Shown in pieces: positions 1 through 33,398 of a stretch of 33,398 nt of DNA. Origin of the DNA: a virus. The notes beneath the pieces are model-generated. The model saw nothing but the letters and a program-made list of their open reading frames with translations, was not told where the DNA came from and searched no databases. Numbering within the stretch: the first letter of the stretch is position 1; every line of letters starts with the position of its first letter. Position numbers and translations under genes: made by a program. The stretch lies in the IMG/VR virus record IMGVR_UViG_3300005563_000072, positions 1-33,398 of that record. One strand, written 5' to 3'.

Positions 1-380
1 GGAGGATTGGTGCGGCCCTTGAGCCATGCATTGAAGTCCGGTTCGCAACCGAAAATCTTCGCGGCCATACTGCGCAGACGACTCGGGGAGAAGTGCGCCG
101 AGGGACTGAAATCGAACGATACATCTTGAGGCAAACGGCCTCGCAGGTGTTGGAGAACCGTGTTGACGCTTTGCACGAACTCGTCGGCAGTACGGGCTGG
201 AGCAGTATTGAACTCCACCATGACGTTGTCATGCAGGACGGCGGAGCCGTTCTCGTCAATCTTTTCGGGATACCATTTGGTTCCCTTAAGAAACTTGGCT
301 GCGCCGATGTAGCCCTTCTGGTCTTTCAGAAAGAACTCGGGGTCGCAACCAATAGTTACGTTCTCAAACAACTTACTCAT
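1..380 (-). CDS. Phage COOH-NH2 ligase (amidoligase, glutamine-synthetase-like), 5' part only
   Basis: The first 126 residues of a protein running off the left edge. It resembles the phiEco32-type COOH-NH2 ligases, predicted ATP-dependent enzymes with a glutamine-synthetase-like fold that join a carboxyl to an amine; the substrate is unknown. Visible family-type motifs are GCDPEFF (residues 11-17), DNVMVEFN (51-58), whose acidic residues would be metal or ATP ligands, and GCEPDFNAW (111-119). The start follows a strong AGGAG site six bases upstream, and a TTAACA-N2-TGTTAA palindrome sits 17 nt further upstream. It is the leftmost gene of a leftward operon with the C26-type hydrolase two genes upstream, a pairing known for amidoligases. 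The C-terminal half cannot be judged here. Confidence 0.85.
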   Translation of the reverse strand, partial: MSKLFENVTIGCDPEFFLKDQKGYIGAAKFLKGTKWYPEKIDENGSAVLHDNVMVEFNTAPARTADEFVQSVNTVLQHLRGRLPQDVSFDFSPSAHFSPSRLRSMAAKIFGCEPDFNAWLKGRTNP

Positions 381-397
381 GTGAATCTCCTAAAAAG

Positions 398-411
398 TTA
401 ACAAATGTTAA
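398..411 (-). promoter_or_regulatory. TTAACA-N2-TGTTAA motif, copy 1
   Basis: The near-palindrome TTAACAAATGTTAA, 17 nt upstream of the amidoligase start. Identical 14-mers occur at 2037, 5232, 6923 and 8106, and a spacer variant at 6362. The arms are conserved and the spacer varies, as expected for a dimeric protein-binding site. Confidence 0.6.
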
Positions 412-610
412 ACCGGTCCAAACTCTTCTTCCAATGAAGCAGGTGCTCCTCTTCATTTGTAAATGCCCGTCCACTTCCGCCCGGCCAATGGCTCCGAGCG
501 TCATGATCCAACTGATTCAACCGGTTATTAATCACGTTGATCAGGGCGTGGAGTTCTTCCTTGTTTTCAATCGTGATGGTGAGCGGTTGAAACTGAGCTA
601 CAATTTTCAT
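398..610 (-). CDS. Hypothetical protein, 70 aa
   Basis: Unrecognised small soluble protein. The ATG at 610 has an AAGG site eight bases upstream and follows the preceding gene by nine bases. Its N-terminal half has a beta-strand-like start followed by a probable helix with alternating Asn/Leu (ALINVINNRLNQL), and it ends with a Trp/His-rich helix. The stop codon and last codons lie inside the TTAACA-N2-TGTTAA palindrome at 398-411 that precedes the amidoligase, so coding end and putative operator overlap. Its place between the C26-type gene and the amidoligase suggests it may belong to the same functional unit, but this is inference from position. Confidence 0.7.
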   Translation of the reverse strand: MKIVAQFQPLTITIENKEELHALINVINNRLNQLDHDARSHWPGGSGRAFTNEEEHLLHWKKSLDRFNIC

Positions 611-619
611 GATAGTACC

Positions 620-838
620 TTAGAAATCAAGCGTGCAAGTTACAGCAGGAACCACAGCACGGTCTGCGTCAACTCTGAACAACTCACCAACACCACCAAG
701 GTTGGCACAAGCCGTCTCAGATACTTTTACACGAGCGTGTGGTACTGGGAATCCACGGGCGTCAGCAAAGATGAACACGCCCCCGATTCTCAACAGTTGG
801 AAAGAGGTTGATGCTGATGCATTGACCGTGATTTTCAC
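620..838 (-). CDS. Hypothetical protein, 72 aa, GTG start
   Basis: Unrecognised. The proposed start is a GTG whose TG is shared with the TGA of the upstream C26-type gene (GTGA overlap), with a GGGAG site eight bases before it, inside that gene. A longer reading from 952 would sit wholly inside the C26-type gene and is not preferred. The protein looks beta-rich, with alternating hydrophobics (VFIFADARGF, ARVKVSE, AVVPAVTCTL). The overlap implies translational coupling to the hydrolase, so it could be a partner of the amidoligase cluster; no function is assigned. Confidence 0.65.
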   Translation of the reverse strand: MKITVNASASTSFQLLRIGGVFIFADARGFPVPHARVKVSETACANLGGVGELFRVDADRAVVPAVTCTLDF

Positions 839-1494
839 AGCAGTTTCTCCCGGATCAGTTCGCGCCAGAATGCCACACTTTCGCAGTCCGGGTCCATCCA
901 TTCGGGATGGCCTTGAATGCCGAGAGCGTTGGAGTTCACGTAGTGGATGCACTCCAGTTCTGTGTCGACGCCGTTGATTTCCTTGTCGTTACCGTCCAGA
1001 TAACGTTTGGACAGCAGATTGTCGGAGATGCCCAACACAACCCAGTCCGGCTGCATACGGGTAGGATCGACCATCTGATGGTGGGCCGATGGGAACGGAA
1101 GGATTTTGTTGTAGCCCTCGAAATTCACCAGATGACGACCACCTGCGTGGCCCGTAACGTCCTGAATGAGGCGACCGCCGGACAGACCAGCAAACAGCTG
1201 ATGGCCGCGGCAAATGCCAATCATCGGAATGTCTTCGGAGCGGAAGAAGTTGAACAACTTGACCTCTTCTTTGTCGCGGTCCGAGAAGCGAGTGTTGGAA
1301 CCGCAAGGCTCACCATACGTAGCCGGATTGACGTCTTCACCACCGGTGAACATCGCAATGTCGGCTTCCGCCGGATCGCGAGTCAGGGCAAAGTGAGCAA
1401 CATCGTTTTGTTCGAGTAGGTAGGCCGCGTAACTGAACGACGAACCGACAACAAACAACTTAGGCAGCAACGAATTTTGGTTGGTTTGAATCAT
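835..1494 (-). CDS. Class I glutamine amidotransferase / peptidase C26-like hydrolase
   Basis: A 219-residue protein of the gamma-glutamyl hydrolase/PuuD-like class I amidotransferase family. Visible features are GGEDVNP (51-57), typical of C26 peptidases; the nucleophile elbow GICRGHQ with Cys95 (93-99); GGRLIQDV (107-114); and GIQGHPEW (192-199) giving His197 and Glu199 of a Cys-His-Glu triad. Length fits a stand-alone domain. Known relatives either release ammonia from glutamine or cleave gamma-glutamyl amides. Next to an amidoligase it could supply ammonia or reverse the ligation. The start has an AAGGA site and overlaps the upstream gene by 35 nt. Fold assignment is strong; substrate is inferred. 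Confidence 0.9.
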   Translation of the reverse strand: MIQTNQNSLLPKLFVVGSSFSYAAYLLEQNDVAHFALTRDPAEADIAMFTGGEDVNPATYGEPCGSNTRFSDRDKEEVKLFNFFRSEDIPMIGICRGHQLFAGLSGGRLIQDVTGHAGGRHLVNFEGYNKILPFPSAHHQMVDPTRMQPDWVVLGISDNLLSKRYLDGNDKEINGVDTELECIHYVNSNALGIQGHPEWMDPDCESVAFWRELIREKLL

Positions 1495-2239
1495 CTTTTG
1501 TTTCCTTCGGGTTAAAAAGCTCTTGATAATAAGGAATGGCGTACTTCAAAACACCTTCCCGATTATTTACTTGTGCACACGGTAAGGCGTAATCCGTTTT
1601 GAAAAAGTTGTTGATCCCGTTTGCCGTCTTACTTTGCATGAGGGCAGTAAAGCACTCAAACTTATTTGGAGTAAAGTGGGCTGTAGGAAGAATACCGTGG
1701 CCCGTGCTGCTATAGTCAAGGCATTCGTATTGTTTATCTTCCACAAAACCGTGGCGAGATGCGAAGAAACACCCGCTACGATGTTGCGAAACGCAGAATG
1801 CGGCCCATGTCTTTTCCGGCGTACCTTGGAACAGGTCCGGGTACTCTTTTGCCAGCTCCAGCATACCAAACAAATGGCACGGATTTTCTTGCAGATACCG
1901 AGCAAGGGTAAGGCGGGCAAGTGGTGGGGCGATAGCAGAGGAGTGTATCTTAACAATGAACGCAACATTCTCGTTCTCGTCAATCTCCATCTGCATATCG
2001 GTTACACCCCAAGATTGGAGTACATCCCACCACCACTTAACAAATGTTAACTTGTCCATCCCGACTACTTCCAAACCTTTTTTGTAGTTTGGATGCGTGA
2101 AGTTGTCGTTCAAGAAGAAGCGAACTTCGGTGCCCTTGTAGAACTCACCGCGCCATTGAGAAAAGCAAGCTCGGTTAAGCAGGCTGGAGATAACCACCCC
2201 GCCTTTGAGCATGTCAGCGGTAACGTCCTGCTTAAACAT
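1460..2239 (-). CDS. Hypothetical protein, 259 aa, upstream of the C26-type gene
   Basis: Not recognised. It is the largest unknown in this cluster. The ATG at 2239 is preferred over a TTG six bases earlier; a GGAG lies ten bases upstream. It appears globular and soluble, Trp-, Phe- and Cys-rich, with a central AFCVSQHRSGCFF segment and HGILPTAHF near residue 188; conserved Cys/His could be catalytic, but I cannot assign a family. The ATG overlaps the end of the upstream gene (ATGTTTAA) and its 3' end overlaps the C26-type gene by 35 nt, so the genes are probably co-translated. A TTAACA-N2-TGTTAA motif lies in frame inside it (2037-2050), encoding LTFVK. Confidence 0.75.
   Translation of the reverse strand: MFKQDVTADMLKGGVVISSLLNRACFSQWRGEFYKGTEVRFFLNDNFTHPNYKKGLEVVGMDKLTFVKWWWDVLQSWGVTDMQMEIDENENVAFIVKIHSSAIAPPLARLTLARYLQENPCHLFGMLELAKEYPDLFQGTPEKTWAAFCVSQHRSGCFFASRHGFVEDKQYECLDYSSTGHGILPTAHFTPNKFECFTALMQSKTANGINNFFKTDYALPCAQVNNREGVLKYAIPYYQELFNPKETKDDSNQPKFVAA
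2037..2050 (-). promoter_or_regulatory. TTAACA-N2-TGTTAA motif, copy 2 (inside a gene)
   Basis: An identical 14-mer lying in frame in the 259-residue gene, where it encodes LTFVK. It may be a binding site embedded in coding sequence. Confidence 0.5.
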
Positions 2240-2432
2240 GGGCAACGTGCTCCAGAGTTTGTTTGATCACAAACGCCGGGGGGCGGGCACCTCCTACCAC
2301 TTTGAGGTAAACGTGACCGGCGCGATTCTTGTTGATGTTGAAACGTGTGTGGGTAGCAGGACCCCAACCTTCACGGCCCCAGAACACATCAACAAGGTAC
2401 GTTGTGACCTTACGATAGACGATGGTACTCAT
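2232..2432 (-). CDS. Hypothetical protein, 66 aa
   Basis: Unrecognised small basic protein. I take the ATG at 2432; the same frame is open further upstream to 2603, but that would overlap the neighbouring gene almost completely. It contains Tyr/Trp/Gly-rich segments (VFWGREGWGP) and a run of basic residues. The upstream purine-rich AAGAAAG is a weak ribosome site. Its last eight bases overlap the start of the 259-residue gene, so it is likely part of the same coupled operon. No function can be proposed. Confidence 0.6.
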   Translation of the reverse strand: MSTIVYRKVTTYLVDVFWGREGWGPATHTRFNINKNRAGHVYLKVVGGARPPAFVIKQTLEHVAHV

Positions 2433-2448
2433 GATGTTCTTTCTTGAG

Positions 2449-2631
2449 TTAAGCTGCAAGGGGTTCGGCGTAGTGCTCGTTGTACAGAACATGAGCATCT
2501 TCGCCCGAGGCGATGACGATGCGGCTGTCAGGACGACGATGAACTGTGCCACCCTTCGGTTGCTTTGTTTGTTGCATACCGAGTGCTTCGGCGGTCTTGG
2601 CAAGTACTTGTTCCAAATTGCGTTTGATCAT
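2449..2631 (-). CDS. Hypothetical protein, 60 aa
   Basis: Unrecognised. The start at 2631 is preceded by an AAAGG site and overlaps the stop of the upstream gene (ATGA), the classic translational coupling arrangement. The N-terminal 20 residues look helical (RNLEQVLAKTAEALGM) and the rest is a charged, probably extended region. It ends 16 nt before the next gene. Small size and context fit a phage accessory protein of unknown role. Confidence 0.65.
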   Translation of the reverse strand: MIKRNLEQVLAKTAEALGMQQTKQPKGGTVHRRPDSRIVIASGEDAHVLYNEHYAEPLAA

Positions 2632-3062
2632 TTCTTACCTTTCTTTTGTGGATAGACGGCGAGGGTGCGGATGGTGTTGCCGGAATTTGGATTGACGAAC
2701 ACGCCCACTTCAACGCAGCCGGGCAACTCGCAGACCAATTCCATCAACACGGACGCGTCGTAGGATTTCATACCCAATTCCTTGGCGAAATTGAAGATGC
2801 AGCCCTTATTCAAGTACACCTCACTTGCCAGTTCGGCTTGCCACGCCACGCGTAAATCGTGATAGTAGTCTTTTGCTTTCAATTGAGCCGGAGTGAGGCG
2901 GCCATCGTCAAGGGCGACCCAGTCCCAGTTAGGATTCCATTTGTTTTTTGAAAAGGATTTTTTCATCATGGCGGAGAAGTTTCCGTACTCCCGCATGCCG
3001 CAGCAGAAAGGAAGATCGTCGTTCTCGATCCCACACTGAATTTCAAATTCTTTGTTACTCAT
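2628..3062 (-). CDS. Hypothetical protein, 144 aa
   Basis: Unrecognised soluble protein with seven Cys residues, including a CC pair near residue 21. The start at 3062 has GGAG nine bases upstream; the upstream in-frame ATGs at 3068 and 3086 are less well placed. The ATG overlaps the stop of the upstream 55-residue membrane protein by eight bases. Some segments (MELVCELPGCVEVGVFVNP) look like a mixed alpha/beta core. The downstream ATGA overlap joins it to the 60-residue gene. No family match could be made by eye. Confidence 0.7.
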   Translation of the reverse strand: MSNKEFEIQCGIENDDLPFCCGMREYGNFSAMMKKSFSKNKWNPNWDWVALDDGRLTPAQLKAKDYYHDLRVAWQAELASEVYLNKGCIFNFAKELGMKSYDASVLMELVCELPGCVEVGVFVNPNSGNTIRTLAVYPQKKGKK

Positions 3063-3222
3063 TTTCATCTTCTCCGAAATCGTCATATTGCAGGCCGTAG
3101 AATGTGTTCCAGCCTAGTATGACATAGTTAACGATGTGTCCGGCGATGAAGCCGACCAAGAAAAATGGGAGGGCAAATATCCACTGGATAGCCGTCCCGA
3201 TTACGATTACGAGGGCTTCCAT
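3055..3222 (-). CDS. Small membrane protein, 55 aa
   Basis: A short ORF below common length cut-offs. It starts with ATG at 3222 inside the 3' end of the preceding gene and ends overlapping the next gene's start. Residues 3-37 are strongly hydrophobic and aromatic (ALVIVIGTAI, FALPFFLVGFIAGHIV), long enough for one or two membrane passes, followed by an acidic C-terminus (DDFGEDENE). No strong ribosome site precedes it, so translation probably depends on coupling to the upstream gene. Small phage membrane proteins of this kind can act in host take-over or superinfection exclusion; that is a guess. Confidence 0.6.
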   Translation of the reverse strand: MEALVIVIGTAIQWIFALPFFLVGFIAGHIVNYVILGWNTFYGLQYDDFGEDENE

Positions 3223-3590
3223 ACAACTTCGGACTTCACGGAACCGTCATTCGGGTCAAATGTAACTTCAATCACGGCGAGGGCGTTCTTCTTCGCATAC
3301 CCAGCGATGAGGGCTTGTTCCAGAGAAATCCTTGGCGCGCCCATCCCCATGGGATATTGGTTTATGTAGCTAACCACAAGGGGCTTACGTTCCGGGATGG
3401 TTTCCAGATCGTAATCGCTGTTGCCCGAGACATTCTTTCCGAATTGGTCGTGGCGAACGAAGTTGCCCGCTGGGCCTGATCTCGACAAATAGCACTCCGT
3501 GTCAAACGGAGATGGTTCCAAGGCGATCACAGGGTGGTTTACGCCTTTGTACTTCTGCCGCTCAAGCGGTTTTGTTGGATCGAAGGTCAT
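3207..3590 (-). CDS. Hypothetical protein, 127 aa
   Basis: Unrecognised. A purine-rich GGAAAGAG lies upstream of the ATG at 3590, one base after the lipoprotein gene ends. It has an N-terminal Pro/charged region, a probable strand and loop region, and an amphipathic helix ISLEQALIAGYAKKNALAVIEVTFD in the C-terminal third. No signal peptide or membrane segment is seen. It belongs to the same closely packed leftward operon as the lipoprotein upstream and the small membrane protein downstream. Confidence 0.65.
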   Translation of the reverse strand: MTFDPTKPLERQKYKGVNHPVIALEPSPFDTECYLSRSGPAGNFVRHDQFGKNVSGNSDYDLETIPERKPLVVSYINQYPMGMGAPRISLEQALIAGYAKKNALAVIEVTFDPNDGSVKSEVVWKPS

Positions 3591-3591
3591 G

Positions 3592-3987
3592 TTATCTCTT
3601 TCCAGAACGTGAGGAGGACGGACGGCTTGTGAAGCTAGGCCGCGATGGTTTCATCACCGGTTTTGCAACGGGTGATTTGGGTGGTTCCCGGTAATTGTTG
3701 ACGATCACCGTCTTGCGTTGCACCACCGTGGTCGTGTTTTGTACGGGTGGCGCAGCTTGACTACTGCCACCACCGCCAAGCAACTTGCTTGCCAGATAAC
3801 CGCCCGCCGCGCCGATAGCCATGTCGCGGACCGTGTGGTCTTGAGCAGGTGTGGCTTCTTGCAACGTGGTTTGCGTGCCGTCGGCGTTCTGCTGCACGAC
3901 CTTGGGTTGCGGGGGTGGGTCTTTGTCCAGACAACCTGTCAGGGCGGCGCACGCCGCGAACACGCCGAGGATGATAGTAGTCTTCAT
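3592..3987 (-). CDS. Lipoprotein with glycine-rich central segment
   Basis: A 131-residue protein with a clear lipoprotein signal peptide: MKTTIILGVF start, hydrophobic core and lipobox LTGC with the lipidated Cys19. The residue after Cys is Leu, which does not favour inner-membrane retention. The mature protein has a Pro/Gln-rich linker, a glycine-zipper-like segment near residues 55-78 (MAIGAAGGYLASKLLGGGG) and a basic Ser/Pro-rich tail. The start overlaps the upstream gene (ATGA). Phage-encoded lipoproteins outside lysis cassettes often alter the envelope, for example to exclude superinfecting phage; that role is inferred. The spanin lipoprotein is encoded separately at 11.0-11.3 kb. Confidence 0.8.
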   Translation of the reverse strand: MKTTIILGVFAACAALTGCLDKDPPPQPKVVQQNADGTQTTLQEATPAQDHTVRDMAIGAAGGYLASKLLGGGGSSQAAPPVQNTTTVVQRKTVIVNNYREPPKSPVAKPVMKPSRPSFTSRPSSSRSGKR

Positions 3988-4343
3988 TTCAAGAACTCCT
4001 TGAGTTTGGAAAGCTGAACGGCTTTGGCCATCTTCGTAATACTAGGCAAAGTGTAGGTCAGGTCTTTGGCATCGGTTTCCGAACTATATGCATACAGATT
4101 GACGTATACCACCGGGTCTTCTTCCCACATGAAAATGTCGAAAGGATCGGCTCGTTTATCCTTTCGGGCGTTACCATTTGCATGGCACCAATAAACCGCG
4201 CCGCTGTCGGAGCGCAGCACCGTATTGCATCCCGAAATATTAGGATCGTGTGCCACGAAATAAACCTTGGTGCCGTCACGAGTGACCAACTCGTCGCCTT
4301 GCTTGACCTTGGTAACGTCAAGCGGAACTTTTACTTTGCTCAT
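3984..4343 (-). CDS. Hypothetical protein, 119 aa
   Basis: Unrecognised. I take the ATG at 4343 (MSKVKVPLD), which overlaps the upstream stop as ATGA, rather than the longer reading from 4412. The N-terminal half reads like a small beta-barrel or SH3-like fold (KQGDELVTRDGTKVYFVAHD, then AVYWCHANG), followed by a FMWEED segment and a helical, Lys-rich C-terminus. Its stop overlaps the lipoprotein start. This is typical of small phage early proteins; no function is assigned. Confidence 0.7.
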   Translation of the reverse strand: MSKVKVPLDVTKVKQGDELVTRDGTKVYFVAHDPNISGCNTVLRSDSGAVYWCHANGNARKDKRADPFDIFMWEEDPVVYVNLYAYSSETDAKDLTYTLPSITKMAKAVQLSKLKEFLK

Positions 4344-4882
4344 GATGGGTGCTTTCCTTGTGTAACTTTGATGTTTGCGGACTTCAACACCGGGAAGAAC
4401 AAGTGAGCGCAACGAACACCGGTTTCACGGGTAAATTCCGTAACGACTGCGCCCTCGTATTCGTTGGCGAACTTCACCCACTGCGAGAAGTTCTTGTCGT
4501 CGGCGCTGCTGACTGAGCAGCACACCACGCGGTCATTGTAACGCAGCACGAAGGAGGCTGCGACAACGAAGGCCAAGAAGTGCGGTGGCTCGACATATTG
4601 AGTTCCGACGGCAAACGCCATGTAGCACGGAAAGTAGAATGCACCATTCTTCGCAAGTTCCATGCCACGATAATGAGAACGGAACAGCTCTTGTTTTGTA
4701 AAGTAGCCCTTGTAATCCTCCGACAGGCCAAGCTCGTCCGCAAAGACGTCGAAAGGATTGTGCGACGAGAGCAACTTCACAGGAAAGTTATATTCCCGCT
4801 CCCCTGCTTTTTTGTTGAGATATTCCTGCGCCTTGACGGTGAAGTCAGTGAACAGGGCCGAAACTTGTGCAGCAGTCGTCAT
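4340..4882 (-). CDS. Hypothetical protein, 180 aa
   Basis: Unrecognised. The ATG at 4882 follows an AAGGA site about 11 bases upstream, 12 nt after the preceding gene. It is rich in Phe/Tyr, with a central hydrophobic stretch (HFLAFVVAASFVLRY) that could be a membrane segment or a buried strand, and two adjacent Cys (VVCCSV). The C-terminal part is mixed alpha/beta. It is coupled by ATGA to the downstream 119-residue gene. It may be membrane-associated, but a soluble core is equally possible. Confidence 0.65.
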   Translation of the reverse strand: MTTAAQVSALFTDFTVKAQEYLNKKAGEREYNFPVKLLSSHNPFDVFADELGLSEDYKGYFTKQELFRSHYRGMELAKNGAFYFPCYMAFAVGTQYVEPPHFLAFVVAASFVLRYNDRVVCCSVSSADDKNFSQWVKFANEYEGAVVTEFTRETGVRCAHLFFPVLKSANIKVTQGKHPS

Positions 4883-4894
4883 GATAGTAAGTCC

Positions 4895-5188
4895 TTAGAC
4901 TGGTTGAAAGACCATGCGATGGGCCGACGGGACGGGCTTGAAGACTTTGACCTTCTTGCCCTTGTTGTATTCGAACTGAGCAACGAAGCCGTTGTTCTTT
5001 GCCGACTGTTCGAGCAGGTGGGCACGTTTCGCCTCGGCCTTCTCGTAGTCGTGCACGTAGTCACGGTTTGGTTGGATCAACTTCAATTGCTTGAGGTCGA
5101 CGATGGAAGCCAGCTTACCGGTCTTACCGGACGAGATTCGCAAGCCCTTGGATGCGTGGCCCTTGTTGTCGATGATATGCTTTGCCAT
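4895..5188 (-). CDS. Basic hypothetical protein, 97 aa
   Basis: Unrecognised, strongly basic (Lys/His/Arg-rich), with a central helix DYEKAEAKRAHLLEQSAK, suggesting nucleic acid or acidic-protein binding. The start is secure: AGGAG lies six bases upstream of the ATG at 5188. It has its own leader of about 85 nt containing the composite repeat at 5232-5277 (palindrome plus hairpin), so it may head a separately regulated transcript or be subject to attenuation. The N-terminus resembles a short basic tail (MAKHIIDNKGHASKG). Confidence 0.7.
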   Translation of the reverse strand: MAKHIIDNKGHASKGLRISSGKTGKLASIVDLKQLKLIQPNRDYVHDYEKAEAKRAHLLEQSAKNNGFVAQFEYNKGKKVKVFKPVPSAHRMVFQPV

Positions 5189-5231
5189 GATGTTCTCCTA
5201 AATGTTGGGAGGTTTTACTGCGGAATAAAAT

Positions 5232-5277
5232 TTAACAAATGTTAACTTTGCCGTTGCGCGCTAACGCGCTATGTTAA
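5232..5277 (-). repeat. Composite leader repeat, copy A
   Basis: The first copy of the composite element: TTAACAAATGTTAA (5232-5245), spacer, and the 20-nt block 5258-5277 identical to 6951-6970, with hairpin GCGCG-CTAA-CGCGC (5256-5269). It lies 43 nt upstream of the leftward gene starting at 5188, and its outer end includes the stop codon of the preceding gene. It is probably a regulatory leader (operator plus hairpin). Confidence 0.75.
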
Positions 5278-5576
5278 TTCTTGACAAGCTTGACGTCGAC
5301 TGGTTTTCCGTCTTCCAGAATCCAGTCAACAGTGATGCGGCCAAGTGAGGGATTCGAGACATTCTCGGCATTCCACACACGACCCATGCTGTCCGCATAG
5401 TAGGTGTCTCGGCGAACCGTTTGTTCTGGTTTGACGCGGTATTCCCCGGGGCCCGTCCAACCGGGGTTGAGAAGCTCTCGCCACTCTTCACGGCCATATT
5501 GTGGGCTGCGATATTCGATCTTCTTGCCGTCGGCCCACGCCTTGATTTCCTTGGCCCATTTGTGCGGTGTTGTCAT
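5274..5576 (-). CDS. Hypothetical protein, 100 aa, with YRVKPE-type motif
   Basis: A small protein of a kind often seen in phage early regions: the segment PGWTGPGEYRVKPEQ (residues 38-52) resembles the W..G..YRIKPE motif of many short phage proteins of unknown function. GGAG is nine bases upstream of the ATG at 5576, inside the end of the preceding gene. The C-terminal half reads as strands (RITVDWILEDGKPVDVKLV). Its stop codon lies at the edge of composite repeat copy A, and the GC-rich hairpin of that repeat follows immediately and might act as a 3' end structure. Confidence 0.7.
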   Translation of the reverse strand: MTTPHKWAKEIKAWADGKKIEYRSPQYGREEWRELLNPGWTGPGEYRVKPEQTVRRDTYYADSMGRVWNAENVSNPSLGRITVDWILEDGKPVDVKLVKN

Positions 5577-5579
5577 GAT

Positions 5580-5834
5580 TTAAATCTCCACGATGCGGTC
5601 ATACGATAAAGAACGGAGGTACGCAAAATCCGCTATGCGTACCATACCTTTCTGCACATCAAGATCAATTGCCATGTCTGCCTCGTCTTTTGAGTTCAGA
5701 TGTTCTGCAACCGTCTGCTGTAAGTTACCGTCTTCATCGTAAATTACGACACGGTACACTACATTTGTGCATGTGCCCCCATCAAGTTCATTTGGCCGAC
5801 GGTATGCCTCGACCGAATAATACAACTTCATCAT
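5580..5834 (-). CDS. Hypothetical protein, 84 aa
   Basis: Unrecognised acidic protein. The first of two consecutive ATGs (5834) overlaps the stop of the upstream gene as ATGA, indicating coupled translation. A strand-rich N-terminus (KLYYSVEAYRR, YRVVIYDEDGN) is followed by an acidic helix (HLNSKDEADMAIDLD). The gene ends three bases before the next start, and its last codons supply the GGAG ribosome site of that gene. No function can be assigned. Confidence 0.65.
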   Translation of the reverse strand: MMKLYYSVEAYRRPNELDGGTCTNVVYRVVIYDEDGNLQQTVAEHLNSKDEADMAIDLDVQKGMVRIADFAYLRSLSYDRIVEI

Positions 5835-6004
5835 TTCACCAGATGAAGGTAAGAACCGGAAGGGGTGTTGCGGCTTTTTTGGGCCGGAACGACGTGAACA
5901 ACGAACTCGTACCCGTCGCGTGTCGGCGTGCCGGAGGCCACCATATCGCGTAAGATAGAGTCATTTAACATCGCATGAGCGATCTTAGCCTCAGTTGGAC
6001 TCAT
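5831..6004 (-). CDS. Hypothetical protein, 57 aa
   Basis: A short ORF below usual cut-offs. The ATG at 6004 overlaps the stop of the upstream 20-residue ORF (ATGA), and its own stop overlaps the next start (ATGATG). It starts MSPTEAKIAH, with a helical N-terminal half, followed by a strand (GYEFVVHVVPAQ) and a basic Ser/Thr-rich tail. The pattern of overlaps on both sides supports it being real. No strong ribosome site is present apart from GAG within the preceding codons, so translation is probably coupled. Function unknown. Confidence 0.6.
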   Translation of the reverse strand: MSPTEAKIAHAMLNDSILRDMVASGTPTRDGYEFVVHVVPAQKSRNTPSGSYLHLVK

Positions 6005-6063
6005 TTAGATTTACTCCAGAGTTGATAAATAAACATGATTACGACTATGATGCAAAGCAACAT
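6001..6063 (-). CDS. Putative 20-aa single-pass membrane microprotein
   Basis: A 20-codon ORF between two small genes. Its ATG shares the final A of the upstream stop (TAATG) and its own stop is shared with the next ATG (ATGA). The peptide is an almost uninterrupted hydrophobic stretch (MLLCIIVVIMFIYQLW) ending in SKSK, a plausible single transmembrane helix with a short basic cytoplasmic tail. It is too short for statistics; the case rests on the two exact overlap junctions and the membrane-helix character. If not translated, 6001-6063 would be a rare gap in this operon. Confidence 0.45.
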   Translation of the reverse strand: MLLCIIVVIMFIYQLWSKSK

Positions 6064-6194
6064 TAGACGTTTTCTCCGATCAGGTTTGCAGCGGCCAGCG
6101 CCATTGCATGATAGTAGTTCTCACCCACACGGGTGCCGTGGTGCTGGCGCTCCATCGCTTGCAGCGCAAGGAATGTAATGGCAAGGTAGCTCAT
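6063..6194 (-). CDS. Hypothetical protein, 43 aa
   Basis: I take the ATG at 6194, which follows the upstream stop by one base and has a GGGAG site eight bases before it; the longer frame to 6305 would lie inside the Cys-rich gene and lacks a site. The protein begins with a hydrophobic helix (MSYLAITFLALQAM) followed by a His/Glu/Ala-rich amphipathic helix. It could be a small membrane-associated protein. TAATG coupling leads into the 20-residue ORF. Confidence 0.6.
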   Translation of the reverse strand: MSYLAITFLALQAMERQHHGTRVGENYYHAMALAAANLIGENV

Positions 6195-6195
6195 G

Positions 6196-6384
6196 TTAAC
6201 AACTCCCGTCACACGAACCGGACAATTGGCAATCCATAGAACAATAACCGGTCTTATTGTCCCTAGATTCTTCGCAGTCTTCACAAAGATCATAGCCACC
6301 GACATTGGTTGTTTCTTTTAGCGTCTCACAGCCGTAACACCATTGATGAACTTTGGTAGACTTAACATCTGTTAACTTTTCCAT
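6196..6384 (-). CDS. Cys-rich zinc-ribbon-like small protein, 62 aa
   Basis: Nine cysteines in 62 residues, arranged as CYGC, CEDC, CSMDC and a final CDGSC. The first two CxxC-type pairs, about 15 residues apart, look like a zinc ribbon; the C-terminal cysteines could bind a second metal. Such mini zinc ribbons in phages may bind RNA polymerase or nucleic acid, but this is inference. The ATG at 6384 directly follows the upstream stop; an in-frame TTG at 6399 is less likely. A variant TTAACA-N2-TGTTAA motif (6362-6375) lies in frame in its first codons, encoding LTDVK. Confidence 0.7.
   Translation of the reverse strand: MEKLTDVKSTKVHQWCYGCETLKETTNVGGYDLCEDCEESRDNKTGYCSMDCQLSGSCDGSC
6362..6375 (-). 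promoter_or_regulatory. TTAACA-N2-TGTTAA motif, variant spacer
   Basis: TTAACATCTGTTAA: both six-base arms are kept while the two-base spacer changes from AA to TC. It lies in the first codons of the Cys-rich gene and encodes LTDVK. Conservation of arms but not spacer is the best sign that the inverted repeat itself is selected. Confidence 0.5.
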
Positions 6385-6385
6385 G

Positions 6386-6523
6386 TCAGCACCATACAAT
6401 TTGATCCCAGAGAATGAGGCCGGTACATTGCCATCCGCAACCGTACTTGCTGGCCTCTTCGTCCATGTTGTACACCTCAGTCATGCAGACCTGCGGATTG
6501 TCCACGTACACAATGCTATGCAT
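6386..6523 (-). CDS. Hypothetical protein, 45 aa
   Basis: A short ORF with a textbook ribosome site: GGAG six bases before the ATG at 6523. It contains four cysteines (VCMTEV, GCGWQCTG, VWC), acidic residues in the centre and a Trp-rich C-terminus. It starts one base after the upstream 60-residue gene ends and stops one base before the zinc-ribbon gene, fitting the tight packing of the operon. Function unknown; the Cys and Trp residues hint at a metal- or disulfide-stabilised mini-protein. Confidence 0.65.
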   Translation of the reverse strand: MHSIVYVDNPQVCMTEVYNMDEEASKYGCGWQCTGLILWDQIVWC

Positions 6524-6524
6524 T

Positions 6525-6707
6525 TTAATCTCCAATCTGTTGACAAGCTAGAGACGCCTCGATCATGTAAGGCAGCGTCTCACCATTGACGTACATCCAG
6601 TCCAACCCTGCCGGTTCACGCATGCCAAGCACATGCAGATATGCCTTGAACATGTAAATGTCCCGGCAAGTGTGCAGCATTTGAGCCATGACTTTGTACT
6701 TAACCAT
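6525..6707 (-). CDS. Hypothetical protein, 60 aa
   Basis: Unrecognised. The ATG at 6707 overlaps the upstream gene by eight bases. It is predicted mostly helical (MVKYKVMAQMLHTC, DIYMFKAYLHVLGM), with a C-terminal segment LPYMIEASLACQQIGD. Its last codons provide the GGAG ribosome site of the next gene. The upstream sequence CAATCC is not a good ribosome site, so coupling to the 63-residue gene is likely. Confidence 0.6.
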   Translation of the reverse strand: MVKYKVMAQMLHTCRDIYMFKAYLHVLGMREPAGLDWMYVNGETLPYMIEASLACQQIGD

Positions 6708-6891
6708 TGGATTGTACCGTGGTAACGTTGGACAACACGGCGTAGCACTTGATGTTCATGTTGCGGGCAGTGTCGTCCGCTTCTTTGAACGAGTGAAACG
6801 GCTTTGCCAGCCGGACGTTAGGAGTATGTACTGTTCCGCTGTTGCGGACCGTCTTTACAAACCCCAGATTATACGCGATGAAGTAGAGCAT
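6700..6891 (-). CDS. Hypothetical protein, 63 aa
   Basis: Unrecognised. The start is secure, with an AAGGAA site six bases upstream of the ATG at 6891. It is preceded by the composite repeat at 6923-6970, so it is the first gene of the second block of the leftward operon. The protein looks like a small alpha/beta domain: a strand (MLYFIAYNLGFVKTV), the segment AKPFHSFKEADDTARNM reminiscent of short phage proteins that convert field-like values, and a second strand (KCYAVLSNVTTV). No function is assigned. Confidence 0.65.
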   Translation of the reverse strand: MLYFIAYNLGFVKTVRNSGTVHTPNVRLAKPFHSFKEADDTARNMNIKCYAVLSNVTTVQSNG

Positions 6892-6922
6892 TTTATTTCC
6901 TTTAGTTTTAACAAAGGCAAAC

Positions 6923-6970
6923 TTAACAAATGTTAAGTCTTGCCGGTGCCGCGCTAACGCGCTATGTTAA
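6923..6970 (-). repeat. Composite leader repeat, copy B
   Basis: The second copy of a 46-48 nt element made of TTAACAAATGTTAA (6923-6936), a spacer tgccgg, and the shared 20-nt block at 6951-6970 containing a GC-rich mini-hairpin (GCGCTAACGCGC) and a final TGTTAA half-site. It sits 31 nt upstream of the leftward gene starting at 6891. Copy A is at 5232-5277 upstream of another leftward gene. Confidence 0.75.
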
Positions 6971-6991
6971 AAAATCTTGCTTTGAAACCAC

Positions 6992-7093
6992 AAATTAAGA
7001 CGGCCTGACATTCCACGTCCCTAGCTATGTAGGTTGCCGGGCAGGCTGCAAGGGCGACTGGGGGATACCGGTATCGCCTTGGCGTCTTAATTT
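6992..7093. ncRNA. Candidate structured RNA closed by an 11-bp stem
   Basis: A perfect inverted repeat, AAATTAAGACG (6992-7002) and CGTCTTAATTT (7083-7093), encloses 80 nt that can form further helices: CCTA/TAGG (7020-7023 with 7030-7033), TTGC/GCAA (7034-7037 with 7048-7051) and AAGG-CGA/TCGCCTT (7050-7057 with 7074-7080), plus a 12-nt palindrome GATACCGGTATC (7064-7075). No ORF occupies the stretch. It lies between two leftward genes, so a leftward transcript would contain it, but strand is not certain. It matches no RNA class I can name; a ribozyme, riboswitch or recombination/replication site are all possible. Confidence 0.5.
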
Positions 7094-7111
7094 ATAGTCT
7101 ACAGCTTACTT

Positions 7112-7135
7112 CCCCCGCCTTTTGGACGGGGGTTT
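7112..7135. terminator. Strong GC hairpin downstream of the 231-aa gene
   Basis: CCCCCGCC (7112-7119), loop TTTT, then GGACGGGGG (7124-7132): eight pairs with one bulged A. It lies 24 nt beyond the stop of the leftward 231-residue gene. Neither strand has a proper T tract (three T on the plus strand), so it may be a weak terminator or a 3' stabilising structure. Confidence 0.4.
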
Positions 7136-7156
7136 CAGCAACAGTACCGCTAGTTC

Positions 7157-7852
7157 TTATGCTGCCAGCGGTTCGGAGACGGGCGGCGTGATAGTAGCGC
7201 CGACGGCTTCGGCCTTTTCCTTGGCTTCATCTTGCTTGGCGCTTTGATCGAGCAAGGACTTGGCGTGGTCCAGAATCTTGGCGATGCGACGTTGCACAAT
7301 GTCAATGTCGGTAGGCTTGTCGGCAAGCATTTCCTCCAGCTTGTCGAGCACATCGTCGATGGCCGTGGCTTCGGGTGCTTTGCGATGCGCCGCAACGATC
7401 TTGCGCATTGCATCCGTGGTCAGCAGGACCGGGATACCTGTTGCCGCGTCCACATCTTGGCGAACAGCAACGCCGTGAACCCAACATTTCAGGGCGAGCG
7501 AGCGCGTGTCAGCATACTGACCAGCCGAACGCATGGACTTGAATGTGGCTTCATCGAAACCCCACTCCTTGCCGATGGCGTCCTCGATGTTGCGCGTCAG
7601 GGCCAGCAGTTCCTTTGTGATAACACCGCCGGACTTAAACGATTCCATCTTGCCGGTTTGTTGCAAGGCGTCAATGAAGGTAGCGGCAGCAGCACGAACC
7701 GATGCCATGCCCTTGACATAGGTTTTGAGGGTACGCGAGGTTTGATCCTTGGTCAGACCCTTGTCGTGCACAAGAGTAACACTTGCCTCAGCGCCAGCCT
7801 TGGAAATGGAAGTGACGACAACGGCGTCTTTATTGATGGTGTATTTCAACAT
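7157..7852 (-). CDS. Hypothetical protein, 231 aa
   Basis: Unrecognised, the second largest protein of the leftward arm. AAGGA lies eight bases upstream of the ATG at 7852. An N-terminal beta-like region (MLKYTINKDAVVVTSISK) precedes an all-helical body; the C-terminal 60 residues are a long charged helix (RRIAKILDHAKSLLDQSAK) and an Ala/Glu-rich tail ending PPVSEPLAA. No catalytic motif or membrane segment is seen. It has its own intergenic spaces on both sides (hairpins at 7937-7955 and 7112-7132), suggesting it may be transcribed as a separate, perhaps abundant, early unit. Confidence 0.75.
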   Translation of the reverse strand: MLKYTINKDAVVVTSISKAGAEASVTLVHDKGLTKDQTSRTLKTYVKGMASVRAAAATFIDALQQTGKMESFKSGGVITKELLALTRNIEDAIGKEWGFDEATFKSMRSAGQYADTRSLALKCWVHGVAVRQDVDAATGIPVLLTTDAMRKIVAAHRKAPEATAIDDVLDKLEEMLADKPTDIDIVQRRIAKILDHAKSLLDQSAKQDEAKEKAEAVGATITPPVSEPLAA

Positions 7853-7936
7853 GGTAATATCCTTACGGCACGAGAATGCATTACCGGACTAGTGCCTATG
7901 TAGTCATGCGGTACTGAGTGTCGAAAACCCACTACA

Positions 7937-7955
7937 AAGCCCACATTATGGGCTT
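7937..7955 (-). terminator. Hairpin after the first leftward genes
   Basis: AAGCCCA-CATTA-TGGGCTT, a perfect 7-bp stem with a 5-nt loop, 11 nt beyond the stop of the leftward 87-residue gene. There is no clear T tract on the minus strand, so it may be a weak or factor-dependent terminator, or an RNA processing site between the 87- and 231-residue genes. Confidence 0.45.
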
Positions 7956-7966
7956 CATGGTGAATT

Positions 7967-8230
7967 TTAAACGCCAAACTTTTCTTTGATAAGCTGGCTC
8001 AAGGGAGAGACATAAGCAGGGTCTTTCCCGAAGTACTGCACCTTGTACCCGAATACCCGGTTTTCAGCCAGATTGACCGCCTCAAGCTGAGCGCGGGGGT
8101 TAGTTTTAACAAATGTTAAGTTCACCAGCGGGTTTCCGCGAACGCGGACAATGAAACCCGTGCGCGTAGTGCGCACGGTGGCCGTGGTCTTACCATTCGT
8201 GCATTGATAAACTAGGACGCCGGGCATCAT
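7967..8230 (-). CDS. Hypothetical protein, 87 aa
   Basis: Unrecognised. I start it at the first of two ATGs at 8230: GGAG lies nine bases upstream and the A is shared with the stop of the upstream 33-residue ORF (TAATG). The longer frame to 8299 overlaps that ORF and is not preferred. It is basic, with beta-like segments (GVLVYQCTNGKTTATVRTTRTGFIVRVRG) and a C-terminal helix with basic residues. It could bind nucleic acid. It carries an in-frame TTAACA-N2-TGTTAA motif. Confidence 0.65.
   Translation of the reverse strand: MMPGVLVYQCTNGKTTATVRTTRTGFIVRVRGNPLVNLTFVKTNPRAQLEAVNLAENRVFGYKVQYFGKDPAYVSPLSQLIKEKFGV
8106..8119 (-). promoter_or_regulatory. TTAACA-N2-TGTTAA motif, copy inside the first large leftward gene
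   Basis: An identical 14-mer in frame inside the 87-residue gene, again encoding LTFVK. It is the copy closest to the leftward promoters (about 250 nt downstream of the nearer one). Confidence 0.5.
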
Positions 8231-8331
8231 TATAGAATACTCCAGTGAGTTGAAAGCCAGCCAGCGGCCGCACCCGAAAGAGCGCACACGGCCAGCCACA
8301 AGGCTATAAAGCCTGCGTATTTTAGTACCAT
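8230..8331 (-). CDS. Putative 33-aa membrane leader protein, first gene of the leftward operon
   Basis: A 33-codon ORF starting with ATG at 8331, with AAAGGA about 11 bases upstream, ending TAATG-coupled to the next gene. Residues 5-26 form one hydrophobic Ala/Gly/Leu-rich helix (YAGFIALWLAVCALSGAAAG) after a short Lys-containing start; the tail is STHWSIL. It is the first reading frame behind the leftward promoter at 8367-8395. It could be a membrane microprotein or simply a leader that drives coupled translation of the 87-residue gene. Confidence 0.5.
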   Translation of the reverse strand: MVLKYAGFIALWLAVCALSGAAAGWLSTHWSIL

Positions 8332-8366
8332 GATGAAATATATCCTTTACGTTACGGTATGACTAC

Positions 8367-8395
8367 ATTGTAGGACAGATAGCGGGGTTTGTCTA
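8367..8395 (-). promoter_or_regulatory. Leftward sigma70-like promoter, proximal
   Basis: On the minus strand TAGACA (8395-8390), a 17-nt spacer, and TACAAT (8372-8367): five of six matches in each box. It would start transcription near 8360, about 30 nt before the first leftward ORF. Host sigma70 use is inferred. Confidence 0.65.
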
Positions 8396-8483
8396 GGGTG
8401 AAAAGTGTAACAAATTGTAACAATAGTGTGGTTAATATACAACGCATACTCTCCCCTAACCCATTGATTGTACAGAACCGTCA

Positions 8484-8512
8484 ATATTACCCCATTCCGC
8501 ACCCCATGTCAA
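8484..8512 (-). promoter_or_regulatory. Leftward sigma70-like promoter, distal
   Basis: On the minus strand a consensus TTGACA (8512-8507), a 17-nt spacer and TAATAT (8489-8484), four of six for the -10 box. It lies about 120 nt upstream of the proximal leftward promoter, with an imperfect tandem GTAACAA repeat between them (8409-8422). Confidence 0.5.
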
Positions 8513-8522
8513 TAGGGGAAGG

Positions 8523-8550
8523 TGTTGTATATTTACAACAACAATGTTGT
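8523..8550. repeat. Adjacent inverted repeats of TGTTGT(A)
   Basis: TGTTGTA-TATT-TACAACA (8523-8529 with 8534-8540) is directly followed by an overlapping second inverted repeat, ACAACA-A-TGTTGT (8538-8550). More TGTTGT copies lie near 8635 and 8654, and TACAAC near 8438. This looks like a multi-site operator or iteron cluster upstream of the distal leftward promoter. Confidence 0.5.
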
Positions 8551-8800
8551 ATTAAAACAACAGGCCGAAGATTCCCGGCCGTTGCCTTTCCCCTAGGAAA
8601 GCCTGTGTGCCCATACATACTGTACATTTATCCAGTGTTGTTTATTTGCCACATGTTGTTTTATTTCCACAGAGACCCCGGGTGGGGGAAAACTTCGGCC
8701 CCGGGAAATTTGAGAGAGGAAACGTCTATCGCGGCCATAATATTTTTAATCTAGGGGAGGGGTGATAAAATCGTTGATTTAAGCTGTTTTAATACTAACT

Positions 8801-8995
8801 GGCTAGGCTGGTATTACCTAGCCCTTATTATGGCCTTCTAGGCCCCTTATAATTGATTTAAACTGCATTCGCGGGTATTTTCATACCTCGCGTTGAGAAA
8901 GGATTGCTCTAAAGAGCGAATCCGTTGCTTTTAAGAACTTTATTATTTTGCTCGGCCTGAGGGCCTCGCAGCCCTTCGGTCTGCTCTAAAAGAGC
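8801..8995. other. Array of six short hairpins
   Basis: Six inverted repeats in 195 nt: 8801-8823 (GGCTAGG/CCTAGCC), 8832-8844 (GGCCT/AGGCC), 8871-8891 (GCGGGTAT/ATACCTCGC), 8901-8923 (GGATTGCTCT/AGAGCGAATCC, ten pairs with a bulge), 8960-8975 (AGGGC/GCCCT) and 8983-8995 (GCTCT/AGAGC). No ORF spans them. A structured transcript, a replication origin or a packaging site are possible. Confidence 0.5.
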
Positions 8996-9043
8996 CATTA
9001 ATTCATTAAAAAGAGTGATTTATAAAAATAATTAAGAAAAAGC

Positions 9044-9072
9044 TTGACAAGTTATTTAAAATATGTTATAAT
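9044..9072 (+). promoter_or_regulatory. Perfect-consensus sigma70 promoter, rightward
   Basis: TTGACA (9044-9049), 17-nt spacer, TATAAT (9067-9072): identical to the sigma70 consensus, in very AT-rich sequence. Start expected near 9079. It is the first promoter of the rightward arm. Confidence 0.9.
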
Positions 9073-9115
9073 AGTATTATATTAAGAATTATTGTATATA
9101 TTAAATATAATATAT

Positions 9116-9148
9116 AAAAAGTAAAGCTTCTAAAGGCTTTACTTTTTT
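9116..9148 (+). terminator. Terminator-like hairpin behind the rightward promoter
   Basis: AAAAAGTAAAGC (9116-9127), 8-nt loop, GCTTTACTTTTT (9136-9147) and one more T (9148): a 12-bp stem ending in a T tract. Symmetry makes it a possible terminator in both directions. It lies about 40-70 nt after the expected start of the 9044-9072 promoter and before the first rightward ORF. Confidence 0.6.
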
Positions 9149-9211
9149 ATTAATATATATATATAATAAATGCTCTTAAAGAAAAGAAAATATATAGAGA
9201 AAGGCTCTTAA

Positions 9212-9550
9212 ATGTATAAAAACCTACCGTCAGAATTTGAAGTTCAGGCTCTTGCTTATAATCGTCTTACGACTGAATTCTTGGACTACCACATTCGTGG
9301 AGAATACAAGTTTAAACATGAAGACGGTACAGGCTCTAGGGTTGATATTGCAATTTTTAAGCCTATTCTCAATGCAGAACCAAAGTTGGTTTTGGTCTTA
9401 GAAGTTAAGAAAAATCCAGATGGTTGGTCCTCCAAACAGGGTGAGAGATACTCCTCTAAACTTGACGTTCCTTGTGTTTATATCCGGGGTTTGGACTCAG
9501 CCAAAGATGTTTGTAATCTTGTTCGCAGATACCTAAAAGATTCTTCTTGA
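9212..9550 (+). CDS. PD-(D/E)XK nuclease-like protein, 112 aa
   Basis: A small protein with the core of the PD-(D/E)XK nuclease fold: a helix around residues 7-25, then GSRVDIAIF with Asp45, and LVLVLEVKK with Glu64 and Lys66 as the E-x-K pair, followed by a helix and the strand VPCVYIRG. This resembles type I restriction R-subunit N-terminal and VRR-like nuclease domains. A phage role could be DNA recombination, host DNA degradation or packaging cleavage; not determinable. AGAAAGG lies upstream of the ATG. Its TGA overlaps the -35 box of the next promoter. Confidence 0.75.
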   Translation: MYKNLPSEFEVQALAYNRLTTEFLDYHIRGEYKFKHEDGTGSRVDIAIFKPILNAEPKLVLVLEVKKNPDGWSSKQGERYSSKLDVPCVYIRGLDSAKDVCNLVRRYLKDSS

Positions 9551-9575
9551 CAATTGCTCTTATTTATGGTATAAT
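9547..9575 (+). promoter_or_regulatory. Second perfect-consensus sigma70 promoter, at the small terminase gene
   Basis: TTGACA (9547-9552), 17-nt spacer, TATAAT (9570-9575). The -35 box overlaps the stop of the nuclease gene. The expected start, six to eight bases past the -10 box, coincides with the A of the ATG at 9582, so transcripts from it would be leaderless or nearly so. Confidence 0.85.
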
Positions 9576-9581
9576 AGAAGT

Positions 9582-10325
9582 ATGGATAAAAAATTAGAGG
9601 AAGAACTGGCTCTACATAGGGCTAAAAAGCAAGCCCTACTTGACAAAGAGAAAGCCAAGACTCTTGCTCTTCGTAAACGAAGTACAGGTAAAGACCATAA
9701 ACATTACACGGACAAGAATAAGATTATTGCTCTACAGACATATGCTCAGACAGGCTCTTGGGTTATTGCTGCTAGAGAAAGTGGTATCGGATACGACTAC
9801 CTTCGCATTCAAATTGCTAAAACGCAATGGTGGAAGGACTCTCTTAAAGAGGTCCGCAGTGAGGAAGATGACGTGCTTGATGGCGATCTCTCGGAGATCC
9901 TCAAGGATGGGGTTACACAACTTAAGGATCGTGTAAAACACGGCGATTGGATGTGGAATTCTAAGGAAAATAAATTCGTTCGTAAGGCTCTTAATGCGCA
10001 AACGTTGCAAAAGATCACTACTGGATTTATGGACCAACGCAATGTTCTTCGTGGTAAACCCACCCGAATCACTGAGCAAGTTTCAATGAACGACCGACTA
10101 GCCAAACTGGCGTCGGCGTTCGAAAACTTCCAAACAAGTAGGACTCTCGAAGCTTTCAAGGCTCCCGAGGTTGAAGATGCAGAAATCATTGAGGAATCTT
10201 ATGGCGACGAAACGGAACTACAAGAAGGAATACGAGAACTACCAAGGGAAGCCGGAACAGATCAAGAATCGGAGCGAGCGCAACTCAGCGCGGGCGACGA
10301 TGGAGAAGGCTGGAAAGGTATCTAA
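9582..10325 (+). CDS. Terminase small subunit (probable)
   Basis: A 247-residue, strongly charged protein. An N-terminal Lys/Glu-rich helix (residues 1-30) is followed by a helix-turn-helix-like region near residues 46-75 (KIIALQTYAQTGSWVIAARESG, then YLRIQIAKTQWWKDSL), as in DNA-recognition domains of small terminases; a central helical oligomerisation-type region and an acidic C-terminal tail follow. Position ahead of the HNH protein and the large terminase supports the call. The protein would recognise the packaging site. No ribosome site precedes the ATG; a consensus promoter places the transcript start at the start codon. The C-terminal 40 codons overlap the HNH gene in another frame. 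Confidence 0.75.
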   Translation: MDKKLEEELALHRAKKQALLDKEKAKTLALRKRSTGKDHKHYTDKNKIIALQTYAQTGSWVIAARESGIGYDYLRIQIAKTQWWKDSLKEVRSEEDDVLDGDLSEILKDGVTQLKDRVKHGDWMWNSKENKFVRKALNAQTLQKITTGFMDQRNVLRGKPTRITEQVSMNDRLAKLASAFENFQTSRTLEAFKAPEVEDAEIIEESYGDETELQEGIRELPREAGTDQESERAQLSAGDDGEGWKGI

Positions 10326-10458
10326 AGGAGATGGTAAAGATGTGGATCATAAGAGACCTCTTGTTAAAGGTGGTTCTAACGCTACTTCCAATCTTCGGGT
10401 TCGTAGTGCTTCTGCTAACCGATCTTATCCCCGCACGAAAAGTGCCAAAATGAAATGA
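10201..10458 (+). CDS. HNH endonuclease-like protein, 85 aa
   Basis: A basic protein with an HNH core: DVDH (Asp49-His50), SNL with Asn64 and SANRS with Asn73, preceded by basic helices (NYKKEYENYQGKPEQ, RNSARATMEKAG). Very similar short HNH proteins occur next to terminase genes in many tailed phages, where HNH nucleases can stimulate cos cleavage; that role is inferred. I chose the ATG at 10201, with GAGG eight bases upstream, over 10171. It overlaps the small terminase gene by 125 nt and couples to the next gene by ATGA. Confidence 0.8.
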   Translation: MATKRNYKKEYENYQGKPEQIKNRSERNSARATMEKAGKVSKGDGKDVDHKRPLVKGGSNATSNLRVRSASANRSYPRTKSAKMK

Positions 10459-10592
10459 TTAAGAAAACACCAACCGGTTATAAAGTAACCTCGGAATCGG
10501 GAAAGAAGAATCTCTCGAAACCAAACTTGACTAAGAAACAGGCTGAAAAGCGTATTCGTCAGGTAGAATACTTTAAACGTCAAGGTAAGTAA
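10455..10592 (+). CDS. Small basic protein, 45 aa
   Basis: A short ORF beginning in the stop of the HNH gene (ATGA). It reads MIKKTPTGYKVTSESGKK followed by a Lys/Arg/Gln helix (KKQAEKRIRQVEYFKRQ). Proteins of this pattern, a small strand pair plus a basic helix, are common near HNH or DNA genes in phages and are usually annotated hypothetical. Probably binds nucleic acid. The overlap and the familiar sequence pattern make it convincing despite its size. Confidence 0.75.
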   Translation: MIKKTPTGYKVTSESGKKNLSKPNLTKKQAEKRIRQVEYFKRQGK

Positions 10593-10700
10593 AAGTCTTC
10601 AAAACCACTGGGCAGACGCCCCTGCCGTCCCAACCGAAGGAATAGTAGTCTTGGGAGAAACAAAAAACGCAGCCCCGGAGTTTGGTGGTCTCCAATATTT
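10593..10700 (+). other. Non-coding stretch upstream of the tRNA-like gene
   Basis: 108 nt without an ORF. Possible helices are GGCAG/CTGCC and the overlapping GGGC-AGAC-GCCC near 10618-10634, CCCAA/TTGGG around an 18-21 nt loop near 10636-10663, and GGAG/CTCC near 10678-10693. It looks like a tRNA leader or a structured RNA, but no class was recognised. Confidence 0.4.
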
Positions 10701-10774
10701 GCATTCAAGCACAAGGTGTGACGCCGCCCTTCCAAGGCGTGCTGAGAAGGGTTCGACTCCCTCTGAATGCTCCA
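10701..10774 (+). tRNA. tRNA-Gly (anticodon UCC), atypical D and anticodon arms
   Basis: 74 nt with a perfect 7-bp acceptor stem (GCATTCA with TGAATGC), T73 and an encoded CCA end. The T arm (10747-10763) has the standard loop TTCGACT and four good pairs plus an A-C mismatch. The loop CTTCCAA (10729-10735) gives anticodon TCC, closed by four pairs. G1-C72, C2-G71, C35, C36 and U73 match known glycine identity elements. The D arm is defective: CACA-AGG-TGTG leaves only a 3-nt loop, and an alternative perfect stem ACGCC/GGCGT would enlarge the anticodon loop to ten. It may be a functional phage tRNA with a reduced D arm, or decaying. Confidence 0.75.
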
Positions 10775-10789
10775 TTTAAGGTCTAGTAA

Positions 10790-11167
10790 ATGAACTGGAA
10801 TCTAATCGCTTGGGGGGCTTTGGCCCTCCTTTTGGCGTCTGGAGGATACTATATCAAGGATAAACTTGATGAAAATACCCAGATGAAAAACCAAATAACA
10901 GATTTGCAACAAACTGCCAAGGCGCTTAAAGACCTCCAAGATAAGTATAATTTACTGGATGGTAAGCTTGTAGCCCTTAAGGCCCAGAAAGATGCTTCCT
11001 TTGCTAAAACGGATAAAGGTGCTGTAAATGCTTACAAAACTCCTAGTCTCACTTCCAATCGTCTTACTCCTGAGCAGTTGTGCTACTGGAACGATTACGG
11101 AGATGCAGATGCCGTCACTGCCTGCCTCCGCGATGCAGAAGTGTCCGGAACCCCCAAAGCTCCCTAA
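10790..11167 (+). CDS. Inner-membrane spanin (Rz-like i-spanin)
   Basis: A 125-residue type II membrane protein: residues 5-22 (LIAWGALALLLASGGYYI) form the N-terminal signal anchor, followed by a periplasmic coiled-coil-like stretch (residues 26-70) and a C-terminal region rich in Tyr, Asp and Pro. Length and topology fit Rz-type i-spanins. The decisive evidence is an embedded lipoprotein gene in another frame at 11028-11282, the Rz/Rz1 arrangement. With its partner it would fuse inner and outer membranes in the last lysis step. It follows the tRNA directly, far from holin and endolysin. Confidence 0.85.
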   Translation: MNWNLIAWGALALLLASGGYYIKDKLDENTQMKNQITDLQQTAKALKDLQDKYNLLDGKLVALKAQKDASFAKTDKGAVNAYKTPSLTSNRLTPEQLCYWNDYGDADAVTACLRDAEVSGTPKAP

Positions 11168-11282
11168 AGGCGCATCTTGGGAAGATGCCGCAGCCAACAA
11201 GCGAGAATTAAACAAATTGTACACCGCCTGTGCTGATCGACATAATTCACTTGTTGATACACTTAATGAGGTTACAAAATGA
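11028..11282 (+). CDS. Outer-membrane spanin lipoprotein (Rz1-like o-spanin)
   Basis: An 84-residue lipoprotein with signal LLVSLPIVLLLSSC; the lipobox LSSC gives lipidated Cys18. The mature part has a Pro-rich segment (CPEPPKLPKG), typical of o-spanins, then a helical tail. It starts within the i-spanin gene in the +1 frame relative to it and extends 115 nt beyond its stop, so the pair is overlapping rather than fully nested. Partner of the protein encoded at 10790-11167. Confidence 0.88.
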   Translation: MLTKLLVSLPIVLLLSSCATGTITEMQMPSLPASAMQKCPEPPKLPKGASWEDAAANKRELNKLYTACADRHNSLVDTLNEVTK

Positions 11283-11437
11283 TTGCATTTATTCTTGCAG
11301 TATTGCTTTCCCAAACACAAGGTATTCCACTAGCTCAATTTGAAACCAAAGAGGCTTGTGAGACCGCTAAACAAATTATGTTACCAGATATTCAGCCCGC
11401 ACTAGTTTGCGTTGCTGTTAAGATTAAAGAAGCTTAA
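11279..11437 (+). CDS. Small exported or membrane protein, 52 aa
   Basis: Starts in the o-spanin stop (ATGA). A short hydrophobic N-terminus (MIAFILAVLLSQ) without a preceding positive residue is followed by a polar region with two cysteines (CETAK, LVCVAV) that could pair in the periplasm. It resembles small secreted proteins found beside spanin or lysis genes in other phages; function unknown. The stop lies eight bases before the large terminase gene, whose GGAG site follows directly. Confidence 0.65.
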   Translation: MIAFILAVLLSQTQGIPLAQFETKEACETAKQIMLPDIQPALVCVAVKIKEA

Positions 11438-11445
11438 GGAGCTAT

Positions 11446-12948
11446 ATGACTGTCAAAATTACCGCTGATATGTTAAAAGGTTTTGTTGGCAGTCTTATCC
11501 AAAAGGACTTAGACGGTGCAGCCGCTACTCCACAGTGTCACATGGAGTGGTGGGAATTGTGTTGTTCTCCAGCCACTTATGTGGCTATTGCCGCTCCACG
11601 AGGCCATGCAAAAAGTACAGCCATTACGGTGGTGTACACACTTGCCAATATGCTTTTTAGGCAAACTAAGTATGCCTTGATCGTCTCCGAAACCGAAGGA
11701 CAATCCATTGCACAGCTTGGTGATATCAAGAAACAGTTGCTTGAGAATGAAGACCTCCGCCAATTATTTGGTGTTGTAGGACTAGTTAAGGATTCTGAAT
11801 CCGATATTATTTGTGAATTTGATGACGGAGAGCAGTTTCGTATTCAAGCAAAAGGCTCTGAACAAAAGGTTCGTGGCCTTCGCTGGCGTGCTTTGCGTCC
11901 CGACTTAATCGTGGGAGACGACCTTGAGGGAGATGAACAAGTCCTTAATAAGGAGCGCCGCGACAAGTTTCGTAACTGGGTTTATGGTGCTCTGCTTCCG
12001 TGTAAGTCTGATTCTGGTCTTGTTCGTATTGTTGGTACGATTCTACACGCTGATTCTTTTCTTGAGAACTTAATGCCCACGTCTCATGGTAAATATACTG
12101 TGAGCGATGGATTAAAGACTTATTCTACAGACCCAAAGAAAGTTTGGAAATCAGTTAAGTATGCTGCACATAATGCAGATTTTAGCCAAATTTTATGGCC
12201 GGAAAAGAAACCAAAAGCGTGGCTGCAACAGCAACGGCAAGCGTTCATTGATCAAGGTCTAGCAGACGTTTGGTCTCGTGAAATGCTCAATGTTCCAATT
12301 GATGAATCTAGAGCTTTCATTAAAAAGGCTGATCTTGTTCCAATGAATGAAGAGGACAAGAAAAAGAAACTTAATTACTACGTTGGCGTTGATTTAGCTA
12401 TTTCTGAAAAACAACACGCTGACTATTCTGTTTTTAGTATTGGTGGCATGGATGATAGCCGCCTTTTCCAAGTGCGAGATATCATTCGTGAACGTCTTCC
12501 AGCAGATGAACTTGTTGATATGTTCATTCAAATCCAACGTCTTTATGATCCGGTTGCCTTTGTTGTTGAAGATGGTCAGATTGCTAAAACACTATTACCT
12601 TCTCTTTACGAAGAGATGAATAAAACAGGGATTTATCCCCAAATTCATTTAATCCGGGCTTCCACTGATAAGGTATCCCGTGCAAGACCTCTACAAGCCC
12701 GTGTTCGGGCTAAAGCCGTTCGTTGGGATATGGAAGCCGATTGGTGGCCTAACCTAGAAGACGAACTTCTCAAATTCCCTAGAGGTAAGCATGACGACCA
12801 AGTTGATGCCACTAGTTACCTGATGGTCGCTGTCGACCGTATGGTCGAAGCACAAACCCCACAAGAAATTCAAGAAAGTGAATATCAAGATGAACTTGAA
12901 CGAAGCGAATCAGGAGATGCCGGACGTAGCAAATTCAGCGGTTATTGA
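11446..12948 (+). CDS. terL: Terminase large subunit
   Basis: A 500-residue packaging motor with ATPase and nuclease domains. Visible ATPase motifs are a Walker A variant PRGHAKST (51-58), Walker B LIVGDDLE (154-161) and the coupling motif GTILH (197-201). The nuclease domain shows VGVDLAIS with Asp316, VVEDG with Glu375 and GKHDDQVDA with Asp450/Asp451, the three acidic positions of the RNase H-like fold. Length is normal. GGAG precedes the ATG. It translocates DNA into the prohead through the portal encoded next and makes the packaging cuts, guided by the small subunit. The 3' end overlaps the portal gene. Confidence 0.95.
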   Translation: MTVKITADMLKGFVGSLIQKDLDGAAATPQCHMEWWELCCSPATYVAIAAPRGHAKSTAITVVYTLANMLFRQTKYALIVSETEGQSIAQLGDIKKQLLENEDLRQLFGVVGLVKDSESDIICEFDDGEQFRIQAKGSEQKVRGLRWRALRPDLIVGDDLEGDEQVLNKERRDKFRNWVYGALLPCKSDSGLVRIVGTILHADSFLENLMPTSHGKYTVSDGLKTYSTDPKKVWKSVKYAAHNADFSQILWPEKKPKAWLQQQRQAFIDQGLADVWSREMLNVPIDESRAFIKKADLVPMNEEDKKKKLNYYVGVDLAISEKQHADYSVFSIGGMDDSRLFQVRDIIRERLPADELVDMFIQIQRLYDPVAFVVEDGQIAKTLLPSLYEEMNKTGIYPQIHLIRASTDKVSRARPLQARVRAKAVRWDMEADWWPNLEDELLKFPRGKHDDQVDATSYLMVAVDRMVEAQTPQEIQESEYQDELERSESGDAGRSKFSGY

Positions 12949-15046
12949 TGAAACTCCAGATGCAGATACTTCTGCGGATTACCAAAACGCAAATAATACT
13001 TCCGAACATCCGGGTATTCGCTTTGTCTTAGATCAAGTGAATTATGCGGAGCATCTTGAAGAAGACCAACTAAAAGGTATTGCCCAAGAGGCCAAACGCG
13101 GTTTTGAAGATGATCTTCAAAGTCGTTCTCATTGGGATGAGGAAATGGAGGAGTGGACCAAACTTGCTAAACAAGTGCGAGAAATGAAGACCTATCCTTG
13201 GCCTCGCGCTTCTAATATCAAGTACCCACTCCTTTCTACAGCAGCCATGCAATTTGCTGCTCGTGCCTATCCTAGTCTTGTACCATCTGATGGTCAAGTT
13301 GTAAAATCCCAAGTAATTGGAAAAGACCCAGACGGGTCTAAGCAGGAAAAAGCAATTCGTGTATCCAAATATATGTCTTACCAGCTCATGCATGAAATGC
13401 GAGGTTGGGAAGAAGATATGGATAAGATGCTTCTTCAACTCCCAATTATTGGGACAATGTTTAAAAAGACTTACTGGTGCCCTATTCTAAAGGAAAATAA
13501 GTCTTGTCTTATTCATCCTAAAAATTTGGTGGTCAATTATTGGGCACAAGACCTTGAATGTGCAGCACGCATCTCAGAAATTATTGAGATGGATGCCCGC
13601 TATATTAAGGAACAACAACTAGCCGGAGTTTATCTTGATATTGAACTTCCTCCACCTCGCCCACCAAGTTTTGATTCTAAACTTGTTCCTGATCATGGAC
13701 AGCCTGCCGCTGATAGCTCTACTCCTTACATAGTTATTGAGCAGCACACTTTCTTAGACCTGAAAGAAGAAGGATATTCTCTTCCATTCATTGTTACCTT
13801 TTTGCGAGATAGCGGAGAAATCTTACGTATTTCCCCACGATTTGATGAAAAGAGTATGCATAAGAATGATGAAGGTAAAATAATCAAAGTTGATCCCATT
13901 CAGTACTATACCAAGTTTTCCTTTATTCCTAATCCAGATGGTGGATTTTATGATATTGGGTTTGGTGTTTTGCTAGGTCCAATCAACGAGGCAGTAAATA
14001 CCTTAATCAATCAATTGGTCGATGCAGGTACTTTGAACAATCTACAAGGCGGGTTTATTGGTAAGGGTCTTCGCATGAAAATGGGAGAGACTAAATTCCA
14101 ACCCGGAGAGTGGAAGGCAGTTAATGCTACTGGTGATGATATCAAAAAGCAGATTTTCCCACTACCTACAAAAGAGCCCTCGGCTGTTTTGTTTCAGCTT
14201 ATGGGAACCTTGATTACATCAGGCAAAGAATTGGCCTCTGTTGCTGAAATTATGGTTGGTAAAATGCCGGGACAAAATACTCCGGCTACCACTACCATGG
14301 CAACCATTGAGCAAGGTATGAAGGTTTTTACGGCTGTTTACAAACGTATTTATCGCGCTTTACAAGAAGAATTTAAAAAACTATATCGTCTAAATGAGGT
14401 TTATCTTAATCCAAATACATATGCTCGTGTTTTGGATGGCCCAGTAAGCCCAGAAGACTTTAACTCCGATGACTATGATATTTGTCCGGGAGCAGACCCA
14501 ACCGCAGTGTCCCAAACTGAAAAGCTAGTAAAGGCTCAAGGCCTTATGGAGCTACTGCCCACAGGACTCTTAGACCCTATTGCAGTTGTCAAACGCATTC
14601 TTGAAGCACAAGAGCAACCTAATATTGACGAGTTGCTACACCAAGATGTTCAACAAGGCCAGATGCCTCCGCAACAACCTGATCCAAAAATGCTTGAAAT
14701 CCAAATGAAGGGTCAAGCAATGCAGCAAAAGGCGCAACTTGATGCACAAGCCCTTCAAATGAAGAGTGAGATTGCACAGCGGGATCAACAAACAAAAGAA
14801 GCAATGGCACAAGCCAAGATGCAATTGGATCAGCAACAAGCTGAGGCAGATATCCAACTTAATGCAGTTTCTACATTGCACAAGTCTCGGGCAGATATAA
14901 TTACTGCTGCGAGTAAAGCTCAACAAGATATTTCGCATAGTGAGCAAAAGCATCAACAAAATATGAGACATTCTGAGGAGAAAGCAAAATTAGCACAATC
15001 TACATCACAAAAGAAGAGTTCGTCGACTGGAAAAACAACAAAGTAA
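12878..15046 (+). CDS. Portal protein (P22-like)
   Basis: A 722-residue portal resembling the P22 family: an acidic N-terminus, WTKLAKQVREMKTYPWPRASNIKYPLLSTA near residue 90-115, typical of these portals, a wing/stem region and a long Gln/Ala/Met-rich helical C-terminus (residues 590-700), matching the P22 barrel. It forms the dodecameric channel at one head vertex. The reading begins at a GTG (12878); an ATG four codons later (12890) is equally possible, neither with a strong ribosome site. The start overlaps the terminase gene by about 70 nt and the 3' end overlaps a small gene. Confidence 0.92.
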   Translation: MNIKMNLNEANQEMPDVANSAVIDETPDADTSADYQNANNTSEHPGIRFVLDQVNYAEHLEEDQLKGIAQEAKRGFEDDLQSRSHWDEEMEEWTKLAKQVREMKTYPWPRASNIKYPLLSTAAMQFAARAYPSLVPSDGQVVKSQVIGKDPDGSKQEKAIRVSKYMSYQLMHEMRGWEEDMDKMLLQLPIIGTMFKKTYWCPILKENKSCLIHPKNLVVNYWAQDLECAARISEIIEMDARYIKEQQLAGVYLDIELPPPRPPSFDSKLVPDHGQPAADSSTPYIVIEQHTFLDLKEEGYSLPFIVTFLRDSGEILRISPRFDEKSMHKNDEGKIIKVDPIQYYTKFSFIPNPDGGFYDIGFGVLLGPINEAVNTLINQLVDAGTLNNLQGGFIGKGLRMKMGETKFQPGEWKAVNATGDDIKKQIFPLPTKEPSAVLFQLMGTLITSGKELASVAEIMVGKMPGQNTPATTTMATIEQGMKVFTAVYKRIYRALQEEFKKLYRLNEVYLNPNTYARVLDGPVSPEDFNSDDYDICPGADPTAVSQTEKLVKAQGLMELLPTGLLDPIAVVKRILEAQEQPNIDELLHQDVQQGQMPPQQPDPKMLEIQMKGQAMQQKAQLDAQALQMKSEIAQRDQQTKEAMAQAKMQLDQQQAEADIQLNAVSTLHKSRADIITAASKAQQDISHSEQKHQQNMRHSEEKAKLAQSTSQKKSSSTGKTTK

Positions 15047-15222
15047 CTAAAACAGTTATTGACTTGTTCAGAGATGAACTTGAGGCACATTACGCCGAAT
15101 TAGGTAAGTCAGCAGGACTAGATTCTAATTCAGACAACTACATTCGCGGAAAGATTGCGGGTATTCGTTTGTTGAAAGACCTGGACCATGAAACTTTAAT
15201 TGAGGAATTAGCTAATGATTGA
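14989..15222 (+). CDS. Small protein (77 aa), probable ATT start
   Basis: An open frame between the portal and co-chaperonin genes, with no ATG, GTG or TTG at its front. Directly eight bases after a perfect GAGGAG (14975-14980) stands ATT at 14989, the best start. The product begins with residues STIYITKEEFVDWKNNKVTK and continues as a helical, acidic protein ending in LLKDLDHETLIEELAND. The pattern resembles small proteins that follow portal genes in related phages. It overlaps the portal 3' end by 58 nt and the next gene by eight. A TTG at 15058-15060 would be a shorter alternative. Unusual ATT starts are known for infC. Confidence 0.6.
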   Translation: MSTIYITKEEFVDWKNNKVTKTVIDLFRDELEAHYAELGKSAGLDSNSDNYIRGKIAGIRLLKDLDHETLIEELAND

Positions 15223-15544
15223 ACCAGTGATTCATCGTATCGTAATCAAACCAGATACACTAGAGGATATTGATCCTATGTACCGTAAAGCGCAAGCTGC
15301 CGGTATTTCTATTCCAGAAATGGCTGAGGCTAAGATGGAACGTAACGGAGTTGATCGAGGTGTCGTGATGGCCATTGGCCCCACTGCCTTTAAAGACTTT
15401 GGAGCAGTAGATGTTGTTCAAGTAGGTGATTATATCGCATATGCTAGGTATGCTGGTAAGAAAATCAAAGATGTTGATGAGGTTGAATACTTAGTGATTA
15501 ATGATGAAGATGTAGTTTGTAAACTAACAAAAGTAGAGGCTTAA
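15215..15544 (+). CDS. GroES-like co-chaperonin
   Basis: A 109-residue protein with the GroES (Cpn10) layout: a KPD strand near residue 12, a mobile-loop-like segment with GISI (30-33), GVVMAIGPTAF (49-59), VGDYIAYARYAGKKIK (70-85) and a final EYLVINDEDVVCKL (91-104). Cpn10 heptamers cap GroEL. Phage co-chaperonins such as T4 gp31 adapt host GroEL to fold the major capsid protein, and its place between portal and scaffold fits a role in capsid folding. It starts within the preceding gene and ends one base before the scaffold gene. Confidence 0.82.
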   Translation: MIEPVIHRIVIKPDTLEDIDPMYRKAQAAGISIPEMAEAKMERNGVDRGVVMAIGPTAFKDFGAVDVVQVGDYIAYARYAGKKIKDVDEVEYLVINDEDVVCKLTKVEA

Positions 15545-15545
15545 G

Positions 15546-16346
15546 ATGGCTGACCAAGATCAAAACGTAGACCAAAATACTCCCACAGAGGATACAAAAA
15601 CTCCAGAGTACACGGAGATTGAGCAACAAGCAATTGAACAGGGCTGGCGTCCTAAAGATGAATATAACGGTGATCCACATAAGTGGGTTTCTGCTGATAT
15701 CTTTGTCGCCCGTGCACCTCTTTTTGAGCATATTGAAGCTCAGAAAAAGGAGTTGAAAAAGCTTCGTGAAGGCTTGACTGTCATGGCATCTCATAATGCC
15801 AAGGTAGAAGAGGCAGGTTATAAACGAGCAATGGCAGAACTTCGGCAGTTGAAGAAGGAAGCCCTGCTTGAAAATGATGCAGATGCGGTTATTGATATTG
15901 ATGATAAGATTGACGCGATGCGCGCTCAACAAACTCATAGTGTTAATACCAAAGTTGCAGAAGCCATGAAAGAGTCTGAGGTCATTAACCCAGAATTCTC
16001 TTCGTGGGTTAACCGAAATAACTGGTACGTAAATGATATCGTCATGAAGGCCGCTGCTGACGCTCTCGGAGCAAAGCTAGCCTCAGAAGGTATGACCCCT
16101 TCCGCAGTCTTGTCGGAAGTGGAAAAAACAATTCGTAAGCGATTCCCGGATTCTTTTGAGAATCCAAATCGTGCTAAGGCGTCGGCTGTAGAAGCCCCAC
16201 GCGGGAAAGGTGCCGCTCCTGTAGGTAAACAAAAGTATGACTTGACTGACGATGAACGTACAGCCATGCGTGCTATTGTTCGTACAGGTATCATCACCGA
16301 AGAGAAGTACATCGCAGATTTGAAAAAAATTAAGGAAGCGAACTAA
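15546..16346 (+). CDS. Scaffold protein (probable)
   Basis: A 266-residue, highly charged, mostly helical protein between portal and capsid genes. An acidic N-terminus has EYTEIEQQAIEQGWRPKDEY, a WRP motif common in podovirus scaffolds, then a long coiled-coil-like central part (residues 60-130) and a basic C-terminus (KYDLTDDERTAMRAIVRTG). Scaffolds guide prohead assembly and leave before or during packaging; the basic C-terminus would contact the coat protein. It starts right after the co-chaperonin gene and is TAATG-coupled to the next one. Confidence 0.8.
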   Translation: MADQDQNVDQNTPTEDTKTPEYTEIEQQAIEQGWRPKDEYNGDPHKWVSADIFVARAPLFEHIEAQKKELKKLREGLTVMASHNAKVEEAGYKRAMAELRQLKKEALLENDADAVIDIDDKIDAMRAQQTHSVNTKVAEAMKESEVINPEFSSWVNRNNWYVNDIVMKAAADALGAKLASEGMTPSAVLSEVEKTIRKRFPDSFENPNRAKASAVEAPRGKGAAPVGKQKYDLTDDERTAMRAIVRTGIITEEKYIADLKKIKEAN

Positions 16347-16762
16347 TGAGTAACGATACTAAAGAAGCTATTGCTAAGGCCCCTAGGGGGCGTGCTACAC
16401 GCACACCAATTGGTACACGAAACATTCTCACTGTTAATAACAAGGATGAAGGTTACGTATATCGTGTTGTGAATGATGTGGATGATGGCGACCGAGTACA
16501 CCGCTTCCTTGAGGCTGGTTATGAAATCGCAGAAAATACCGTTGGAGATAAACGAGTGGATAATCCTTCCCGTGAAGGTAAAGGCTCAATTATTTCAGTT
16601 GGTGGGGGACGTAAAGGTGTCGTGATGCGTATCAAGAAAGAATGGTACGAAGAAGACCAACTCGCCAAACAACGGGATGTGGATGCCTCTGAAGAAAGCA
16701 TCTCTAAACCCGCTGATGCCCTTTCTGGAATGTATGGTCAAAATAAAATCAAACGATCTTAA
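16346..16762 (+). CDS. Hypothetical virion-region protein, 138 aa
   Basis: A charged protein between scaffold and decoration-like genes. It has a basic N-terminal stretch (APRGRATRTPIGTRN), a central beta-like region (EGYVYRVVNDVDDGDRVHRFLEAGYE) and a glycine-rich loop (ISVGGGRKGVVMRI). Similar proteins follow the scaffold gene in several podoviruses, but their role is not established; a minor head component or assembly factor is plausible. Coupled by TAATG to the scaffold gene. Confidence 0.65.
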   Translation: MSNDTKEAIAKAPRGRATRTPIGTRNILTVNNKDEGYVYRVVNDVDDGDRVHRFLEAGYEIAENTVGDKRVDNPSREGKGSIISVGGGRKGVVMRIKKEWYEEDQLAKQRDVDASEESISKPADALSGMYGQNKIKRS

Positions 16763-16768
16763 TGACTA

Positions 16769-16802
16769 TTTCCATCTGGGTGTTGGTAAACTTTGATGGA
16801 AA
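16769..16802 (+). promoter_or_regulatory. Hairpin in the leader of the decoration-like gene
   Basis: TTTCCATC (16769-16776) pairs with GATGGAAA (16795-16802), eight perfect pairs around an 18-nt loop, ending six bases before the ATG at 16809. The 3' arm contains the only purine-rich ribosome-site candidate (GGAAA), so the hairpin could hold back translation. Confidence 0.5.
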
Positions 16803-16808
16803 TTAATT

Positions 16809-17402
16809 ATGGCAAATGTAAGTCGCGTTAACGGGTTTCGTCCCGTGCGCTCTCTAAATGGAGCTGCTTGGAACGGACAAGGTACACAGTACTTTATCCC
16901 TACAGCAGACTCCACCGCAGTTTTTAACGGCGATGCTGTTAAAATCTCTGGTACAGCAAGTGCAAATGGTGTACGTGGTGTGACTAAAGCAGCCGTGGGT
17001 GACGCAATTGTTGGTCACGTTGTCGGCTTTTCGGTAAATCCACTTAACCTTAATACTCCACAATATCGTCCCGCTAATGCTAACGTCGTTGACGGTGGTA
17101 TGTATGTGCTGGTGTGCGATGACCCAAATACTTATTATGAAGTGCAAGTATCTGGCACTGTAGCAAATACTGATGTTGGTTTGAATGCCAATTTCGCTGA
17201 TGCTGGTGGTTCTACAACTACTGGTATGTCTGGCGAAACACTGGACGGTTCTACCAAAGCCACAACTGCTACACTGACCTACAAAATCCTTGATTTTGTA
17301 CAGAAGGTTGATAATGATGTAACCTCGGCTGGAGCGAAAGTTCTTGTCAAGATTAATAACCATCAATTGTCTACTGGTACTGGTACTCTGGGTATCGCTT
17401 AA
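16809..17402 (+). CDS. Head decoration-like structural protein
   Basis: A 197-residue, beta-rich, Gly/Ala/Thr-rich protein directly before the major capsid gene. It begins MANVSRVNGFRPVRSLNGAAW, a start typical of small capsid-associated proteins, followed by strands (FNGDAVKISGTA, DAIVGHVVGFSVNP) and ends with LVKINNHQLS. Position and composition suggest a decoration or cement protein binding the outside of the shell; a capsid-maturation role is an alternative. Its leader holds a hairpin that may limit translation. Confidence 0.65.
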   Translation: MANVSRVNGFRPVRSLNGAAWNGQGTQYFIPTADSTAVFNGDAVKISGTASANGVRGVTKAAVGDAIVGHVVGFSVNPLNLNTPQYRPANANVVDGGMYVLVCDDPNTYYEVQVSGTVANTDVGLNANFADAGGSTTTGMSGETLDGSTKATTATLTYKILDFVQKVDNDVTSAGAKVLVKINNHQLSTGTGTLGIA

Positions 17403-17418
17403 TATTAGGAGATGATAA

Positions 17419-18330
17419 ATGAGTGTTATTAATAGTTCTAGCTTTGCCAAGGCCCTATGGCCCGGAGTAAATGCATGGTATGGTAAGGCCTACGATGAGT
17501 ATCCTGTAGAATATACAGAACTCTTCGACAAATTTACCTCGCGTAAAGCGTATGAAGAAGATGTTGGTATCTCCAGCTTTGGCCTGTTTGCGGTAAAGCC
17601 AGAAGGTTCTCCAATTCAGTACGACAGTGAGCGTCAAGCTTTCATCACCCGTTATACACACATCGTGTATGCTCTGGGATTCATCATCACCAAGGAAATC
17701 TTTGACGATGATCAATACGATGTAGTTGCTCCCCGTCGTGCGCAGGAATTGGCTTTCTCGGCTCGTCAAACTAAGGAAATTGTCGGTGCTAACGTCTACA
17801 ATCGTGCTACTAATGGTTCTTATCTTGGCGGTGATGGTGCAACTCTTCTGAGTACTTCGCATCCAAATCTGGCAGGTGGTACTTGGAGTAATACGCTGGC
17901 TACAGCCGCTGACTTGTCCGAAGCTGCTTTGGAACAAGCCTATATTGATATTTCTCTGTTTACAAATGACCGTGGTCTGCGTATTGCAGTCCGTCCGGAT
18001 AAGTTGATTCTTCCTCCACAACTGGAGTTTGAAGCCCAACGTATCCTGAATTCCACAGGTCGTGTGGCAACAGATAACAATGATATCAATGCATTGAAGA
18101 GTATGGGCAAGTTTAAGGGTGGTATGGTTGTTAACCACTACTTGACTGACCCAGATGCTTGGTTCATTCGTACTGATGTTAAGAACGGCATGAAGTACTT
18201 TGAGCGTCAGGCTGATTCCTTCGATATGGATAATGACTTTGATACCTCGAACGCTAAGTTCAAGGCTCAAGGACGTTACTCGTTCGGCTGGACTGACCCA
18301 CGCGGTATCTACGGTTCCGTTGGTGCCTAA
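17419..18330 (+). CDS. Major capsid protein
   Basis: A 303-residue coat protein resembling the Mu gpT-type family with the HK97 fold. Characteristic stretches are YTELFDKFTSRKAYEEDVG, YTHIVYALGFIITKEIFDDD (E-loop and spine-like), LLSTSHPNLAGG and LILPPQLEFEAQRILNSTG, ending FGWTDPRGIYG. It would build the icosahedral shell. The ribosome site AGGAG is strong, and an intrinsic terminator follows its stop, both expected for a very highly expressed gene. Codon use looks more G/C-ending than in its neighbours, which also fits high expression (impression only). Confidence 0.9.
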   Translation: MSVINSSSFAKALWPGVNAWYGKAYDEYPVEYTELFDKFTSRKAYEEDVGISSFGLFAVKPEGSPIQYDSERQAFITRYTHIVYALGFIITKEIFDDDQYDVVAPRRAQELAFSARQTKEIVGANVYNRATNGSYLGGDGATLLSTSHPNLAGGTWSNTLATAADLSEAALEQAYIDISLFTNDRGLRIAVRPDKLILPPQLEFEAQRILNSTGRVATDNNDINALKSMGKFKGGMVVNHYLTDPDAWFIRTDVKNGMKYFERQADSFDMDNDFDTSNAKFKAQGRYSFGWTDPRGIYGSVGA

Positions 18331-18341
18331 GTTGTAACCCA

Positions 18342-18388
18342 AGAGGGAGTTGCCAAAGCTTTGCTACGGTTGCTCCCTCTTTTTATTT
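18342..18388 (+). terminator. Intrinsic terminator after the major capsid gene
   Basis: AGAGGGAG (18342-18349) and CTCCCTCT (18373-18380) form a perfect 8-bp stem, followed by TTTTTATTT. It lies 12 nt past the capsid stop. It probably reduces transcription of the downstream tail genes relative to capsid. Confidence 0.85.
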
Positions 18389-18399
18389 GAGGATTTATA

Positions 18400-18831
18400 A
18401 TGGGCATTAAAGCCACTGATCTAAATATTCTGTCACCTACTGGACCAACTGCAACAATCCCAGTAAATAAAGACCGCCGCGCTGTATTTTTTCAGGTTAC
18501 GCGGACACTGACAGCTAATACCCCAAAAATTGTATTGCCGGGAGATGCAAGTCTAACTGGTATTACTATTTTTGCATCTACTAATTCTAATGCAGGTACT
18601 ACTGCAACAGTTACTATTACTGCATCAAATAACGGTGGTGTATTTTCCACAGGTACAGTCAATCTTTTGACTAATGGTGCAACTACTGGGGCTGTTCAAA
18701 TGTCTGCCCTCCCTAATTTGGAAAATATTCCGATTAATGGAGATATTATTATTTCTGCGGTTTATGCAGAAACCGGAACTGCTTCCAGTGCGGGCGGACC
18801 TTGGAATTTTGAAGTTAATTTTGTACGTTAA
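18400..18831 (+). CDS. Beta-rich structural protein, 143 aa
   Basis: Unrecognised Thr/Ala/Asn-rich protein after the capsid terminator, with GAGG upstream of the ATG. Strands such as ATVTITASNNGGVFSTGT and GDIIISAVYAETG suggest an Ig-like or jelly-roll domain, common in minor head or appendage proteins. It has a short N-terminal segment (MGIKATDLNILSP). It lies between two terminator-like hairpins (18342-18388 and 18834-18860). Virion location is inferred. Confidence 0.65.
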   Translation: MGIKATDLNILSPTGPTATIPVNKDRRAVFFQVTRTLTANTPKIVLPGDASLTGITIFASTNSNAGTTATVTITASNNGGVFSTGTVNLLTNGATTGAVQMSALPNLENIPINGDIIISAVYAETGTASSAGGPWNFEVNFVR

Positions 18832-18833
18832 TA

Positions 18834-18860
18834 GGTTGGGGGTTCGCCCCCTTCCTTTTT
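18834..18860 (+). terminator. GGGGG-TTCG-CCCCC terminator
   Basis: Five G (18838-18842), TTCG tetraloop, five C (18847-18851), then TTCCTTTTT. Directly after the 143-residue gene; probably a second intrinsic terminator in the structural operon. Confidence 0.7.
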
Positions 18861-18870
18861 GGAGAAACCT

Positions 18871-19182
18871 ATGATGATGTATATTCGCCCCTTTTATGCA
18901 AAAGGGCCAACAGTTAGTGTAGCTGTTAACGTTGCTTCTGCACAAACTGCCATTACTAATGCAGGTGTTGGAACACAGTCTATTCGCCTTGTTAATGTGG
19001 GTAGCACCGTTGCTTTTTTTAAATTAGGAAAAGATAGCACTGTGACCGCGGCACTCACGGATACTCCTTTGCTTCCTAATAGTGAAAAAGTATTTCTGCT
19101 CCCAAATGACATGACCAATATTGCAGTAATCTCGGCTAGCGCAGGAGGAACACTTTACGCTACAACCGGGGAATCGGTTTAA
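18871..19182 (+). CDS. Beta-rich structural protein, 103 aa
   Basis: I start it at the first of three ATGs (18871), six bases after GGAG; a TTG at 18859 overlaps that site. A short N-terminus (MMMYIRPFYAKGP) precedes a compact beta-rich domain (VNVASAQTAITNAGVGTQSIRLVNVGS, then LPNDMTNIAVISAS). Similar small domains occur in phage head-associated and fibre-attachment proteins. Coupled by TAATG to the next gene. Function not known. Confidence 0.6.
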   Translation: MMMYIRPFYAKGPTVSVAVNVASAQTAITNAGVGTQSIRLVNVGSTVAFFKLGKDSTVTAALTDTPLLPNSEKVFLLPNDMTNIAVISASAGGTLYATTGESV

Positions 19183-20105
19183 TGGTTTATTCCTATGTAT
19201 ATGGTGTATCAGACCTTGCAGCCTTAAAAGCAGAGTACCCTACAAATGGGACGTTAGTTATTCTATTAGGTCCGAACTTTCCCGTTGAAGATGCAGAAGC
19301 AATCTATGTATGGAATTCTACATCTACTGATACTCCAGATGACGCAGAATATATTTTACCAAATTTTCCAGCTTTTGCGACCACAGGCCGTTGGCAAAAA
19401 ATAGACCCTCCTGCTGCAATTCAAATGAATGCAGATTGGAGTGCTAACTCCGGTGTTACGGCTATTTTGAATAAACCCACTAATGTGTCTTCTTTTACGA
19501 ATGACGCAGGATATCTAAATTCAGCGGGCTTATCCGGTACTCTTGCCAATTATGTTACCACAGTATCACTGGCTTCTATTTTGGCTAGTTATGCAAGTGC
19601 TTCCTCGGTTTCTACCGGTTTGAGTGGTAAACTTAATATTCCTACAGGAACAACAGCACAGTACATGCGGGGAGATGGCAGCCTTGCTTCATTCCCATCT
19701 ATTCCAGCAGCGCAAGTAAATGCGGATTGGAATGCTGGTTCTGGTGTAGCACAGGTGTTAAATAAGCCTACACTTGGTCGAGCAATTGTAGGAACTACAG
19801 AAAAGACCGGCTCTTTTAGGATTTATAAAAATGCTACTGTTGCAAGTGGTATAGCCACATTTCATCTTACTGTAGATGGCACCTCAACAGGAGCTGCTTT
19901 ATTTACAGAAGTTTATGATGACAGTGTGCAATTAATTGTTAATGATCCTTTGGCTTCATATCAAATTGGTTGGGCATTTAGTAATTCAAACAAAACCATC
20001 ACGGCCACTGCTAATAAGTTAACTACTGCTAATATCTTAACTGGACTTTTAGGTCAAGCACAGGCCAATGGTGCTACTGTAAAACTTATTGTAGAAGGGC
20101 GTTAG
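19182..20105 (+). CDS. Fibre-like structural protein with NADWN-type repeats
   Basis: A 307-residue protein with two copies of a repeat common in phage fibres: MNADWSANSGVTAILNKPT near residue 81 and VNADWNAGSGVAQVLNKPT near residue 179, separated by a Ser/Ala/Leu-rich stretch that looks like a coiled or triple-helical shaft. The N-terminus (YVYGVSDLAALKAEYPTNG) is a small domain that could attach to the virion, and the C-terminus is beta-rich. It is likely a head or tail fibre. Whether it touches the host receptor is unknown. Confidence 0.7.
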   Translation: MVYSYVYGVSDLAALKAEYPTNGTLVILLGPNFPVEDAEAIYVWNSTSTDTPDDAEYILPNFPAFATTGRWQKIDPPAAIQMNADWSANSGVTAILNKPTNVSSFTNDAGYLNSAGLSGTLANYVTTVSLASILASYASASSVSTGLSGKLNIPTGTTAQYMRGDGSLASFPSIPAAQVNADWNAGSGVAQVLNKPTLGRAIVGTTEKTGSFRIYKNATVASGIATFHLTVDGTSTGAALFTEVYDDSVQLIVNDPLASYQIGWAFSNSNKTITATANKLTTANILTGLLGQAQANGATVKLIVEGR

Positions 20106-20109
20106 TATT

Positions 20110-20712
20110 ATGAAGACGTACTTTTTAAATGGTAGCTGGAATGTTGTTTGCGATGTTTGCGGCTTCCGTTTTAAGTCCGTGGATATTGTACGACGTTGGG
20201 ATGGGGCCATGACATGTAGATCATGTTATGAACCCCGCCATCCCCAAGATTTTATTAGAGTTAGAGATGAACGTGTATCTGTGCCATTTACAAGGCCAGA
20301 AGCAGATGTGTTTGTTTCTATAAATACTGTTATTCATATTAAAGATGAAATCGAACTTCTTGAATCTTTAAACAAAGTTAGTCAGTATGTACGGCGCATT
20401 CCAGCAATTGATGATTATTTTGAACCATTAATTCCACTAAATAGGCCGCTAAATACCTTTGCTTTAAATGGTGATGCTCTTGGAGGTAACGGTATTCCTT
20501 CGGGTCTTAGTGATGAAACAATTACTGTTAGCGATAGCATATCATCTAGACCAAATAAACCTGTTAGCGATGCCACCACATTATCTGAGAACTTAGTCAT
20601 TCTATCTGGAAAAGGTATTAATGACAATGAAGTAATTACAGAAACACTAACTTATTCTCTACCAACACAATTTGTTTTGGATGGAGATGTTTTAAATAAT
20701 AGGACACTATAA
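20110..20712 (+). CDS. Structural protein with N-terminal zinc ribbon
   Basis: A 200-residue protein starting with a zinc-ribbon-like unit: CDVC (14-17) and CRSC (36-39), followed by YEPRHPQDFIRVR, a signature seen in virion proteins of several phages. The remaining part is acidic, with strand-like repeats (LSDETITVSDSISS, LSENLVILSGKG). It sits between fibre-like genes and is TAATG-coupled to the next gene. A structural zinc site in a tail or appendage connector is plausible; no enzymatic motif is seen. Confidence 0.65.
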   Translation: MKTYFLNGSWNVVCDVCGFRFKSVDIVRRWDGAMTCRSCYEPRHPQDFIRVRDERVSVPFTRPEADVFVSINTVIHIKDEIELLESLNKVSQYVRRIPAIDDYFEPLIPLNRPLNTFALNGDALGGNGIPSGLSDETITVSDSISSRPNKPVSDATTLSENLVILSGKGINDNEVITETLTYSLPTQFVLDGDVLNNRTL

Positions 20713-21152
20713 TGGTAAATGATAACCAAGTAGTTACTGGACAATTGTCATGGGTACTTCGTGATGAATTCGGTAATGTTAAAGAAAGTAAGACGGGACC
20801 AAATCTAATAGTAACGGTGGGCAAAGCACTTCTAGCAAGTCTTCTCGCAGGAACTAGTTCCACTATTATGACAGAAATGGCTATTGGATCGTCTTCGACT
20901 GCCCCTGCTGTCACTGATACAGCCCTAGTCTCTGAGTTAGCCCGAGTTCCTTTTACAAGCACTACTCCAGTGAGTAACGTTGTTACTTACATTGCTAATT
21001 TTGGAATTGGTATAGGCACGGGAACCATTCAAGAAACAGGCTTGTTTTCTGCACACGTTGCTGGAACTATGCTGTCTCGTAGCACTAGTATTAACGTTGT
21101 GAAAGCATCCGGGGATACTCTGCAAATCACTTGGACCATTACATTTAATTAA
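20712..21152 (+). CDS. Tail/appendage protein, 146 aa
   Basis: A protein of a pattern frequent in phage fibre regions: an N-terminal strand (QLSWVLRDEFGNVKESKTGPNLIVTVGKALLASLL), MTEMAIGSSSTAPAVTDTAL, then a beta-rich part with QETGLFSAHVAGTMLSRS. This resembles small baseplate- or fibre-associated proteins containing the sequence MAIGTG.. followed by ETGLF. Exact role unknown. It is coupled to the preceding gene by TAATG and ends three bases before the next. Confidence 0.65.
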   Translation: MVNDNQVVTGQLSWVLRDEFGNVKESKTGPNLIVTVGKALLASLLAGTSSTIMTEMAIGSSSTAPAVTDTALVSELARVPFTSTTPVSNVVTYIANFGIGIGTGTIQETGLFSAHVAGTMLSRSTSINVVKASGDTLQITWTITFN

Positions 21153-21154
21153 TT

Positions 21155-22246
21155 ATGCCACAACTACAACAATTTACTAATAATGCCTCTGGAGTTTTGG
21201 CATCAAGTATTAGTGCAGGAAGTACCTCTATTACCCTTTCGGCTGGACAAGGGATTCTTTTTCCGGCTATTACTGGAACACAGTTTTTTGTTGCAACTCT
21301 TAAAGACACCGGAACGGGTCTTTTGGAAATTGTAAAAGTTACTGCCCGTTCTGGTGATACCGTAACAGTAATTCGAGGCCAAGAAGGAACATCCGCAAGT
21401 GGTTTTCCTACTGGTAGCGTTTTTGAGCTGCGACCAACAAAGCAAGCATTCGATAATATCTATGCAATGTTTTTGGCTCTTACAGCACAATTAGCGACTT
21501 ATGGGCAAGCTCGATTAATTAAGAGTGGGTCTAACATTGTACTGACTCCATATAACGGAAACAACATTATCATTGCAGGTGCCCCACAATCTATTCCATC
21601 GGCAGGTGTCAGCCTCGCACCAACCGGCCTTACTGTAGGTACTTTATACTATATTTATGCCTATATGAATGGGACCACAATGACTCTGGAAGCTTCCACA
21701 ACCGGACATTCTCAAGATACTAGTACCGGTGTGGAAATTAAAACAGGAGATTCTACTCGTAGCTTGGTTGGCATGGTTCGACCTATCACAGGTCCAGCTT
21801 TTGCTGATACCGCTACACAACGCTTTGTCCGTAGTTGGTTTAACGATCCCGGTGTGGGTCTTAATGGCATCTTGAGTACAGATACATCTTACGCTTCCGC
21901 AGCCTATGCCGAAATTGCGACGTCACTTAGAGTGGAATTTTTGAACTGGGTAAACGAAGTTGTAAACGCCTTTATCAGTGGTTCTGTGTATAACAATGGA
22001 GCTACAAACTCTAGTTATACGGGTTTAGGATTTGATGTAACAAATAATCCAGAAGCCGGACTTAACTTGGCGCAATCAGCTGCTGCATCGGCAGCGTGTC
22101 CAGTTTCAACAGGTGTTACTAAAATTGGACTTGCAGAAGGCTACCATTACGTGACCGGCATCGGAAAACCGACAGCAGGAACTACTACATGGCTGGGCGC
22201 TCCTCGCGCGGAAGGATGCCAAATTAACGTTTATATTAAAAAATAA
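21155..22246 (+). CDS. Tail fibre or tail appendage protein
   Basis: A 363-residue protein. Residues 1-95 form a small beta domain (ITLSAGQGILFPAI, VTVIRGQEGTSA, FELRPTKQAFDN) found at the start of many phage tail fibre proteins, where it binds the next fibre segment or the tail. A middle helical stretch is followed by a beta-rich receptor-type C-terminus with aromatic and Gly/Thr-rich strands. It lies next to an SGNH esterase, so the two may act together on a surface polysaccharide. Host receptor unknown. Confidence 0.72.
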   Translation: MPQLQQFTNNASGVLASSISAGSTSITLSAGQGILFPAITGTQFFVATLKDTGTGLLEIVKVTARSGDTVTVIRGQEGTSASGFPTGSVFELRPTKQAFDNIYAMFLALTAQLATYGQARLIKSGSNIVLTPYNGNNIIIAGAPQSIPSAGVSLAPTGLTVGTLYYIYAYMNGTTMTLEASTTGHSQDTSTGVEIKTGDSTRSLVGMVRPITGPAFADTATQRFVRSWFNDPGVGLNGILSTDTSYASAAYAEIATSLRVEFLNWVNEVVNAFISGSVYNNGATNSSYTGLGFDVTNNPEAGLNLAQSAAASAACPVSTGVTKIGLAEGYHYVTGIGKPTAGTTTWLGAPRAEGCQINVYIKK

Positions 22247-22254
22247 AGGAACTC

Positions 22255-22947
22255 ATGACCCCAAAAGAACGAATTGAAGCCGGACTGAACACAACTATTT
22301 TGATTGTTGGAGATAGTCTTACCCCAGAAGAAAGTTATGGGTATCCATATCGGGTAGCAGAACTTCTAGGTATAAAATATCCAACAGCAAAAGTTATGAT
22401 TGAGATGCGTAGTTTTGATCTTACTCAACCATTGCCACCAGCATCTTGTATTCAAACTGGTACTGGAGGACCAACCATCACAATTATTCGTGACGGTGTT
22501 CCCGGCTCAACTTCTTTGCAGGCCATTAGTTCTCCTAGATTTGATCGTATTTTTAGTGAAACCCCAATTCATTTGTTTTCCATGTTTTTTGGAACAAATG
22601 ATTTCTTGCAAAGTTATGATAACAATAACTACATTTCCAATCTTGTCTTTTTAGGAAATACCGCTAAACAAACTTATGGAGCAGATGTAACAGTCATTAC
22701 TCCTGCATGGTACGGTAACTATCTAAATCTGGGAATTGCCGGATATGCTTCTCTAGCAAGATTGGCAGCATATAGGGGCGGATTTAAATGTGTTGACGCC
22801 TCAAAGATTTTTCAGCAACATTATCAATTAGGTAACGGTTTGTTTGGACAAGGTGACTGGTTTGCAGACCCCAATGATACTGTTCACTTTAGCCGCAATG
22901 GTCACTATGCCATTGCAGATGAGTTTATGCGTGTTAATTTTAGTTAA
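22255..22947 (+). CDS. SGNH/GDSL-family esterase (tail-associated deacetylase candidate)
   Basis: A 230-residue SGNH hydrolase. Blocks visible: VGDS with the catalytic Ser21, a Gly in GVPGST (81-86), FGTND (112-116) with Asn115, and DTVHF with Asp208 and His211. No signal peptide is present. Between tail fibre and holin genes it is most likely a virion or tail enzyme removing O-acetyl groups from capsule or O-antigen, as known for several phage SGNH proteins; substrate is inferred. AGGA precedes the ATG. Confidence 0.85.
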   Translation: MTPKERIEAGLNTTILIVGDSLTPEESYGYPYRVAELLGIKYPTAKVMIEMRSFDLTQPLPPASCIQTGTGGPTITIIRDGVPGSTSLQAISSPRFDRIFSETPIHLFSMFFGTNDFLQSYDNNNYISNLVFLGNTAKQTYGADVTVITPAWYGNYLNLGIAGYASLARLAAYRGGFKCVDASKIFQQHYQLGNGLFGQGDWFADPNDTVHFSRNGHYAIADEFMRVNFS

Positions 22948-22956
22948 GGATTAAAA

Positions 22957-23325
22957 ATGTCAGTCGAATCCGGAGGCGCACTGGGCGCTCTAATTTATAA
23001 GGTGGGCCTAATCAAACTTCTTGGATTCGGCTCTGCATTAATTGGTGCAGGAATCATGGCCGCAACGCGTCCACCAAAGAGTAGAAAAGAAATGTTTTAT
23101 CAGGCAGCCACTGCTTTAGGATGTTCTTTTTTATTTGGTGGTTTAGCTGTTCAGTGGTTCATGAATTGGCAAGTTTGGGCAGTTGGGTCTCTTGAAGCAA
23201 TCGTTGCAATTCATGGCCTATTGGGTGCTGTTTCTTGGGGTATTTTTGGAGCACTTGCTGTTCTTCGTGAGAAGTTTTCTAAAGACCCCATTCAGGTTGC
23301 CAAAGACGTTAAAGACATTTTGTAG
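22957..23325 (+). CDS. Holin (probable)
   Basis: A 122-residue membrane protein with three likely membrane helices: about residues 14-36 (a Gly/Leu-rich run), 50-68 (ATALGCSFLFGGLAVQWFM) and 72-103 (a longer segment with AIVAIHGLLGAVSWGIFGAL), and a charged C-terminal tail (REKFSKDPIQVAKDVKD). Size, topology and charged tail fit class I holins, which form the inner-membrane lesions that release the endolysin. It is embedded among tail genes, away from spanins and endolysin. AAGGA precedes the ATG. Confidence 0.75.
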   Translation: MSVESGGALGALIYKVGLIKLLGFGSALIGAGIMAATRPPKSRKEMFYQAATALGCSFLFGGLAVQWFMNWQVWAVGSLEAIVAIHGLLGAVSWGIFGALAVLREKFSKDPIQVAKDVKDIL

Positions 23326-23333
23326 GAACTATT

Positions 23334-24065
23334 ATGAGTACCAGCGGAGTAACAACCTTTGAATTAAACAGAGACCAAATTATTAACGCAGCCCTACGTA
23401 AAGTTGGGGCTGTTAGTGAAGGGCAGGCAGCCACCGCACAGAATATTATTGATGCGACTATTGCCTTAAATGCAATGCTCAAGGCATTTCAAGAAGAGGG
23501 GATGCCACTCTGGGCAATTAAGGAAACTATTTTTCCTTTAACTGCTACTCGCAAATATAATATCGGGCTTGGTCAGACAATCAATACCCCGGCCCCACTA
23601 AAAATTATTCAGGCCACATTACTGGATACAAACACAGATGCTCAAAATATTCTACCCATGAATATTTATACGCATTATGATTATAATTTACTGACAACCC
23701 AAGATTCTGCTGGATATCCAATTCACCTGATGTATGAGCCTTTGCTCCCGACCGGTGTGATTAATATCTGGCCTACGCCCGATCCGTATTCCATTCAATA
23801 CCGGCAAATTAGAATTGTTTACCAACGTCCATTTGAAGATTTTGTAGCTGCTACTGATACTCCAGATTTTCCTTCTTATTGGTCAGAAGCCCTAATTTAC
23901 GGGTTGGCTTGGAGATTGGCACCTGAATTTGGAGTGCCGATTCCTGACCGACAACTGATTTCAAAAGAAGCAACTTATCACTTGGATAAGGCTCTTTCCT
24001 TTGGAACGGAAGAAGGTAGTTTCAGTATTCAACCAAACTGGACTTATTTAGGATATGGATACTAA
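23334..24065 (+). CDS. P22 gp4-like head-tail adaptor / packaged-DNA stabilisation protein
   Basis: A 243-residue protein resembling the gp4 (tail accessory factor) family: an N-terminal helix pair with INAALRKVGAVSEGQAATAQNIIDATIALNAMLKAFQEEG, then IWPTPDP and YQRPFEDF and a final helical part including WSEALIYGLAWRLAPEFGVP. In P22 this ring docks under the portal and closes the channel after packaging. The next gene, the gp10-like hub, is its binding partner and is TAATG-coupled. Length is somewhat above P22 gp4. Confidence 0.85.
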   Translation: MSTSGVTTFELNRDQIINAALRKVGAVSEGQAATAQNIIDATIALNAMLKAFQEEGMPLWAIKETIFPLTATRKYNIGLGQTINTPAPLKIIQATLLDTNTDAQNILPMNIYTHYDYNLLTTQDSAGYPIHLMYEPLLPTGVINIWPTPDPYSIQYRQIRIVYQRPFEDFVAATDTPDFPSYWSEALIYGLAWRLAPEFGVPIPDRQLISKEATYHLDKALSFGTEEGSFSIQPNWTYLGYGY

Positions 24066-25516
24066 TGGCTTATACAAATACTCCCCAAGTCTCCACTTAT
24101 AAAACGCAGAGATTAACTTTAGTTGGTTCACCCCAACAGCGTAGTCCTAGTCCAACAAAAGATCAACGGTTTGTTAATCTCTATCCAGAATTAATTAAAT
24201 CCCCAATAACAGACGGTAAAAAGTACTACTTAAAAAAGCGTCCGGGATTAGATTATGTTACTACAATTATTCCCGGCGTTGCACGCGGCATTTATTATTA
24301 CAATGGTACTATTTATACGGTAATTGATAACCGCTTTTATGCTAACGGTACTCTTATTAATACTGTTGGGACTTCTACCGGTCCGGTAGGTTGGTGTGAA
24401 TATAATGGTGCTTATAATGCATTGATCATGCTCGATGGAGCAGTTGGCTGGGTTATTAAAGATGACGGGACTATTACCCAAATCTCTGACCCAGATTTTC
24501 CAACTCCGCATGTTCGTACACCAGTAGCTTTGGATGGCTACTTATTTGTTTGTAGAGACGGCACTGCCGACATTTATAATTCTGATTTAGATGATCCTCT
24601 ATCTTGGGACTCAGCCAACTTCATTAGTGCTGAGATGTTTCCAGATAAAATCACGGCATTAAGCAAAAACAACAACTATATTTACGCCGTTGGGACTGAG
24701 GCCGTCGAGTACTTCTACGACGCCGCGCTTACTACCGGCTCTCCTCTGGCTCGAAATGATTCTGCTGTTCAGCAATTCGGAAGTAAGGCCGCATTCACTG
24801 TTGTACAAACAGACAACGAGGTCATTCTTGTTGGAGATTCTGGTAATGGTGGTAATGTTGTTTGGGTTATTGATGGTTTTAAAGCAACTGATGTTTCTAT
24901 CGAGCCCATCAAAGAAGCTCTAGATGCAGAGTTTGATGAAATTGCAAATGCTACAGCAATGTGCTTGCGTATTTCCGGGCACAAGTTTTATATTCTAACG
25001 TTAGCAATTTCTCGCAGAAATTTGGTATACGACTTTGATGAGAAAATGTGGAGTGAGTGGTTTTTTGGAACCCCAGAGAATCCGTTCTTTGTTCCTTTTG
25101 CTACCGATAGTAAGCAAGGTTATCCATACTTATTGCACGGTCTAACAGGCGCTGTTTTGAGAATGCTGGAAGAACAGTATGTAGATGAGCCTGATGTTTC
25201 TACTACGCTAGATATTATTTGTACTGCAACTACTGTTAAATTGGATTTTGAGACCATTAATAGAAAGTTTATGTATCGTTTATCTTTGGTTGGGGATAGC
25301 CCTAATAATAATACCAATTGCCCAATTTCTGTACAATGGTCTGATGATGACTATAATACGTGGTCTCCAATACGAACATTAAATCTAAATGGTGTTATGC
25401 CCGCTATAACAAGGTTAGGTACTTTCCGTAGGCGTGCCTTTAAGTTTACTTTTGCTCAACCATATTTGCTACGTTTGGAAGCAATTGAAGTAGATATTAA
25501 CGTAGGAGGAACATAA
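24065..25516 (+). CDS. P22 gp10-like tail hub / packaged-DNA stabilisation protein
   Basis: A 483-residue beta-propeller-like protein of the gp10 family: QRFVNLYPEL (near 39-48), KRPGLDYV, repeated blades such as GIYYYNGTIYTVIDNRFYANG, a central AVGTEAVEYFYDAA, and the conserved RNLVYDFDEKMWSEW. In P22 the hexamer plugs the tail tube beneath gp4 and holds tailspikes. Length is close to P22 gp10. It is TAATG-coupled to both neighbours, so gp4-like, hub and the next protein are probably made in matched amounts. Confidence 0.88.
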   Translation: MAYTNTPQVSTYKTQRLTLVGSPQQRSPSPTKDQRFVNLYPELIKSPITDGKKYYLKKRPGLDYVTTIIPGVARGIYYYNGTIYTVIDNRFYANGTLINTVGTSTGPVGWCEYNGAYNALIMLDGAVGWVIKDDGTITQISDPDFPTPHVRTPVALDGYLFVCRDGTADIYNSDLDDPLSWDSANFISAEMFPDKITALSKNNNYIYAVGTEAVEYFYDAALTTGSPLARNDSAVQQFGSKAAFTVVQTDNEVILVGDSGNGGNVVWVIDGFKATDVSIEPIKEALDAEFDEIANATAMCLRISGHKFYILTLAISRRNLVYDFDEKMWSEWFFGTPENPFFVPFATDSKQGYPYLLHGLTGAVLRMLEEQYVDEPDVSTTLDIICTATTVKLDFETINRKFMYRLSLVGDSPNNNTNCPISVQWSDDDYNTWSPIRTLNLNGVMPAITRLGTFRRRAFKFTFAQPYLLRLEAIEVDINVGGT

Positions 25517-26019
25517 TGGCCGGAGGACTTCCACCACCACCAACCAAAGCCGCTTCTGGAGATTTTGCTTGGATTGACTGGTATAATAAATTAAATGACC
25601 AGCTTAATAAGACTGGCTCTATTGATTGGAGTGTTGTTAATAAGGCTGGTTCCAGTATCGCAGATATTCAGGACAAGCGACATAACTTGCTAACTAGTAT
25701 TCAGGGCGGAACAACTAATGAGTACTATCATCTAACTGCTGCTCAGTATGCAAGTATTGGTATCGGTGCTCATAATTCCTTATCTAGTATTCAAGGTGGC
25801 AACGTAACAGAGCGGTATCATTTTACTAACTCTGAACATACAGCATTACAAAATCTTATCGGAAATACGGTGACAACTACGTTTTTTACAAAGTCATCTG
25901 ATCCGACAACAACCGATATTACCTCCGGTAAATTTGCCGTATATAAAAACACAACCTCTGGCCTACTTAAATTATGGGGTAATGATGGGGGCACATTAAA
26001 ATCTGTAACCTTAACTTAA
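25516..26019 (+). CDS. Tail-associated protein with SIQGG repeats
   Basis: A 167-residue protein after the tail hub. It starts with a Pro-rich segment (GGLPPPPTKAASGDFAW), suggesting attachment to a partner, and has two copies of a fibre-type repeat, SIQGGTTNEYYHLTAAQY and SIQGGNVTERYHFTNSEH. This repeat is common in trimeric phage fibres. The C-terminus is a small beta domain (KFAVYKNTTSGLLKLWGND). A tail needle or short fibre role is likely; the exact role is inferred. Confidence 0.65.
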   Translation: MAGGLPPPPTKAASGDFAWIDWYNKLNDQLNKTGSIDWSVVNKAGSSIADIQDKRHNLLTSIQGGTTNEYYHLTAAQYASIGIGAHNSLSSIQGGNVTERYHFTNSEHTALQNLIGNTVTTTFFTKSSDPTTTDITSGKFAVYKNTTSGLLKLWGNDGGTLKSVTLT

Positions 26020-26020
26020 T

Positions 26021-26458
26021 ATGACATACTCTATTTCACATGCAACAGAGGCCGATCTTCCTGTTTTACTTGGAATGGCAAAAGAATTTATTGAGTACTT
26101 AAATAACCCATATTCTGAATGGCACGAGGAATCTATGATTTATCGTCTTTTAGATATCATGAAACACTTTTTTATTCTTGTAAAAAAGGATGGCGAGATT
26201 GTAGGAGCACTCGGGGCTTACATTTCTCCAAACATGTGGGACATTAGAAAATTACAGATTGAAGAATGTTTTTGGTGGGTAAATAAAGATGCAAGGCAAA
26301 CAAGAGCAGGTGCACTATTATTGTCGTACTTTTTAGCTGAATCAGAAAAAGCAAAACTTAAGCCTATTCTACATCTATTAAGTCATAGTGACGTTCGCCC
26401 GGAGACTTTAAAAAAACGTGGGTTAGTTCCCACAGAATCAACTTATTATATGGAATAA
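26021..26458 (+). CDS. GNAT-family N-acetyltransferase
   Basis: A 145-residue protein with GNAT fold signs: SISHATEADLPVLLGMAKEF at the start, a strand with VKKDGEIVGALGAYIS, ECFWWVNKDARQTRAGALLL with the RxxRAG loop where acetyl-CoA pyrophosphate binds, then a helix and LHLLSHSDVRPETLKKRGLVPTESTYYME. It sits among tail and ejection genes. GNAT proteins occur at this place in other podoviruses, but the acceptor is unknown: a virion protein, a host protein or a small molecule. Confidence 0.82.
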   Translation: MTYSISHATEADLPVLLGMAKEFIEYLNNPYSEWHEESMIYRLLDIMKHFFILVKKDGEIVGALGAYISPNMWDIRKLQIEECFWWVNKDARQTRAGALLLSYFLAESEKAKLKPILHLLSHSDVRPETLKKRGLVPTESTYYME

Positions 26459-26462
26459 TTAT

Positions 26463-27668
26463 ATGCCATCAAGTCTTGTAGTTATGGCCGTTGCTTACGG
26501 GGCCGGATCAGCAGCAACTGCTCTTGGCATTAGTGCTCTGGGTGCTGCTGTCATTGGTGCCGCAGCCGCTGCTACCGTAGGAACAGCAATGAATGGCGGC
26601 TCTTGGGGAGAACAATTTGGAATGGGCCTTATTGGTGCTGGTGTTGCTTCCGGAATTAGTTCTGCAATTGGTAGCGCCACAGCTTCTGGTATTGGAGAAG
26701 GAGCCGGTTCAGCAACTGGTAGCGGTTTGAGTGAGGGCGCAAGCCAAAGTTTTGGAAGTGGTTTAACAGACGGAGCCACTACTGGTCTTGGTAGTTCTGC
26801 TACTCCCGGACTAGAATCATCTTTAGGTGGTATGTCTGGTTTGGAAGGTTCAATTAGTTCTGGAGCAGCTGGAAGTGGTACTGATCTTAGCTCTATGATG
26901 AATGCAGGTGGAGCTAATGATTATAGTTCACTAGCCTCTCAGGGAACAGGTAGCGCAGGAAATTCTGCCACAGGGGCCTTTGATTCAGGAGCAGGATTTG
27001 GAATGAACGATGGAAATTCTATAGCTACACCGTCTTCTATTCCCTCCGGGGAAGGCATGGCTGGTGGTGGCATGGAAGGATTCCAAACTAATTCTCCACT
27101 GAACTATACTGGAACCTCGTCACCGCAGCTAGGAAGCGGAATGTATAATCTGAACTCTGGTGATTCACTTGGATTTAATGGTTCCGATGTTACTGGTGGG
27201 TTCTCAAACTTAGGAACTACTCCTATCCCCAATGCAGGTGCTGATGTTGTTACTCCTTGGGAAAAAGACCTTCAAACTGTAAAAAATGGTTTGGGAAATT
27301 TGTGGGATAGCACTGGTATTGGTTTTAATGCCAAAACAGGACTAAAAGCCGCTGGTGGACTGTATGACATGTACGCACGCAATCAGGCAGCAAAGGGCTA
27401 TAATCAAACTCTGAATAGTCTAAACAATATGTATGCTCCCGGTAGTGCAGAGTACAACTTGCTTCAACAAAAGTTGGATCGGCAAAATGCTGCGGCTGGC
27501 CGCCGTAGTCAGTCTTTGACCAACGCAGGTAACTTTGCGCAACAAGTAGCGACGCAACGTACACAAGCTTTGACAAGTCCACAATACTTGTCGACAATGA
27601 ATGCTAGAAACCAAAATAAATTCAATGGTCTGGGATCGTTGTTTAACTTTGCAGGAGGAATGTTCTAA
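26463..27668 (+). CDS. Internal virion (DNA ejection) protein, Gly/Ser-rich
   Basis: A 401-residue protein and the first of three candidate ejection proteins. Residues 1-80 are a hydrophobic Ala/Gly stretch (GAGSAATALGISALGAAVIG), able to insert into a membrane. The middle 80-260 is low-complexity Gly/Ser/Asn/Met-rich, and the C-terminus is helical (YNLLQQKLDRQNAAAGRRSQ) with LFNFAGGMF at the end. Such composition fits small internal proteins that leave the capsid with DNA to form an envelope channel. Coupled by TAATG to the next gene. Confidence 0.72.
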   Translation: MPSSLVVMAVAYGAGSAATALGISALGAAVIGAAAAATVGTAMNGGSWGEQFGMGLIGAGVASGISSAIGSATASGIGEGAGSATGSGLSEGASQSFGSGLTDGATTGLGSSATPGLESSLGGMSGLEGSISSGAAGSGTDLSSMMNAGGANDYSSLASQGTGSAGNSATGAFDSGAGFGMNDGNSIATPSSIPSGEGMAGGGMEGFQTNSPLNYTGTSSPQLGSGMYNLNSGDSLGFNGSDVTGGFSNLGTTPIPNAGADVVTPWEKDLQTVKNGLGNLWDSTGIGFNAKTGLKAAGGLYDMYARNQAAKGYNQTLNSLNNMYAPGSAEYNLLQQKLDRQNAAAGRRSQSLTNAGNFAQQVATQRTQALTSPQYLSTMNARNQNKFNGLGSLFNFAGGMF

Positions 27669-28696
27669 TGGCGGATAGTCCATATACAGTAGGTAATGCC
27701 CTAGATAGTTTTCAACTTGGGCAGATGAATGCTCAAAAACTGCAAACAGGTGACTTACAAAATCAACAACTTTCCGCACAGCTTCCGGGAATTGTTGGAC
27801 AATCTCAGTCTTTGGCAGCTAAAGGTCAGGTAGATCAACAAACATTGCCGCAAGCAATAGACATGATCAAGTCACAAACTTTGTCAAAAATGTCTGACAA
27901 CGATGCCAAAATGACTACTAACATGGGTGGACAAATCGCGCAGTTTGGGGCAATGCTTGACTCAATTCCGGCCCCTGCCCGTGCAGCCGCTGTTGCTCAA
28001 TTTGCTAGCAAATTTAACATGCCACCAGATAGCCCCTTAATGAAGGGTATTTTGGCTACTGATCCTGAGAAGCTACCAGAGGCTGTTAAAGCAATTGGTA
28101 CAAACATGGTTCAACTTAGTTCGGACTATATAAAGAATGCCGGTATGTTGAATATCAAGGGCAATAACGCAGTTAATGCTGCCACTGTTGGAGCAAACGC
28201 TCGTAGGGATGTTGCAGGAATTAACGCGGGTAGTCGTCTTGAAGTTGCTGATCTTAACAATCAGTCTGCTGAGAAACGTGCACAAGCTGCTAATGCCCTG
28301 CGTGTACAGCTTCAAGAAACCAAGGCAAAGAGTCCTCAGCAACTTGTGGCCTCTCGTATGCAGCAATTCCAGTCAGACCCGAGTCAAGAGAATCGTGATC
28401 TTTTGCAACAATCTATTGATGTGGCGCAATCTGTTACACAGAATCCGCAACTCATGAAACTGTTCCAAGACGCCTCGGTTGGTCAATCGGTTCTCCCGGG
28501 ACTTCCTAACACTGTTCCGCAACCACAGCAAAATCCGGCGGCTAACTTCCCAACAGGTCCTAGTGCCCCACAAGCTCCGGCAGCGGCACCAACGGCCACT
28601 GCTCCCAAGCTTCCTCCGGGCGCTAAGATGGTTGGAACAGCAGGCGGTGTTCCGGTTTACGAGCTTAACGGGAAACGATACAAACTACAACAATAA
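27668..28696 (+). CDS. Internal virion (DNA ejection) protein, Gln-rich helical
   Basis: A 342-residue, Gln/Ala-rich, mostly helical protein. The N-terminus reads ADSPYTVGNALDSFQLGQMNAQ, a typical start for podovirus internal proteins, followed by long helices, a Gln/Arg region (RAQAANALRVQLQETK), a Pro-rich linker and a small C-terminal unit GTAGGVPVYELNGKRYKLQ. Between the hydrophobic ejection protein and the giant transglycosylase protein it is best read as the second ejection protein, like the middle proteins of P22 or T7 sets. Confidence 0.72.
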   Translation: MADSPYTVGNALDSFQLGQMNAQKLQTGDLQNQQLSAQLPGIVGQSQSLAAKGQVDQQTLPQAIDMIKSQTLSKMSDNDAKMTTNMGGQIAQFGAMLDSIPAPARAAAVAQFASKFNMPPDSPLMKGILATDPEKLPEAVKAIGTNMVQLSSDYIKNAGMLNIKGNNAVNAATVGANARRDVAGINAGSRLEVADLNNQSAEKRAQAANALRVQLQETKAKSPQQLVASRMQQFQSDPSQENRDLLQQSIDVAQSVTQNPQLMKLFQDASVGQSVLPGLPNTVPQPQQNPAANFPTGPSAPQAPAAAPTATAPKLPPGAKMVGTAGGVPVYELNGKRYKLQQ

Positions 28697-28705
28697 GGAA
28701 ACAAA

Positions 28706-31700
28706 ATGGCTCTCCAAGAATTTGATGGTGAACTGGACCCAACCAGCTATAATGATCCACGACTAGACGCCTACGCGCGCGAAGCCGCTGTCAAACGTGG
28801 CTTGGACCCAGATATCCTAGTTACAATTAAAAATCAAGGGGAGCGTTCTAATCCTACAGCAGTGTCTCCAAAAGGTGCCCGTGGCGTCATGCAACTGATG
28901 CCCGGCACTTGGAAGGCATACGGTAAAGGCCATCCTGATGATCCATATGCGTCTATTGACGCGGCTGGCGACTTCCTTAAGACAGAGCTATACCCCAAAT
29001 ATAAAACAAATAAGGCAGCCATGCTGGCCCACTACAATGGTGGTGTAAAAGCTGGAGAGGCCATATTGGCAGGGCTTGATGCTCCTTATGCAGAAACCCG
29101 TAATTATTTGAATCGAGCAGCTCCGAAAGGAGGTCTGGTCCCATTTGAGGGACAACTAGATTCTGATAATGGACTACAAGAATTCACTGGAGAGCTGGAC
29201 AAGCCAGAAACTCCTGAGCAACCAATTGTGCTTGACCAACCAGCAACTTCAGTTGCAAGTACACCAGTTCCAGCACTTGCTCCCAAGTCTACTAGTATGC
29301 TTGACGACATTGGTGCTGGCCTCAAAGATATTTGGGACAATCCGGGCACAGCAGCAAAAATGGCTGCCTCGTCTGGGGCGAAAATTGTCGATTTAGCGGG
29401 TAGCGTAGGTTCTATGGCTGCCGGTTATCTTGGTGGCGGAGCAGCCGGACTTATTTCTGGCGACCTTGACGTAGCTAAGAAGGTCAAAGACGAGATCATG
29501 GGTAAGCTGAGTCTGGACAAACAACTTCAGAAGTCCGGCCTTGCTATTGAAAATGCAGAGCCTTTTACTGGTGCTCTTGATACGGTTATTGGTAAGCCTG
29601 CGGAAGTTATTGCCCATACGGTGGCCCCTACTCCCGGTTTTGTACAAGACGTCGTCAAAGACGTATCTATGGCTGCACTTCCTTACGGTCTTCATAAAGG
29701 TAGTAAGGCACTTGCTGAACGAAGTGTGCCTACTCCAGAAGTTCCAAAGGCGGCCCCAGATGTAGTTACTACACCGAAGCTTCAAGAGTTTCAGGGAGAA
29801 CTTGATCTTGGAGAAGCCCCGCAAGCAGGTCCAATTCAACCGGGCGCAGGGTTAATCAAGAATACTGAAACTATTCCGGCCATTCAAGACTTAGCTAATC
29901 AGGCTCGTATGGATTTGGTTCAGCCAGACTTTCAGAATGCTCAAAAAGCATTTGGTCAGTTTGACGATGCCGTGGCTAAAACTGAGGCTAATCGCCCGGA
30001 GATTACTCCAGACCAATTGCAATTGTTTGAAGGTAAGTTGGACCAAGAAAATCCAGCCTATCCTAACCAAACACCCCGCTTGGACGAGGTTGTTCCAGAG
30101 ATGGATACTCGTACAATGGAGCAGAATAATCTGTTTCTGAATCCATTAGATGATTTGGTTCGCACCGCAAGGGAAGAAGCAAGTCCGGAACCTTACGCAC
30201 CACCTACTCCAGAACAGTTGGCTCAACAACGTATGGAGCGACGTATTAATGCTGCTCGTGAAGAGCCCATTGATCTTCCGGGACGTAAGCAAAGCCAGAT
30301 TCCTTTGGACCTAAGTACTCCTGATTATGTTAGCTATCAGCTAGACCGCGCTGCCGAGGATATTCAAGGCCGTGGTACTCAAAACTTGGATGGTACTTAT
30401 AATTTGGCAGGTCCTACTAAAGAGGACTTCCAAACCAAGAAGGACTTGCCAATGGTTATGTCTCCTCAGAAAGTGGTGGAGACTATGGGTGTTACTGCTA
30501 CTAATCTTAAACCTCCGCCAGCCGAGTTGGTTCGCTCTATTTCTCCTAACTGGGCTAAACGTGATACTTGGAATGAGCACCCAATTCTTCGCTCTACTTT
30601 TGATAACCTGAATCACTTACGTGATGAACGTAATGCATGGCTTAAGGATATCGTAGAACCAAAGCGTAATGAAGAAGGTGTCCTTGTTAAGCCCACTCAG
30701 TATTTGGATTCATTGGATGGCATGGAGCGCCGTGAGCAAGCCCACTACACTACCAAGTATGAAGGAGAGACTACTCCGGCTATGAAGGCTGAGGGACGTA
30801 ACTTCTTTAACTACGAAGAGTGGCGTGAGCGTGGAGCTTCTGATCGTGTTGCTAAAGCTCTTGTTGAGGGTTCGGATATTTATCAGAAGTCTTTGGAGAA
30901 GTATAACGCGGAAGCTAAGATGTTGGGAGAAAAACCAATTGCCGTTATTCCTAACTATTTTCCACATCGTCATATGGGAGACTTCTTTGTTGAGATCACG
31001 GACAAGCGTAACGGCCAAAAAGAAATCTTTCCGTTCCAAACCCTTGCGGATGCCAAGAAAGCTACACGGGATATTAGTCCTAGCGTAGATCGCTCCACAC
31101 ATCACATTGACTACGGACGTAAACAGCGTGGTGGAAATGATTTCAAGGACTTGATGGATGCTCTCCGCTCTCGTTCTGAAACCTTCCACGGAACGTCTCC
31201 TTCTGGCTTTACTACTATGCTTGATTCTATGCGTAAGAGTATGGATGAGGCATTCTTTGCCGGTAAAGAACGACGCACAGGTGCAGGGCACTATACCGGG
31301 GAGCAGGGGTATGATCTTAATGCTTCAAAGGCTCTTGCCCGTAAACAAAAAGAAGAAGTTCGATTTGTTACCGACAGCCCAGTTAAATACGCTACTGACA
31401 TGTCTAACTACCTGTTGGATCGTAAAGCAACCGGATTGAAGGAAGCCTATCAAAAAGCAGCAGAGGATAACGGTTTCGCCCATACCGGGGCGTGGTCTGA
31501 AACCAAGCGAGTAATGGATAAGCAAACTTCCTTGTACACAGACCCTGTGTTTGATTCAAGCAAGTCCACGTTTATCGAGGATGCTGCTGATTCTGTCGCC
31601 AAGTTGTTAGATCGTAATTCGGCTATTGAGGGCCATGCTCCTGTGTCTTGGTTGACACGCCGAGCCTTGGTGTCTCGCATGCACAATCTCAATCGTACGG

Positions 31701-33226
31701 CTACCAACTTGCTTCTGCATCCAGTTCTTAACTCTGCTTTGACTGCCTCCCAGTTCGCGCAATTCATGACTAGTCCAATTAACGTGGTGAGTCAAATCTC
31801 CCGTGCGTTGGCTAAGAATGAGGCACCATCCGGATTCATTGAGCAACTCAAACACACTGGTAAAACTCCTGCTGTTATTGGAGAAGCTTTTGCCAAGGGT
31901 GTGTGGGATGTTATGGCCCCTGAGAAGCTTAAGTCTGAGTCTGGTAAATCTGCACTGGCATGGGCAAAGCAACACGGTCATTTGGATTCTATGTTCAGCC
32001 ATGAGCATTTGGATTCTAAGGGCCGTGCAAAGCGTGCTATTAAGCTGGAAGGTTTAACTGTGGCGAGTGAGCAGTACCCACGTTCTATGACCTTCTTGGC
32101 GGGCTATAATGCGTTCCGTCGTCTTGGTTTCTCCGACATGGCGGCTAAGAAGGCTAGTGTTGAGTTTGCTAACACCATCATGGGAGACTACACCAAAGAA
32201 GGTAAGATTGAGTTCATTCGTGAACAATCTCCTTTGGTTGGTACTGCTATCTCCCCATTCTCTACTTGGATGTGGAATGCTAAAGCTCAGGTGGGTGCTC
32301 TTGCTACAAGTCTTGGTTCTCATGGAGCAGCTAAGAACTTTGTTACCGGAACTGTGGTTCCTTTGGCGGCTCTTGTTGGGGCTACTACAGCCTTTACAGG
32401 CTGGTCTGGTATGCCGGGAGTCCAAGATTACGATAATATCGTTAAATGGATTAACGAGACGTACAACACAGAACTGGCTACATCGTCTCAAGTTAATCTT
32501 GAGCATGGGGCTGACATATTCGGTTCGGATAAGGCTGCTAACGTAGGGTACTATGGAGCACTTCCAGAGGCAACAGGACGGGACACCGCGAAGTCTATTC
32601 GTTATGGCTCTATCTTAGACTTTGGTGCTCCGGGCGTAAGCTACGCAACAAGCCTTGGTAAAGCCGGTTATCAATTGGGTAAGAAAGGTTTGTCTGAACT
32701 CGGTCTGGTGGAAACTCCGACTGATGCTGATCTTTACAAAGCAGTCAAGAGCGCAGCTCCTCCGGGAACTAAGACTCTGGTGGAAGACTACTTTGCGAAG
32801 GATCGTCAGGACGGGGGCAAGGCTTTGAAATCCGGAATCATCCGCAAAGAGGGTGAATCTACCAAGGCCATGATTCTGCCATTTGGAGACCTTTCGGAAA
32901 AGAAGCAGCAAGATGTTAATAACACCGCTAACTATGTCAAGGCTCGTCAAAACAAACTGGCTGATCGCCAGCTTGAGTTGATCAAAGATAAGGCTTTGCG
33001 TAATGAAGATGTGTCATCTAACTTCAAGCAGCTTATTGATCTAAATCCAGACTACGCTAAACACCCAGTGTCGGTTGTCCAGTCTGTTGTTCAGGAAGCT
33101 ATGAAGCGTCAGTTGAGTCAGCAAGAATTTGAGGCTCTTAAGGCGGCTCGTAATCAATCTCTGAACGACAAACAAGATGCCGCCCGGCGTAAACAATATA
33201 TGGAGCGTGTACTGAATGCCAAATAA
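28706..33226 (+). CDS. Giant internal virion protein with lytic transglycosylase domain
   Basis: A 1506-residue protein. Residues 18-138 form an SLT-type lytic transglycosylase: GERSNP with catalytic Glu46, SPKGARGVMQLMPGTW (54-69), and AMLAHYNGG (105-113). It would open the peptidoglycan for DNA entry, like T7 gp16. Residues 1-450 contain six copies of F-x-G-x-L-D in flexible Pro-rich linkers. Hydrophobic Gly/Ala segments (about 215-252 and a C-terminal TVVPLAALVGATTAF) could insert in the membrane. The remaining body is large and helical. AAGGA precedes the ATG; the stop overlaps the endolysin start. Confidence 0.88.
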   Translation: MALQEFDGELDPTSYNDPRLDAYAREAAVKRGLDPDILVTIKNQGERSNPTAVSPKGARGVMQLMPGTWKAYGKGHPDDPYASIDAAGDFLKTELYPKYKTNKAAMLAHYNGGVKAGEAILAGLDAPYAETRNYLNRAAPKGGLVPFEGQLDSDNGLQEFTGELDKPETPEQPIVLDQPATSVASTPVPALAPKSTSMLDDIGAGLKDIWDNPGTAAKMAASSGAKIVDLAGSVGSMAAGYLGGGAAGLISGDLDVAKKVKDEIMGKLSLDKQLQKSGLAIENAEPFTGALDTVIGKPAEVIAHTVAPTPGFVQDVVKDVSMAALPYGLHKGSKALAERSVPTPEVPKAAPDVVTTPKLQEFQGELDLGEAPQAGPIQPGAGLIKNTETIPAIQDLANQARMDLVQPDFQNAQKAFGQFDDAVAKTEANRPEITPDQLQLFEGKLDQENPAYPNQTPRLDEVVPEMDTRTMEQNNLFLNPLDDLVRTAREEASPEPYAPPTPEQLAQQRMERRINAAREEPIDLPGRKQSQIPLDLSTPDYVSYQLDRAAEDIQGRGTQNLDGTYNLAGPTKEDFQTKKDLPMVMSPQKVVETMGVTATNLKPPPAELVRSISPNWAKRDTWNEHPILRSTFDNLNHLRDERNAWLKDIVEPKRNEEGVLVKPTQYLDSLDGMERREQAHYTTKYEGETTPAMKAEGRNFFNYEEWRERGASDRVAKALVEGSDIYQKSLEKYNAEAKMLGEKPIAVIPNYFPHRHMGDFFVEITDKRNGQKEIFPFQTLADAKKATRDISPSVDRSTHHIDYGRKQRGGNDFKDLMDALRSRSETFHGTSPSGFTTMLDSMRKSMDEAFFAGKERRTGAGHYTGEQGYDLNASKALARKQKEEVRFVTDSPVKYATDMSNYLLDRKATGLKEAYQKAAEDNGFAHTGAWSETKRVMDKQTSLYTDPVFDSSKSTFIEDAADSVAKLLDRNSAIEGHAPVSWLTRRALVSRMHNLNRTATNLLLHPVLNSALTASQFAQFMTSPINVVSQISRALAKNEAPSGFIEQLKHTGKTPAVIGEAFAKGVWDVMAPEKLKSESGKSALAWAKQHGHLDSMFSHEHLDSKGRAKRAIKLEGLTVASEQYPRSMTFLAGYNAFRRLGFSDMAAKKASVEFANTIMGDYTKEGKIEFIREQSPLVGTAISPFSTWMWNAKAQVGALATSLGSHGAAKNFVTGTVVPLAALVGATTAFTGWSGMPGVQDYDNIVKWINETYNTELATSSQVNLEHGADIFGSDKAANVGYYGALPEATGRDTAKSIRYGSILDFGAPGVSYATSLGKAGYQLGKKGLSELGLVETPTDADLYKAVKSAAPPGTKTLVEDYFAKDRQDGGKALKSGIIRKEGESTKAMILPFGDLSEKKQQDVNNTANYVKARQNKLADRQLELIKDKALRNEDVSSNFKQLIDLNPDYAKHPVSVVQSVVQEAMKRQLSQQEFEALKAARNQSLNDKQDAARRKQYMERVLNAK

Positions 33227-33398
33227 AACTACGGATAAAGGACTTACTATCATCCAAGAGTCGGAATCCCTTCGGCTCAAAGCTTACTACGATACCGGCA
33301 ATGTCCTCACCATTGGGTGGGGGCACACCGGTCCGGATGTTAAGCCGGGGATGGTGATCACGGAAGATCAAGCCAAGAAGTTTTTGCAAGCGGACGTT
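33216..33398 (+). CDS. Endolysin, T4-lysozyme-type (GH24), 5' part only
   Basis: The first 61 residues of a muramidase. Spacing of Glu17, Asp26 and Thr32 (ESLRLKAYYDTGNVLTIGWGHTG) matches the E-x8-D-x5-T catalytic triad of T4 lysozyme and P21-type endolysins. No signal-anchor is present, so release depends on the holin. The ATG at 33216 overlaps the end of the giant protein gene by 11 nt, with GGAG ten bases upstream. The C-terminal part lies beyond the window. Confidence 0.9.
   Translation, partial: MPNKTTDKGLTIIQESESLRLKAYYDTGNVLTIGWGHTGPDVKPGMVITEDQAKKFLQADV

Follow-up and report, generated by a model that had tools for sequence, protein, structure and literature searches.

The left end of the viral contig studied here carries genes for a COOH-NH2 ligase and an amidotransferase-like hydrolase, set among small reading frames of no evident family. 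This raises the question of which system these genes form, and which of the neighbors belong to it. The window, that is, the whole stretch of DNA that was analyzed, is the entire IMG/VR virus record IMGVR_UViG_3300005563_000072 (33,398 bases), and the cluster lies at its cut left end. The genes there are of early type and are encoded on the minus strand; the plus strand carries a late region with genes for the terminase, the portal, and an internal virion protein bearing an SLT domain. A plasmid search with positions 1–3100 yielded no match.

All five ORFs listed for positions 1–2239 in the preliminary description are present there on the minus strand. Together with a further ORF directly upstream, the minus-strand order is a 66-aa ORF (2232–2432), the 259-aa protein with an ATG start (1460–2239), a 219-aa class-I glutamine-amidotransferase/C26 gamma-glutamyl-hydrolase-like protein (GAT1; 835–1494), a 72-aa orphan ORF with a GTG start (620–838), a 70-aa orphan ORF (398–610), and the N-terminal 126 aa of the COOH-NH2 ligase, a GS-fold amidoligase open at the contig end (3–380). 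The ORFs had been described as packed with overlaps, which is true of two junctions: the 259-aa gene overlaps the hydrolase gene by 35 nt, and the hydrolase stop overlaps the GTG start of the 72-aa ORF by 4 nt (GTGA). The other two junctions leave 9 and 17 nt between the genes. The 66-aa ORF was matched by synteny to a 56-aa ORF in the closest relative of the window, the IMG/VR contig L002 described below (52% over 25 aa, E = 0.005, with the order conserved).

The ligase fragment matches PHROG 3815, "COOH.NH2 ligase", with E = 1.8e-24, and is 66% identical to its orthologue in L002, a protein of ca. 263 aa. A Pfam search with the 126-aa fragment gave no match; the L002 orthologue matches PF14395 (E = 8.5e-13) at residues 137–210, beyond the cut. 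Eight positions are invariant in 83 sequences including the window fragment (G6, D8, E10, K31, D47, E52, G107, and C108 in the L002 numbering), six of them falling in the motifs GxDPE, K, and DNxxxE, with GC also kept. With the L002 orthologue standing in for the cut window protein, an AlphaFold2 model was built from the 83 sequences (pLDDT 96, pTM 0.93) and compared with known structures using Foldseek and VIA-align. Its neighbors are YbdK (Z 15.1 over 212 residues, 3.0 A), plant glutamate-cysteine ligase (Z 14.1), human glutamine synthetase (Z 14.0), PafA and Dop (Z about 13), and also gamma-glutamyl-methylamide synthetase. The structure search had been proposed as the check that could overturn the assignment by placing the ligase outside the amidoligase fold; as the model lies among YbdK, glutamate-cysteine ligase, and glutamine synthetase, it does not. 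The PHROG and PF14395 matches and the modeled fold thus bear out the earlier identification, and at the level of the model the fold is confirmed as the glutamine-synthetase/glutamate-cysteine-ligase type of a phiEco32-like COOH-NH2 ligase.

The hydrolase scores higher against Pfam Peptidase_C26 (PF07722; E = 2.4e-15, 57 bits with the cut-off at 20.5) than against GATase (PF00117; E = 3.5e-9, 37 bits with the cut-off at 22.8). It also matches PHROG 7218 (E = 8e-29) and is 59% identical to the hydrolase of L002. The catalytic triad is intact, as had been noticed, and Cys95 stands; the other two residues are His196 and Glu198 rather than His197 and Glu199. In the family alignment, the Cys column is conserved in 165/165 members, and the His and Glu columns in 152/152. 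The nearest solved relatives by sequence are Lin1909 and other putative class-I amidotransferases, the small chain of carbamoyl-phosphate synthase, and, weakly, PuuD. Matches of the hydrolase profile to WD-40 and designed WRAP chains in PDB cover fewer than 30 residues and were rejected as spurious. From these sequence features, the protein is most probably catalytically active, as either a hydrolase or an amidotransferase of gamma-glutamyl type. A scan of viral contigs with the hydrolase as a single query found no relative, while alignment queries did recruit loci.

To see which genes accompany these two enzymes, we counted families in the fetched flanks of 80 viral loci found with the hydrolase as the only bait and of 40 recruited by the ligase. 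The pairing of the ligase and the hydrolase across phages, asserted earlier, holds in 75 of the 80 hydrolase-recruited loci; the same loci carry a class-II amidotransferase (71), an ATP-grasp enzyme (70), amidoligase-2 (66), and a gamma-glutamyl cyclotransferase (GGCT; 52). Around the ligase, we found ATP-grasp and class-II amidotransferase genes in 35 loci each, amidoligase-2 in 34, the hydrolase in 32, a ∼200-aa protein of no assigned family in 30, and GGCT in nine of the 40. Some loci are near-duplicates; still, these counts appear to leave little room for chance.

Iyer et al. 2009 and Hardies et al. 2013 reportedly analyzed such a cassette first. The module has been published, with seven genes, under the name "peptidoglycan modification cassette" and listed for RIO-1, PSA-HP1, phiEco32, 7-11, PA11, tf, MR299-2, LUZ24, PaP3, and CW02 (PMC5498523), and it has been reported for phiM6 (PMC6256558). 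It occurs in very different phages, including podoviruses, one crAss-like phage, and marine and soil contigs. The left end of the window is very probably the 5′ part of this published phage amide-bond (peptide ligase) cassette, a judgment that covers membership only. The preliminary description understates how well this system is known; what is new is the partner family of the 259-aa protein.

The window itself holds two cassette enzymes, the hydrolase and the cut ligase, and the remaining ones are deduced from L002 (record G001, 49,994 bases), which is colinear with the window and carries a whole cassette. The two contigs share the terminase (67%), the portal (68% over 487 aa), and a 1506-aa virion protein (38%), and the distance between the cassette and the terminase is about 10 kb in both. 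The order in L002 is the 56-aa ORF, a 242-aa protein, the hydrolase, a 152-aa protein, the ligase, a 204-aa protein, and then three enzymes, namely amidoligase-2 (PF12224), a class-II amidotransferase (PF13522), and an ATP-grasp protein (R2K_2/RimK). No gamma-glutamyl cyclotransferase was seen in the fetched L002 stretch. Given this full order, the absent left part of the window phage genome is predicted, by analogy, to contain the remainder of the ligase, followed by four genes as in L002: the 204-aa type, amidoligase-2, the class-II amidotransferase, and the ATP-grasp enzyme. The earlier suggestion that a class-II amidotransferase may lie beyond the contig end thus gains support, as L002 has one past the ligase.

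These assignments suggest a possible course of events. With ATP, the ligase would activate a carboxylate on a side chain, most likely a gamma-glutamyl one, for coupling to an amine. The C26-like enzyme, probably with the 259-aa protein as its dedicated partner, would cleave gamma-glutamyl amides, whether to trim the acceptor or to remove links made by the host itself. The second amidoligase, the class-II amidotransferase, and the ATP-grasp enzyme beyond the contig end would add further links. We infer the gamma-glutamyl chemistry from the fold neighbors of the ligase and from the GGCT genes of related cassettes. The target would most likely be a peptide of the host envelope, altered early in infection; papers on related phages have proposed as much, and in our estimate this reading comes close to an even chance. 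In PSA-HP1 infection, the cassette genes are transcribed first (PMC7082346), which fits an alteration of the host and singles out no target. Directed evolution of a Pseudomonas phage yielded missense mutations in the amidoligase and aminotransferase genes (PMC11450229). In the literature, we found no demonstrated substrate of the cassette for any phage.

Two other products should be considered. The cassette may make a small molecule, its members being auxiliary metabolic genes that act on nitrogen via gamma-glutamyl compounds in a glutathione-like or PuuA/PuuD-like cycle. YbdK, glutamate-cysteine ligase, and gamma-glutamyl-methylamide synthetase among the fold neighbors of the ligase agree with this, as do the weak sequence match of the hydrolase to PuuD and the frequency of GGCT in related cassettes; moreover, a role in nitrogen metabolism has been proposed for such genes in Phage-ZRK32 (PMC10945688). 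However, the growth effect in that study was not assigned to single genes, and nitrogen metabolism of a simple kind leaves unexplained why two GS-fold ligases, an ATP-grasp enzyme, and two amidotransferases are kept together, so that we regard this possibility as rather unlikely. Less likely again is a tagging reaction in which amino acids would be attached to proteins of the host or the phage by isopeptide bonds, in the manner of PafA/Dop and of R2K/RimK ATP-grasp enzymes. PafA and Dop are indeed among the fold neighbors, the ATP-grasp protein of L002 matches both R2K_2 and RimK, and modification of host proteins by phage R2K_2 enzymes has been suggested (PMC4431377); but YbdK and glutamate-cysteine ligase outscore PafA and Dop, and no gene for a Pup-like substrate was seen.

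For the 259-aa protein, the only relative found by BLAST is the 242-aa protein occupying the same slot in L002, at 25% identity, and a scan of viral contigs with the 259-aa protein as a single query found none. Clustering of hydrolase-adjacent genes from all loci produced two large unannotated families, FAM24 and FAM29. In hhalign, the profile of the window and L002 proteins matched FAM24 with E = 3.3e-6 and a probability of 88 over 171 columns; this and the other E-values for the two families are pairwise, not database-wide, with seven clusters tried and a query profile of two sequences. None of 300 column shuffles reached the FAM24 score (45.4 against 22.2 for the best shuffle), other clusters gave E = 0.008 at best, and the reversed sequence gave E = 0.3. 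The match of the same pair to FAM29 was at E = 0.008, with a score of 24.7 and a best shuffle of 23.4.

The alignment to FAM24 joins short motifs in the window protein: ACF (Cys25), RYLxExP (Arg114, Glu118, and Pro120), and GH (His181). In the 15-sequence alignment with FAM24, Cys25, Phe26, Arg114, and Glu118 are invariant, and the His is missing in two FAM24 members. FAM29 has residues in a like order, with C46, R139, and H190 invariant and E143 nearly so. By its profile match and its slot, the 259-aa protein looks like a divergent member of FAM24 (Cys25, Arg114, Glu118, His181) that belongs to the cassette. It could instead be an unrelated lineage-specific gene that matches the profile by chance, as the weak single-sequence matches to FAM24 (E = 0.002 for the window protein and 0.006 for that of L002) and the lack of direct BLAST relatives outside L002 might suggest, but this is very improbable given the combined E-value, the gap between true and shuffled scores, the invariant Cys, Arg, and Glu lining up in order, and the identical genomic slot overlapping the hydrolase.

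Nearly all FAM24 and FAM29 genes end at the start of the hydrolase gene, and a member of one of these families lies directly upstream in 34 of the 104 distinct hydrolase contigs. In two contigs, L079 and L120, a single ORF of ∼510 aa encodes the hydrolase (residues ∼35–208) followed by a FAM24 domain (∼245–510). Given that the genes overlap the hydrolase start and that two contigs show a fusion, the sequences are most simply read as a physical or functional partnership between FAM24 proteins and the hydrolase. Together with the FAM24 profile, the residue signature, and the slot, the fusion upholds the earlier proposal that the 259-aa protein is a component of the same system. More tentatively, and as something less than an even prospect, the 259-aa protein, FAM24, and FAM29 may form a single family of enzymes or adaptors that evolves rapidly and serves the C26 hydrolase as an obligate partner; through its Cys, Arg, Glu, and His residues, this family would add a chemical step absent from the published model.

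FAM24 has no counterpart among Pfam or PHROG families and no solved relative by sequence. FAM29 matches PHROG 27195, 34254, and 38092, none with an assigned function, and cultured phages of Pseudomonas, Klebsiella, Citrobacter, Salinivibrio, and Vibrio carry it under the label "hypothetical protein". In Pfam, the 259-aa protein matched DUF1861 at 0.044, short of the cut-off; this match was discarded, as was an AlphaFold2 model of this protein, unusable at pLDDT 42 with two sequences. A 279-aa protein upstream of the hydrolase in another locus, L008, is a possible member of the family; the profile match became weaker once it was added. With its signature, position, and fusion linking it to the hydrolase, this highly variable neighbor gene offers a concrete partner for testing, and since the cultured Pseudomonas phages PA11, K4, and O4 carry FAM29, a laboratory strain would serve.

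The two small proteins had also been proposed as parts of the system, which the comparison does not support, as neither has co-occurring relatives. For the 72-aa ORF, searches of phages, of L002, and of about 140 fetched loci gave no relative; for the 70-aa ORF, there were no phage relatives below E = 0.3 and none in the same set of loci. The 72-aa ORF, like the 259-aa gene, has codon use in its own frame resembling that of the late genes of this phage; the 70-aa ORF was unremarkable in the codon test and has AAGG upstream. Many loci have nothing in the slot between the hydrolase and the ligase, and others have unrelated genes there; in L002, the slot is occupied by the 152-aa gene, which is unrelated to the 72- and 70-aa ORFs. 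Kinship of these ORFs with that gene or with the CCG family was tested and found unsupported. Both ORFs are best regarded as inserts specific to this lineage. A stronger candidate for an accessory gene, overlooked in the preliminary description, is a 152-aa protein of the window encoded at 2628–3086 on the minus strand. It belongs to a "CCG ... NxNSGN" family (profile E = 1e-8, hhalign E = 1.7e-8) that adjoins the hydrolase in the nearest relatives, including the Alcaligenes phage QDWS535.

Among known systems, YbdK and plant glutamate-cysteine ligase share the fold of the phage ligase, although with only 13–16% identity. The cassettes of RIO-1-like and other podoviruses resemble the window in placing the hydrolase/amidotransferase beside a gamma-glutamyl-type amidoligase; L002, like the RIO-1-type cassette, also carries a second amidoligase and an ATP-grasp enzyme. 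By contrast, the window contig holds the 5′ part alone, and the small genes between the hydrolase and the ligase differ. The Alcaligenes phage vB_Af_QDWS535 (OK172329), which has a related terminase (about 47–49%), carries a full cassette of peptidase, COOH-NH2 ligase, amidoligase, Gn_AT_II, and ATP-grasp. Unlike the window, it has no detectable homologue of the 259-aa protein and carries two CCG-family proteins between the hydrolase and the ligase. In Paundecimvirus (PA11, K4, O4, and TC6), the class-II amidotransferase precedes the ligase and sequence similarity to the window is very low. Still, a FAM29 protein (K4 gp20, PHROG 27195-like) overlaps the start of the hydrolase-type amidotransferase there, and the latter is followed by the ligase, the amidoligase, and the ATP-grasp enzyme, as in the window-type cassette.

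Two of the analyzed viral loci encode the C26 hydrolase and a domain of FAM24, the unannotated family found directly upstream of the hydrolase gene, in a single ORF of ∼510 aa (L079:6449-7984 and L120:6469-7998). In both fused copies, the conserved Glu of FAM24 has been lost. Separately, many cassettes carry the hydrolase in two or three copies around the ATP-grasp gene (L048, L049, L053-L057, L066, and others).

The sister phage L002 encodes two paralogous proteins with weak kinship (hhalign E-value 3e-4) to the 180-aa protein of the window (4340-4882, minus strand), and one of these paralogues occupies the L002 slot between the hydrolase and the ligase (3745-4203). Between the ligase and amidoligase-2, 30 of the 40 ligase loci encode a ∼200-aa protein, U200 (L002:5044-5658 and relatives), with no match in Pfam.

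A 97-aa protein of the window (4895-5188, minus strand; 45% identity to L002:1383-1658) is encoded in the same early synteny block, which is common to the window and L002. Because the 131-aa protein (3592-3987, minus strand) has a signal peptide and a lipobox-like LTGC motif followed by a glycine-rich stretch, it appears to be a phage-encoded lipoprotein. Two further proteins of the window are conserved in L002: a 231-aa early protein (7157-7852, minus strand; 36%) and the 1506-aa internal virion protein (28706-33226, plus strand; 38% identity across its length), which carries an SLT lytic transglycosylase domain at its N terminus.
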